Source: an uncultured Acidobacteriota bacterium (GTDB lineage Bacteria > Acidobacteriota > Thermoanaerobaculia > Gp7-AA8). Taken from it: 44,731 bases of DNA. Positions within the stretch are counted from its first letter, which is position 1. Each line of letters starts with the position of its first letter. A program made the position numbers and the translations under genes. Location: contig CALMZP010000111.1 in the NCBI GenBank assembly GCA_937870635.1, positions 1-44,731 of the forward strand. Direction: 5' to 3'. Below, piece by piece: positions 1 through 44,731 of the stretch. The notes beneath the pieces were generated by a model. The model saw nothing but the letters and a program-made list of their open reading frames with translations. It did no database searches and was not told the origin of the DNA.

Positions 1-265
1 GAGTGCGGCAGCTTGGAGGGCGTCTCAAAAAGCGTGTCATCCCGAGCTTGAGCGAGGGACCTGGGGGATGGGCGGCACGAGGAATGATGTTCGCGCCACC
101 CGCGCCCCAGTTCCCTCGCTCACGCTCGGGATGACAGAATGTTGCGGCAGCTTGCTGCCGCTCGGGCCCGCCGCAGCTTGCTGCGGCGGTTCCCGGCACC
201 AGCCGGGCAGCAAGCTACCGCAACACTGACACGCTTTTTGAGACGCCCTCCAAGCTGCCGCACTC
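1..265. repeat. Nested inverted-repeat element with 37-bp perfect terminal repeats
   Basis: Positions 1-37 and 229-265 are perfect reverse complements, and the repeat may extend left beyond the window. Inside lie a second inverted pair (35-66 and 105-136), both copies of a dispersed palindrome built on TCATCCCGAGC..GAGCGAGGGACC that recurs at 36239-36342, and a third, imperfect pair (about 141-159 and 207-226). There are also two short hairpins, GCGGCAGC-TT-GCTGCCGC (about 144-161) and GCCGCAGC-TT-GCTGCGGC (about 170-187). No credible gene lies inside; the long plus-strand frame that starts here is antisense to real genes. The element ends directly next to the stop codon of the TPR gene at 271. 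It could be a MITE-like element or a composite of REP-like palindromes that also serves as a 3'-end structure. Confidence 0.75.
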
Positions 266-270
266 CACTC

Positions 271-888
271 CTAAACTTTCGCCATGGCGGTGTGGGCCCA
301 GACGCTTCTCGGCGCCCATTCCGCGGCTTTGCCTTCCAGCTCTTCGGCGCGCGCGGCGTCGCCGGCCGCTTTGGCCAACTCGCCGTACATGACGAGCGTT
401 TCGGCCAGAAGCGGATCGGGGTCGGTGTAGTCGTCGCGGAACCGCGTCTCGAGGAGTTCCAGGTTGTCCTGATAGAGGCGAAGCGCGGCCTCGCGATCGC
501 CGCGGCGAAGCAGGATGTAGGCGAGGCCGAGCGCCTGGAACTCCTGGATCGCGGGGTGTGTGGCGATGGTCTGTTCCATGATCCGCTTGGCGTTGTCGAG
601 GTCTCTCCGCGCATGGGCCAGCGCCAGAGCCACTCCTTCGCGTGCGGCGGGATCGTCCGACTGCCGATACTCCTCGATGGCTTCGTCAAAGCGGCCGAGG
701 AGCTTCAGCGCTTCCGCGCGATGAAGGTGGCCGGCGGAATCGTTGGCCGCGTGTGCAGCTGCTTCCTCATATCGATGTTGCTGGATCAGCTTCTGTGCAG
801 TCGTGACAGGCTTCTGCGCCAGCATGTAGGCAAGAAGGGCCACGACGGTCACCGCGAGCGCGAGGGAAAGCAGGACGGTGACCGACAT
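271..888 (-). CDS. Membrane-anchored TPR-like protein
   Basis: This 205-residue protein has one N-terminal hydrophobic helix (about residues 4-24, no obvious cleavage site). The rest is helical-repeat sequence typical of tetratricopeptide repeats, with alternating Ala/Leu/Tyr/Gly positions: AEALKLLGRFDEAIEEYRQ near 57-75, ALGLAYILLRRGDREAALRLYQ near 119-140 and a third unit near 160-190. TPR domains are protein-interaction scaffolds, so it probably holds partners at the periplasmic face of the inner membrane; the partner is unknown. It is the last gene of a six-gene minus-strand operon. Its ATG (886-888) directly abuts the TAG stop (889-891) of the preceding zinc-ribbon gene, so translation is probably coupled. 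A specific function cannot be assigned. Confidence 0.85.
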   Translation of the reverse strand: MSVTVLLSLALAVTVVALLAYMLAQKPVTTAQKLIQQHRYEEAAAHAANDSAGHLHRAEALKLLGRFDEAIEEYRQSDDPAAREGVALALAHARRDLDNAKRIMEQTIATHPAIQEFQALGLAYILLRRGDREAALRLYQDNLELLETRFRDDYTDPDPLLAETLVMYGELAKAAGDAARAEELEGKAAEWAPRSVWAHTAMAKV

Positions 889-1416
889 CTACCGCGCCGG
901 CGGGCGTGGCGGGCCCGCTACTGGTTGCGGCTGAGCGGTAGCGGTCTGTTGAGCCGCCTGCTGGGCCGCAAGCACTTCCGGAGGAGCGGCCGCGCCCGCC
1001 TCGACGATGAACGTCTTCATCTTTTGTGGCCGGCCGTCGTACTGAAAATCGAGATCGGGAATCGGCAACGGCTTTTCGCCGCCCGCCTGGTTGCTGAGAT
1101 CGGTGATCTCGGTAAGCGGAACCGCGGGCGCAGCCGAAACCGTTCGGTCGTTGCGCGCGGTCACGAACTGGTGCAGGAGCGTCAGCGCGATGAAGATCAC
1201 GACGACGCTCACGCCGATCACGATTCCCTGCCGCTGCCGCGCGTACTCGATGACGGTTTCGGACGTCGAGACTTCGCGCGGGCGAAAGACTTCCTGCAGC
1301 ATCGCCTGGGTGTCGATGATCTTCTCGCCGCTGCGCGGATCGGCGCCGCAGTACGGACACAGCTTCGCCGAAGGATCGATGTGGTGCCCGCAGGCAGTGC
1401 AGACGGCTTCGCTCAC
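889..1416 (-). CDS. Zinc-ribbon membrane protein
   Basis: The start is taken as GTG at 1416, which overlaps the TGA of the preceding gene as GTGA; longer in-frame starts lie inside that gene. The 175-residue product begins with a Cys4 zinc ribbon (Cys6, Cys9, Cys20, Cys23; C-x2-C-x10-C-x2-C), then has one membrane helix (about 64-84) and an extracytoplasmic tail of about 90 residues rich in Ala/Pro/Gln near its end. The zinc ribbon matches the one at the start of the neighbouring TonB-like protein (both contain DP-x-A-x-[IL]-CPYC), so the two are probably paralogous at their N termini. With the ribbon cytoplasmic and the tail periplasmic it could pass a signal or position a partner across the membrane. 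No enzymatic motif is visible. Confidence 0.8.
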   Translation of the reverse strand: MSEAVCTACGHHIDPSAKLCPYCGADPRSGEKIIDTQAMLQEVFRPREVSTSETVIEYARQRQGIVIGVSVVVIFIALTLLHQFVTARNDRTVSAAPAVPLTEITDLSNQAGGEKPLPIPDLDFQYDGRPQKMKTFIVEAGAAAPPEVLAAQQAAQQTATAQPQPVAGPPRPPAR

Positions 1417-2357
1417 GGGTTGAATGATATGTCGACGCTGAACGGAGCGCTCACGGGAACTCCGTTCTCGGTGGCCGGCTTGAATCGCCACGACTGCACG
1501 GCGGCGATCAGCGCGGGTGTGTGGCCGGGGATTCCGTTGCGCAGGTTGACCGATTTGACGCGCCCGTCAGGCCCGACCATCAGCGTCAGCCGGGCGGTGA
1601 CAGACTCGGAAACGCTGATCTTCGGCAGGGGCTGGTGCTCGGGCACGGGCCGGGTGCGTTTGGTGACCTTGACTCGTGGCTCGGTCGAGGTGTCGGCCTC
1701 GCGTCCGCTCTCGTCACCAAAGTCCTGGGCGGCCGATGTCATCGGCGGAGGGATCGCAGGCTGCTGTTGCCGCGGAGATGCGGGACGCGGCGCCTGCGCA
1801 TAGGCGGGACCCGTTAGAGACCGCGGGTCCACCATCTGCTTCGCTTTCTTTTCCGCCTGCACGCGCTGGGCGAGCGCTGCGTACTCGACGGACGAAACCG
1901 CCGTCGCATCGCTCCGCTGATATTCGGCAGGCACACCCTCGGCCGGTGCATTCACGGGGGCGCTGGTAATCGGTGTCTCGAAACCGGTTGCTTCGTCAAC
2001 CGGCACCAGAGTGACGTCGGCGCGCCGGGTTCGCGCGATGCCTTCGTCGATTCCGATCTCGTCGGTCACCGGCTTCGGGGCGTTCTCCGGCGTGTCGTCG
2101 CTGTTGATGAAAGCACCGACGGCAAACGCGAGGATGAGAACTGCGATGCCGCCGCCGATCATGATCAGATGCCGGCGCCAGCTGCGATCCTGGGGCGGAA
2201 CGTAAGCCGGTGTCTGCGCGGTCGCCGCCGGCTGGGACGCGGGGGCTGGAACCGGAGAAGCCTGATCCCAGTTGCAGTAGGGGCAGATGCGGGCGTAGGG
2301 GTCGATCGCTCGATCGCACCGCACGCAAGGTTTTTTGTCTTCCATCTGGCCCGTCAT
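1413..2357 (-). CDS. Zinc-ribbon, TonB C-terminal-domain membrane protein
   Basis: A 314-residue protein with an N-terminal Cys4 zinc ribbon (Cys11, Cys14, Cys25, Cys28), a Pro/Ala-rich linker, one membrane helix (about 64-84), a long variable periplasmic section and a C-terminal TonB-type domain (about 240-314; pattern ARLTLMVGPDGRVKSVNL followed by ALIAAVQSWRFKPA). TonB domains contact outer-membrane receptors or envelope proteins. Classical TonB has no cytoplasmic zinc ribbon, and no ExbB/ExbD genes are next to this one, so it is more likely an accessory TonB-family envelope protein than the energiser of iron uptake. The start ATG at 2357 overlaps the upstream stop as ATGA; a second Met four codons later is possible. 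Confidence 0.85.
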   Translation of the reverse strand: MTGQMEDKKPCVRCDRAIDPYARICPYCNWDQASPVPAPASQPAATAQTPAYVPPQDRSWRRHLIMIGGGIAVLILAFAVGAFINSDDTPENAPKPVTDEIGIDEGIARTRRADVTLVPVDEATGFETPITSAPVNAPAEGVPAEYQRSDATAVSSVEYAALAQRVQAEKKAKQMVDPRSLTGPAYAQAPRPASPRQQQPAIPPPMTSAAQDFGDESGREADTSTEPRVKVTKRTRPVPEHQPLPKISVSESVTARLTLMVGPDGRVKSVNLRNGIPGHTPALIAAVQSWRFKPATENGVPVSAPFSVDISFNP

Positions 2358-3388
2358 TTCTGCAACGGGCGTACCGCATACGGCACTTCATGAAGCGCGC
2401 CGTGGCTCCAGAAGACGATCTTTCCATTCGCAATCGCAAATGCTTGCGGGTCAAGCCTTTCCGCGAGAACTGAGACTTTCGGCCGACCCATGCGATAGAG
2501 CGTGCCGCTGCTCGTGTCGAAGGACAGTGTGACTCCGTCGCCGGCCACGACGCGGTCGATGCCTCTCGGAAAATCTGCGCTTCGCGGCCGGAACAGGCCA
2601 AGGCCTAGGAAGCCGCGCAGAAATCCACGGCCGAATGCCGCCCCAACCGACTGCGCTCCCTCCGTCATCCAGACGCGCTTGGCGGCCGGATCGGCGACCG
2701 CGATGAGGGGAGCCGACAATGCCGTGCCCCGGCGAGCGATCGCGATGTCGGCCGGTGCGCCACCCACTGCGGCAGTCGTGGCGATTTCGAATTTGTCGAG
2801 GTTCACCGTGACGAGCTTCGCGTCGCGCGGGTAGATCAGATACGCCGCGCGTCCATCGACCTCCATGTCGGATGCGTACGGAGGAACGGATGCCTGGCGC
2901 GCAATCGAGAGATTTTCTCCGAGGGCGATTTCCTGAAGGACACCGCTGACGCGCGAATAGACGTACACACTGCCCGCGGACACGCCGATGAATGCGGGAT
3001 CCGGTGCGACGCCGACCGAGTGATGCGATCCATCGACGGCGATTCTTTCCACGCGGTTCGCATCGCGTGCGATGAGGTAAAGATCGCCGCCGGCGAAAAC
3101 ACCGCCGACCGGACTCTCCCCGGTTGCGAACGTAGTCCCTGTTCCGTCGCGCAGCGACACGACGCGCGCACGGTTGGCCCATGGATCGAGAATCGCCACG
3201 CGTCCCTCGCCGCCGATGATGTTCCCCGGCTCGTCCACACCTGGAGCAGACCAGACTCGGCGGCCGTTCGAGTGCAGATCGACGACCCCGTCGTGCGCGA
3301 CCACGACGCCGCGCGAGGTCGCGGCGACCACGTCTGCGGCCGCGGGCACAGCGAACGCCATGGCGAGCAGAGCGAAAAGCGGCCTCAC
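2354..3388 (-). CDS. Secreted beta-propeller-like protein
   Basis: A 344-residue protein with a clear signal peptide (MRPLFALLAMAFAVPAAADV, cleavage after AAA/AAD). It is followed by repeating short beta-strand blocks such as GGVFAGGDLYLIARDANRVERIAVDG, FIGVSAGSVYVYSRVSGVLQEIAL and ADIAIARRGTALSAPLIAVADPAAKRVWM. This is the pattern of YncE/NHL-like propellers, but no family-specific motif is certain. The start codon is GTG at 3388, overlapping the TGA of the TPR gene (GTGA). It probably folds in the periplasm or outside the cell as a binding platform. It sits between the secreted TPR protein and the TonB-like protein in a translationally coupled operon. Exact function unknown. Confidence 0.8.
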   Translation of the reverse strand: MRPLFALLAMAFAVPAAADVVAATSRGVVVAHDGVVDLHSNGRRVWSAPGVDEPGNIIGGEGRVAILDPWANRARVVSLRDGTGTTFATGESPVGGVFAGGDLYLIARDANRVERIAVDGSHHSVGVAPDPAFIGVSAGSVYVYSRVSGVLQEIALGENLSIARQASVPPYASDMEVDGRAAYLIYPRDAKLVTVNLDKFEIATTAAVGGAPADIAIARRGTALSAPLIAVADPAAKRVWMTEGAQSVGAAFGRGFLRGFLGLGLFRPRSADFPRGIDRVVAGDGVTLSFDTSSGTLYRMGRPKVSVLAERLDPQAFAIANGKIVFWSHGALHEVPYAVRPLQK

Positions 3389-4866
3389 GGCACGGCCTCG
3401 ATTCCCAGAGGCTCGAAAAGAAGTGCGTCGCGGCCGTCGACTTCGGTGACGCCAAGGATGCGGAAGGTGAGGCGCAAGGGCGCGCGACTCGCGAAGTCAC
3501 CGAGGAACGCAGTCGGTTCGGCGAAGCGAAAGGCCACACCGGCGATCGTTCCCGACTCGAGAATCGTCTGCCCGGCAACTCCGGCGGTCGCCGCGGAGAA
3601 CGACGCGACGCCGCGGAATGTCGTGGCGTCGAGAGCTCTCCTCTGGTCGGGCGTGAGCCGCTCGTTTGCGCCGATCACCTGCCGGAGGAGATAGCCCGTC
3701 GCTTCGACGGTGCCAGCATGCGCGCCGCGAAGAAACTCTCGTCCTTCCCCGGGTGCATCGATGTCTGCCCTCAGGCGCCTCAGTGTCTCGTTCGCTGGAA
3801 AGCGAACGAGGAGCGCGTCCAGCGCCGTCCGCGCCGCCCGGGTTTCTCCTGCCGCGATCTGATGGATCGCCTGACGAACCGCAGCGCCGGTTCCAGCCGA
3901 GTCGATCGACGGCGGGCCGTGCGTTGCGATATGCGCCTGATAGGCGCGGATGAGCGGAAGCGAGAACGGATTGGCGTCGAACGCCGCGGCAAACCACAGC
4001 GCCTGTTCATCTCGAGGAGCCAGCCTGGCGAACGCCGCGAGCGCCGTCGGATCATCACTCCGCTGATCGAGAACGCGGCGGTACGTCGCGCGCGCGGCCG
4101 CAACGTCGCCTCTCTTCTCCTGCAGCCCGGCGAGACGCAGCTGCGCGCGATTGAGAAGCGAGAGATACGCGGCCGCCTCTCCACGCGCCGTCGAGTAGAT
4201 CTCGAATGTCTCGGACCGTTCGACGTCCCGCCGCACGGCGTCGAAGGTGGTGCTGCCCAGCGAGGTCAGGACCTCGACCAGGAGTTCTTCGGCCTCGCGA
4301 TCCATGTCGATGTCGATCAGCGCCGAGGCCAGCGCATGCTGGTAGATCGCGAGATCGAGCCGGGTTTCGGTGGTGGGAGTCTCCGCGACGTCCTTTCGTG
4401 CGATCGAAACAGCGTTGCGGGCGGCGCTGACGCCCTTGCGCGGCCGGTCGAGGAGAGTCATCGCGGACGCGTAGATGTTCCAGGTCTTCGCGGAGTCGCT
4501 CGCGAACCGGATCGATTCTTCGAGCAGCGCGAGCGCTTGCGGGCCACGGCCGAGCTTCGCCTGCGCGAGGGCTGCGTATGCCGTCACGGTGGAATAGCCG
4601 GTGATGTCCGATTCGGACCGGGCCGCCATCCGCTCTTTATTCGCAAGTTCGAGCGCGCGCTGATATTCGTTCACGGCGGCGGTGCGGTCGTTGCGGCCGA
4701 GATAAAGGTCGCCGAGGTTCAGACGTCCGGAGAGTTGCGCGGTGAAATCCGAAGAGCTGGCGATCTGCTCGCGCATCCGCGCAATCTCGAAATCGGACGC
4801 CATGCGCTGCGCGTACGACGCTGTCGCGGTGAGGAGGACGATCGCAATCGAGACGGCACGCCTCAT
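3385..4866 (-). CDS. Secreted TPR protein
   Basis: This 493-residue protein has a signal peptide (MRRAVSIAIVLLTATASYAQ). Two clear TPR units follow (LSGRLNLGDLYLGRNDRTAAVNEYQRALELA near 45-75 and STVTAYAALAQAKLGRGPQALALLEESI near 90-120), then further helical repeats to about residue 370. The last 100 residues are different, beta-rich, and end in VTEVDGRDALLFEPLG. The ATG at 4866 overlaps the stop of the VWA gene as ATGA. It is probably a periplasmic scaffold, and the C-terminal domain may be the effector part. No catalytic motif is recognisable. Pairing of a secreted VWA protein and a secreted TPR protein suggests the two bind each other. Confidence 0.85.
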   Translation of the reverse strand: MRRAVSIAIVLLTATASYAQRMASDFEIARMREQIASSSDFTAQLSGRLNLGDLYLGRNDRTAAVNEYQRALELANKERMAARSESDITGYSTVTAYAALAQAKLGRGPQALALLEESIRFASDSAKTWNIYASAMTLLDRPRKGVSAARNAVSIARKDVAETPTTETRLDLAIYQHALASALIDIDMDREAEELLVEVLTSLGSTTFDAVRRDVERSETFEIYSTARGEAAAYLSLLNRAQLRLAGLQEKRGDVAAARATYRRVLDQRSDDPTALAAFARLAPRDEQALWFAAAFDANPFSLPLIRAYQAHIATHGPPSIDSAGTGAAVRQAIHQIAAGETRAARTALDALLVRFPANETLRRLRADIDAPGEGREFLRGAHAGTVEATGYLLRQVIGANERLTPDQRRALDATTFRGVASFSAATAGVAGQTILESGTIAGVAFRFAEPTAFLGDFASRAPLRLTFRILGVTEVDGRDALLFEPLGIEAVP

Positions 4867-5897
4867 TGGGCGAAGTAACCTTCCCGCGCGGAGACGATCT
4901 GAACGCGGCGGCGGCGCGGCTCGATCTCGATCGAACGCCAGCCCGTTGACGTGCCGCTGCTCTGATACACGACGGTGTAGCGACTGTTGATGTCCTCGAG
5001 GATCCGTTCGACCTGACGGCCTACGTTGTCTCGCCGCGCCGGCAGGAGTGTGCCTCCGGTGGTGCGCGTGGCCCGTTCCAGGAAGGGGCTGCTGTTACCC
5101 AGGACGACCGCGGACACGATGCTTTTGGTGCCCGCGATTTTCTGCAGTGCTGCTTCGGTCGAGAGAAGGCTGTTGCGGTCGCCGCCATCCGTGATGGCCA
5201 CGACGTACGTGCGTTTTCCACCTTCGGCGATCGTCGACGCGACGGCGTCGCGCAGCGCCGTGCCGCCGGAAGGACGCAGATCCCCTGCCGTGCCGGCCTG
5301 GCCGACATGATGATTGAAGACTACGAGCGACGACGTGTCGCCGGCCCGAAGCATCTTCCTCGCGTTGCTGACAGCCTTCAGTGCGGCTTCGAGCTTCCCA
5401 CCGCTCATGCTGAGCGATCGATCGACCACGAAGGCGAAGTGTGCCGCGCCCCGCACCGGCTGGATCTCGCGGATGGTCTGCTCGACGGAGTTCTCGCGAA
5501 TGCGCAGGTCCGATGCCTTGAGCGGCCGAGAAGCTCTGATCCGCATCGGTACTTCGACGAGATCCACGTTGAGGCTCTCGCCCGCGGTGAGGCTGGCCGT
5601 GATGACTCTCGCTGTTTCGGTCCTGCGATAGCCGTCGGAGAGAACGCGTGCTTCAATCGTCCGCGGTGTGAGCTTCGTGCCGAAGTCGTATGCGAGCCGG
5701 AACGGCGGCTTCCGAACGACACCGGCGAGCACGCCATCGACGTGAAACTCGACGCGGTCGATCGCCGCGGCGTCGGTCGTCACCTCGATGATCTGCGGGC
5801 CGACGGCCTGCGCGCCCGTCTGCGGGGCGATGAACGCAACGCTGCCGTGCACCGCGACGGCGGCGAGGAGCGCAGCTGCGAGGAGCCATGTCCGCAT
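4863..5897 (-). CDS. Secreted VWA-domain protein, VWFA-related Acidobacterial type
   Basis: First gene of the six-gene minus-strand operon. The 344-residue protein has a signal peptide (about 1-21), a beta-sandwich-like region (about 35-140) and a von Willebrand factor A domain. The metal-ion-dependent adhesion site looks complete: D159-x-S161-x-S163 (VVDRSLSMSG), T213 (SGGTALRD) and D237 (ITDGGD). The layout resembles the VWFA-related family described mainly from Acidobacteriota. VWA domains bind protein ligands through a divalent metal, so this is a candidate extracellular adhesion or assembly factor. The five genes downstream are coupled to it by 4-bp overlaps or direct abutment. The 5' side faces the aro leader region (5898-6041). 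Confidence 0.88.
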   Translation of the reverse strand: MRTWLLAAALLAAVAVHGSVAFIAPQTGAQAVGPQIIEVTTDAAAIDRVEFHVDGVLAGVVRKPPFRLAYDFGTKLTPRTIEARVLSDGYRRTETARVITASLTAGESLNVDLVEVPMRIRASRPLKASDLRIRENSVEQTIREIQPVRGAAHFAFVVDRSLSMSGGKLEAALKAVSNARKMLRAGDTSSLVVFNHHVGQAGTAGDLRPSGGTALRDAVASTIAEGGKRTYVVAITDGGDRNSLLSTEAALQKIAGTKSIVSAVVLGNSSPFLERATRTTGGTLLPARRDNVGRQVERILEDINSRYTVVYQSSGTSTGWRSIEIEPRRRRVQIVSAREGYFAQ

Positions 5898-5973
5898 GTT
5901 TCGAAAAACCGGATAGCGCTGTTAACTTATTTCGCTGCAGAGGTTTGCTCTCGATAGAGGACGAGGTGTCACC

Positions 5974-6042
5974 GATTTTGGATTTTGGATTTTGGATTTT
6001 GGATTGGTCCAAAATTCAAAATCCAAAATCCAAAATCCAAAA
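5974..6042. repeat. Inverted heptad-repeat element, unit TTTTGGA
   Basis: The left arm (5974-6005) is a run of TTTTGGA units. After a short loop (GGTCC) the right arm (about 6010-6042) repeats the reverse complement, TCCAAAA. The two arms can form a long AT-rich hairpin. A nearly identical element with the same edge sequences (accGATTTTGG, GGATTGGT) lies at 7583-7646, on the other side of the chorismate mutase/DAHP synthase operon. Here it lies between divergent transcription units. Apart from this element and the aro leader, the 326-base gap 5898-6223 holds nothing I can identify. Confidence 0.9.
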
Positions 6043-6050
6043 TGAATCTC

Positions 6051-6059
6051 TGCTATCCT
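6051..6059 (+). promoter_or_regulatory. Candidate extended -10 promoter of the aro leader
   Basis: TGCTATCCT matches the extended -10 pattern TGnTATnnT. There is no good -35 box at the usual distance, which is tolerated at extended -10 promoters. A start of transcription about 7 bases downstream would fall near 6066-6069, at the ATG of the leader peptide, making the leader mRNA practically leaderless. This is consistent with the lack of a Shine-Dalgarno sequence there. It is inferred from sequence only. If transcription starts further upstream, a second in-frame ATG at 6042 could be used instead. Confidence 0.4.
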
Positions 6060-6068
6060 CCCGCCTTC

Positions 6069-6116
6069 ATGTCCCGCGCCCTTTCGTTTAGCCGCTATTA
6101 CCGCTACGGCACGTAG
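6069..6116 (+). CDS. Tyr/Phe-rich leader peptide of the aro operon
   Basis: A 15-codon reading frame, MSRALSFSRYYRYGT, ends at TAG 6114-6116, 107 bases before the chorismate mutase gene. It has three Tyr codons within four positions (6096-6107) and one Phe codon (6087-6089) but no Trp. An in-frame ATG at 6042 would extend it by nine residues and add one Tyr and one Phe. Directly after the stop come mutually exclusive hairpins and a terminator (6120-6210). This is the arrangement of ribosome-mediated attenuation, where stalling at codons for the pathway's end product relieves termination. The downstream genes make prephenate, the precursor of Tyr and Phe. I know of no family name for this peptide; the call rests on composition and context. 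Confidence 0.6.
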   Translation: MSRALSFSRYYRYGT

Positions 6117-6119
6117 CAC

Positions 6120-6183
6120 GGGGCACATTCGCGCCCCGGCATCGGGAAGGGGCGCATCGATCCGGCAAATCGCAAACCTCTTC
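6120..6183 (+). promoter_or_regulatory. Attenuator: alternative hairpins of the aro leader
   Basis: Four segments can pair in exclusive ways. Segment 1 (6120-6124, GGGGC) pairs with 2 (6133-6137, GCCCC). Segment 2 (6131-6137, GCGCCCC) pairs with 3 (6149-6155, GGGGCGC). Segment 3 (6146-6152, GAAGGGG) pairs with 4 (6177-6183, CCTCTTC, one G-U). Segment 4 also forms the left arm of the terminator at 6174-6203. A ribosome at the leader stop codon would cover segment 1 and favour 2:3 plus the terminator. A ribosome stalled at the Tyr codons leaves 1:2 free to form, so 3:4 can block the terminator. The pairings are read from the sequence; the regulation is inferred. Confidence 0.55.
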
Positions 6184-6210
6184 TCGCTGACGGGAAGAGG
6201 TTTTTTGTTT
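6174..6210 (+). terminator. Rho-independent terminator in the aro leader
   Basis: A 10-bp stem (AAACCTCTTC 6174-6183 with GAAGAGGTTT 6194-6203) encloses a 10-base loop, and the run TTTTTTGTTT follows at 6201-6210. It lies just upstream of the Shine-Dalgarno sequence GGAGGA (6215-6220) of the chorismate mutase gene, with no space for a promoter in between. It must therefore be read through for that gene to be expressed, as expected for an attenuator. Confidence 0.8.
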
Positions 6211-6223
6211 GTCCGGAGGATTC

Positions 6224-6544
6224 ATGACCGATGCACGATTCGCCGTTTCTGAGGATCGCGCGCCGCGCGAGCTCACACGGCTTCGCGATGCGATCGACCA
6301 CATTGACGAAGTCCTCGTCCGGCTCCTCAATCAGCGCGCGAAGTACGCGATCGAGATCGGTCAGATCAAGGGCGTGATGAAGCTTCCGATCTATTCGCCG
6401 GAGCGGGAAAAGGAAGTTCTGGCCAACGCCGAACGGTGGTCGGAAGGTCCGCTCACTCCTCCCGCCGTTCGCCGTCTCTTCGAACGAATCATCGACGAAT
6501 CGCGGCGCGTCGAGCGCGAAGCGTCCTCTGAAAGGCAGGATTGA
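6224..6544 (+). CDS. Chorismate mutase, AroQ fold
   Basis: Converts chorismate to prephenate, the branch-point step to Phe and Tyr, in the cytoplasm. The 106-residue protein is about the size of a stand-alone AroQ-class enzyme and shows its pattern: LRDAIDHIDEVLVRLLNQRAKYAIEIGQIK in the first long helix, SPEREKEVLANA in the second and PPAVRRLFERIIDESRRVE in the third. Active-site Arg and Lys positions of helix 1 appear kept. The start ATG 6224 follows GGAGGA with normal spacing; an upstream TTG (6209) would lie in the terminator U-tract. The gene is 3 bases from aroF, so the pair is one operon, and its expression is probably controlled by the leader attenuator. Confidence 0.92.
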   Translation: MTDARFAVSEDRAPRELTRLRDAIDHIDEVLVRLLNQRAKYAIEIGQIKGVMKLPIYSPEREKEVLANAERWSEGPLTPPAVRRLFERIIDESRRVEREASSERQD

Positions 6545-6547
6545 TCC

Positions 6548-7564
6548 ATGGTCATCGTGATGCAGAAGGCAGCTCCCGAAGAAAAGATCGAGCGCGTGAT
6601 GGCGGAGCTGACCCGTCGCGGCTTCGACGTCCACCGTTCCACAGGCGCCGACCAGACCGTCCTCGGCGTCGTCGGCGACGTCGCTTCGATCGACTCCCGC
6701 GAATTCGAGCTGTTCGACGGAGTGCAGGAAGTCGTCCGTGTCAGCGAGCCCTACAAGCTTTCGAGCCGCACATTCCGCCCCGAGAACACGATCGTCAAAG
6801 TGAACGGCTGCGGGATCGGCGGGAAGGAAGTGGTGGTCATGGCCGGGCCGTGCACGATCGAGAACGAGCCCCAGCTGTTCGAGACCGCGCGCGCCGTGGC
6901 CCGGGCCGGGGCGAAGGTGCTTCGCGGCGGCGCCTGGAAACCGCGCACGTCACCTTATGCGTTTCAGGGCATGGGCATCGAGGGGTTGAAGCTCCTGCGC
7001 GCGGCGGGAAAGGAATTCGGCATGGCTACGGTGTCCGAGGTGATGGAGATCAGCCAGATCGAACCGGCGCTCGAGTATGTGGACATCATCCAGATCGGCG
7101 CGCGCAACATGCAGAACTTCAACCTGCTGTCGGCGGTCGGTCAGACGAGAAAGCCGGTGCTGCTCAAGCGAGGTATGTCAGCGACGATCCAGGAGTGGCT
7201 TCTCGCAGCTGAATACATCATGGCCGGCGGCAACTATCAGGTGATCCTCTGCGAACGGGGCATCAGGACGTTCGAGACGTACACGCGGAACACTCTGGAC
7301 ATCTCGGCGATCCCGGTCATCCAGAAACTCTCGCACCTGCCGATCATCGTCGACCCGTCTCACGCCACGGGACGGCGCGACAAAGTCATGCCGCTGGCCC
7401 GCGCCAGCGTTGCGGCCGGCGCCGACGGGCTTCTGATCGAGGTGCACGTCGATCCCGACAAGGCACTCTGCGACGGACCGCAGTCGCTGTATCCGGAGGA
7501 CTTCGTCCATCTGATGGACGAGCTGAAGATCATCGTGCCGGCGGTGCGGAGGACATTGGGATAG
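6548..7564 (+). CDS. aroF: 3-deoxy-7-phosphoheptulonate synthase (DAHP synthase), type I-beta
   Basis: Condenses phosphoenolpyruvate with erythrose 4-phosphate, the first committed step of the shikimate pathway. The 338-residue protein has an N-terminal ferredoxin-like regulatory domain (about 1-70), as in the Thermotoga-type enzyme, where it mediates feedback by Tyr/Phe. The TIM-barrel catalytic domain follows and carries VVMAGPCTIE, VLRGGAWKPRTSPYAFQG, PVLLKRGMSATIQEWLLAAEY, ILCERGIRTFE and IIVDPSHATGRRD. It lies directly after chorismate mutase. Together they feed prephenate to TyrA, which is encoded convergently just downstream. Regulation appears double: allosteric through the N-terminal domain (family knowledge) and transcriptional through the leader (inferred). 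Confidence 0.95.
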   Translation: MVIVMQKAAPEEKIERVMAELTRRGFDVHRSTGADQTVLGVVGDVASIDSREFELFDGVQEVVRVSEPYKLSSRTFRPENTIVKVNGCGIGGKEVVVMAGPCTIENEPQLFETARAVARAGAKVLRGGAWKPRTSPYAFQGMGIEGLKLLRAAGKEFGMATVSEVMEISQIEPALEYVDIIQIGARNMQNFNLLSAVGQTRKPVLLKRGMSATIQEWLLAAEYIMAGGNYQVILCERGIRTFETYTRNTLDISAIPVIQKLSHLPIIVDPSHATGRRDKVMPLARASVAAGADGLLIEVHVDPDKALCDGPQSLYPEDFVHLMDELKIIVPAVRRTLG

Positions 7565-7582
7565 GGAACGAGCCATCCAACC

Positions 7583-7646
7583 GATTTTGGATTTTGGATT
7601 TTGGATTTTGGATTGGTAAGAAAATCCAAAATCCAAAATCCAAAAT
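7583..7646. repeat. Inverted heptad-repeat element, unit TTTTGGA (second copy)
   Basis: TTTTGGA runs at 7583-7614 are followed, after a short loop (GGTAAG), by TCCAAAA runs at 7621-7646, forming a long hairpin. It is almost the same as the element at 5974-6042, in the same orientation. It fills the space between the convergent 3' ends of aroF (7564) and tyrA (7652), where it could act as a bidirectional 3'-end structure. No canonical T-tract terminator is present here. Confidence 0.9.
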
Positions 7647-7651
7647 GCCTT

Positions 7652-8389
7652 TCACTTTCCTCGCACCTCGTTCCCATACAGCCTCTGCGCGCGCTCGAAA
7701 TCCTCGGCGCCGATCGACCGCATCGTGTCCCACAGCTGCTGGGCGGCGACGGAGATGTTTTCGTTGTTCTGGTCGAGGATCGGTTCCCAGACGGCGTAGC
7801 TGCTCCCGGCGAGGCGCAGCATCGACTTCGCGCCGCTGCCGATGAACCGCGGATCGACGCCGTCGAGAAGTGATCCGAGCGCCGTGGCGACGACCTGCGG
7901 CAGATGACTCGTCAATGCCATGACGCGGTCGTGTTCCATCGCATCGACGACGACCGCTTCCGCCCCGGTCGCGGCGATCAGGGCCATCACCTTCTCGTCG
8001 GTGCGGTTCACAAACCACGGCCGCTTCACGAACAGCTCCGCGTCCGCGACTTCGAGGCCGCGATGCTGCGACCCGGCGAACGGGTGGCCGGCAACGAAAT
8101 TCACGTCCGCCGCAGCATCGAGCAAAGGGCCCATCACGCCGCTGACCGACGTCACTACGCTGTCTGTTCCTCCGAGCGTGGCGAGCTGAGCGCGCGCGAC
8201 ATCGGATGGTGTGGCCAGGACGATGATCTCGCCCTCGAGGCGCTCCTGCATGTCGTCGGCCGCGCCGGCGGCACGTGCCGCGGCCAGGGACACGTGCGGA
8301 TCGACGAAGCTGACGTGCCATCCGCGGGCTCGCAGCGCCTTTCCGAGCGATCCGCCGATGAGCCCGAGGCCGGCGATGACTACGTCCAC
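7652..8389 (-). CDS. tyrA: Prephenate dehydrogenase
   Basis: Oxidatively decarboxylates prephenate to 4-hydroxyphenylpyruvate for Tyr synthesis. The 245-residue protein starts with a Rossmann motif (G7-L-G9-L-I-G12-G). Asp30 at the end of strand 2 suggests NAD rather than NADP. The family's substrate-binding GHPFAGS segment is at about 101-107 and the C-terminal helical part includes EHDRVMALTSHLPQVVATAL. It is slightly short for the family (often about 280) and has no ACT domain. The start is GTG 8389; the ATG a few bases upstream is in another frame. A TACAAT box (8401 to 8396 on the minus strand) lies six bases before it, so the mRNA may be leaderless. It is convergent with aroF. Confidence 0.9.
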   Translation of the reverse strand: MDVVIAGLGLIGGSLGKALRARGWHVSFVDPHVSLAAARAAGAADDMQERLEGEIIVLATPSDVARAQLATLGGTDSVVTSVSGVMGPLLDAAADVNFVAGHPFAGSQHRGLEVADAELFVKRPWFVNRTDEKVMALIAATGAEAVVVDAMEHDRVMALTSHLPQVVATALGSLLDGVDPRFIGSGAKSMLRLAGSSYAVWEPILDQNNENISVAAQQLWDTMRSIGAEDFERAQRLYGNEVRGK

Positions 8390-8395
8390 GGGGGC

Positions 8396-8409
8396 ATTGT
8401 AGATAGAAT
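8396..8409. promoter_or_regulatory. Back-to-back -10 boxes of tyrA and the M20 operon
   Basis: Only 30 bases separate the tyrA start (8389) from the M20 hydrolase start (8420). The minus strand has TACAAT at 8401-8396, six bases before the tyrA GTG. The plus strand has TAGAAT at 8404-8409, ten bases before the M20 ATG. Each matches TATAAT in five of six positions. Neither gene has a Shine-Dalgarno sequence in this space, so both transcripts are probably leaderless. The two boxes are two bases apart, so simultaneous RNA polymerase binding is unlikely. Clear -35 boxes are not visible. Confidence 0.5.
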
Positions 8410-8419
8410 CGCGCGCCCG

Positions 8420-9436
8420 ATGATCGACCCCGTCGCGCTGGCGCGCCAGCTCATCGAAATCCCCTCGACGACCGACAGCGAAGCGGCAGTCGGCGAGTTT
8501 CTGGAAAGGGAGCTCACGGCGCTTGGTTATGCCTGCCGCCGCCACGCAGTCAGCGCGACGCGGTTCAACCTTTTCGCCGCAGCGGGCGGCCGGCCGCGCG
8601 TGATTCTCAATTCGCACATCGACACGGTCCCGCCGTGGTTCGCGCCTCGCGAAGACGCCGACTATCTGTATGGCCGGGGCGCCTGCGACACGAAGGGTGT
8701 CTACGCGGCGATGATCGCGGCGGGCGAACGGCTGAGGAGCCGCGGGATTCGGGACTTCGCTTTTCTTTTCGTCGTCGGCGAGGAGACCGACTCGATCGGG
8801 GCCAAGATGGCCAACACGGAGTTCGCCGGGATCGGATCCGAATTCGTCGTGGTGGGCGAGCCGACCGAATCCACCTTTGCGAGGGCATCGAAGGGTGCTT
8901 TCACCTGCACGGTCCGGTTTGAAGGCATCGCCGGTCATTCGGCGTATCCCGAGCGCGGAGATTCGGCGATCACGAAACTCGCCGCGGCAATTGCCGACAT
9001 CAACGCCGCCGACTGGGGCACTCACGACGTCCTCGGCCAGGCGACGGTGAACATCGGCGTGGTGCGCGGCGGCGTGAAGCCGAACGTGATCGCCGGCGAG
9101 GCGGAGGCGGAGATGATCTTTCGTCTCGTGACCGATCCGGACGACGTGCGCAACCGGCTCGAAGCGATCATTGCCCGCCACGGAGGGCGGATCGTGAAGG
9201 GTGCCGGCAATCCCCCACAGTTCATGACGGTGCCGGAGGGCGTCGCGTCGCGCGTCGTTGCGTTCAATACCGACGTGCCTCACCTGCGAACGCTCGGGAA
9301 ACCGCTCCTTTTCGGACCGGGGTCGATCCTCGATGCACATGGGGCCGAAGAACGGATCGCGAAGAAAGATCTTCTCGCGGCCGTTGGGACTTACGAAGAG
9401 ATGGTTGTCTCGTTGCTGGAGGGCCGGGTTGCCTAA
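8420..9436 (+). CDS. M20-family metallohydrolase (ArgE/DapE-like)
   Basis: A dinuclear zinc amidohydrolase of the M20 family, which includes acetylornithine deacetylase (ArgE) and succinyl-diaminopimelate desuccinylase (DapE). The 338-residue protein shows the metal ligands and catalytic residues: H66 and D68 (NSHIDTVPPW), D90 (GRGACDTKG), E121/E122 (VGEETDS), E147 (VGEPTE) and a final His in SILDAHGAEE. The lid domain contains the GHSAYPERG segment expected of the family. The substrate cannot be settled from sequence; the PPW and FARASKGAF segments look more ArgE-like. The start ATG 8420 is chosen over longer frames that run antisense into tyrA. The next gene overlaps it by 8 bases. Confidence 0.85.
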   Translation: MIDPVALARQLIEIPSTTDSEAAVGEFLERELTALGYACRRHAVSATRFNLFAAAGGRPRVILNSHIDTVPPWFAPREDADYLYGRGACDTKGVYAAMIAAGERLRSRGIRDFAFLFVVGEETDSIGAKMANTEFAGIGSEFVVVGEPTESTFARASKGAFTCTVRFEGIAGHSAYPERGDSAITKLAAAIADINAADWGTHDVLGQATVNIGVVRGGVKPNVIAGEAEAEMIFRLVTDPDDVRNRLEAIIARHGGRIVKGAGNPPQFMTVPEGVASRVVAFNTDVPHLRTLGKPLLFGPGSILDAHGAEERIAKKDLLAAVGTYEEMVVSLLEGRVA

Positions 9437-10619
9437 GTTCGATCATGAGGTCTATCTCGTCGCAGCGGTCCGCACGCCGATCGGCAAGTTCGGCGGCGGA
9501 CTGGCGTCTCTGACCGCGCCGCAGCTGGGAACGGTGAGCGCGCGAGCGACGGTCGAACGATCGGGGATCGATCCGGCAGTGATCGACGAAGTGATCTTCG
9601 GCAACGCGCGTCAGGCGGGTGTCGGTCCGAACGCGGCTCGGCAGATCGCGATCCGCAGCGGACTGCGGCACGAAGTGCCGGCGTACACGGTGAATCAGGC
9701 CTGCGGATCGGGGCTCCGCTCGATCATGAATGCCGCCGACCAGATTCGTCTCGGTCAGGCCGAGGTCATCCTGGCCGGGGGGACCGAGTCGATGTCGAAC
9801 ACACCTTATCTGTTGACGCGGGCACGTTGGGGGATGCGCATGGGCAATGGCGAGCTCACCGACGGAATGATTCGCGATGGGTTCATGTGCCCGCTCGCCG
9901 ATGAGATGATGGGCTCCACCGCGGAGACGCTCGCCGACCGTTATGAGATCTCGCGCGAGGAACAGGATCGCTTCGCCGTGCAGTCGCAGGTCAAAGCGTC
10001 GCGTGCGTACGAGGAGGACCGGTTCGCGAATGAGATCGTCCCGGTGACGGTTTCAGGGAGGAAGGGCGACGTCACGATCGATCGCGACGAGCATCCGCGA
10101 TTCGATGCGTCGCTCGACAGCATGGCCAGGCTGGAGCCGGCGTTTCGGAAAGGCGGGACGGTGCACGCCGGCAACTCGTCAGGTGTTACCGATGGTGCCG
10201 CGAGCATGCTCGTGGCCAGCCTGAGCGCGTTGAGACATCACAGACTTCAGCCGATGGCGCGAGTGGTCGGATACGCGCAGGCGGGAGTCGATCCGAGGAT
10301 CATGGGCATCGGTCCCGTTCCGGCGACGCAGCGTCTGCTGAAAGACGTCGGATTGACGCTCGATGAGGTCGACCTCATCGAGTTGAACGAGGCGTTTGCG
10401 GCGCAGGTGATCGCCTGCGACCGCGAGTTACACATGGATCACTCGAAACTCAACGTGCACGGCGGCGCGATCTCCCTCGGTCATCCCATCGGATGCACCG
10501 GTGCGCGGATCACCACCACGCTCCTGCACGCCATGCAGTCGCGCGACCGCAAGCTCGGGCTGGCGACGTTGTGCATCTCCGGCGGGATGGGCCTGGCGAT
10601 GATCGTGGAGAAGTGCTGA
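9429..10619 (+). CDS. Thiolase (acetyl-CoA C-acetyltransferase)
   Basis: Condenses two acetyl-CoA to acetoacetyl-CoA or the reverse. The 396-residue protein is full length for the family. The nucleophilic Cys92 (NQACGSG), His352 (GGAISLGHPIGCTGAR) and Cys382 (CISGGMG) are all present, as is the NEAF motif. The start is TTG 9429 with a GGAGGG Shine-Dalgarno sequence at 9418-9423; it overlaps the M20 stop. The upstream in-frame ATG (9258) would lie deep inside the M20 gene. It is the second gene of an operon with an amidohydrolase, TatD and a glycosyltransferase, which gives no clear pathway. A second thiolase is at 33309-34487. Confidence 0.92.
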   Translation: MPKFDHEVYLVAAVRTPIGKFGGGLASLTAPQLGTVSARATVERSGIDPAVIDEVIFGNARQAGVGPNAARQIAIRSGLRHEVPAYTVNQACGSGLRSIMNAADQIRLGQAEVILAGGTESMSNTPYLLTRARWGMRMGNGELTDGMIRDGFMCPLADEMMGSTAETLADRYEISREEQDRFAVQSQVKASRAYEEDRFANEIVPVTVSGRKGDVTIDRDEHPRFDASLDSMARLEPAFRKGGTVHAGNSSGVTDGAASMLVASLSALRHHRLQPMARVVGYAQAGVDPRIMGIGPVPATQRLLKDVGLTLDEVDLIELNEAFAAQVIACDRELHMDHSKLNVHGGAISLGHPIGCTGARITTTLLHAMQSRDRKLGLATLCISGGMGLAMIVEKC

Positions 10620-10623
10620 GGCG

Positions 10624-11391
10624 ATGCGCTTCACGGATTCTCACTGTCACCTGACCATGTCCGAGGCTGTGTCCGGACTGGAGCGGGCGCGCTCAGCCGG
10701 CGTCGCCGGATTCGTCGTCCCTGCCACGAAGCTGGAGGACGCGGCGCCGGCCGTTGCCGTCGCTCATCAGCATGACGATGTCTGGGCAGCGGTCGGTTTC
10801 CATCCGCATGAGGCAAAGGATTGCGATGATGCGGCGTTTGCGGAGATCGAACGCCTGGGCGAGGACGACCGTGTCGTGGCCATCGGCGAGGCTGGTCTCG
10901 ACTATCACTACATGCATTCACCGCGCGACGTGCAGCGCGACGTCTTCATGCGTCATATCGCCCTGGCGAAGCGCCTCGATGTCCCGATCATCATCCACAA
11001 CCGTGAATCGACCGCGGATCTCCTCGAACTTCTCGCGACGGGCGAAGCGAGAGGGATACGCGGAATCCTGCACTCGTATACCGAGGATCTGGAGACGGCG
11101 AGGAAGCTGATCGGGTGGGGACACGTGATCTCCTTTTCCGGGATCGTCACGTTCCGAAGCGCAGAAAGCCTGCGCGAGGTGGCGAAGGCGCTGCCGCACG
11201 ACCGGGTCCTGATCGAGACGGATACGCCGTATCTCGCGCCGGTCCCTCATCGCGGCAAAGAGAATGAGCCGGCATTCGTCATTCGCGTCGCCGAGCTTCT
11301 GTCGAATTTGTGGGGAACGACCGTCGAGGAAGTGGCTGCTCAGACGACCGCAAATTTCGAGTCCGTGTTCTCCGTTAGACTGCCGCGATGA
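10624..11391 (+). CDS. TatD-family metal-dependent hydrolase
   Basis: TatD proteins are TIM-barrel metal-dependent DNases, active on 3' ends of DNA and linked to DNA repair or quality control. This 255-residue copy has the metal ligands of the family: DSHCHL (5-10), AIGEAGLDYHY, IIHNRESTADLLELL, a late His and IETDTPYLAP. The usual GVLHCFSG segment reads GILHSYTED, a mild variation that keeps the His. It starts four bases after the thiolase stop and overlaps the next gene by ATGA, so it is firmly inside this operon. Confidence 0.92.
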   Translation: MRFTDSHCHLTMSEAVSGLERARSAGVAGFVVPATKLEDAAPAVAVAHQHDDVWAAVGFHPHEAKDCDDAAFAEIERLGEDDRVVAIGEAGLDYHYMHSPRDVQRDVFMRHIALAKRLDVPIIIHNRESTADLLELLATGEARGIRGILHSYTEDLETARKLIGWGHVISFSGIVTFRSAESLREVAKALPHDRVLIETDTPYLAPVPHRGKENEPAFVIRVAELLSNLWGTTVEEVAAQTTANFESVFSVRLPR

Positions 11392-12113
11392 CGCCCGATC
11401 TCTCCGTCGTGTTTCCCGTGTACAACGAGGAGGAAAACGTCCCAATCCTCCTCGGCGAGATTGCGCGGGCTCTCGACGGAAAAGGATGGACCTACGAGAT
11501 CGTGGCCGTCGACGACGGATCGTCGGACCGTAGCCTGAGTGTGCTCAGAGAGAGCCGGGCGCGGTACCCGACTCTTCGAATCCTCGCGCTGGAGAAGAAC
11601 AGCGGGCAGACCGCTGCGCTCGACGCCGGATGGCGCGCCGCGCGCGGCCGTTTCGTCGTGTCGCTCGATGCAGATCTCCAGAACGATCCGGCGGACATCC
11701 CCGCGATGATGCGCAAGCTCGAGGAGAGCGCATCCGACATGGTGATCGGAGTCCGTGTAAACAGGCGGGACACGTTTGCGCGCAGGATCCAGTCGAAGAT
11801 CGGGAACGGCGTCCGGAACTGGATCACGGGCGACAAGATCACCGACACCGGCTGCTCGCTCAAGCTCGTCCGCCGCGAGGCAATCGACCGCGTGCACCTC
11901 TTCACCGGGATGCACCGCTTCCTCCCGACGCTGGTGCGCATGGAAGGGTACCGAGTGGTGGAGATGCCGGTGAACCACCGGCCCCGCCAATTCGGAGTCT
12001 CCAAGTACGGCGCGATGAATCGCGCGTTCCGCGGCCTGGTCGATTGTCTTGCGGTCCGCTGGATGGGGAAACGAAATCTTCGCTATCGCGCGAGGGAAGA
12101 AGGCTCGTCATGA
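11388..12113 (+). CDS. Glycosyltransferase family 2, dolichol-phosphate-mannose synthase-like
   Basis: A soluble GT2 (GT-A fold) of 241 residues resembling Dpm1/ArnC-type enzymes, which transfer a sugar from a nucleotide donor to polyprenyl phosphate. Seen motifs: SVVFPVYNEEENVP (N-terminal), VAVDDGSSDRS, the metal-binding SLDADLQNDP with a DxD, TDTGCSLK and RFLPTLVRMEGYRVVEMPVNHRPRQFGVSKYG. The C-terminal membrane helices of ArnC-type enzymes are missing, but the next gene encodes a small membrane protein that could supply them or flip the product. It overlaps tatD and the next gene as ATGA at both ends. Confidence 0.9.
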   Translation: MTPDLSVVFPVYNEEENVPILLGEIARALDGKGWTYEIVAVDDGSSDRSLSVLRESRARYPTLRILALEKNSGQTAALDAGWRAARGRFVVSLDADLQNDPADIPAMMRKLEESASDMVIGVRVNRRDTFARRIQSKIGNGVRNWITGDKITDTGCSLKLVRREAIDRVHLFTGMHRFLPTLVRMEGYRVVEMPVNHRPRQFGVSKYGAMNRAFRGLVDCLAVRWMGKRNLRYRAREEGSS

Positions 12114-12430
12114 CCCTCGATCCGCGGAGCTGGGACTTCTGGGTCGCCTTCGGACTGGGCGGCCAGCTCCTCTTCGGCTCCCGCTTCATCGTGCAGTGGA
12201 TCGCCTCCGAGCGTAAGAAGGCCAGCCACATCCCCATCGTGTTCTGGTACCTCTCGCTGTCCGGCGGAATCGTGACGACGGTCTACGCGGTTCATCGCCG
12301 TGACCCGGTCTTCATCATCGGACAGGGCGCAGGTCTCGTCGTCTACGTTCGAAACCTGATGCTCATCTACCGTCATCGCGACCATGCTCACGAAGGAACA
12401 CGAGTCGACACTCCTGCGGATAGCCCGTGA
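12110..12430 (+). CDS. Small membrane protein with lipid-A-disaccharide synthase N-terminal-like (LAB_N) domain
   Basis: A 106-residue protein with three hydrophobic segments (about 10-28, 43-60, 67-86) and the conserved pattern FGLGGQLLFGSRFIVQWIASERKKASHIPIVFWYLSLSGG..YAVHRRDPVFIIGQGAGLVVYVRN. This is the LAB_N domain, found at the front of some LpxB proteins and as stand-alone small proteins next to GT2 enzymes. Its position straight after a Dpm1-like GT2 (ATGA overlap) suggests that the pair makes and moves a lipid-linked sugar for envelope glycan modification. That role is inferred. No LpxB catalytic part is attached. Confidence 0.85.
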   Translation: MTLDPRSWDFWVAFGLGGQLLFGSRFIVQWIASERKKASHIPIVFWYLSLSGGIVTTVYAVHRRDPVFIIGQGAGLVVYVRNLMLIYRHRDHAHEGTRVDTPADSP

Positions 12431-12929
12431 ATCGATCGACGGCCAACTGCGGGGACTCCACACGCGCATCGACATCGCTGCGTACGACCCGCCACTCCAG
12501 CGCCCCGCCGGCGCATTCGTAACCCTGAAGACGCGGGGCGGCCAGCTGCGCGGCTGCATCGGATCGATCGTTCCGGTTTCACCGCTTTGTGAAGCCGTGG
12601 CCACGAGCGCTTTGAGCGCAGCCTTTCGCGACCCCCGCTTTCATCCCCTGACAGCCACCGAGTGGCCTCATATCGGTCTGGAGATCTCGGTCATGGGGCC
12701 GATCCTTCGAGTCACGGACGTCCAGGAGATCGTCTGCGGTCTGGACGGGCTCATCGTGAGCCGCGGTCATCGCGCCGGGTTGCTGCTGCCGCAGGTGGCG
12801 ACCGAGTACGGGTGGGATCGCGAGACTTTCCTCTCTCACACATGCCTCAAGGCTGGGCTCGATCCGGACTCCTGGCGCTACGAAGACGTCAGAATTGACC
12901 GGTTTCGAGCTCATGTTTTTGGTGAGTAA
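12384..12929 (+). CDS. AMMECR1-family protein (AmmeMemoRadiSam system protein A)
   Basis: A 181-residue AMMECR1-domain protein with the family signature LRGCIGSI (about 55-62), preceded by GAFVTLKTRGGQ and followed by the AFRDPRFHPLT block and LLLPQVATEYGWDRETFLSHTCLKAGL. The biochemical role is not settled; in many genomes it is linked to a Memo-like protein and a radical SAM protein, neither of which is in this window. The reading frame overlaps the LAB_N gene by 47 bases. A later start would remove conserved N-terminal sequence, so the overlap is probably real. Last gene of the operon that starts at 8420. Confidence 0.88.
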   Translation: MLTKEHESTLLRIARESIDGQLRGLHTRIDIAAYDPPLQRPAGAFVTLKTRGGQLRGCIGSIVPVSPLCEAVATSALSAAFRDPRFHPLTATEWPHIGLEISVMGPILRVTDVQEIVCGLDGLIVSRGHRAGLLLPQVATEYGWDRETFLSHTCLKAGLDPDSWRYEDVRIDRFRAHVFGE

Positions 12930-13046
12930 GAGACTGATAATTAGAGAGTTAGCAGAGTTTACATCCCACTCGCAATAACACCGGGGCCCACAGGGTTCTG
13001 ACAGCCACTGATTGAGACTTTCTGATTCTCAATAACTGTGACCCGG

Positions 13047-13994
13047 ATGAAAAAACCCAACCTCACAGAACGTCTGACGGCCCGGCTGGCCCGCGCGAAC
13101 CAGAAGGCATCGCGGAACCGCCTGATCAAGCTCCTCGGCACCCGCGGAGCGGCGACGGTCATCCTGGGAACAGCGCTCTCCATCGGCGGCCTGTCCGAAA
13201 GCTTCAGCGACGTCCATTTCCTCGTCGACAAGAAACTCGACAAGGTCGAAGTCGTGAAGCGCCAGGGCGACGAGACGACGGTTGTTGCCACGCTCGGCGA
13301 CGGCTTTACCGGAAACAGCGTTTTCAAGCTCTCGCGCGTTCTTCCTGACCGGTATGTCAGCCGCCAGCTCTCCCTGTTTGATGAGAGCGTATGGGTTCCG
13401 GACCTTGCCACTCTTGCAGAGATCGAGAAGGCCCCTGACGTTTTCCACAAGGAAATGTCGAGGATCAACGATTCGATCCGTCGCGAGTTTTTCGAGACGT
13501 CGTCCGAGGCAATTCGCCGCGACTACTTCGTGAAGTCGATGCCGTACGGCGATCTGATCCACCGCAAGGCCGAGAAGTACGACGTCGACCCTGCTCTCGT
13601 GGCCGCCGTCATCGAGCAGGAGTCTCGTTTCAAGAGCCGCGCTCGCTCCCATGTCGGTGCCAAAGGCCTCATGCAGCTGATGCCCCGTACGGGCCGCTGG
13701 ATGGGTGCGCGCGACCTCTACGACCCCGAGCAGAACGTCGACGCCGGCGTCAAATACATCAAGTACCTCCACAGGCGCTTCGACGGAAACCTGAAGAAGA
13801 CCCTGGCCGCCTACAACGCCGGTGAAGGCAACGTGAAGCGCTACGGCGGCATCCCCCCGTTCCGCGAGACGCAGACCTACGTGAAGAAGGTCATGAAGAA
13901 CTACGACCGCCGTAGCAAGCAGCTCAAGCAGTTCGAGCAGGAACGCGTCGTCGGTTCAGGCCGCCTCAGCGAAGACGCCGTCGCCGCCAGGTAG
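13047..13994 (+). CDS. Lytic transglycosylase, SLT domain
   Basis: Cleaves peptidoglycan glycan strands non-hydrolytically. The 315-residue protein has a basic N terminus, a hydrophobic segment (about 36-50) that probably anchors it or exports it, a divergent middle region and a C-terminal SLT domain (about 163-290). The catalytic Glu192 is in VIEQESRFKSRA, followed by GAKGLMQLMPRTG, the NVDAGVKYIKYL block, LAAYNAGEGNVKRYGGIPPFRETQTYVKKV and a basic tail. ATG 13047 is used; a GTG three codons earlier (13038) is equally possible, and no clear Shine-Dalgarno sequence is seen for either. The 117 bases before it (12930-13046) show nothing certain. Confidence 0.9.
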   Translation: MKKPNLTERLTARLARANQKASRNRLIKLLGTRGAATVILGTALSIGGLSESFSDVHFLVDKKLDKVEVVKRQGDETTVVATLGDGFTGNSVFKLSRVLPDRYVSRQLSLFDESVWVPDLATLAEIEKAPDVFHKEMSRINDSIRREFFETSSEAIRRDYFVKSMPYGDLIHRKAEKYDVDPALVAAVIEQESRFKSRARSHVGAKGLMQLMPRTGRWMGARDLYDPEQNVDAGVKYIKYLHRRFDGNLKKTLAAYNAGEGNVKRYGGIPPFRETQTYVKKVMKNYDRRSKQLKQFEQERVVGSGRLSEDAVAAR

Positions 13995-14000
13995 GTGGAG

Positions 14001-14250
14001 TGCTTGGTGCTTGGTGCTTGGATCTGAGTGCTGAGTGCGCACGTCACCTGAGCTGCGAAGACAGCGAAGGGCCTCAATCGACGCGATCTTCGCATCCTGA
14101 GGTCCTTCGGCGTCTGCGCGCCTCAGGATGACGGGGGGCTATACACTCGCCGCAAGCACCAAGCACCAAGCACCAAGCACCAAGCACCAAGCACCAAGCA
14201 CCCAGCACCAAGCACCCAGCACCCAGCACCCAGCACCCAGCACCCAGCAC
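14001..14250. repeat. Heptad-repeat element with units TGCTTGG and CAAGCAC/CCAGCAC around a conserved core
   Basis: Three TGCTTGG units (14001-14021) are followed by a central segment with a TCCTGAGG..CCTCAGGA inverted repeat (about 14094-14129). After it come 14 exact 7-base units at 14153-14250: seven CAAGCAC, one CCAGCAC, one CAAGCAC, five CCAGCAC. The left units are the reverse complement of the right ones. The segment just before the right array (14123-14151, TCAGGATGACG...CACTCGCC) also occurs before the right array of the element at 34488-34614, whose units differ. With the promoter at 14257-14290 this accounts for the 334-base gap between the transglycosylase and the LysM gene. Confidence 0.92.
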
Positions 14251-14256
14251 TCGAAT

Positions 14257-14290
14257 TTGACGGCAACCTGTACTGTGCGCTAACGTTAGC
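14257..14290 (+). promoter_or_regulatory. Candidate promoter and 12-bp palindrome upstream of the LysM gene
   Basis: TTGACG (14257-14262) is a good -35 box. TAACGT (14281-14286), 18 bases later, keeps the conserved TA...T of a -10 box. The -10 lies inside the perfect palindrome GCTAACGTTAGC (14279-14290), a possible repressor site. A strong Shine-Dalgarno sequence (GGGAGGGG) precedes the ATG at 14329. Confidence 0.4.
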
Positions 14291-14328
14291 CCTGAACCAC
14301 GTTCTTAAAAGGACCTGGGAGGGGACAG

Positions 14329-15483
14329 ATGGTCAGTGTGCGTAGGGTGGCTCCCGTTCTCCTTTTGTTGATGGCGCTTCCGCTGTATGCGCAGAAGCAG
14401 TCGTCTCGTCCGCCGAAGAACCTTCACAAGGTGGGCGATCACTGGACGGCGTACAACCCCCCAGACCCGGCGACGTATCCGGCCAATGCCCGGACTCACA
14501 CGATCGTTGTCGGCGATACGCTGTGGGATCTCGCTCAGACGTACTACGGTAACGCCTACCTGTGGCCGCAGCTGTGGGAGTCGAACACCTGGATCACCGA
14601 CGCGCACTGGATCTATCCGGGTGACGTGCTCCTGGTTGAAGGTGAGGCGTCAGGCGCCAGTGTTGCGACAGACACAACCACGACGACGTCGGAAACCGAG
14701 ACGACCGCCGAGACGCAGACCGATCCGTCGACCATCGTCGCTGCCGAGATCAAGCGTGAAGCCACACCCATTCCGCTCGGCACGGAAGCCGACGTCTATT
14801 GCTATGGCTACATCGGGCATCCCGAGGAGCCGATGCCGAACTTCGTGGCAGGCTTCGAGGATGTCGAGGTCATGTATCAGCCGGGCCTCCTCAACTCACA
14901 GGAGGCGGGCGCGAGCGCAGGCGACCTCGTCTTCGTGACGGGAGGAACCTCCACCGGCCTCGTGGCCGGTGAAACCTACATGGTGATCGAGCCGGCCGAG
15001 ACGGTCGTGCATCCGCGCAGCAAGGAAGTCATCGGCCGCCAGTACAACTATCAGGGACAGGTGCGCATCCTGTGCGCCGAGGAAACCACGGCGCGTGCAG
15101 TGATCACGCAGTCGTGCCGCGAGATCAAGCTTGGCACGCGTCTCAAACCGGTGCCGCAGCTGCCGATTCCGATCGCCCGAGTACCGGACATGCCCGCCTT
15201 CTGCGACGTCCCGAGCGGACGCTCCACCGGCTTTATCGTCGAATCGCAGGACTGGGAGCTCGGTCTCGGCGAAGGCAACCTCGTGCAGGTCAACCTCGGC
15301 CGCGACGATCAGGTCCAGCCCGGCGACTTCCTCGTCGTCTACCGCGACAGCCCGATTGCCGGCCAGCCGCGCCAGATCCTCGGCGAGATCGGGATTCTGA
15401 CGACGGAATCGAGAACGGCCACCGGCAAGATCGTGGCGATGCGGCGCGTCATGCAGATCGGCGATTACGTCGAGCGGCGCTGA
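14329..15483 (+). CDS. Secreted LysM-domain protein
   Basis: A 384-residue protein with a signal peptide (MVSVRRVAPVLLLLMALPLYAQ) and one LysM domain at about 56-104 (THTIVVGDTLWDLAQTYYGNAYLWPQLWESN..IYPGDVLLV), which binds peptidoglycan. A Thr/Glu-rich linker follows (about 115-135), then a C-terminal part of about 240 residues with beta-strand character and repeated GD-[LF]-[LV]-x-V turns (AGDLVFV, PGDFLVVY). The C-terminal domain is not one I recognise; four or so Cys residues could form disulfides. It lies downstream of a lytic transglycosylase, consistent with cell-wall work, but is separated from it by the heptad element and has its own promoter and terminator. Confidence 0.88.
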   Translation: MVSVRRVAPVLLLLMALPLYAQKQSSRPPKNLHKVGDHWTAYNPPDPATYPANARTHTIVVGDTLWDLAQTYYGNAYLWPQLWESNTWITDAHWIYPGDVLLVEGEASGASVATDTTTTTSETETTAETQTDPSTIVAAEIKREATPIPLGTEADVYCYGYIGHPEEPMPNFVAGFEDVEVMYQPGLLNSQEAGASAGDLVFVTGGTSTGLVAGETYMVIEPAETVVHPRSKEVIGRQYNYQGQVRILCAEETTARAVITQSCREIKLGTRLKPVPQLPIPIARVPDMPAFCDVPSGRSTGFIVESQDWELGLGEGNLVQVNLGRDDQVQPGDFLVVYRDSPIAGQPRQILGEIGILTTESRTATGKIVAMRRVMQIGDYVERR

Positions 15484-15510
15484 GAAAACAGAGACAAAGG
15501 GCCGGAGAGG

Positions 15511-15552
15511 AGCGGCGGCAGGAACACGAACCTGCCGCCGCTTCGTTTTTTT
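15511..15552 (+). terminator. Rho-independent terminator after the LysM gene
   Basis: A perfect 12-bp GC-rich stem (AGCGGCGGCAGG 15511-15522 with CCTGCCGCCGCT 15531-15542) has an 8-base loop and is followed by TCGTTTTTTT. It ends the LysM transcript 18 bases before the tRNA gene. Confidence 0.92.
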
Positions 15553-15555
15553 CAG

Positions 15556-15561
15556 TAGAAT
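15556..15561 (+). promoter_or_regulatory. -10 box of the tRNA gene
   Basis: TAGAAT (five of six matches to TATAAT) lies nine bases before the 5' end of the tRNA. The -35 region falls in the stem of the preceding terminator and is a poor match. The same TAGAATCG sequence precedes the M20 operon at 8404. Confidence 0.45.
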
Positions 15562-15570
15562 CGCCCGTCC

Positions 15571-15646
15571 GGGTCCATAGCTCAGCGGTTAGAGCTACCG
15601 GCTCATAACCGGCAGGTCCCAGGTTCGAATCCTGGTGGACCCACCA
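15571..15646 (+). tRNA. tRNA-Met (anticodon CAT; tRNA-Ile2 not excluded)
   Basis: A complete cloverleaf with encoded CCA. The acceptor stem GGGTCCA pairs with TGGACCC, the discriminator base is A, and the D arm is AGCTCAGCGGTTAGAGCT. The anticodon loop is CTCATAA with CAT, on a CCGG/CCGG stem plus one A-C mismatch at the outermost pair. The T arm is CCAGG-TTCGAAT-CCTGG. It is not an initiator tRNA, because it lacks the three G-C pairs flanking the anticodon loop and the mismatched first pair. A CAT anticodon can also belong to tRNA-Ile2 after lysidine modification; the U4-A69 pair argues mildly for Met. Confidence 0.93.
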
Positions 15647-15712
15647 AGGCGAATGGCTGATTTCAAACTCAATAGCAGGTGTTGCGCGCGCGACGGAGAC
15701 GATCCGGCGGGC

Positions 15713-15748
15713 AAAGGCGTTCCGACCATGGAACGCCTTTTTTGTTTT
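15713..15748 (+). terminator. Rho-independent terminator between the tRNA and the Cys4 gene
   Basis: A perfect 11-bp stem (AAAGGCGTTCC 15713-15723 with GGAACGCCTTT 15730-15740) has a 6-base loop and is followed by TTTGTTTT. It ends only a base or two before the Shine-Dalgarno sequence AAGGAGAA of the next gene, leaving no room for a promoter between them. It either ends the tRNA transcript imperfectly or works as an attenuator for the downstream operon. Confidence 0.85.
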
Positions 15749-15762
15749 CAAGGAGAACGTAT

Positions 15763-16473
15763 TTGAGCACTGACGTCGAGAAACTGTGGGAGCTCCAGAG
15801 TGTCCTGTCGCAGCTGGGCGACCGCGAAAAGCAGATGAGCCAGAAGCCGGAATCATTTGCCGCGGTCGATCGGGAGTACCAGGCGGCCGACCAGGAGATG
15901 TCGAGGCTCACCCAATCGATCGACCAGATCGCGAAGGAACGACGCCGTGTCGACGGAGAGCTGGCCGATCAGCAGGAGCTTCTGAAGAAATACCAGGGGA
16001 ACCTGATGCAGGTGAAGAACCAGCAGCAGTACGCGGCGGCGTGGAAAGAAATCGACGCGACCCGCAAGCACGTCAAGGAGCTCGAGGAATCAGTGCTGAA
16101 GAGCATGGGCGAATCGGACGGCCTGCAGGCACAGCTCGATGCGCGCAAGGCCGGCCACGACGAGCTGAAGGAGCGCCACGACGCTGCCTATGCGCAGTGG
16201 CAGTCTTCGCTCGGCGACCTTCGCAAGGAAGCGGACGAGCTCCGGAAGAAGGCGGAGGGAATCGAGGCCCAGATCCCGCCGCGGCTGCGCGACGAGTTCC
16301 ACAAGATCTTCCGGCAGAGAGGCGGAATCGCCGTCACGCGCGTGGTCAACGAGTCGTGCACCGGTTGCCGGACGAGAGTGCGACCCGCGCTGTATCAGCA
16401 GTTGAACCGGGGGGAGCTCGCCCGGTGCGAGGGATGCCACCGCATCCTCTATCTCGAGAAGGCTGCATCCTGA
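15763..16473 (+). CDS. Coiled-coil protein with C-terminal C4 zinc ribbon
   Basis: A 236-residue cytoplasmic protein. About residues 1-185 are a long antiparallel coiled coil rich in Glu/Lys/Gln. Then follow PPRLRDEFHKIFRQRGGIAVTRV and a C4 zinc ribbon (CTGC near 205-208 and CEGC near 226-229). This is the zf-RING_7 / DUF164 type of protein, often encoded next to RNase H and YggS/DivIVA genes. Its molecular role is unclear (nucleic-acid binding or an adaptor are possible). The start is TTG 15763 with AAGGAGAA (15749-15756) before it; the longer frame would run through the terminator. First gene of a six-gene operon ending with hutI. Confidence 0.88.
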   Translation: MSTDVEKLWELQSVLSQLGDREKQMSQKPESFAAVDREYQAADQEMSRLTQSIDQIAKERRRVDGELADQQELLKKYQGNLMQVKNQQQYAAAWKEIDATRKHVKELEESVLKSMGESDGLQAQLDARKAGHDELKERHDAAYAQWQSSLGDLRKEADELRKKAEGIEAQIPPRLRDEFHKIFRQRGGIAVTRVVNESCTGCRTRVRPALYQQLNRGELARCEGCHRILYLEKAAS

Positions 16474-16904
16474 AGGTCACCGCTTTCGTCGATGGCGCGT
16501 CGCGCGGGAATCCAGGCCCGGCGGGCTATGGTGTCTACATGCGCACCGAATCTGGAGAAGTGATCGAGATCTCCGGCTTCCTCGGTAAGACGACCAACAA
16601 CGTCGCCGAGTACGAAGGCCTCCTGGAGGCACTGCGCACGGCGACGGACGAGGGGGCTACCGAGCTCGAAATCGTGTCGGACTCCGAGCTGCTGGTCAAG
16701 CAGATGCTCGGCGTCTATCGGGTCAAGCATCCCAACCTGCAGCCTCTGCACGAGCAGGCCAAACAGATGGCCCGGCGGTTCCGGCGCTTCTCGATCCGCC
16801 ACACGCTGCGGGCAGGGAACAAGGATGCCGACCGGCTGGCCAACGTCGCCGTCGACCGCGCCGCAGGGCGTGCGCTGGACCGTCATCGCGATGCTGCTTC
16901 CTGA
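16470..16904 (+). CDS. Ribonuclease H-like protein (RNase HI family)
   Basis: Hydrolyses RNA in RNA-DNA hybrids. The 144-residue protein has the full DEDD active site: Asp in FVDGASRGNPGPAGYG, Glu in NNVAEYEGLLEAL, Asp in IVSDSELLVKQM and Asp in AGNKDADRLAN. Only a CTG codon (16470, overlapping the preceding stop as CTGA, with GAGAAGG 7 bases upstream) or an ATC fits as start; the first downstream ATG would delete the catalytic FVDGAS strand. A rare CTG start coupled to the upstream gene is the best reading. It belongs to the reverse-transcriptase-like RNase HI subgroup without an N-terminal hybrid-binding domain. It overlaps the next gene by 14 bases. Confidence 0.88.
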   Translation: MKVTAFVDGASRGNPGPAGYGVYMRTESGEVIEISGFLGKTTNNVAEYEGLLEALRTATDEGATELEIVSDSELLVKQMLGVYRVKHPNLQPLHEQAKQMARRFRRFSIRHTLRAGNKDADRLANVAVDRAAGRALDRHRDAAS

Positions 16905-17562
16905 AGAGATCCGCGCGAACCTGACCGCCGTGCAGCGACGGATCGTCGCTGCCTGCGACGGGTGCGACCGGCGGCCCGAAGCGATCACGCTCGTCGCCGT
17001 GACGAAGACATTTCCGGCTGAGGCGGTTGCAGCCGCCATCGCTGCGGGGGCGACAGACGTCGGCGAGAACAGGGTGCAGGAGGCTCGCCACAAGAAACCG
17101 CTCGTCGCCGCTCCGGCACGATGGCATCTCATCGGCCACCTGCAGTCGAACAAGGCGAAGGACGCCGCGCGTCTGTTCGACCTGATTCACACCATCGATT
17201 CCGCCGAGCTCGCTGACAAGGTCGGGAAGGCCGCGGCGGCGGCCGGCAGGCGCCTGGAAGTGCTGATCGAGGTCAACATCGGCCGCGAGCCGCAGAAGGC
17301 GGGTACCGATCCCGCAGATGTGTCGAAGCTGGCGGACGTGATCCGGAACATCGGCTCGCTGTCGCTGGAGGGGCTGATGACGATCCCGCCGCACGGCGAG
17401 GCCGAGGCGATGCGTCCGTATTTTCGTGAGCTGCGAAAGATGAAGGAAGACCTCGGTCTCCGGCATCTGTCGATGGGCATGACCGACGACTTCGAGGTCG
17501 CGATCGAAGAGGGAGCCACCATCATCCGCGTCGGCCGTGCCATTTTCGGAAGCAGAGGGTGA
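16891..17562 (+). CDS. YggS/PLPBP-family pyridoxal-phosphate-binding protein
   Basis: A 223-residue single-domain PLP protein of the YggS/PROSC family, involved in vitamin B6 homeostasis and without known catalysis. The PLP lysine is in ITLVAVTKTFP. GENRVQEARHK, WHLIGHLQSNKAK, VLIEVNIGREPQKAG, LEGLMTIPP and LSMGMTDDFEVAIEEGATIIRVGRAIFG are all family signatures. The start ATG 16891 agrees with the family's short N terminus (LPEEIRANL). In many bacteria yggS precedes yggT and divIVA in the division cluster, which is the order here. Confidence 0.94.
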   Translation: MLLPEEIRANLTAVQRRIVAACDGCDRRPEAITLVAVTKTFPAEAVAAAIAAGATDVGENRVQEARHKKPLVAAPARWHLIGHLQSNKAKDAARLFDLIHTIDSAELADKVGKAAAAAGRRLEVLIEVNIGREPQKAGTDPADVSKLADVIRNIGSLSLEGLMTIPPHGEAEAMRPYFRELRKMKEDLGLRHLSMGMTDDFEVAIEEGATIIRVGRAIFGSRG

Positions 17563-17563
17563 C

Positions 17564-17893
17564 TTGGCGTTCCTCGAGCCATTTTTCCGCGTCCTTCTGA
17601 TCGTCCTCGAGTTTCTCCAGTGGCTGATCCTGGCCTGGGTGATCATTTCGTGGATCCTGTTTTTCGCCAGACAGAGCTCGTTCCGGTGGCGTCACAAGCA
17701 GATCTTCGGGATTCTCGAGCAGCTGAACGACATCTTCACGCGCATGACCTACCCCTTCCTCCGGCCGTTCCGGCGGATGCTGAGGGGGGTGAATACCGCG
17801 GGGATCGACTGGTCGCCACTCCTCCTGATTCTGGCCATCGTGCTCCTGCGCGGGCTGATCGTGGCGCTCTGGGGGACTATACTTCGGGGGTGA
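17564..17893 (+). CDS. YggT-family membrane protein
   Basis: A roughly 109-residue membrane protein with two hydrophobic spans (about 8-35 and 83-105) around a basic loop with RMTYPFLRPFRRMLRG, the typical YggT pattern (P-[FI]-L-x-P-x-R). The function is poorly known; it is commonly clustered with yggS, divIVA and sepF and linked to osmotic tolerance or division. The start is taken as TTG 17564, just after the YggS stop, preceded by AGAGGG; a GTG at 17537 is the alternative. Confidence 0.85.
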   Translation: MAFLEPFFRVLLIVLEFLQWLILAWVIISWILFFARQSSFRWRHKQIFGILEQLNDIFTRMTYPFLRPFRRMLRGVNTAGIDWSPLLLILAIVLLRGLIVALWGTILRG

Positions 17894-17912
17894 GCTGGCC
17901 GGGAGGGTGAAC

Positions 17913-18413
17913 ATGCATCTCACAGCGCTGGATATACAGAAACAGACCTTTTCGAAGAAGTTCAAGGGATTCAACGTCGACGAGGTCCGCGCCTATCTCC
18001 ATCTCATCGCTGAGGAAGTGGAGCGGCTGGTGCGCGATGTCGACCGCCTGAGCCGCGAGAACGCGATGCTCCGCGAAGATCTCGACGATCATTCTCACCG
18101 CGAGCAGATCCTCAAGGACACGCTCCTCTCTGCGCAGAAAGTATCGGAAGATGTCCGCGCGACGGCTCACAAGGACGCCGAGCTGATCGTGAAGGACGCC
18201 GAGCTCCTGTCGGAACGCCTGGTGTCGCAGGCGATGTCACGCGTGGCCGACCTCGAGAAGGCAATCCAGGATCTGAAGATCGAGCGCAAGGTGGCGCGCA
18301 ACAAGCTGCAGGGGACTCTGGACCTCGTGCAGCAGCTCCTGGTGCTCGACGCCGAAGAAGAGGCGAACGAACTGCCCATCACGGCCATGTTCCGCGCCAA
18401 CAACCGGAGCTGA
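17913..18413 (+). CDS. DivIVA-domain protein
   Basis: A 166-residue coiled-coil protein. Its N terminus (LTALDIQKQTFSKKFKGFNVDEVRAYLHLIAEEVERL) is the membrane-binding DivIVA domain, which senses curved membranes at poles and septa. The rest is parallel coiled coil with a second domain (about 60-140) and a short acidic tail. DivIVA proteins place division or polar-growth machinery. The start ATG 17913 has GGAGGG (17902-17907) at normal spacing; a GTG two codons upstream is less likely. It follows yggS-yggT as in many division clusters and touches hutI (TGATG). Confidence 0.92.
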   Translation: MHLTALDIQKQTFSKKFKGFNVDEVRAYLHLIAEEVERLVRDVDRLSRENAMLREDLDDHSHREQILKDTLLSAQKVSEDVRATAHKDAELIVKDAELLSERLVSQAMSRVADLEKAIQDLKIERKVARNKLQGTLDLVQQLLVLDAEEEANELPITAMFRANNRS

Positions 18414-19675
18414 TGCTCCTCGTCCGGAACCTCTCGCAGATCGCGACGCCCGCCGGCAGGACAGGACTGCGGGGACGCGCGATGCGCGAGCTGCGTGTCG
18501 TCGAGCGCGGAGTGATCGTCATCGACGGCGAACGGTTCGTGTGGACGGGGGTCGAGTCGCAGATGCCCGAGTCGATTCGCCCGGCGATCAGTGACGACTT
18601 TGATGCGCGCGGCGCCACGGCGCTGCCCGGTTTTGTGGACTCGCACACCCACATTCCTTTCGCCGGATTCCGCGAGTCGGAGTTCAATCGCCGCCTTCAG
18701 GGAGAGACTTACGAACAGGTAGCCGCCTCCGGCGGCGGCATTGCGTCCACGGTGAGATCGACACGCGCCGCATCGGAAGAAGAGCTTGCGTCGAATGTGC
18801 TCGCTCGCGCGCGGATGATGGCGCGCTACGGCACCACCACCGTCGAGGCGAAAAGCGGGTACGGTCTCGACAAGGAGTGCGAGCTCAAACAGCTGCGGGC
18901 GATCCGGCGCGCCGCGGCGGATTCCCCGGTGCGTCTCGTGCCCACGTGTCTCGCCGCGCATGAATTTCCGCCGGAGAGCCGCGGCAGCGAGATGGCCCGC
19001 GAGGGTTGGGTCTCGACCGTCATCGGAGAGATTCTTCCGGCTGTTGCCGAAGAAAAGCTCGCCGTGTTCTGCGATGCCTTCGTCGAGCGGGGCGTCTTCA
19101 CGCGAGACCAGGGAGAACGCGTGCTCCGCGCGGGCGCAGCGCTGGGCATGACGCCCCGGCTTCATGCCGATGAGTTGAGCGACACCAACGGCGCATCGCT
19201 CGCGGCGTCGGTCGGCGCGGCATCCGCGGACCACCTCATGCAGGTTTCCGACGCCGGCATCAAAGCGCTGGCGGCATCCGACACGGTCGCCAACCTCCTG
19301 CCGGGCACGAGCCTCTTCCTGATGTCCGAGCGATTCGCGCCGGCGCGCAGATTCATCGAGGCAGGCGCGATCGTGTCGCTCTCGACGGACTGCAACCCCG
19401 GCTCTTCCATGACCGAGTCGATGCAGATCGTGATGCAGCTCGCCACGCTCAGGATGCGGATGACCGTTGAGGAGTCCATCACCGCGGCCACGCTGAACGG
19501 CGCACACTCGTTACGGATGGCGCACGAGATCGGGTCGATCGAGCCCGGCAAAAGAGCGGACCTCGTCCTGATCGACGCGCCGTCGTACCTCCACCTCGTC
19601 TATCACTTCGGGGTCAACCTGGTGACGGCGGTGTTCCGGGACGGGAAGGTCGTTCCGTTAACCGTTAACCGTTAA
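18413..19675 (+). CDS. hutI: Imidazolonepropionase
   Basis: Hydrolyses 4-imidazolone-5-propanoate to N-formimino-L-glutamate, the third step of histidine breakdown. The 420-residue amidohydrolase-fold protein has FVDSHTHIPFAGFRESEF with the metal-binding His pair, TTTVEAKSGYGLD, a later His in HADE (PRLHADELSDT), SADHLMQVS, SLSTDCNPGSS and the C-terminal GSIEPGKRADLVLIDAPSYLHLVYHFGVN. Its ATG shares a base with the DivIVA stop (TGATG). No other hut gene is nearby. The last six residues, PLTVNR, and the stop codon are encoded by the CCGTTAA heptad array at 19655-19682 and replace what is probably the original end. Confidence 0.95.
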   Translation: MLLVRNLSQIATPAGRTGLRGRAMRELRVVERGVIVIDGERFVWTGVESQMPESIRPAISDDFDARGATALPGFVDSHTHIPFAGFRESEFNRRLQGETYEQVAASGGGIASTVRSTRAASEEELASNVLARARMMARYGTTTVEAKSGYGLDKECELKQLRAIRRAAADSPVRLVPTCLAAHEFPPESRGSEMAREGWVSTVIGEILPAVAEEKLAVFCDAFVERGVFTRDQGERVLRAGAALGMTPRLHADELSDTNGASLAASVGAASADHLMQVSDAGIKALAASDTVANLLPGTSLFLMSERFAPARRFIEAGAIVSLSTDCNPGSSMTESMQIVMQLATLRMRMTVEESITAATLNGAHSLRMAHEIGSIEPGKRADLVLIDAPSYLHLVYHFGVNLVTAVFRDGKVVPLTVNR

Positions 19676-19682
19676 CCGTTAA
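19655..19682. repeat. Heptad array CCGTTAA at a convergent junction
   Basis: Four exact CCGTTAA units. On the plus strand they encode the last residues and TAA stop (19673-19675) of hutI. On the minus strand they encode the last two residues and stop (19672-19674) of the hydroxyacid dehydrogenase, so the two convergent genes end inside the same repeat and overlap by 4 bases. A shorter copy at 30131-30156 ends the P1 peptidase gene in the same reading frame. Confidence 0.92.
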
Positions 19683-20598
19683 CGTAAAACTCCTGGATCT
19701 TCCGAAACAGGGTCGCTCCCAGTGCGCCGCGGCACTCCCATGTGCAGCCGCCGATGTGCGGCGTGACGATCAGACGCGGGTCGTCTGGAAACCCTGAGGA
19801 GGGGGGCTCGGGGTCGCATACGTCGAGCGCGAGCCCGCCCAGGTGGTTCGACTCGAGCGCCGCCAGCGCAGCCTTCTGGTCGAGGACCTCTCCGCGGGCG
19901 GCATTGATCAGGATCGATCCCTTTTTCAGAAGGCCGATCTCACGCTCACCCATCATTTGTCGCGTCTCGGCCGTAAGAGGGACATGAAGTGTGACGATCG
20001 CGGAGGTGGCGAGCAGCGCGTCGAGCGAGGGCACCCGCTGGGCGCCGTGTTCCGCGAAATCGGCTTCGGAGATGTAGGGATCGACCGCGTCGACGCTCAT
20101 CCCGAAGGTGGCCGCGAGCCGCGCCACGCGGCGGCCAACCTGTCCCAGGCCAACGATGCCGAGGCGGTAGTAGCGCATCTCGTGGCGGGTGGCGCAGTCT
20201 TCGCGCGGCCAGCGTCCCGCTGTCGTCTCGCGCGTGTAAAAGGGGATGGTCCGGGTGAGGTTGAGGATGTAGCCGATGACGAGCTCGGCGACCGCATTCG
20301 CGTTCTCGCCGGGAAGGTTGAGGATGGTGATGCCTCGCTTCCGGGCGGCACGGTCGTCGATGTTGTCGATTCCGCTCGTGGCCTGAGCGATGAGCTCGAG
20401 CGATTTCGCATTCTCGATGACCCTCCTCGTGACCTTGTTGTAGGCGCGAGTGACCAGGATCGCCGCATCCCCAACGATGGCCGCCAGGTCCTCCTCGGAA
20501 CGGACGGGCTGGACGCGGACGTCGAATCTCCCGTCGGCGCGAGCCATCACCGGGAGCTGCGGATCGACGTCGGCGGCGATGAGGAGTGTCTTGCGCAT
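19672..20598 (-). CDS. D-2-hydroxyacid dehydrogenase (phosphoglycerate dehydrogenase-like)
   Basis: An NAD-dependent D-2-hydroxyacid dehydrogenase of 308 residues. It has the substrate-domain segment QATSGIDNIDDRAARKRGITILNLPGENANAVAELVIGYIL, the Rossmann motif GIVGLGQVGRRVA, INAARGEVLD with the catalytic Arg, CDPEPP with the Glu and TPHIGGCTWEC with the catalytic His. The best match in pattern is the SerA-like group (3-phosphoglycerate dehydrogenase without ACT domain), but other substrates cannot be excluded. It starts 23 bases from the divergent YfhO-like gene. Its 3' end lies in the heptad array shared with hutI. Confidence 0.88.
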   Translation of the reverse strand: MRKTLLIAADVDPQLPVMARADGRFDVRVQPVRSEEDLAAIVGDAAILVTRAYNKVTRRVIENAKSLELIAQATSGIDNIDDRAARKRGITILNLPGENANAVAELVIGYILNLTRTIPFYTRETTAGRWPREDCATRHEMRYYRLGIVGLGQVGRRVARLAATFGMSVDAVDPYISEADFAEHGAQRVPSLDALLATSAIVTLHVPLTAETRQMMGEREIGLLKKGSILINAARGEVLDQKAALAALESNHLGGLALDVCDPEPPSSGFPDDPRLIVTPHIGGCTWECRGALGATLFRKIQEFYVNG

Positions 20599-20621
20599 CA
20601 GTCCGCGCAGGATAAACTGCG

Positions 20622-23177
20622 ATGAGCTTGTCCGCGAAACTCCGCAAGCACCACGCCGCGCTGATCGCGCTGGTCATCTTTCACTTCGCCGTCTTCTTCC
20701 CGCTCATTTTCATGGGCCGGGTGATATCGCCGAACGACATCTTCTACGCCTACGAGCCGTGGGCTTCGCATCGTCCCGCCTCCGTGCTCGGGGTGCAGAA
20801 CCCGCTGATGAACGACCCGCCAACGGCATGGCTGCCGCTCATGTCGATGATGAAGAGCGGCGCGGACGGGACATTCCATTGGGACCCGTACGTCGGTTCG
20901 GGCGTTCCCGGGTTCGGGTCGAGCGGCTCGGCCGTACTCTCGCCGCTGATCCTGATCCCGGCTCTTCTCGTCCCGCTGACGTGGGTCTACACGGCGATCA
21001 TTCTGGTGAAGATCAACGTCGCCTTCTGGTTCGCCTACTTCTGGCTGCGCGAAGAGCGCCTCGGCAAGATGGCCGCGGCGGTCGGCGCGATCGTCATCGC
21101 CGGCGCCGGCGCCTGGTCCGTCCGCTGGCTCTGGCAGTCCACGAACGCCACGGTGCTCTATCCCGCGATCCTCTGGGTCGTTCGACGCGCGTTCAACGGG
21201 AAGCGGACCTCGATCGCCGTCGTCTCCCTTCTGGCGCTTTCCTACGCACTCGCCGGTTTTCCGTCGACGATGTCGTACGGCGTTTACCTCGCCGTCGCGT
21301 ACGCTTTGTTTCTCGCGATCCGCGAGCGGCGCCTTCCGCTGGCCCGCGGTGCTGAGCTCCTCGGCGGAGCCGTGATCGCCCTCCTCATTGCGCTGCCGTT
21401 CCTCGTTCCATTCGCCCAGTTCATCCGCCGCAGCGGGTACCTCGCGCTTCGCGCCGATCTCACTGCGCGATCGTATCCATGGTCTCACTGGCGTGCCTTC
21501 ATCGACCCGCAGAGGCTGGGCAATCCTGTCTGGAAGAACTGGATCGGCGATGCGGCACTCGGTCCTCTCAACAATTTCATCGAAGCGAGCGTCTTTCTCG
21601 GAGTCATCACCATTCCGCTGGCGGTGGTGGCGTTGTTTCATCGACGGAAGCACCGATGGTTCTGGGTCGCGGCGACGCTGGCGATCCTTCTGTGTATGTT
21701 CGGATGGGCACCGCTCGCGGGTCCCGTCGGCACTCTCCCGGGATTCAAGTACACGGCCCTGGCGAGGCTCTCGATGCTTCTGCCCGTGGGCGCCGGATTT
21801 CTCGCCGCCGTGGGCGCGTCCTTCCTCGTCAGCCGTTTCCGCCAACGCCTGCGTCCTGCCGGACGCCTCGCCGGTCTCGCCGTCGCGGGCTTCGTCGCCT
21901 GGGAGCTCGGCGTGTTCGCCGGGACGTTCCACCCATATCTGCGGACTGAGGACGCGGCGGTCCCCTCGACCCGAGTCACGGAGTTTCTGCAGAGTGAGGC
22001 GCCGCCGTTCCGTTTCGCGGCATTCCTGACGTACCTCTGGCCGAACAGCGCGCAGCTGTACGGAGTGGAAGATGTGGCCAGCCATTTCGGGTCGGAGGCA
22101 ACGTATCGGCGCCTCCTTCAGCGAATCGATCCGACTGCATGGAGCGGTACGTCGACCGTCATCTCGTTCAACAGTCTCAACTTCAACTTCACCGATCCGT
22201 TCGTCTCGATGCTTGGCGTTCGCTATTTTCTCGAGCACAAGCCGATCGACATCATCAAATGGACGATCTTCAAGAACACGGCACCGGCCGTCGCCGAAAC
22301 CGGTTCGTGGGTCCTCTCTCCGGGTCCCGTGGCGATGCGAACGATCGCCATCGACGCCGATCCGTACTGGGCAATCGAGATTCCCGCGAACGTCGAATCA
22401 GCGGTCGGAGCCGCGCCGCGGCTCGACGTCGAACTGGTAGTGGGCGGAGCGGTGGCCTGGTCGCGAACCATCGCGGCAACGGACGTCTCGGCGATCAACA
22501 AGGTTTACGTCCCCGTGCGTCCGTATGCACGGCCCGGAGAACGCGTGCAGGTGCGCCTGTGGACGAACTCGATGAGCGTGCGGCTGCTCAAAGCCGCCGC
22601 ACCGGCAGGAGAGGCGGGCTTCTACTTCGGCCGCGTATCGATCCCGCTCGTTTTCGAACGCGAGTTGCCCGAGGGGCGTGTCTTCAGGAATCTCGCAGAA
22701 GTTCCCCGGTTCCACGCCGTCCAGCGCGTCAGAAAGCTCAATGAAGACGAGTTCCTGGCGTCGAAGGATCTGGACTTCTTCGAAGAAGCCGTGATCACCG
22801 ACGATCCTGTTTTGCCACCTCCGGACATCGGCGCCGGAACGGTGAAGATGCTCAGGTACGCCGCAGCAGAACAGCGCGTGACGACCGATTCTCCGGGGCG
22901 TATGTTTCTGGCAACCTCCGAGAAACTGACGCCGGAGCTTCGAGTCACGATCGACGGACGGCGAGTGCGCCCGATCGAGATCAACGCCATGTTCGCCGGC
23001 CTTGTCATTCCTGCTGGAAAACACGAAGTGCGCTTCTCGCGGCGGATCGGCCGCGGGTGGTGGCCCTTTGCCATCGCCGGAGTCGTCCTGCTTCTCGGAG
23101 TTGCGGCGGCCGAGATCACTTTCGCGTTGCGACGACGACGATCTGATACGCGAAGAGCGACAGCCACAGCCGCGTGA
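20622..23177 (+). CDS. Large YfhO-like multi-pass membrane protein
   Basis: An 851-residue membrane protein. There are about ten to twelve predicted membrane helices in residues 10-430, starting AALIALVIFHFAVFFPLIFMG, then a long extracytoplasmic domain (about 430-820) and a last helix near the C terminus (WWPFAIAGVVLLLGVAAAEI) with a basic tail. The periplasmic loop NDIFYAYEPW and the general plan resemble YfhO-family proteins, some of which are GT-C-type glycosyltransferases that use lipid-linked sugars. Catalytic residues cannot be confirmed. A GATAAA box lies five bases before the ATG, and there is no Shine-Dalgarno sequence. The 3' end overlaps the convergent methyltransferase gene by 62 bases. 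Confidence 0.82.
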   Translation: MSLSAKLRKHHAALIALVIFHFAVFFPLIFMGRVISPNDIFYAYEPWASHRPASVLGVQNPLMNDPPTAWLPLMSMMKSGADGTFHWDPYVGSGVPGFGSSGSAVLSPLILIPALLVPLTWVYTAIILVKINVAFWFAYFWLREERLGKMAAAVGAIVIAGAGAWSVRWLWQSTNATVLYPAILWVVRRAFNGKRTSIAVVSLLALSYALAGFPSTMSYGVYLAVAYALFLAIRERRLPLARGAELLGGAVIALLIALPFLVPFAQFIRRSGYLALRADLTARSYPWSHWRAFIDPQRLGNPVWKNWIGDAALGPLNNFIEASVFLGVITIPLAVVALFHRRKHRWFWVAATLAILLCMFGWAPLAGPVGTLPGFKYTALARLSMLLPVGAGFLAAVGASFLVSRFRQRLRPAGRLAGLAVAGFVAWELGVFAGTFHPYLRTEDAAVPSTRVTEFLQSEAPPFRFAAFLTYLWPNSAQLYGVEDVASHFGSEATYRRLLQRIDPTAWSGTSTVISFNSLNFNFTDPFVSMLGVRYFLEHKPIDIIKWTIFKNTAPAVAETGSWVLSPGPVAMRTIAIDADPYWAIEIPANVESAVGAAPRLDVELVVGGAVAWSRTIAATDVSAINKVYVPVRPYARPGERVQVRLWTNSMSVRLLKAAAPAGEAGFYFGRVSIPLVFERELPEGRVFRNLAEVPRFHAVQRVRKLNEDEFLASKDLDFFEEAVITDDPVLPPPDIGAGTVKMLRYAAAEQRVTTDSPGRMFLATSEKLTPELRVTIDGRRVRPIEINAMFAGLVIPAGKHEVRFSRRIGRGWWPFAIAGVVLLLGVAAAEITFALRRRRSDTRRATATAA

Positions 23178-23793
23178 CGATGGTCAGGACCTTCTCGCCC
23201 GCGCGGAGGAGGAAATCGGGCGTGAAGCGGCCGACGATGAGGCGGATGGGAATCGACGACCCGCGCACGGCGACGACGCGGAAGCCGGCGTTCTCGATAT
23301 CGCGGCGGATCGTGCGCAGCGTGTAGAAACGAAGGTGCGTATTGTCGAGGATGCCGCGCTCGCGGTACTCGAAAATTCCGAACAGGAGCCCGAGGCGCAC
23401 GGTGATGTTCGCGATGTTCGGGACCGAGACGAACAGGTAGCCGTCGTTCGCCAGTCCCTCCCGAATGAGTTTGAGCAGTGCCGGCGCGTCACGGAGATGC
23501 TCGATGACATCGGCGCAGACGACGGCGTCCACCCCTTTCGGGATCCGCTTCAGTTTCTCGAGGTCGGTGACGACTACCTGGTCAAAGCGCTCCTTGAGAT
23601 CGGCGACGCAGTCGACCTGGTATTCGAATCCGACGGTGCGGCCGAAATGATCGCGCACCGCGGCACCGAGTTCGCCGCCGGCCGCTCCGAGGTCGAGAAG
23701 CCGACCGCCGCGCTTTGCGTAGCGGCGGATCAGCCCCATCAGGATGCGGTGGCTGCTTCCTTCGAAGTCCTTGAATGTATAGACGTTCGGCAA
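23116..23793 (-). CDS. Class I SAM-dependent methyltransferase
   Basis: A cytoplasmic methyltransferase of about 225 residues with the SAM-binding motif LLDLGAAGGELG, the post-I acidic residue region, VVCADVIEHLRDAPALLKLIREGL and the VSVPNIANITVRLGLLFG segment. This pattern is common in methyltransferases of polysaccharide clusters. The start is TTG 23793 with AGGA five bases upstream and 7 bases after the preceding stop; a GTG at 23829 would overlap that gene by 29 bases. It follows an RmlA-like sugar nucleotidyltransferase, so a sugar or lipid carrier is a likely substrate, but this is inference. Confidence 0.86.
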   Translation of the reverse strand: MPNVYTFKDFEGSSHRILMGLIRRYAKRGGRLLDLGAAGGELGAAVRDHFGRTVGFEYQVDCVADLKERFDQVVVTDLEKLKRIPKGVDAVVCADVIEHLRDAPALLKLIREGLANDGYLFVSVPNIANITVRLGLLFGIFEYRERGILDNTHLRFYTLRTIRRDIENAGFRVVAVRGSSIPIRLIVGRFTPDFLLRAGEKVLTIVTRLWLSLFAYQIVVVATRK

Positions 23794-23800
23794 TGACGTC

Positions 23801-24886
23801 CTACGTGATTCCGACCTCGGAATTGTCACCGACCATGAAACGGTAGGCCGCCGGCTTGCGGTGCGTTCGCCCGATCTTCACGTTCTTGCCGATCAGGCTC
23901 GCTTCGATCCGGCCGGTCACGTGAGCGATGGTCGAATTTTCGAGGACAATCGAGTTCTCGATCTCGCAGAACTCGAGCGCGCAACCGTTTCCGATGGACG
24001 TGTACGGGCCGACGTATGCATGATTCATTTTCGCGCCGCGGCCGATGATCGTGGGACCGCGGACCACGGAGTCGGTGATTTCCGCCCCTTCCTCGATGAT
24101 GACCTTGCCTTCGATCTGGCTGCCGGTGATCGTGCCGCGCACGTCGCGGTCGAAGGTGTCGAGCACCGTGCGGTTCGCTTCGAGCATGTCTTCGATCTTG
24201 CCGGTGTCCTTCCACCATCCTTTGACGATGTGCGGATGAACCGTGTAGCCGTTGTCGAGGAGCCATTGGATGGCATCGGTGATTTCCAGCTCGCCGCGTC
24301 TGGAAGGCTTGATCGCTTTCGCGGCTTCGAAGATCCGCTCGTCGAACATGTAAACGCCCACGAGGGCGAGATCCGACTTCGGCTCGGCCGGTTTTTCGGT
24401 GAGCTTCATGACCTTGCCGGCGCCGTTCAGCTCCGCCACGCCGAACTGTGATGGATTCGGCACTTTCGTCAGCAGGATCTCACTGTTGCAGTCGATGCTC
24501 CGGTACTCCTCGACGAGCGGCGTGATGCCGTGCTGGAGAAGGTTGTCGCCGAGGTACATCACGAAAGGCGACTTGCCGAGGAAAGGTTCGGCGGTGAGAA
24601 CGGCGTGAGCGAGTCCGCGCGGCGCGTCCTGTTCGATGTAGGTCACCTTCGCCCCGTAACGCGAACCATCGCCGATCGCCTGGCGGATCTCGCCGCCCGT
24701 TTCGGGCGAGACGATGATGGCGATCTCACTGATGCCGGCGGCGACGATCGCCTCGATGCCGTAGACGAGAACCGGCTTGTTGGCGACCGGGATGAGCTGC
24801 TTCGCGGAGGTGTAGGTGAGGGGCCGCATGCGCGTGCCTTTGCCGCCGCTGAGAATGAGGCCCTTCATCTGCGAATGTCTGTTCAT
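23801..24886 (-). CDS. rfbA: Glucose-1-phosphate thymidylyltransferase, long form
   Basis: Makes dTDP-glucose from dTTP and glucose 1-phosphate, the entry to dTDP-rhamnose and other deoxy sugars. The 361-residue protein has the nucleotidyltransferase signature LILSGGKGTRMRPLTYTSAKQLIPVANKPVL, MYLGDNLL, NPSQFGVAEL, LVGVYMF and VKGWWKDTG. A C-terminal left-handed beta-helix with hexapeptide repeats (about 250-355) follows. This long form is common in archaea and in Acidobacteriota-like genomes and can use other sugars; the symbol is given by family. ATG 24886 is preceded by AGGA at normal spacing. It is 24 bases after lptD, in the same operon. Confidence 0.9.
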   Translation of the reverse strand: MNRHSQMKGLILSGGKGTRMRPLTYTSAKQLIPVANKPVLVYGIEAIVAAGISEIAIIVSPETGGEIRQAIGDGSRYGAKVTYIEQDAPRGLAHAVLTAEPFLGKSPFVMYLGDNLLQHGITPLVEEYRSIDCNSEILLTKVPNPSQFGVAELNGAGKVMKLTEKPAEPKSDLALVGVYMFDERIFEAAKAIKPSRRGELEITDAIQWLLDNGYTVHPHIVKGWWKDTGKIEDMLEANRTVLDTFDRDVRGTITGSQIEGKVIIEEGAEITDSVVRGPTIIGRGAKMNHAYVGPYTSIGNGCALEFCEIENSIVLENSTIAHVTGRIEASLIGKNVKIGRTHRKPAAYRFMVGDNSEVGIT

Positions 24887-24910
24887 AGTTTCCTGGCCGG
24901 CCGCACGGCA

Positions 24911-27136
24911 CTAGTTCAGGGAGCCGATCGTACCGACGTTCTTGAGAGTGACGGCCACGTCGACGCTGTGGTCCGTTGTCTCGACGCCGAGGGGATAAAT
25001 GAGGAAGCGCCGGTAAGCGACAGCCAGACCGTAGCACGAGCCGGTGCCGCCAAGGATATATCGCTGCTCGAGGAACTTGCCGTCCTTCGCATCGAAATTC
25101 AGCTGCACGTCGGCGCGGAGCCGGTCTTTTCTGAAACTTCCCCCGGTGTTGAACCTCACCTGGCTCGAGTCTCCCGTTCCCGTCAAAGGATCCTTGAACG
25201 TGGCGAACCAGGTCATGCTCAGATACCGGCCGGCGCGGTCCCCGCTGCCCACGAGGTTGGCGGAAAGGCTCGTCTGATCCAGCTGTTTGGAGATGTTGCC
25301 GAAGCGCGCGCTCGCGTCAACGGTGATGGACTGGTATGGGTTGACCCGCAGCGTTGCGTCGAGCGGCGTGTACTTGTGCTCGGAGAACGCGCTGGGCCGT
25401 GTCGACGTGGTGGTGAACGGCTTCGACAATGCCGCCGTCTGACGGAGTGAGAACGACATGACCTCGCGCGCCTGCCCGTCTGGTCCCGCTTCCTTCCCGA
25501 TGACGCGCTGCGTCAGCGAATACTCGATCGTGTCACGCACGACCGGAAGATACGGAGAATCGACGGTGTCGAACCGGATGATCTCGCTCTGGTTCGAGGT
25601 GCCCGAGGTGTAGACGTAGCGCACGCGCGGCTCGATCACGTGCTTGAAGCGGCTGAAGCCGCCCATCGAGCGGTCGAAGATCCGCGAGATCGACGGCCCG
25701 ACCACCTCGACGTTTCCCTGCGTGTAGAACCGGTCGATCGACTCCTCGCTGAAGGAGCCGCGCTGGGTGACGGGATCGCGGTCCAGGCTGGCCGAGTAGT
25801 ACGTTCCCCGCGCAGAGATCTGAGGACGGATCGAAAACCACGCCGGCGTCCGCATCTGCAGCGAGAGCGTGGGAAAGACGTCGGTCCGGTAGTAGTTGAC
25901 CGATCCGTTCGTTCCGGCGACCGAATTCGTCCTGAGATTGGAGGCGGAGGACTCCAGCGAGAAATAGAGCGGCGATCCGGCAATCCGCTGCGGATACATC
26001 CGCATCTGGATGCCCGGCATCTGTTCGAAGTGCTGTTTGGTGTCGAACAACAGCTCCCGCCTGTCCGCCAGGATGTTCAGCGAATATCTCGGCTTGTTCT
26101 TCGTGAGGTAGGCCGAGGAGTAGACGTTGGAGAGCGTCGTCAGAGTGGGATCGCGGTCGAAGCGCCGGAAGAAGTCGAGATCGGAAAAGTCCTGGATGTC
26201 GATCACGCCACGGAACCCGCCGGGGAGGTTGTCCTGCGCGTGCTGCCACCGATAGCGCCAGCGGAAGGATTCGTCCTCATCGGAGGTCCCGGGGGTGAGG
26301 AGCTGGGGCTCCGGGTCCTTGACGCCGAAGACGTACATGTCTCCCAGCTTGACGTTCTCCGAAGGGACGTAGCGCAGGTTGACGCCGGCGCCGTAATGAC
26401 CGGCGGTGGTGATGTCCGCCGTGATCGTGGCATCGACCGAGCGGCCGAAGGGGATGAAGTAGCCCAGCTCGACGCGCGCGTCGTATTCGCTGCCGAACTG
26501 CAGCCGCGGGATCAGCAGACCCTGGGAACGTTCGCTTTTCGTCGGCCACACGAGGCGCGGGGCCCAGAGGATCGGCAGGCGCCGCGCGCGAAACGACACG
26601 TCGCGCAGATGCGCGTAGTCATCGAGGTTCACTTCGGCGCTGCCGACGTGAAACGACCAGGCGGGGCGATCGAGATCGCATGACGTGAACACGCCGTCGA
26701 CGAGGCGGTACGTGTCTTCGTCCACCTTCTCGATGCGGGTTCCGGAGAAGTGAATTTCGCTCATCGTGCCCGTGGCGTTGAAAAACGTCCCGGCCTTGCT
26801 GTCGAGGTTGTAGATGGCCTGCGTCGCCGAGATCCGCGTCGGTCCCTGATCGATGATGACGTTCCCCTCGGCGGTGACGTCCTTCGTTTTCAGGTTGTAG
26901 GTGACCTTCTCAGCCCGTAATTTGATGTCCTGATACTCGATGGCCACTCCGCCCTCGAAGATGGAGTATTCGTCCTTCTCCGCCTGAACGCTGCCGCCCG
27001 GCGCGACTTTGATCTTCACTTCTTCTCCACCTTTCCGCGGCCCGGGCAGCACGTCGAAGCGCGGCGCCTGAGCAGCGAGGGGTGCGGAGATGAGGATTGA
27101 ATAGAGGAAGGCCCGGGAGGCGGAACGGAGGCTCAT
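24911..27136 (-). CDS. lptD: LPS-assembly protein LptD
   Basis: The outer-membrane beta-barrel that inserts lipopolysaccharide into the outer leaflet. The 741-residue protein has a signal peptide (to about residue 23, APLAAQ) and a periplasmic OstA/LptA-like beta-taco domain (about 40-170: AEKVTYNLKTKDVTAEGNVIIDQGPTRISATQAIYNLDSKAGTF). The LptD motif DGVFTSCDLDRPAWSFHVGSAEVNLDDYA..APRLVWP follows. The barrel occupies the last 500 residues, with alternating aromatic strands, and it ends ...NVGTIGSLN. The disulfide pattern of E. coli LptD is not kept (few Cys). ATG 27136 overlaps the stop of the preceding gene (ATGA). Its presence shows an LPS-bearing outer membrane. Confidence 0.92.
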   Translation of the reverse strand: MSLRSASRAFLYSILISAPLAAQAPRFDVLPGPRKGGEEVKIKVAPGGSVQAEKDEYSIFEGGVAIEYQDIKLRAEKVTYNLKTKDVTAEGNVIIDQGPTRISATQAIYNLDSKAGTFFNATGTMSEIHFSGTRIEKVDEDTYRLVDGVFTSCDLDRPAWSFHVGSAEVNLDDYAHLRDVSFRARRLPILWAPRLVWPTKSERSQGLLIPRLQFGSEYDARVELGYFIPFGRSVDATITADITTAGHYGAGVNLRYVPSENVKLGDMYVFGVKDPEPQLLTPGTSDEDESFRWRYRWQHAQDNLPGGFRGVIDIQDFSDLDFFRRFDRDPTLTTLSNVYSSAYLTKNKPRYSLNILADRRELLFDTKQHFEQMPGIQMRMYPQRIAGSPLYFSLESSASNLRTNSVAGTNGSVNYYRTDVFPTLSLQMRTPAWFSIRPQISARGTYYSASLDRDPVTQRGSFSEESIDRFYTQGNVEVVGPSISRIFDRSMGGFSRFKHVIEPRVRYVYTSGTSNQSEIIRFDTVDSPYLPVVRDTIEYSLTQRVIGKEAGPDGQAREVMSFSLRQTAALSKPFTTTSTRPSAFSEHKYTPLDATLRVNPYQSITVDASARFGNISKQLDQTSLSANLVGSGDRAGRYLSMTWFATFKDPLTGTGDSSQVRFNTGGSFRKDRLRADVQLNFDAKDGKFLEQRYILGGTGSCYGLAVAYRRFLIYPLGVETTDHSVDVAVTLKNVGTIGSLN

Positions 27137-28035
27137 TCGCTGGCGCGCATTGTATCCGACGCCACGCGGTCGTCGTGCCCGGTTCCAGTGACCGTCGCCC
27201 GCTCGAGACGGGCCATGTCCTGCAGCTGCATCCGCAGTTTGATGACTTCGAGCTGGTAGAGGCGAGCCATCTGGTCCGGACGGTTTCGCTGCTGTCGTTT
27301 GCGGAGAGCGATCCGGTTTGCGATGCGAACGAATTCGCGGTGTGCGCCTGCATTCTTCCAGCGCCCGCGTCCCAGCCGCAGAAGGGGATGGGCGGTCGCG
27401 CGCACGTCCGAGTCGTCGATGAAGCCCAAAGATGCCTCGTGCCGGAGCTCGGCCCGGATGTCGGGCCACTGCTTGAAGACGGCGGCGATGACGAGGAGGG
27501 GAACGAGAGCGCCGGCTCCGATGGCGATGCGGCGATCGTCGATGCCGAACCGGGCGACGAGAGAGGGCGACGCCGCGGCCGCGACCGCGCCCCCGGCAGT
27601 CAGGACATCCCAGATGATCTGCTTTCCTTTTGCGGCCACGTGAAGGAGACCCCATGTGATACCGAAGCCGGCAACCGCGCCGGCGAGCAGGCATTGAGCA
27701 AACGCGCGCAACGGCTCATCGCCGTTCACGACGATAGGCACCGCGGCGGCCGCTCCGCTGACTGCGCCGAGGAGCATCCCGTCGGCGGGCTCGCTCTCGT
27801 CGCCGGTAAGGCGTGAGTAGAGCGACGCGAGGGTCAGCACGATTCCGATGACGACCGGCTGCAGGTTCCGATCGAAGTCGGCCGTGCGGACAAGGATGCC
27901 CGCGACCGCGCCCGCGATGATGGGACCACGGGCCGGTTCCCAGAAATCGCGCTCGAGGGTGCGGAAGAAACGGACCAGGATGACCGTCCCGAGGAAAGCG
28001 ACGAGAAGCACGAGGGCGAAGACGGGGTCGGTCAT
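27133..28035 (-). CDS. Unknown multi-pass membrane protein between ribF and lptD
   Basis: A 300-residue protein with about six or seven hydrophobic segments in residues 4-187, rich in Ala and Gly. A soluble, basic C-terminal region of about 110 residues follows (EFVRIANRIALRKRQQRNRPDQMARLYQLEVIKLRMQLQDMARLE), partly coiled coil. I recognise no family. The start ATG 28035 is 8 bases after the ribF stop, and its stop overlaps the lptD start (ATGA), so it is co-translated with lptD. The position suggests a role in envelope assembly, but nothing in the sequence proves it. Confidence 0.82.
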   Translation of the reverse strand: MTDPVFALVLLVAFLGTVILVRFFRTLERDFWEPARGPIIAGAVAGILVRTADFDRNLQPVVIGIVLTLASLYSRLTGDESEPADGMLLGAVSGAAAAVPIVVNGDEPLRAFAQCLLAGAVAGFGITWGLLHVAAKGKQIIWDVLTAGGAVAAAASPSLVARFGIDDRRIAIGAGALVPLLVIAAVFKQWPDIRAELRHEASLGFIDDSDVRATAHPLLRLGRGRWKNAGAHREFVRIANRIALRKRQQRNRPDQMARLYQLEVIKLRMQLQDMARLERATVTGTGHDDRVASDTMRASE

Positions 28036-28043
28036 CGTCGAGG

Positions 28044-29003
28044 TCAGATGGTGTTGCCAGAGCGAATCGGATGCCTGAGGAAGTACAGCCGGCCGCGGTC
28101 GATGTCCTGGCGGATCTGCAGCGTCAGCTCGAGAGCCGAACGGAACTGCTGCTCGCGCCTCAGGAGCTGGTGAAAGTAGAGGCGGATGGTGTCGCCGTAG
28201 ACATTGGAGTCGAAGTCGAGGATATGGCTCTCGATCGTGGTCGCGTAATTCTCGTAAAGAGTGGGCCTCACGCCGATGTTGGTCACGCTCTCGAAGGATC
28301 GCGAAAAGCTCTCGAAGCGGGAAGTGGTGATGTACACGCCCGAGCCGGGGAAGAGCTCGTTCGCCGGATCGACGTTGACGGTCGGGAAGCCGATCTTGCG
28401 CCCGAGCCGGCGGCCCGTCGCGACACGGCCGTCGATGAAGTAGGTGCGACCCAGCGCGAGCGCGACCGTTCGCATCGCTCCCTTCTCGATGGCGTCGCGG
28501 ACGAGCGAACTCGACACCCGGATGCCGCGAATGCGGATCTCCGGGATTCCGTGCACGGCGAATCCATGCTTCCGGCCGGCCGCTTCGAGCATGGCCAGGG
28601 TTCCTTCCCGGCCCGCGCCAAAGCAGAAGTCGCGTCCGATCCGCACTTCGCTCACCCCGAGCGCCTGGACGAGGAACTCCACTATGAAGCGGTCGGCGGT
28701 CCATCGCGAGAACTCGTGCGAGAAGGGGACGACCAGCATCGCGTCGACACGCATCTCGCGCAGCAGCTCTTCCTTCTGGGAGAGTGTCAGGATCTGTTTC
28801 GGGACGCGGTCCGGCGCCACGACCGAAAGCGGATGAGGGTGAAATGTGATCACCGCGGACGGCCGGCCGACCTCGCGCGCTCGCTCGACGAGCCCGCGGA
28901 CGATCTCCTGATGTCCGACGTGCATTCCGTCGAAGTTGCCGATCGTGGCCACGCAGCCGCGAGGAAGGTCGGTCTGCCGGAAAGGGTCCTGAATGACGAG
29001 CAT
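28044..29003 (-). CDS. ribF: Bifunctional riboflavin kinase / FAD synthetase
   Basis: Phosphorylates riboflavin to FMN and adenylates FMN to FAD. The 319-residue protein has the N-terminal adenylyltransferase domain with TIGNFDGMHVGHQEIV, VITFHPHPLSV, RIGRDFCFGAGREG and VSSSLVRDAI. The C-terminal kinase domain has GRVATGRRLGRKIGFPTVNVD, GVYITT, SVTNIGVRPTLYE, and the catalytic Glu in TIESHILDFD. Full length, no oddities. First gene of the minus-strand operon that runs to the methyltransferase. A TGCTACACT extended -10-like box lies about 20 bases upstream (29031-29023). Confidence 0.95.
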   Translation of the reverse strand: MLVIQDPFRQTDLPRGCVATIGNFDGMHVGHQEIVRGLVERAREVGRPSAVITFHPHPLSVVAPDRVPKQILTLSQKEELLREMRVDAMLVVPFSHEFSRWTADRFIVEFLVQALGVSEVRIGRDFCFGAGREGTLAMLEAAGRKHGFAVHGIPEIRIRGIRVSSSLVRDAIEKGAMRTVALALGRTYFIDGRVATGRRLGRKIGFPTVNVDPANELFPGSGVYITTSRFESFSRSFESVTNIGVRPTLYENYATTIESHILDFDSNVYGDTIRLYFHQLLRREQQFRSALELTLQIRQDIDRGRLYFLRHPIRSGNTI

Positions 29004-29055
29004 TGCGTTGCTGAGCGGCGGGAGTGTAGCAACATGGAGGGTACGAGGGACGAGG

Positions 29056-30153
29056 ATGAACGTTCAAAGCCGCATTTCGTTACTGGTTCTCCTTCTTTTT
29101 GGAGCGCTCGCCGCGGGCGCCGAAACGCGGCCCAGGGCGCGTGAGATCGGGCTCGCTCCGGGGATTCTGTCCCCGGGGCCGCTGAATGCGATCACCGACG
29201 TCGCGGGCGTCCGCGTCGGGCATGCGACCGTCGTGCGCGGCGAGGCCGTGCGCACCGGTGTGACTGCCGTGATCCCGCACGGGGGAAATCTCTTCCGCGA
29301 GAAAGTTCCCGGCGCGGTCTTCGTCGGCAACGGCTTCGGAAAGCTCATGGGCTCGACCCAGATCGACGAACTGGGCGAGATCGAATCGCCAATCCTCCTG
29401 ACGAATACGCTCAACGTCGGCCGTGTGGCCGACGCCGCCATTGATTACATGCTCGCCCTTCCGGGGAACGAATCGGTACGTTCGATCAACATCGTCGTCG
29501 GCGAAACGAACGACGGAGGACTGAATGACATCCGAGGCAGGCACGTCGCAGCGGAGGATGTGCTGCGCGCGATCGGAGAGGCGAAAGAAGGTGCGGTCGC
29601 CGAAGGGAGCGTCGGTGCGGGGACGGGCACCATGGCCTTCGGTTTCAAGGGAGGGATCGGGACTTCGTCGCGGCGCCTGACAGAAAAACAGGGCGGATAC
29701 ACGGTAGGCGTTCTCGTGCAGTCGAACTTCGGAGGCGTCCTCACCATCGCCGGCGCGCCGATCGGGCGCGAGCTCGATCGGGCTCGTGGCGACGGTTCGA
29801 TCATGATCGTGATCGCGACCGACGCTCCGGTCGATGCTCGCAACCTGAAGCGGATGGGAGCGCGCGCCATGATGGGCCTCGCGCGCACGGGCGCGGCGGG
29901 CACGAATGGCAGCGGCGATTACGCGATCGCATTCAGCACGGTCCGCAATGCACCGAAACTCGTGGCGAATGACGAGATGTCACCGCTTTTCCTGGCGACC
30001 ATCGAAGCCACGGAGGAGGCGATTTACAACTCGCTGTTCAAGGCGACCAGCGTGACCAGCTCCATCGGAAAGGCCGAAGCGCTGCCGATACCGGAGGTCG
30101 TGCGCATTCTGCGGGAGCATGGGGTCGTCAAACCGTTAACCGTTAACCGTTAA
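29056..30153 (+). CDS. Secreted P1-family (DmpA-like) aminopeptidase
   Basis: A 365-residue self-processing Ntn-type hydrolase of the P1 family (L-aminopeptidase D-Ala-esterase/amidase, DmpA). A signal peptide (about 1-22, ending LAAGAETR) sends it to the periplasm. Family features: ITDVAGVRVGHATVVRG near the N terminus, TAVIPHGGNLF, LLTNTLNVGRVADA, VVGETNDGGLND, GTGTMAFGFKGGIGTSSR and the cleavage/nucleophile region GTNGSGDYAIAFST, where the chain is expected to be cut before the Ser. The start ATG 29056 has AGGGA 5 bases upstream. The last six residues, PLTVNR, come from a heptad array and match the end of the unrelated HutI. Confidence 0.9.
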   Translation: MNVQSRISLLVLLLFGALAAGAETRPRAREIGLAPGILSPGPLNAITDVAGVRVGHATVVRGEAVRTGVTAVIPHGGNLFREKVPGAVFVGNGFGKLMGSTQIDELGEIESPILLTNTLNVGRVADAAIDYMLALPGNESVRSINIVVGETNDGGLNDIRGRHVAAEDVLRAIGEAKEGAVAEGSVGAGTGTMAFGFKGGIGTSSRRLTEKQGGYTVGVLVQSNFGGVLTIAGAPIGRELDRARGDGSIMIVIATDAPVDARNLKRMGARAMMGLARTGAAGTNGSGDYAIAFSTVRNAPKLVANDEMSPLFLATIEATEEAIYNSLFKATSVTSSIGKAEALPIPEVVRILREHGVVKPLTVNR

Positions 30154-30156
30154 CCG
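30131..30156. repeat. Heptad array CCGTTAA at the end of the P1 peptidase gene
   Basis: Three CCGTTAA units (30133-30153) with partial flanks. They encode the C-terminal PLTVNR and the TAA stop of the peptidase in the same phase as in hutI (19655-19682). Confidence 0.9.
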
Positions 30157-30180
30157 AAGTGCGCTGGCGAGGATTCTGTG

Positions 30181-30324
30181 GTGGAGCCGCGGGCGATCCC
30201 GCCCGCCGATGGTGTTCCGCAAAAAGGCCGCGGGCGAGGTCGCCCGCGCTCCACTGATCTGCGTGCGAAACGCGAAACCCGTGCGGTCGCCATATCCGGT
30301 GGAGCGCGGGCGACCTCGCCCGCG
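30181..30324. repeat. Three copies of a GC-rich palindromic repeat
   Basis: Positions 30229-30254 and 30299-30324 are perfect 26-base reverse complements, GTGGAG followed by CGCGGGCGACCTCGCCCGCG. Each copy is itself a near-perfect hairpin, so the pair can fold locally or with each other. A third, diverged copy is at 30181-30207. They fill the space between the convergent P1 peptidase and DUF488 genes. No T-tract follows, so they are REP-like palindromes rather than classical terminators. Confidence 0.88.
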
Positions 30325-30344
30325 TCCGGTCCCTCCGTCGCACC

Positions 30345-30878
30345 TCAGAACCCCAGCTCCGCCTGCACGCCCACGGAGTACTCGACGTGGTCTCCGGCAA
30401 CCGACGCCAGTTTGCTCAGCTCGTGCGTGCGGCGCGACCCGGGACTGAGGATGTGAATCACGGTGAGACCGCGGCGGACCATCTCGTCGGACAGCATGTT
30501 GCGGTGGCAACGCCACGGAACCGCTTCGGCGCACATGTAAGCGGTCCGGCCTTCATGCGACACGAGCCGAGCCACCGCGGCCTGGAACTCCGGTGTGGCC
30601 ATGTAATCGGCGTATCCACGGAACTGGTCGCTCGTCAGCGCGACATTGGGCGAGTCGGGGCGAGGCTTGCGGCGCCCGCCGAGATCTTCGAAATGCTCGT
30701 AGATCAGGCCGGCCTCGGGGAGTGATCGTTCGAGAGCTTCCCGTGAAAACCACGGGTATCGCCGCGAGCCCGGGAACCGGCGGATGTCGGCGAGGCGGGT
30801 GATCCCCTCGTGCCGGAGCAGCGAGACGAGCTCGTCCAGGCTTCTTGTGGAATGGCCGATGGTGTAGATAAGTTGCAT
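30345..30878 (-). CDS. DUF488-family protein
   Basis: A 177-residue protein with the DUF488 signature: IYTIGHSTRSLDELVSLL at the N terminus, LADIRRFPGSRRYPWFSREAL, YEHFEDLGGRRKP and the CAEAVPWRCHRNMLSDEM block with conserved Cys and His. The family is widespread and small, and its function is unknown; the invariant Cys-x-E-x(5)-CHR suggests a catalytic or metal site. The start is reliable because TIGHS sits close to the N terminus throughout the family. Its ATG (30876-30878) overlaps the divergent desaturase ATG (30877-30879) in the sequence CATG. Confidence 0.9.
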   Translation of the reverse strand: MQLIYTIGHSTRSLDELVSLLRHEGITRLADIRRFPGSRRYPWFSREALERSLPEAGLIYEHFEDLGGRRKPRPDSPNVALTSDQFRGYADYMATPEFQAAVARLVSHEGRTAYMCAEAVPWRCHRNMLSDEMVRRGLTVIHILSPGSRRTHELSKLASVAGDHVEYSVGVQAELGF

Positions 30879-31884
30879 GTTTGCAGTGAACTACTACGCC
30901 GAACACGCGCAGCAGCTCAAACACGATCTCGCCCGGGAGATTTCAGCGGACGAGCTGCGTGTGCTGCACCGCAGACGGCCTCTGCTTCACGCGGCAGTTG
31001 CCGCTGCAAACTTCGGCGCTCTGATCGCAGCCGGCATCGCGATCACCATGCTCGATCGCTGGTATCTGTGGCTGCCGTTCGCGGTCGTGGCCGGTTTCGC
31101 CATTTTCAATTGCACGGTGCTCCTCCACGAGGTCGTCCATCACACGATCCTCAGCCGGCTGGATCGCCGCGCCTACCGGATCCTCGGCCTGCTCTACGCG
31201 ATCCCCAGCGGCATCTCCGCGTCCCAGTTCACCCGCTGGCATCTCGATCACCACGCCGAGCTCGGCTCGGACACGGAAGATCCGAAGCGGCATTACCTCT
31301 CCCCGAAGCTCAATGCGCGCTGGCTGAAGTTTCTGTACTTCACCCCCGCGCTGTTCCCGATTTACTTCCGCGCCGCGGCAAAGGAAACGGCGTCCTACGA
31401 GCCGGAGCTCAAGCGCCGTATCGCCCTCGAGCGTCTCGGTACCATCGCGTTTCAGCTCGGCGTCCTCGGAACCATTGCGTGGCTTGGCGGCTCGGGCCTG
31501 GCGTGGAAGCTCTACATGGTCCCGGTATTCTTCGTGTTCCCGGTCGCCTTTGCGCTGAACCGGCTCGGCCAGCACTACGACGTCGATCCCGATGATCCGG
31601 CGAAATGGGCGACCCTCGTCAAAGGGTCATGGTTCTGGGATCCGCTGTACCTTTTCTCGAACTACCACCTCGAGCATCACTACTTTCCCGGTGTCCCTTT
31701 CTACAACCTGCCGAGGCTGCAGCGTCTGCTGATGCCTTTCTACGAAAAACGCGGCATGACGCCGCGTTCTTATGGTTCGCTCGTGTGGAACTACCTGGTG
31801 CTGAACAGGAAGCCGCACACGAAGTGGGATGTCGTGGCGCCGTCCCCTACGCAAGCTCCTTCAGCGTCCGCTCCATCCGCTTGA
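30877..31884 (+). CDS. Fatty acid desaturase-family membrane protein
   Basis: A diiron membrane desaturase or hydroxylase of 335 residues. The three His boxes are HEVVHH (about 91-96), HLDHH (about 128-132) and HLEHHYFP (about 262-269). Membrane segments lie near 45-66, 70-90 and 180-215, and the Pro/Ser-rich tail is non-conserved. Substrate (acyl lipid, carotenoid or sterol-like) is not clear. A TAGATA box ends six bases before the ATG, suggesting a leaderless transcript; a GTG three codons later is another possible start. The last 38 bases overlap the convergent lat gene. Confidence 0.88.
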   Translation: MFAVNYYAEHAQQLKHDLAREISADELRVLHRRRPLLHAAVAAANFGALIAAGIAITMLDRWYLWLPFAVVAGFAIFNCTVLLHEVVHHTILSRLDRRAYRILGLLYAIPSGISASQFTRWHLDHHAELGSDTEDPKRHYLSPKLNARWLKFLYFTPALFPIYFRAAAKETASYEPELKRRIALERLGTIAFQLGVLGTIAWLGGSGLAWKLYMVPVFFVFPVAFALNRLGQHYDVDPDDPAKWATLVKGSWFWDPLYLFSNYHLEHHYFPGVPFYNLPRLQRLLMPFYEKRGMTPRSYGSLVWNYLVLNRKPHTKWDVVAPSPTQAPSASAPSA

Positions 31885-33202
31885 TCCCTTCCGCTGCTTC
31901 TTCCATCGAGAGGTTCAGAGGCGGACGGAAGCGCGCCGAGCGGTGGCCCGACGAGAGCACGAACACATCGTGATCCAGGAAGGCCTGAAGGGCCTTGTCG
32001 CGCACGTCGCCGGACGGAAGGTCGAACGCCGCCATCAGCGCCTTGCCGCGAACGTTCGAGACCAGGTTCGGGAACTCCTGCTGGAAACGCTCAAGCTCAC
32101 CGACGAAGTACGCGCCGACCTTCGCGGCGTTCTCGACGAGCTTCTCTTCTTCGATCACCTCGAAGTACCGCTGCGACCGGACCATATCGGTGAGGTTACC
32201 GCCCCACGTCGAGTTGATTCGCGACGAGACGATGAACACGTTGTCGTCGATGTCGAAGATGCGCTCGTTCGCTGCGAATCCGCACACCTGGGTCTTCTTG
32301 CCGAAACAGAACATGTCCGGCATGACGCCGTAATGCTCGAACGCCCACATCTTGCCGGTGATGCCGACGCCTGACTGCACCTCGTCGAAGATGAGGAGCA
32401 TGTCGTTCTCGTCACAGAGCTGCCGCACTGCGCGAAAGAACTCGGGGCGGAACTGGTTGTCGCCGCCCTCGCCCTGAATCGGTTCCATGATGAACGCGGC
32501 GATGTCGTCCCTGCGCTCGCTGAGAAAGCGTTTCGCCTGCTCCAGCGCTGCTTTCTCCCGCTTCTCGACGTCGGCGATGACTTCCTTGGTGAGCGGGAAC
32601 GTCAGCTTCGGGTTGTCGATGCGGGGCCAGTCGAACTTCGGGAAGTATTGGGTTTTCCGCGGATCGGCGGTGTTCGTCAGGGAGAGCGTGTAGCCGCTCC
32701 GGCCGTGGAACGCCTCTCGAAGATGCATGACCTGCATCCCCTTTTCTTCCTTCATGCCCTTCCTGAGGTTCTTGCGGATCTTCCAGTCGAACGCCGTTTT
32801 GAGCGCGTTTTCGATGCCGAGGGAGCCGCCTTCGATGAAGAACATGTGCTTGTTGAAGGGCGGGGGAACGGCGACGCGGGCAAAGGTTTCCACGAATTCC
32901 GCCATGTACGTCGTGTAGATGTCGGAATTCGCCGGCTTGTTGAGGGCGACGTCGGCGATCTTTTCGCGGAACTCGGGGTTGTCGAGGCGGGGATGGTTGT
33001 AACCGATCGGGATCGAAGCGAAGTTCGTGAAGAAGTCGAGGACATTGCGGCCGCGCTTCGCGTCGAAGACCCACGATCCGCGGGACTTCTTGAGATCCAT
33101 GACGATCTCGTAACCATCGGCGAGCATGTGCCGGGAGAGGACCGAGTGCACGTCGGCAGGCTGCACGTGGATCCGGCGGTTTGTGATCGAGGAAACGGGC
33201 AT
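31847..33202 (-). CDS. lat: L-lysine 6-transaminase
   Basis: Transfers the epsilon-amino group of lysine to 2-oxoglutarate, giving 2-aminoadipate semialdehyde (cyclising to piperideine-6-carboxylate). The 451-residue class III aminotransferase has FFIEGGSLGIENALKTAFDWK, EAFHGRSGYTLSLTNT, IMEPIQGEGGDNQF, LIFDEVQSGVG (D273) and the PLP lysine in CFGKKTQVCGF (K302/K303). The GKKTQVCG wording is characteristic of lysine epsilon-aminotransferases. The start ATG 33202 has AGGAG at 5-base spacing. It is transcribed away from a thiolase gene across a 106-base region with a palindromic operator candidate. Confidence 0.93.
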   Translation of the reverse strand: MPVSSITNRRIHVQPADVHSVLSRHMLADGYEIVMDLKKSRGSWVFDAKRGRNVLDFFTNFASIPIGYNHPRLDNPEFREKIADVALNKPANSDIYTTYMAEFVETFARVAVPPPFNKHMFFIEGGSLGIENALKTAFDWKIRKNLRKGMKEEKGMQVMHLREAFHGRSGYTLSLTNTADPRKTQYFPKFDWPRIDNPKLTFPLTKEVIADVEKREKAALEQAKRFLSERRDDIAAFIMEPIQGEGGDNQFRPEFFRAVRQLCDENDMLLIFDEVQSGVGITGKMWAFEHYGVMPDMFCFGKKTQVCGFAANERIFDIDDNVFIVSSRINSTWGGNLTDMVRSQRYFEVIEEEKLVENAAKVGAYFVGELERFQQEFPNLVSNVRGKALMAAFDLPSGDVRDKALQAFLDHDVFVLSSGHRSARFRPPLNLSMEEAAEGIKRMERTLKELA

Positions 33203-33222
33203 CTTGACTCCTGGTGAAGAGG

Positions 33223-33249
33223 TTGACATCCGTGTGACACGGATATCTG
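33223..33249. promoter_or_regulatory. Palindromic operator candidate between lat and thiolase
   Basis: ATCCGTGT-G-ACACGGAT (33228-33244) is a perfect 8-bp inverted repeat with a one-base centre, in the middle of the divergent space. It overlaps a TTGACA -35 box (33223-33228) directed towards the thiolase gene; the corresponding -10 box is weak (TATCTG or TCTGAT around 33244-33251). The symmetry and place suit a dimeric repressor or activator controlling both genes; the regulator is unknown. Confidence 0.5.
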
Positions 33250-33308
33250 ATTGCAGAGCGGTGATCTTATCAAAGGCAACCGCCACGCTTCAGGGAGACT
33301 CACATCAC

Positions 33309-34487
<1,179 letters not shown>

Positions 34488-34614
34488 ACCGTTAGCCGTT
34501 AGCCGTTAGCCGGCAACGCGGGTCGCGGCAAGCACGTCAGGATGACGTGGGGCTACACTCGCCACGGCTAACGGCTAACGGCTAACGGCTAACGGCTAAC
34601 GGTGAACGGTTAAC
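34488..34614. repeat. Inverted heptad-repeat element, unit GTTAGCC, around the conserved core
   Basis: Three GTTAGCC units (34491-34511) are followed by a core of about 54 bases. After it come five GGCTAAC units (34566-34600), one GGTGAAC and one GGTTAAC (34601-34614). The arms are reverse complements. The last unit equals the CCGTTAA-type unit of the other arrays, so GTTAGCC and GTTAACC are variants of one lineage. The core end (34537-34563, TCAGGATGACG...CACTCGCC) matches 14123-14151. The element fills the space between the thiolase and the dehalogenase pseudogene and encodes the latter's C terminus. Confidence 0.92.
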
Positions 34615-35129
34615 GCCGTCCGCGAGCTCCGCGAGCGTCCGGAACTCCATCGCCGGCTGTCCGCCCGGCAGCGCCCGGTGAGAGTGGCGGTTGATCCACG
34701 CTGTCGGGATGCGAGGGCGTTCGCGGGGACGATGTCGTGGAAGTTGCTCTGCGCGGCGTGCATCCAGCGGTGATTGCCGATCTTTCTGCGCGCTTCTTCG
34801 AAATGTGCGCGGTCCGGTTTGTAGGATTTGACCTGATGTGCCGTGACGATGATGTCGAAGGCCACCGGGAAATGGCGACGGGTTCCTTCGAGAAGATCGT
34901 CGTCGACGTTCGTGTGGGCGGCGCTCTCGCTCAGGACGGAGCGGTAGCTCCGATACCCCTCGGCTTCCACCTTGCGTTCGTTCGTCGCGTAGGTCTCGAT
35001 GATTCGCGACTCGTCGAGACGGACGCCGTCTTGCGCAGCGGCTTTACCGAATACGGTGCGGATCCCCTCTTCCCAGTCGATCAGCGTCCCATAACGGTCG
35101 AAAGTGATGACTTCGAATGCCGCATCCAT
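34582..35129 (-). pseudogene. Haloacid dehalogenase-like hydrolase, frameshifted
   Basis: The N-terminal part is a type II haloacid dehalogenase-like HAD protein: VITFDRYGTLIDWEEGI with the nucleophilic Asp11, then FDIIVTAHQVKSYKPDRAHFEEA with the Lys, and WMHAAQSNFHDIVPANAL. After ANAL the frame continues as unrelated sequence. One base is missing near 34711-34713, where family members read ALGIP. Shifting the frame there restores IPTAWINRHSHRALPGG and MEFRTLAELADG and runs to a TAG at 34582-34584. Unshifted, the ORF stops at 34596 with the tail ALTVHR. This is either a real inactivating deletion or a sequencing or assembly error. In both frames the C terminus is encoded by heptad repeats. 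Confidence 0.8.
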
Positions 35130-35238
35130 CCGGCGATTATGGTGCCTTCGGTCGTTTCGTGAGCCAGATCACAACGTCGCGATGATTTGCGGGCGAGATT
35201 CATCTCGCTTAAGCTTGGGGCTCGGTCCCCCCTAAGAC

Positions 35239-36213
35239 ATGCACGAGGCATCTGCACGCAATCTCCGGACGGTGGAGCGCTTTCTGCTCGTTCCCCCGTT
35301 AGCGGCTCATTTCGGGACGTCGACAGTCTCAATCTGCGATATCTCCGCGCGCGGTGCGCGGTTCCGGCACGACGTTCCGCTCGAGACCGGGAGAAAGGGC
35401 GCGCTGCGCGTGCCGATGGAGGGGCGGGCGGCACCGTTGAACGTCGAGGCCGTCGTCGTCTGGACGCAACCCGACGGCGGCCGTTTCCTTTCCGGCGTTC
35501 GCACCTACGGCGCCCCCGAGGTCGTTCACGCGCTCATCTCGCAGCTTCAGATGTCGAACCGCTCGAACCGGATCGAGGAGTTGCGCGCGGCGGATCGTTT
35601 CTTCATCGCGCCGTCGCTCGATGGACGGTTCGGATCGGATGCCGTACGGATCGAAAATCTGTCAGCTCGCGGTGCGCGCATCGAGCTGCGGCAGCGTCAC
35701 GACGTCGGCGTTTCACTGCCGCTTGCGTTTCGTGTGCCCGACACGACTCACGACGTCGTCGTCAGCGCCTCGGTCATGTGGACCTCGGTCAAATCGATCA
35801 ACGGCACTGGCGCATCGTCCTATCGCGCCGGACTTCTGGTCGCAACGAAACCCGAGCTGATGCGCCTGTCGATCGCCCAGTTATGCGATGAAGGCAGGGC
35901 TACGCTCGACACGACCTCGCTCGCGCTGAAGCTGAAGATCATGCGCGCGCGCGCACGGCAGTTCGGCAAGCCGGGCGAGACGGGGGTCGCCTCCGAACAA
36001 TACCTCCTCATCCAGGGTGTCCGCGAAGAGTTGCGCCTCAATCCGGACGAAGCGATGCACTGGTATCGGCGCGCGAGGATCGTGATCAACGACCAGGCGA
36101 CCCGCAGCGTCGCTCCGATGATCGCCGATCACCCTGATGCTCTGGCCGTGTGGGAGTATCTCGACCGGTCGGTCGATCCGAGCATCGTCGGGCGCGCGTT
36201 CGGGCTCAGCTGA
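35239..36213 (+). CDS. Tandem PilZ-domain protein
   Basis: A 324-residue cytoplasmic protein with two PilZ-like domains. Domain 1 has R10-T-V-E-R14 and D34-I-S36-A-R-G39 (RxxxR and DxSxxG, the c-di-GMP-binding motifs). Domain 2 has RAADR near 117-121 and NLSARGA near 141-147. The domain core pattern AVVVWTQPDGGRFLSGVR / SASVMWTS.YRAGLLV occurs in both, so they come from a duplication. The last 110 residues form a helical domain of unknown function (RARARQFGKPGE..REELRLNPDEAMHWYRRARI). It probably reads c-di-GMP levels. No clear Shine-Dalgarno sequence; the upstream 109 bases are shared with the divergent dehalogenase remnant. Confidence 0.85.
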   Translation: MHEASARNLRTVERFLLVPPLAAHFGTSTVSICDISARGARFRHDVPLETGRKGALRVPMEGRAAPLNVEAVVVWTQPDGGRFLSGVRTYGAPEVVHALISQLQMSNRSNRIEELRAADRFFIAPSLDGRFGSDAVRIENLSARGARIELRQRHDVGVSLPLAFRVPDTTHDVVVSASVMWTSVKSINGTGASSYRAGLLVATKPELMRLSIAQLCDEGRATLDTTSLALKLKIMRARARQFGKPGETGVASEQYLLIQGVREELRLNPDEAMHWYRRARIVINDQATRSVAPMIADHPDALAVWEYLDRSVDPSIVGRAFGLS

Positions 36214-36238
36214 GTACCGGCAGCGGTGGTGGTCCTTC

Positions 36239-36342
36239 TGTCATCCCGAGCGTAGCGAGGGACCTGGGCGTGAAGGGGGGCGCGAAGATCCAGCTATGTG
36301 CCGCCCGCGCGCCCAGGTCCCTCGCTCACGCTCGGGATGACA
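36239..36342. repeat. Inverted repeat of the TCATCCCGAGCG family
   Basis: The arms 36239-36270 and 36310-36342 are reverse complements except for one inserted base, forming a stem of about 32 bp around a 39-base loop. The same arm sequence occurs at 35-66 and 105-136. It lies between the convergent PilZ and queG genes and may stop transcription in both directions or protect 3' ends. Confidence 0.88.
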
Positions 36343-36355
36343 CGCTTTGCGATCC

Positions 36356-37285
36356 TCACCCTTTGATCGCGCGCACATTCCGCTGCATGCCGGCCAGCTT
36401 CGCGCGCTTCACGGGACTCTTCGAAAAGAGTTTCGAGAAATCGGCCTGCTGGAACTTCAGGAGATCGGTGACGGGCGTGCCGCGATATTCGTCCCGTGCT
36501 GTGAAGGCCGGATGCGCCTCCGCCGGCGCGCGATTCCACGGGCACACCTCCTGGCAGATGTCGCATCCGAAGGCGTTGCCGGCGAGGTGACCGCCGATGT
36601 TTGCCGGCAGATCGCCACGATGCTCGATCGTGCCGTAGCTGATGCAGTCTTCGGAGGCGACCGTACGATTCGGGAGAATGGCGCCGGTCGGACAGGCGTC
36701 GACGCACCTCGTGCAGGTCCCGCAGCGGTCGGCGACCGCCGCAGCCGCAATGTCGTTCTCGAGCGATGTGAGGAGCGTGCCGATGAAAAAGTACGAACCA
36801 TGCTCGTCGTGGATCAGCATACCGTTCCGCCCGATCCAGCCAAGTCCGGCCTGCGCTGCGGCGGCACGGTCCGAGAGCGGACCGGTATCGACGTATCGCC
36901 AGGTCTTCGATCGGGGTGCGATCTGTGTGAGCCGCTCCTCGAACTTCCGCAGGATGCGATCGAGCACGTCGTGATAGTCGTCTCCCAGGGCGTACCGGGC
37001 GATGTGATTGCTGAGAGCGTCCTCGGGCGCGTGCGGACGCTCCGATGAATACGGCACGAGGATGGCGATGATCGACCGCGCCCAGGGAAACCGTTGCGAC
37101 GGGTTCATGCGCACGTCCCGATTCTTTGCCAGGTAGTACATCGAGGCGTGATGACCGTTCCCGATCCACTCGTCATACAGAGGCGCATGTTCGTCGGCCA
37201 GGTTGCTCGCGCCGATGCGCAGCACTCCCTCGTCGCGCGCGATGCGCTCCAGCAGGGGCCAGACTTCGGACAGTCGCGTGATCAT
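36356..37285 (-). CDS. queG: Epoxyqueuosine reductase
   Basis: Catalyses the last step of queuosine synthesis, reduction of epoxyqueuosine in tRNA, using cobalamin and two 4Fe-4S clusters. The 309-residue protein has the N-terminal cobalamin-binding DUF1730 region (SIIAILVPYSSERP), the catalytic Asp134 in YVDTGPLSDR, AGLGWIGRNGMLI, the ferredoxin motifs C188-GT-C191-TR-C194-VDA-C198-P and C241-DI-C244-QEV-C248-P, plus C214. It is shorter than QueG with C-terminal HEAT repeats, which is normal for part of the family. ATG 37285 overlaps the metallophosphoesterase stop as ATGA. No other queuosine gene is nearby. Confidence 0.94.
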   Translation of the reverse strand: MITRLSEVWPLLERIARDEGVLRIGASNLADEHAPLYDEWIGNGHHASMYYLAKNRDVRMNPSQRFPWARSIIAILVPYSSERPHAPEDALSNHIARYALGDDYHDVLDRILRKFEERLTQIAPRSKTWRYVDTGPLSDRAAAAQAGLGWIGRNGMLIHDEHGSYFFIGTLLTSLENDIAAAAVADRCGTCTRCVDACPTGAILPNRTVASEDCISYGTIEHRGDLPANIGGHLAGNAFGCDICQEVCPWNRAPAEAHPAFTARDEYRGTPVTDLLKFQQADFSKLFSKSPVKRAKLAGMQRNVRAIKG

Positions 37286-38499
37286 GGTTTCGTACGGCCG
37301 CCCTGCCGGAGGACGAAGGTCGCGATCTCCGGGCGGCAGAGGATGCGCAGCGGCGGAATCGCTCCGATGCCGCGGCTGACGTACATCAACACGTTGTTCA
37401 CACGATGAAATCCAGACGCGAACCGCGTTTCGTACCGGGAAGGCACCACCACCGCGCCGAAGAAGGGAAAGCGGATCTGGCCGCCGTGTGTATGCCCGCA
37501 CAGCATCAGATCCGCGCGCCGCCCCGCCATGTCCATGATCAGATCGGGATGGTGCGTGAGGACGATGCGAGGACCCCAGCGCAGCCCGGCAAACGCAGCG
37601 TCGAGATCGGGCTCGCCGCGATAGACCTCGTCGATGCCCACGAGCGGCAGTTCCGCGCTGCCACGCCGCAGGACCGCGGAGCGGTTGATGATGAACTGCA
37701 CGCCACGCTCGGACATGGCCTTCCGCACGTCAGCGCCGCCCGCCCAGTAATCGTGGTTCCCGAGAACGGCGAAGATTCCGTCGCGGGCGACGAGACCGGC
37801 GACCAGAGTCTCCGCCATCAGCGGGATATGGCGATGCCAGGTCACGAAGTCGCCGCCGAGAAGAATCACATCAGGTTCGAATCGATTCGTCTGTGCGACC
37901 ACTTCCTCGTAGAAATGGGGGCGGATGACGCGCGCGACGTGTGTATCCGTGAGGAAAGCGATGCGGTATCCATCGAAAGCCTCGGGCAGATCGTCGACGA
38001 ACACTTCGTGCTTCGTGATCTCGATGTCGTAGACGTCGTTATGCGCCCCCAGCCTGCGCAGCCATCCGAACGGTATGTGCGCGCGTCGGATCGTGACCAG
38101 TTCCGGCGGATGGTCTCGAACTCCTTGGGGACGCTCCTCACCCTTCGCCCGGATACGGATCGTCTCGACGATCCAGTAGACGCCGACCGCCGCTGCGATC
38201 ATCAGCCATCCCAGTCCGGCCTTCCCCAGCATCGTGTCCCAGTCGACACGCTCGATTGCCTCGGGCGTCACTCGATCGATGACCTCACGCCGCAGCATCC
38301 AGTCGATCCATCGATGCAGAGGCCAGAAGAGCGATGTGAGGATCAGCAGCACGATCGGAGTGATCCACATCAGCGGGGCCCACGGACTCTTCTCGTGCCG
38401 GTGGCTGCCGAAGACGAGACGATTCATCACGAAGAGAAAGATTCGCGCGTCGCCGAGGAGCGCAAAGGCGAGGAGCAGGAAGAAGAAAAACCGGAGCAC
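37282..38499 (-). CDS. Membrane-anchored metallophosphoesterase
   Basis: A 405-residue protein with three N-terminal membrane helices (about 1-23, 38-58, 90-110) followed by a calcineurin-like phosphoesterase domain: IAFLTDTHVAR, VILLGGDFVTW, FAVLGNHDYWAGG, IVLTHHPD and MLCGHTHGGQIRFPFFG, which supply the dimetal ligands. It resembles the YkuE/YpbG type, which act on the membrane surface, possibly on phospholipid-linked substrates; the true substrate is unknown. The start is taken as GTG 38499, before the first hydrophobic segment, without a clear Shine-Dalgarno sequence. It is divergent from the S9 peptidase gene across 40 bases. Confidence 0.86.
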   Translation of the reverse strand: MLRFFFFLLLAFALLGDARIFLFVMNRLVFGSHRHEKSPWAPLMWITPIVLLILTSLFWPLHRWIDWMLRREVIDRVTPEAIERVDWDTMLGKAGLGWLMIAAAVGVYWIVETIRIRAKGEERPQGVRDHPPELVTIRRAHIPFGWLRRLGAHNDVYDIEITKHEVFVDDLPEAFDGYRIAFLTDTHVARVIRPHFYEEVVAQTNRFEPDVILLGGDFVTWHRHIPLMAETLVAGLVARDGIFAVLGNHDYWAGGADVRKAMSERGVQFIINRSAVLRRGSAELPLVGIDEVYRGEPDLDAAFAGLRWGPRIVLTHHPDLIMDMAGRRADLMLCGHTHGGQIRFPFFGAVVVPSRYETRFASGFHRVNNVLMYVSRGIGAIPPLRILCRPEIATFVLRQGGRTKP

Positions 38500-38507
38500 G
38501 TGCGTGA

Positions 38508-38532
38508 TGGTATCGTCTGCGGCCTCAGGAGG
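38508..38532 (+). promoter_or_regulatory. Candidate promoter and strong ribosome-binding site of the S9 peptidase gene
   Basis: TGGTATCGT (38508-38516) is an extended -10 type box (TGnTATnnT), as at 6051-6059. AGGAGG at 38527-38532 is a full Shine-Dalgarno sequence seven bases before the ATG at 38540. Confidence 0.4.
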
Positions 38533-38539
38533 ACCCGGG

Positions 38540-40960
38540 ATGGTTCGCCGTACCGTCGTCATTGTTGTCGCGCTCGTCTTTGCCGCCGCTGGATTCGCGC
38601 AGGAGGCACCCGGTCTCGAAACGTATCGACTCCCGGCGAAACCCCTTCTGGATCTGGTCGACGCGCCGCTTCCGCCAACCTTCATCGAGGGTCCGGCCGG
38701 TCGCGCCATTCTCGGCGACACGCCGCCGCTGTTGACGATCGACGATCTCGCGCAGCCGGAACTCAAGCTGGCCGGCGCGCGATTCAACCCGCGCAATCGC
38801 GAGCAGACGCGCGCTCCGTACTATCGGAACCTGACGTTGCTTCGGGTCACGGACGGCGAGCAGAAGCCGATCAGCGGCCTCCCGTCTCCGCTTCGTGCGC
38901 GCAACCTGACGTGGTCGCCCGACGGAAACCGTGTCGCCTTCACCCAGACCACACCGGCGGCGGTCGAACTGTGGCTCGTCGACGTTGCTTCCGCATCGGC
39001 GGCGCGTCTCGGTTCGGTTGCGATCAACGCGGCCGTCGCCGGATCGCCAATCCAATGGGTATCCGACAACCGCGGCCTCATCGTTCGCGCCGTGCCTGCG
39101 GACGCCCGCCAGGCCCCGGAACGTGGCGCGGTCGCCACGGGACCTGTCATTCAGGAGAACCTGGGACGCCGCACGCCCGGCAGGACGTATCAGGATCTGC
39201 TGACGAATCCCGATGACGCGGCAGCGTTCGAACATCACGCGACGGCGGAGGTGGTCGAGATCGGACTCGACGGCGCGACCCGTCGTATCGGAACGAGCGC
39301 GCTGATCCTGTCGGCCCAGCCGTCACCGGATGGGTCTCACATCCTCGTGGAGACATTTCGCCGCCCGTTCTCTTACGTGGTCCCGTACTTCCGCTTTCCG
39401 CGGAGGATCGAAGTGTGGGACCGCGCTGGAAAGCTCGTGAGGCAGATCGCCGATCTTCCGCTCGCGGACGCCGTGCCCACCGACTTCGATGCCACGACTG
39501 TCGGTCCACGCGACGCCGGCTGGCGCGCCGACGCTCCGGCAACGTTGTATTGGGCGGAAGCTCTGGATGAAGGCAATGCGCGACGTGAAGCCGCCGAACG
39601 AGACCGCGTCCTGACGCTGGCCGCTCCCTTCACCGGCGAGCCCGTCGAACTGGCGAGAACGCAGCTTCGCTTCTGGGGCCTCGAATGGGGCGGCGATGAT
39701 CTGGCGCTCCTGCACGAGGGTTGGTGGAAGACCCGTCGCACGCGGAGCTGGAGGCTTCGCCCGGGATCGCGCGACGCGAAGCCGGAACTTATCTTCGACC
39801 GCTCGTTTGAGGACCGCTATGGCGATCCCGGCGAGCCGCTGACGAAGAAAACGGCGCAGGGCACCCCCGTCTTGCGTCGCAGTGGTGAGACCGTTTACAT
39901 GGCCGGCGAAGGAGCGTCATCCGAGGGCGATCGGCCGTTTCTGGACGCGTTCGACCTGCGGACAAGAAAAGCCAAGCGCCTGTGGCGCTCCGAAGCTCCG
40001 CATTACGAATACGTCGTCTCCATGGTGGACGACCGGACCATCGTCACGAGACGGGAGGGAGCGAGCGAGCCGCCGAACTTTTTCCGGAGCGATCTGCGCC
40101 GCCGGACCGCGCGCGCGCTGACGTCGATTCCTCATCCGTTCCCCCAGCTCGCCGGTGCGACGAAACAACTGATCCGATACAAGCGCGCGGATGGCCTGGA
40201 CCTGACGGCGACGCTCTATCTTCCGCCCGGATACGACGCGGCTCGCGATGGCCGGCTTCCCGTTCTGCTATGGGCGTACCCGGAAGAGTTCAAGTCTGCG
40301 GCGGCCGCCTCGCAGGTGAGCGGCTCACCGTACAAGTTCATCCGGCCCAGCCCGATGTCGCCGCTGCCCTGGCTGGTACGCGGCTATGCGATTCTCGACG
40401 ATCCGTCGATTCCGATCATCGGCGAGGCCGAGGCAGAGCCGAACGACACCTACATCGAACAGCTCGTGTCTGGCGCGCAGGCGGCCGTTGACGAGGTCGT
40501 GCGCCGAGGTGTCGGCGACCGCGATCGGATGGCCGTTGGGGGCCACTCCTACGGCGCCTTCATGACGGCGAATCTCCTTGCGCACAGCGATCTGTTCCGG
40601 GCCGGCATCGCCCGAAGCGGCGCCTACAACCGGACGCTGACCCCCTTCTCGTTCCAGGCGGAGGAGCGGACGTTCTGGGAAGCGGCCGACACGTACATGA
40701 AGATGTCGCCGTTCACGCACGCGCAGAAGATCAACGAGCCGATCCTCCTGATCCACGGCATCGACGACAACAACACGGGGACGTTCCCGATCCAGAGCGA
40801 GCGCCTCTATCAGGCACTAAAGGGCCTCGGCGGCACCGTGCGCCTCGTCATGCTGCCGTACGAGTCGCACGGCTATCGCGCGCGCGAATCGGTCCTGCAC
40901 ATGATGTGGGAACAGGACCGGTGGCTGGAGACGTATGTGAAGGGCGGGAAGCCGCGCTGA
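38540..40960 (+). CDS. Secreted S9-family prolyl oligopeptidase-like peptidase (glutamyl endopeptidase type)
   Basis: An 806-residue serine peptidase. A signal peptide (about 1-20, AAAGFAQ) is followed by a beta-propeller region (about 40-560, e.g. NLTWSPDGNRVAFTQ, LSAQPSPDGSHILVET) and a C-terminal alpha/beta-hydrolase domain. The catalytic triad is Ser670 (GGHSYGAFMTANLLAHSDLF), Asp742/743 (HGIDDNNTGTFPIQSERLY) and His777 (ESHGYRARES). The C-terminal wording (SGAYNRTLTPF.FQAEERTFWEA.DTYMKMSPFTHA.KINEPILLIHG) is close to the S9 glutamyl endopeptidase group. It probably degrades peptides in the periplasm or outside the cell. It is a single-gene unit. Confidence 0.92.
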   Translation: MVRRTVVIVVALVFAAAGFAQEAPGLETYRLPAKPLLDLVDAPLPPTFIEGPAGRAILGDTPPLLTIDDLAQPELKLAGARFNPRNREQTRAPYYRNLTLLRVTDGEQKPISGLPSPLRARNLTWSPDGNRVAFTQTTPAAVELWLVDVASASAARLGSVAINAAVAGSPIQWVSDNRGLIVRAVPADARQAPERGAVATGPVIQENLGRRTPGRTYQDLLTNPDDAAAFEHHATAEVVEIGLDGATRRIGTSALILSAQPSPDGSHILVETFRRPFSYVVPYFRFPRRIEVWDRAGKLVRQIADLPLADAVPTDFDATTVGPRDAGWRADAPATLYWAEALDEGNARREAAERDRVLTLAAPFTGEPVELARTQLRFWGLEWGGDDLALLHEGWWKTRRTRSWRLRPGSRDAKPELIFDRSFEDRYGDPGEPLTKKTAQGTPVLRRSGETVYMAGEGASSEGDRPFLDAFDLRTRKAKRLWRSEAPHYEYVVSMVDDRTIVTRREGASEPPNFFRSDLRRRTARALTSIPHPFPQLAGATKQLIRYKRADGLDLTATLYLPPGYDAARDGRLPVLLWAYPEEFKSAAAASQVSGSPYKFIRPSPMSPLPWLVRGYAILDDPSIPIIGEAEAEPNDTYIEQLVSGAQAAVDEVVRRGVGDRDRMAVGGHSYGAFMTANLLAHSDLFRAGIARSGAYNRTLTPFSFQAEERTFWEAADTYMKMSPFTHAQKINEPILLIHGIDDNNTGTFPIQSERLYQALKGLGGTVRLVMLPYESHGYRARESVLHMMWEQDRWLETYVKGGKPR

Positions 40961-40965
40961 AGTTT

Positions 40966-41059
40966 ATCCTGAGCGAAGCGAAGGATCTCTTCGTGCACCG
41001 CCGGCACATGACGCATGAGCAGCGTCGGTGCACCGGAGATCCTTCGCTTCGCTCAGGAT
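40966..41059. repeat. Inverted repeat of the TCCTGAGCGAAGCGAAGGA family
   Basis: A perfect 24-bp inverted repeat (40966-40989 with 41036-41059) has a second inner pair, GTGCACCG/CGGTGCAC. It fills nearly the whole space between the convergent S9 peptidase (40960) and PHP (41070) genes. A diverged relative (TCCTGAGG..CCTCAGGATGA) is inside the element at 14001-14250. There is no T-tract. Confidence 0.9.
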
Positions 41060-41069
41060 GAACTGTGGA

Positions 41070-41885
41070 TCACATCCGTTCGAGAATCGGCCCGATGAGG
41101 TTCTCGGCAATCCGGAACGACCCCAGCGTCTTCACGGTCTTCACCGCGCCGTGATCGTCCGAGCCGCCGGTGATGAACTTGCCGCGAAAGCGGGCGAGGT
41201 TCGTGTACATCTCGCGATCCTGCTCGGGCACGTCGGGATGGATTGCCTCCACTGCATCGACACCTGCATCGAGGACGCGGGAGACGAGCTGCGCGTGATC
41301 GGGATAGTGCGACGGATGAGCGACTGACGTGACGCCGCCCGCGGAGCGAATCATCGAGACCGCTTCGGAAATGCGAAAGCGCTCCTTTTCGACGTAGCCG
41401 GGCTTTCCGGTTCCGAGGAGCGAATCGAACGCCGCTGCAACGGACGGAACGTATCCGCCTTCGACCAGAGCGCGGGCAACGTGCGGACGTCCGACGGCGC
41501 CGCCCGCTGCGAGCTCCTCGACGCGGTGGGCGGTGATGTCGTAGCCGAGCGTCCGCAGACGCTCGACCATGGCCTGCCCGCGCCGTGCGCGCGCGTCGCG
41601 GAACAACCTGAGCTTCGTCTCGATCGTCTCGTCGAGCGCGTCGAACGCATAGGCGAGCACATGAACGTCGACGCCCTCGAACGCGCAGGAGAGCTCGACG
41701 GCCGGGATGAGCGTCACGCCCTGCTCGTCGGCATACGTCTTCACTTCGAAGTACGCGGCGAGGTTGTCGTGATCGCTGATCGCCACGATCTCCAGGCCGT
41801 GCTGCTTCGCCACGTCGATGACCTCGCGCGGGGAGCGCGTGCCATCGGAATGGTAGGTGTGCGTGTGAAGGTCGGCGTAGCGCAC
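41070..41885 (-). CDS. PHP-domain phosphoesterase
   Basis: A 271-residue protein of the PHP family, probably of the RNase AM/YciV type (3',5'-nucleotide bisphosphate phosphatase or 5'-3' RNase). Metal-binding motifs: DLHTHTYHSDGTRSP (4-18), AISDHDN, PAVELSC, SVAHPSHYPDH and TGGSDDHG. The middle domain contains VGRPHVARALVEGGYV, typical of the YciV group. The start is GTG 41885, five bases after the ileS stop, with no strong Shine-Dalgarno sequence, so it probably depends on translation of ileS. Confidence 0.9.
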   Translation of the reverse strand: MRYADLHTHTYHSDGTRSPREVIDVAKQHGLEIVAISDHDNLAAYFEVKTYADEQGVTLIPAVELSCAFEGVDVHVLAYAFDALDETIETKLRLFRDARARRGQAMVERLRTLGYDITAHRVEELAAGGAVGRPHVARALVEGGYVPSVAAAFDSLLGTGKPGYVEKERFRISEAVSMIRSAGGVTSVAHPSHYPDHAQLVSRVLDAGVDAVEAIHPDVPEQDREMYTNLARFRGKFITGGSDDHGAVKTVKTLGSFRIAENLIGPILERM

Positions 41886-41890
41886 GGAGT

Positions 41891-44707
41891 TCAGACTGTC
41901 GGCACTTCCGTCGGCGCGAGCTCGTTGAGGACAGACTGGCAGCGGCCGCACAGGAGCCCGGGCTCCTGCACTTCTTCGCGGTACTGCCAGCAGCGGCCGC
42001 ACTTTTTCCCGCGTGCCGGTTTCATTGATACGCCAACGCGACCCAGCCCTTCGATCTCCACGAAGTCGGGGATGGCATCATCGCGATCGCGGAAATCGAC
42101 GTGCGAGACGATGAGAAGCTTCGCCAGATCGACGTCGAGATTTCCGGCGAGCGCCTCCGGTGAGATGTCGGTGTGCAGCTCGATGTCGGCCTCGAGCGAC
42201 TGGCCGATCTGCTGCGCGGCGCGAGCACGCTCGAGCACTTTCGTCGCTGTTTCCCGGACGCGGAAGATCCTCTCCCAGGCAGCGGTGTCTTCTTCCGGCA
42301 GCATGCCGCCTTCCAGCGTCGCGAACTCCGTCAGGTGCACGGATTTTTCCTTCGCACCCGGCATCGCTTCGTAGATCTCTTCGGCCGTGAACGACAGGAT
42401 CGGCGCGATCGTCGTCACCAGGCCCCGCAGAACCATGTACATCGCGGTTTGCGCGGAGCGTCGCGACGGTGAATCAGGGGCATCGCAGTAAAGCGTGTCC
42501 TTCGAAGCGTCGAGGTAGACAGCCGAGAGATCGACGGTGCAGAGCTCGACCACCCGGTGATAGACCGCGTGAAACTCGTAGTCCTCGTAGGCCTGACGGG
42601 CGCGGTCGAATGCCCGGGCGGCACGGTTGACGATCCACCGGTCCACCGGCGCCAGCTCGTCGAGCGCGACGGAGTTCGCCGGATCGAATCCGCTCAGATT
42701 GGCCAGCAGGTACCTCGCCGTATTGCGGATCTTCCGGTACGCCTCGGCGATCCGCAGGACGATCTCTTTCGAGAGCGCCATGTCATTGCGGTAGTCGATC
42801 ATCGACACCCATAGCCGGAGGATGTCGGCGCCGTTCTGCTTGACCAGGTCCTGCGGCGACACGACGTTGCCGAGGGACTTCGACATCTTGCGGCCCTTCT
42901 CGTCGACGACGAAGCCGTGCGTGATCACCTGCTCGAACGGCGCCGCGCCCTCCACGCCGGTTCCGATGAGAAGCGAGGACTGGAACCACCCGCGGTGCTG
43001 ATCGTGTCCTTCGAAGTACACCGCCACCGGCCAGCCGAGTTCAGGACGCCGCTTGCACACGGCGAGATGCGACGATCCGGAGTCGAACCACACGTCGAGG
43101 ATGTCGAACTCCTTGCGGAACGATCGTTCGCCGCACTGGCAGGCGTAGCCTTCCGGGAGGAAGTCCGCGGCCGGCCGGTCGAACCAGGCGTCCGCTCCTT
43201 CCGCGCGGAAAAATTCGGCCACCTTGTCGAACAGTGCCGCGCTCGTGACCGGTTCATTGCATTTTTCGCAGTACAACACGGTGATCGGCACGCCCCACAG
43301 CCGCTGGCGGGAGATGACCCAGTCGGGACGGTTCTCCACCATGCCGCTCATGCGTTCCTGACCCCACGCGGGTACCCATTTCACTTTGCGCACTTCTTCG
43401 AGCGCGCGCTGGCGCAGACCGTTCCTGTCCATGCTGATGAACCACTGTTCGGTCGCGCGGAAGATGATCGGGTTCTTGCAGCGCCAGCAGTGCGGGTACT
43501 GATGTGTGATCGATTCGGAGAAGACCAGCACCCCGCGCTCGCGCATGTGCTCGACGATGAGCGGGTTCGCTTTGAAGACGTGCATGCCCGCCCAGTAAGG
43601 CACGTCGGGCGTGAACTCGCCGCGATGGTTCACCGGCGTGTAGATCTCAAGGTCGTAACGGCGCCCGGTCGCGAAGTCATCCGCGCCATGACCCGGCGCC
43701 GTGTGGACGAGCCCGGTCCCCTGATCGAGAGTGACGTAGGCGCCGGTGACCATCACGCCATCGCGCGGCAGGAAGGCGTGGCGGTAACGGAGATGCTCGA
43801 ACGCGGAGCCTTTGTAGATCTTCGAGATCTTGTATTCGGCCCACCCGAATTTCTTCGTGACCGTGGCGACGAGGTCGTTCGCCAGGATGTAGTTGGCACC
43901 CTCATGCTCGACGACGGCGTAGTCGACGTCCGGATGCACGGCGATCGCCAGGTTGGCAGGAAGCGTCCACGGTGTCGTCGTCCAGATGACGGCGAACAGT
44001 GATTTCTCGACGGGAAGGCCGAGGCTCTCGACGGCTTCATCGGCCAGACGGAAGCGGACGAAGACCGAAGGCGACGGGTGGTCCTCGTACTCCACTTCCG
44101 CTTCGGCGAGCGCGCTCTGGTCATACGTGCACCAGTGCACGGGCTTGAGGCCCTTGTAGACGCTGCCCTGCTGGAAGAAATGTCCGAGCGCCTGCACGAT
44201 GTCGGCCTCGTAATCGAAGGCCATCGTCATGTACGGGTTGTCCCAGTCGCCGAGCACGCCGAGCCGGACGAAGTCCTCGCGCTGGATGTCGATGTACTTC
44301 GCTGCGAACTGGCGGCACTGGCGGCGGAACTCGCCCGCGTCCAGGTCCTTCTTTTTGCCGCCGAGTTCCTTCTCGACCGCGGATTCGATGGGCAGACCAT
44401 GGCAGTCCCAGCCCGGAACGTACGGCGAGTCGAATCCCATCATCGTGCGCGACTTCACGATGATGTCCTTGGTGACTTTGTTGAGCGCGTGGCCGATGTG
44501 AATCTTGCCGTTGGCGTACGGCGGCCCGTCGTGGAGGACGAATTTCGGCTTGCCCTGCGATTTCTCGCGGATTGCTTTGTAGATCCCGATCGTCTGCCAG
44601 TGCTGGAGCCACCTCGGCTCGTTCTGGGGCAGGTTCGCCTTCATGGCGAACGTCGTCTGGGGCAGGTTGAGGGTCTTCTTGTAATCGCTACTGCTCGATT
44701 CGGCCAT
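41891..44707 (-). CDS. ileS: Isoleucyl-tRNA synthetase
   Basis: Charges tRNA-Ile. The 938-residue class I synthetase is full length. It has the HIGH motif (70-73, [11 protein letters not shown]), the editing domain ([46 protein letters not shown]), KMSKS near 600 ([15 protein letters not shown]) and a C-terminal zinc ribbon ([11 protein letters not shown]...LLCGRCQ), which marks the type common in bacteria such as E. coli. ATG 44707 is followed by [23 protein letters not shown], the usual N terminus. Only 24 bases of upstream sequence are in the window, so a T-box or promoter cannot be judged. The PHP gene follows in the same operon. Confidence 0.97.
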
Positions 44708-44731
44708 GGTGACCGGCCAAACTAGCAGCGG

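Follow-up and report, generated by a model that had tools for sequence, protein, structure and literature searches.

A Tyr-rich leader peptide and putative transcription attenuator before aroQ-aroF in an uncultured acidobacterium, with sister elements carrying His or Trp codons

In trpL and pheL of E. coli, it is the stalled ribosome that masks segment 1, and the antiterminator is the 2:3 pairing. The enterobacterial his leader has six segments, and termination is its default without translation. Switching is kinetic in known attenuators. To our knowledge, leader peptides dominated by Tyr codons are rare. The closest precedent for the element described here is Corynebacterium aroR, a comparison by function and codon content alone. 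In C. glutamicum, aroR is a Phe-Tyr-Phe leader before aroF for which a response to Phe, not Tyr, is reported (PMC11802643), with transcription rising when the ribosome stalls (Neshat et al. 2014, in PMC11802643). RNA-seq in this species also revealed small leader peptides before trpE, leuA, ilvB, and aroF (PMC3890552). A 2010 survey assigned almost no functions to attenuators in Acidobacteria (PMC2965389), and the open literature that we searched contained no account of Acidobacteriota leader peptides of this kind.

Here we analyzed a window of 44,731 nucleotides from an uncultured soil bacterium. An initial annotation had presumed the Acidobacteriota as its phylum, correctly, and the class is Thermoanaerobaculia. 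It had also read the region before the chorismate mutase and DAHP synthase genes as a candidate Tyr/Phe attenuator, which is supported by our comparison of 12 genomes. The features of the locus, in window coordinates, are as follows.

5975–6043, no strand: palindromic heptamer repeat (ATTTTGG)n/(CCAAAAT)n, read from the sequence, at the position of the -35 element in relatives
6051–6059, plus strand: probable extended -10 element TGC-TATCCT, with the TAnnnT spacing common to leaders of the order
6069–6116, plus strand: leader peptide ORF MSRALSFSRYYRYGT, conserved upstream of aroQ-aroF across 12 family genomes
6119–6124, plus strand: segment 1, CGGGGC (core GGGGC, 6120–6124), pairing with segment 2
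6131–6138, plus strand: segment 2, GCGCCCCG (core GCGCCCC, 6131–6137), with segment 1 or 3 as partner
6143–6155, plus strand: segment 3, CGGGAAGGGGCGC, in which 6149–6155 pairs with segment 2 and 6143–6152 with segment 4
6174–6186, plus strand: segment 4, AAACCTCTTCTCG, the terminator 5' arm, in which 6177–6186 pairs with segment 3
6191–6206, plus strand: segment 5, the terminator 3' arm, and T-run
6224–6544, plus strand: aroQ, AroQ-class chorismate mutase (PF01817, E 7.5e-24; TIGR01807, 1.1e-16, below its cut-off)
6548–7564, plus strand: aroF, DAHP synthase (NF006421/TIGR01361, above cut-off)
7652–8395, minus strand: tyrA, prephenate dehydrogenase, a convergent neighbor given for context (PF02153, PF20463)

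The aroQ gene starts at ATG 6224 behind a Shine-Dalgarno site, GGAGG, at 6215–6219, and aroF encodes the Bacillus subtilis type of DAHP synthase with an N-terminal ferredoxin-like domain. Heptamer repeats at 5975–6043 and 7583–7646 flank the operon, and a 22-mer of the repeat has 451 exact matches in the window's genome. At one contig end in this genome, a stretch resembling DAHP synthase is interrupted by a single in-frame TAA (G000:C112:4884-5573); it may represent a decayed paralogue or a fault in the assembly.

The leader ORF has 15 codons and ends at a TAG stop (6114–6116). Its aromatic codons are a Phe at 6087–6089 and Tyr at 6096–6101 and 6105–6107, and the short ORF with clustered Tyr codons reported by the initial annotation is real. 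That annotation had left the start open between ATG 6042 and ATG 6069. In all 31 homologous leaders of the order, the TAnnnT box ends 6–12 nt upstream of the start codon, which makes ATG 6069 the most likely start. We rejected ATG 6042, which borders the genome-wide heptamer repeat and lies outside the conserved -10 spacing. A TTGAC-type -35 element is present in 27 of the 31 leaders; the four without it, which include both attenuators of the window's genome, all have TGC before the -10 box. In these two attenuators a copy of the heptamer repeat occupies the expected -35 place, and the extended -10 remains. No Shine-Dalgarno site precedes the leader ORF in any of the 31. With the usual distance of 6–8 nt from -10 box to +1, transcription would probably start at about 6066–6068, and this together with the 6–12 nt spacing predicts a 5' UTR of 0 to about 6 nt. 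Because the -10 box ends so close to the start codon and a Shine-Dalgarno site is lacking across the 31 leaders, the leader mRNA is probably leaderless or nearly so.

All five RNA segments and the terminator with its T-run are present where the initial annotation had placed them. The terminator hairpin comprises 13 bp (6174–6203) followed by the T-run to 6206, and the fold of 6118–6212 is more stable than shuffled sequences (z = -4.0). The segments can form two exclusive sets of structures, 2:3 with 4:5, the latter being the intrinsic terminator, or 1:2 with 3:4. The 3:4 antiterminator pairing is present but extends further than the initial annotation had it; it has 10 contiguous pairs, 6143–6152 with 6177–6186, and reaches into the terminator loop. 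In an Rfam search of the window, neither the amino-acid leader families (Trp_leader, His_leader, Phe_leader, and others) nor the T-box covariance model matched, and at four loci tested the leader families gave no match down to E = 1. The sole Rfam match in the window is a tRNA gene at 15571–15643 on the plus strand.

A homologous element sits directly before aroQ in ten genomes, and a covariance model adds G015 and G002. The total is 12 genomes of this Thermoanaerobaculia family with leader and scaffold upstream of aroQ-aroF; the aroF orthologues found across the family are 76–89% identical. The Tyr leader peptides have 12–16 residues (for example MNHSALRYAYYYGYYS, MNHTAPRYAYYYGYFT, and MFLRAYYYGFYT). 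Together the 12 leaders contain 45 Tyr, 18 Phe, 2 Trp, and 4 His among 181 codons, with the aromatic codons mostly in one block that ends 1–3 codons before the stop; TAT/TAC and TTT/TTC interchange among them. Comparison of aroQ-aroF leaders had been proposed as a check, and the ORF, its stop-adjacent Tyr/Phe codons, and the alternative pairings are all kept in the relatives. For G001, just 391 nt of upstream sequence could be searched for a leader.

Some DAHP synthase genes lack the element. In G005, aroQ-aroF has no leader of its own because aroQ sits 5 nt behind trpA. The second aroQ-aroF copy in G012 (L022, G012:C133:7767-8777) has no attenuator and a plain promoter near the aroQ start, and is a natural unregulated control. 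A second DAHP synthase paralogue, about 50% identical, also has no such leader. Before orthologous DAHP synthase genes in Terriglobia and Gastranaerophilales we found no convincing Tyr leader; a recurrent Gastranaerophilales ORF, M[IT]FSFWSFKS, was dropped because no terminator follows it.

A covariance model built from Tyr leaders only (R1) also found His and Trp leaders on the same scaffold in the family's genomes, with E values down to 7e-9. These sister elements share with the Tyr leaders the promoter spacing and the series GGGGC, GCGCCCC, RAGGGGCGC, and terminator. A His run (MNTDFAHTWHHHHHHVM) precedes hisZ-type genes in hisZ-his operons, and a Trp run (MNAPRNWWWSRRS) precedes aroDE in aroDE-trp operons. 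In the genome of the window itself, a His leader, VLSTSTFSRHHHHLHHPV, lies upstream of a hisZ-type gene (G000:C123:3159-3270; L194 1501-1612). The element is one of a set of Thermoanaerobaculia paralogues, in each of which the codon run (His, Trp, Tyr/Phe, or a mixture) corresponds to the downstream operon. High-scoring matches of a model of 26 elements (R2) are essentially confined to this order and include the His leader of the window's genome. Weak matches across the phylum, with E values of about 1e-5 to 1e-2, are for the most part ordinary terminators, and some of them follow what we take, by eye, to be SAM-riboswitch-like sequence. In another acidobacterial class, L222 (G287:C37, about 1135–1316) contains a candidate Cys leader, MSGNGGTSHRFTGRLVRSRAHLGCCCPICP, followed by a terminator, and the gene behind it reads like a sulfate adenylyltransferase. 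Also outside the class, L226 / L208 (G249:C193) has a possible His leader ending in NYTWHHHTR before a hisZ-like gene.

In sequence comparisons, leader codons track operon content across the class. Outside the family, most class members carry trpE about 6–7 kb behind hisG on the same strand, and a Pfam check of G059 (L228) and G054 (L229) gave the fused order hisZ...hisI-trpE-trp. We scanned upstream regions blindly for short ORFs that are rich in His or Trp (at least three His or at least two Trp) and followed by a terminator, a threshold that selects either codon and does not force both. Mixed His and Trp leaders were found in 17 of 17 fused his-trp operons with a leader (such as WWHGVHHHGDF, WLRWHHHGLS, SWHWHHG, and HWHHWTHN). 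One of these, G141, was added from the model search, and its fused operon is assumed from family f18 because the contig is too short to display it. Fused operons headed by His and Trp leaders include those of L228 (G059), L229 (G054), L257-L262, L271, and L272. Separate his operons in G100, G101, and G108 have His-only leaders, and separate trp operons in G132 and G134 have Trp-only leaders. With the family's leaders included, Trp occurs in 3 of 14 his-only leaders and His in 2 of 10 trp-only leaders, versus both in all 17 fused cases (Fisher tests, p = 4e-6 and 2e-5, ignoring phylogeny). The blind scan found no leader upstream of several mixed operons and gave 0 matches on reverse strands. 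In G005, the one genome in which aroQ-aroF lies within the trp operon, a single leader with Tyr, Trp, and His codons (MTGKASRNSYYGWWHYRS) stands before aroDE, in an operon that continues with a histidyl-tRNA-synthetase-like gene, trpE, D, C, F, B, A, aroQ, and aroF; this operon, having absorbed aroQ-aroF, has Tyr codons in its leader.

The antiterminator pairing was then compared across elements. In the other leaders 3:4 spans 7–16 pairs and its sequences vary, with partners such as CATTGAGAAGGGG with CCTCTTCTCGATTC and TTTGGGAAGGGG with CCTCTTCTCGAAA. Pairing is stronger with a leader's own partner than with swapped partners over 31 elements (p = 0.0003, ignoring phylogeny). The covariation that the initial annotation had proposed to look for is weak within the variable parts alone (p = 0.02 overall and 0.14 within Tyr leaders). 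RNAalifold was uninformative on covariation because MAFFT misregisters the terminator arms.

Using a ribosome that masks 12 nt counted from the A-site, we modeled the effect of its position on folding. Our core measure is the extent to which the core of segment 3 pairs to segment 4, since simply counting the pairs of segment 4 gives too high a value at the stop codon. When the A-site is on the final aromatic codon the mean is 0.92, compared with 0.42 when it is at the stop, and in the window the values are 1.00 and 0.15. The effect persists for footprints of 11–13 nt. By a looser measure the positional switch is 0.32, versus 0.035 +/- 0.062 in shuffles, with 0 of 60 replicates as large. On average the simulation agrees with the claimed logic, in which a ribosome on the aromatic codons favors 1:2 and 3:4 and one near the stop favors 2:3, and it does so clearly for roughly half the Tyr leaders. 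In about half (for example G017, G015, and G012) the model favors 3:4 even with the ribosome at the stop, and at equilibrium the switch is absent in about half of the 13 sequences modeled. Since the complete transcript at equilibrium always prefers the terminator, the antiterminator would have to act kinetically.

Taken together, the sequence evidence argues strongly that the element is a ribosome-mediated transcription attenuator sensing charged tRNA-Tyr, and probably tRNA-Phe. We infer that RNA polymerase initiates a few bases upstream of ATG 6069 and that a ribosome loads onto the leaderless, or nearly leaderless, 5' end. With ample Tyr and Phe the ribosome would reach the stop codon and mask segment 1; 2:3 would then form, leaving segment 4 free for segment 5, and transcription would terminate before aroQ. 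When Tyr or Phe is scarce, the ribosome would stall at the aromatic codons with segment 1 unmasked, so that 1:2 and 3:4 can form and forestall the terminator, letting transcription proceed into aroQ-aroF. The hairpin may additionally hide the aroQ start site, because its purine-rich, GAAGAGG-like 3' arm is the only Shine-Dalgarno-like stretch before aroQ in 10 of the 12 Tyr leaders; the window, with its own GGAGG, would be an exception.

The same 3' arm raises the question of control at the level of translation, in which the hairpin mainly hides the aroQ start, ribosome position frees it, and there is little or no termination. The aroQ start codon is indeed at most about 10 nt past the T-run in those 10 of 12 leaders. 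However, a run of 4–9 T behind the stem in nearly all leaders is the signature of a terminator, and in the window and in G012 the Shine-Dalgarno sites are separate from the hairpin, so we consider this explanation unlikely. A device independent of amino acids, either a leaderless ORF and terminator reading the general translation rate or a plain terminator, with the aromatic codons incidental, would fit the several leaders that show no equilibrium switch. It is very unlikely given that the aromatic run is kept in 12 genomes and that the leader codons fit the operon in the His, Trp, Tyr, and mixed cases alike. Slightly less probable still is nascent-peptide arrest of the TnaC type, or a functional small protein, in place of codon sensing. 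The Tyr leaders do have a short conserved C-terminal pattern, YYxGYx, but the length of the peptide and its sequence outside the run vary, and on this scaffold HHHHHH or WWW can take the place of the Tyr codons.

As a putative attenuator sensing charged tRNA, the element is not a new principle. Like aroR, it has Phe and Tyr codons in a leader peptide upstream of a DAHP synthase operon; aroR belongs to another phylum, and Tyr predominates in the present leaders, which form part of a His/Trp/Tyr set. A Tyr leader before DAHP synthase is thus less unusual than the initial annotation had suggested, while a paralogous set with swappable codons is unusual. With E. coli trpL and pheL the element shares a leader rich in the regulated amino acid, exclusive hairpins, and an intrinsic terminator. 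It differs in having five segments and in the ribosome that would mask segment 1, here the finishing one, so that loss of translation should leave the operon on. It resembles the enterobacterial his leader in having more than four pairing segments and, in its sister elements, a His run before his genes, although no Rfam His_leader match reached the threshold in the window, and none appeared down to E = 1 in the four loci. A Tyr T-box would likewise sense tRNA-Tyr charging before aromatic genes, whereas the present sensor would be a translated codon run.

We give even chances to a wider reading, in which these are paralogous leaderless-mRNA attenuators of Thermoanaerobaculia whose scaffold was copied between operons with codon runs exchanged, and whose logic is inverted relative to E. 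coli trp. In this reading, the exchanged runs would be of His, Trp, Tyr/Phe, or mixtures that track operon fusion and fission; the inverted default and the leaderless start are predictions. With five segments in this order, the expected default is an unusual one, readthrough when translation is absent. The specificity of the whole attenuator set would be readable from its leader codons, and the single and mixed leaders that track operon fusion may offer a natural series for how attenuator specificity can evolve.

Follow-up and report, generated by a model that had tools for sequence, protein, structure and literature searches.

REP sequences lying within longer palindromes have been described in A. 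variabilis, H. neapolitanus and T. roseum (Di Nocera et al. 2013, PMC3733652). As that report portrays them, members of the CGTC-tagged REP superfamily bear at one end a CGTC (or TGTC/CCTC) tag that stays unpaired, together with an 8-9 bp stem, a 4-5 nt loop and a CCA-like tail, occur mainly as inverted dimers, and have no linked transposase (PMC3733652).

Tandem repeats of seven nucleotides form a second group of dispersed elements. In the P6b region of the Nostoc trnL intron, 7-nt repeats build a stem with complementary arms, the repeat class at a given place can be exchanged for another, and side stem-loops arise from inserts (Kaasalainen et al. 2015, PMC4476775). Heptads of the GGGAATC type in Xanthomonas and Nostoc are intergenic and lie near stop or start codons, with 70 and 75 inverted heptad pairs in convergent orientation in two Xanthomonas genomes (PMC4692102). 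In Beggiatoaceae, many intergenic sets of the TAACTGA repeat hug gene starts, their mechanism of spread being unknown (PMC4679880). Each of these features, REPs lodged in palindromes, class replacement in a heptad stem (for one intron) and heptads in inverted pairs (for Xanthomonas), is already in print.

Here we analyse a stretch of 44,731 nucleotides (the window), which is contig C111 of the 4.52 Mb genome assembly of an uncultured Acidobacteriota bacterium (G000). The heptad arrays in this genome, which we take to be STRR-like intergenic heptanucleotide tandem repeats, are tandem 7-mers, intergenic and present in many copies. Unlike them, the Nostoc P6b stem is described as one locus in a group I intron, with two classes and with neither a genome-wide set nor a REP core (PMC4476775). 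In Xanthomonas and Nostoc, each genome has a single G-rich heptad, considered there as a quadruplex, and palindromes between the pairs are not mentioned in the excerpted part of the report (PMC4692102). The Beggiatoaceae sets are almost all direct repeats of one heptad, with one inverted set (PMC4679880). Our literature searches found no prior report of heptad-flanked REPs.

Results

The sequence-only reading of the window had noticed that the same core is enclosed by different heptad arrays at 34537 and 14123. Both sites are as it described, and their anatomy is given in Table 1 together with the other heptad sites of the window. The right-hand match reads TCAGGATGACG-T-GGGG-CTA-CACTCGCC at 34537 and TCAGGATGACG-GGGGG-CTA-TA-CACTCGCC at 14123; the reported shared string is thus present at both, but the spacers differ. 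Across the genome, TCAGGATGACG...CACTCGCC has four matches (34537, 14123, L009 and L012) versus none for its control, and the surrounding arrays are GGTTAAC at L009 and L012, GGCTAAC at 34537 and CAAGCAC at 14123. Since GGCTAAC is GGTTAAC with one letter changed, the heptad class truly changed only at 14123 among these four. The 14123 core is nearest to that of L040 (5.4%), which also has CAAGCAC arrays, and then to that of L069 (6.4%), with GGTTAAC arrays, so a single class switch common to 14123 and L040 is possible. The arm switch therefore looks genuine only at 14123, perhaps with L040. A CAAGCAC word within the left edges of the GGTTAAC class (GGCAAGCACG) was considered as the seed of the 14123 arms and rejected because its orientation is wrong.

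The core at 34537 is a deletion remnant. Its palindrome interior is gone, and CACG adjoins TCAGGATGACG directly, a junction consistent with the product expected from deleting everything between two TCA repeats. The same collapse junction lies between other arms at L014, and hairpin-type deletions are found at both L011 and L014.

Table 1. Heptad arms, loop edges and palindromes in the window
Feature	Coordinates	Strand	Basis and remarks
Core-free heptad hairpin GATTTTG/CAAAATC	5973..6044	+	Loop 3 nt; divergent ORFs on either side
Core-free heptad hairpin GATTTTG/CAAAATC	7582..7648	+	Loop 4 nt; two convergent gene ends on either side
Left heptad arm (GTGCTTG)3	13999..14022	+	5 bp past stop codon 13992-13994 of SLT transglycosylase gene
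Intact core 1 palindrome CACGTCACCTGAGC...GCCTCAGGATGACG	14040..14133 (palindrome)	+	Sequence, comparison of core loci, folding
Right loop edge GGGGGCTATACACTCGCC	14134..14151	+	GGTTAAC-class type despite CAAGCAC arms
Right heptad arm (CAAGCAC)14 with CCAGCAC variants	14152..14252	+	Sequence, TRF
Lone GGTTAAC-class array	19654..19684	+	Covers end of amidohydrolase ORF
GGTTAAC-class left arm (AACCGTT)n	30130..30157	+	Followed by the left loop edge of the class, GAAGTGCGCTGGCGAGGAT
Three core-3 palindromes (GCGGGCGACCTCGCCCGC type)	30181..30330	.	Occupy the usual core-1 position
Left heptad arm (CCGTTAG)3.4 = (GTTAGCC)3.4	34488..34512	+	Sequence, TRF; directly after thiolase stop codon 34485-34487
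Left loop edge GCAACGCGGGTCGCGGCAAG of GGTTAAC-class hairpin	34513..34532	+	Sequence; similar left edges in L012, L019, L070
Collapsed core 1, CACGTCAGGATGACGTG = CACG / TCAGGATGACGTG	34533..34549	+	Sequence
Right loop edge GGGCTACACTCGCC, GGTTAAC-class feature	34550..34563	+	Sequence comparison of loci
Right heptad arm (ACGGCTA)n = (GGCTAAC)n	34563..34615	+	TRF; last units are variants GGTGAAC, GGTTAAC

A genome search for the core and its flanking heptads, as the earlier reading had proposed, gave 127 matches to TCAGGATGACG and one to its reversed control. TCAGGATGACG is one end of an imperfect palindrome of ~90 bp, referred to here as core 1, which is REP-like and dimeric and belongs to the TCCTGAGG palindrome family. 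Among the matches listed, which did not comprise all 127, 108 distinct core loci were read after the duplicates L005, L056 and L165 had been dropped. In 70 of them the inverted partner CGTCAYCCTGAG (≤3 mismatches) lies 40-125 bp upstream, supplying the second, inverted end that defines the inverted dimers of CGTC REPs. The ends of core 1 are sharp, with CA on the left and TG on the right in 65 of 70 loci each, and target-site duplications of the kind that mark a MITE were no more frequent at 69 cores than expected from shuffling their flanks. In core 1 two CGTC-tagged units are joined head-out (CACGTCAYCCTGAG...CTCAGGATGACGTG), and each half folds with CGTC unpaired, followed by a stem opening with ATCCT. 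The monomer fold comprises nine pairs (5+4 around an internal loop), a 6 nt loop and the tail CTC, whereas the core-1 monomer of a relative has seven pairs and a 3 nt loop; in both, the stem opens with two A-T pairs. Core 1 thus resembles the CGTC REPs, as that superfamily is outlined in the source, in its unpaired CGTC, AT-starting stem and inverted dimer with outward tags, but departs from them in stem, loop and tail, and differs from families 1-4 as given there (PMC3733652). A literature search with the core string returned primer-like matches and, among the papers listed, none on this repeat.

Heptad arrays flank the 108 core loci on both sides in 56 cases, on the right only in 12, on the left only in 6 and on neither side in 34, the last group including some chance matches inside genes. 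Within the 70 palindromic loci, 46 have arrays on both sides and 52 on at least one. The arms are reverse complements (≤1 mismatch) in 51 of the 56 two-sided loci, against a mean of 15.3 and a maximum of 27 in 2000 shuffles, and in 26 of 31 when the GGTTAAC class is left out (shuffle mean 7.4, maximum 18). The arrangement noticed at two sites is thus a general one. The earlier reading had also named what would speak against it, namely a core that is just a diverged copy of the more general palindrome family with no tendency to be flanked by heptads; core 1 is indeed a copy of that family, yet its tendency to heptad flanks is strong.

The right arms fall into the classes AACGGTT (29), AAGCACC (7), AAGGTCC (7), ATCGTTC (5), ATCCTTC (4), ACTCGTC (4) and ACCCAGC (3), with nine singles. 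The genome contains seven or more plainly distinct heptad words, and three heptad patterns gave 172, 285 and 481 genome matches. Outside the GGTTAAC group, one fixed polarity, with the same word strand in the 5' arm, was found in 52 of 52 hairpins, a count trivially satisfied by words occurring once; the GGTTAAC word, itself largely palindromic (GTTAAC), occurs in both senses (L356, L365). As the classes are shared genome-wide and the polarity is fixed, the earlier proposal that the ends are replaced by locally templated heptads is unsupported. Instead, shared classes, core-free hairpins and fixed polarity point to dispersed heptad families. In-array variants at L012 lack the mirror change on the opposite arm. 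At L026 and L087 the heptad class of the left arm differs from that of the right arm, and these loci may be recombinants through the core. Contig ends (C7, C24, C30, C41, C46, C64, C93, C127 and C148 of G000) often lie within or near heptad arrays; the assembly thus seems to break there, and arrays are probably undercounted.

The 3' arm of the GGTTAAC class is preceded by TTACRCTC-CGC (TACACTC-CGCC at the two sites described above). ACRCTC stands ≤25 nt upstream of the arm in 23 of 31 GGTTAAC-class elements versus 2 of 37 elements of other classes, these two being the 14123 site and L032, where the motif precedes the core end. This edge is also found in hairpins in which core 3 replaces core 1 (L342, L349), and is absent in L347. 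Because the edge is kept whatever the core, TCAGGATGACG is to be read as a palindrome end and CTACACTCGCC as a hairpin loop edge. A fixed core with exchangeable arms, as the sequence-only reading put it, therefore holds in so far as core 1 recurs between different heptads, but what was taken for one core is two parts, a core-1 end and the loop edge of a GGTTAAC hairpin. The GGACCTT class has a CTCCC edge, present in core-free and core-1 hairpins alike but only partially: with two edges read per hairpin, it stood at 10 of 31 edges where the hairpin had been scored as core-free and at 4 of 11 where core 1 was present. Recognisable loop edges were found for two heptad classes, those of most classes being too variable for testing insertion order. 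Long right spacers of the GGTTAAC class (L002, L157, L001, L039, L069, L349) contain the promoter-like TTGAC(G/T)-N16/17-TACGCT, directed outward through the right arm. A promoter reading of TTGACG-N16-TTACGCT in these spacers was rejected, its first half being missing in most elements.

Hairpins and palindromes also exist apart from each other. Among 60 parsed hairpins, a mix of loci picked by core and by heptad, 37 contain core 1, 16 are core-free with a loop <45 nt, and 7 have a longer loop without core 1. When 36 sites were picked by heptad alone, 21 bore a mark of core 1, 2 or 3 (L210, with a loop of only 10 nt, being doubtful among them) and 15 bore none. Cores 2 and 3 were scored by short-motif matching, single-sequence nhmmer having missed most copies plain by eye; at L367, scored 'none' by motif matching, core 3 was read by eye. 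Core 2 (TGTCATCCCGAGCG...CTCGGGATGACA) has a TGTC tag, lacks the first A-T pair of the stem and lies in the long loops of L194, L207, L217 and L376, and core 3 (GGTGGAGCGCGGGCGACC...CTCCAC) in those of L189, L199 and L367. One or the other replaces core 1 within the same heptad classes at L189, L199, L342, L349, L367 and L376. About half of the core-1 copies sit in heptad-hairpin loops; by a rough estimate from 36 sites per 90 listed heptad matches, a few hundred hairpins would exist, with loops making up well below 1% of the genome. Core 3 has 249 genome matches, and 24 of its sites comprised 18 with no array, 4 with an unmatched or one-sided array and 2 with matched arms. As core 3 lies mostly outside heptads, the loop preference is not general to all palindromes. 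The GATGAAG hairpin at L376, with core 2 in its loop, is very long (~11 units per arm), and at L368 a CGACCTT heptad hairpin is nested in the loop of a GGACCTT hairpin.

In a set of 71 palindromic cores, the closest heptad-bearing neighbour shared the heptad class in 27 of 53 comparisons (shuffle mean 13.5, maximum 27), and outside the GGTTAAC class in 7 of 30 (shuffle mean 3.9). In these other classes the spacers are dissimilar and cores of different classes are interleaved, lying only 5-10% apart in pairs such as L068/L034 and L072/L017. On these counts, GGTTAAC composites look multiplied as units, while the other classes combine similar cores with different hairpins, which bears out the modular repeat proposed earlier. 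The nearest-neighbour test was used in place of a tree because the core tree is weakly resolved; parsimony on the 71-core tree gave 22 class changes, with few columns and mostly open forks.

Several period-7 runs were found in the window at the threshold used, compared with an average of 0.0 in 20 block shuffles. At 7582, 13999, 19654, 30130 and 34488, which make up five of its six heptad sites, the repeats overlap or lie ≤20 bp from the 3' end of an ORF with a Pfam match. No right arm was found at the 30130 site, where the left arm and its edge precede the three core-3 palindromes; this composite (30130-30330) has a peptidase S58 gene on one side and an opposite-strand DUF488 gene on the other. 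The placing at gene ends agrees with that given for REPs (PMC3733652) and for heptads (PMC4692102).

The potential to form RNA structures noted by the earlier reading is supported by folding predictions, which give the units strong structures (RNA z -7.5 and -9.2), with energies far under those of shuffles both as RNA and as DNA. The element could be an mRNA 3'-end hairpin, we infer. An intrinsic terminator consists of a GC-rich hairpin followed by a T run. No T run follows the hairpin end at 34615, so the element at 34488-34615 does not qualify as an intrinsic terminator. An Rfam search of the window returned one tRNA only, and no family at the hairpins.

Across 18 family genomes, a 13-mer of the core end occurs 109 times in the own genome, 23 times in G016, 14 times in G001 and 0-5 times in each of the others. 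All 14 matches in G001 were read and none is heptad-flanked, while among the 16 of 23 places read in G016, L146 and L185 hold core 1 between other heptads, AGCTCTT and GGTCTTA. The GGTTAAC word, searched as a 16-mer, occurs in 4 of 148 genomes of the class, and the composite of core 1 and GGTTAAC array had no exact match in named GTDB genomes, a search that may exclude the own genome. GGTTAAC-class arrays in relatives stop exactly at an ATG resembling a start codon (L378 and L381 in G009, L379 in G015), and at L384 in G015 a GCAGAAT hairpin adjoins a GGTTAAC-class array, hairpins with other words thus combining in a relative too. The nearest named relatives of the thiolase beside the element are the Acidobacteria MAGs gp7 AA9 (82% identity) and BP6.bin107 (76%). 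The 3' flanks of the orthologous thiolase in 16 family relatives (59 bp to 1.5 kb) contain neither the exact core nor the array, and are too diverged for base-exact comparison. None of them supplied the empty counterpart of an occupied locus, so the order of events was not observed at a single site.

REPs or REPINs mobilised by a RAYT flank the gene for this tyrosine transposase, and Y1 transposases of the IS200/IS605 type insert into single-stranded DNA. The earlier reading had suggested looking for a transposase associated with such cores; the genome has three Y1_Tnp genes, and their 3.3 kb loci contain neither an exact core copy nor a heptad array. At L001 (624-1511, G000:C7), a GGTTAAC/core-1 composite is broken by a 231-aa ORF, apparently truncated, with the IS110 DEDD transposase domain PF01548. 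REPs are known targets of IS110 elements.

Discussion

Taking together the anatomy of the elements, their modularity in both directions, the sharp core ends, the absent target duplication and the collapsed derivatives, we consider it fairly probable that two independent repeat systems are nested here, heptad hairpins whose loops accumulate REP-like palindromes. The first system would consist of inverted tandem 7-mer arrays placed at gene boundaries, and the second of REP-like palindromes, cores 1, 2 and 3, housed in the hairpin loops. An extruded heptad hairpin would expose a single-stranded loop, and REP-like units would most likely insert there by means of a putative enzyme, much as known REPs occupy other palindromes, leaving the loop edges beside the arms. 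The GGTTAAC-class composites would additionally have multiplied as units, because their edges are shared and their cores near-identical, and the 34537 copy would afterwards have lost its palindrome interior.

Alternatively, the arms may have grown around the palindromes, stalled replication, slippage and template switching adding matched heptads, so that each core recruits whichever heptad arises. Matched arms with differing heptads fit such growth, the unmirrored variants at L012 show slippage within arms, and the deletions at L011 and L014 suggest that palindromes provoke replication errors. We nevertheless regard it as unlikely, given that limited heptad classes recur genome-wide with polarity fixed in 52 of 52 hairpins, that many hairpins are palindrome-free (16 of 60, loops <45 nt), that loop edges are shared regardless of the core, and that the G001 cores lack heptads. 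A single composite mobile unit, in which recombination or gene conversion with another unit now and then exchanges the arms, seems quite improbable. Of the alternatives, it comes nearest to the proposal of the sequence-only reading. Although the GGTTAAC-class elements have arms, edges and cores in common and nearest neighbours mostly within the class, and 14123 has a GGTTAAC-type edge between CAAGCAC arms, the other classes show dissimilar spacers and interleaved cores, a swap is visible only at 14123, perhaps with L040, and palindromes and hairpins each also exist alone. The Nostoc trnL P6b stem provides a documented case of one heptad class replacing another at a single site (PMC4476775).

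Selection for pairing in a functional RNA would explain the gene-end hairpins as terminators or mRNA stabilisers in which heptads are free to co-change. Such a role agrees with the strong folds (z -7.5 and -9.2) and with the nearness of five of the six window sites to a stop codon (overlapping or ≤20 bp). It is very improbable in our view, as no T run stands at 34616, in-array variants break pairs on one arm, no Rfam family matches the hairpins, and the recurrence of only certain heptads and palindromes would be unexplained.

Returning to insertion of REP-like palindromes into heptad-hairpin loops, we note a bolder extension, unlikely as it stands, in which the hairpins spread themselves, the 7-nt word being copied to both arms. 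Arm pairs would then be replaced by another class with the loop content kept (14123/L040 versus L009/L011/L012), and the loops would be landing sites of a general kind, receiving REP-like palindromes and, as at L368, even further heptad hairpins. If this were true, an arm-copying process, perhaps hairpin-templated synthesis, would be common to these elements and the Nostoc P6b stem.

What looks new here is the joining of known features, with one repeat family settled inside another. Unlike the palindromes hosting REPs in the earlier report (PMC3733652), the host palindromes in this genome are iterated heptads of several classes, used by three palindrome kinds. Heptad hairpins also offer a simple reason for assembly breaks at these places. 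Bacteria commonly contain heptad repeats as well as REPs, and the way in which each of them spreads is for the most part unsettled. Several heptad classes in fixed-polarity hairpins, with three palindrome kinds in their loops, amount to a natural experiment: as arms and cores are separable, target choice, arm copying and palindrome loss can be traced one by one.
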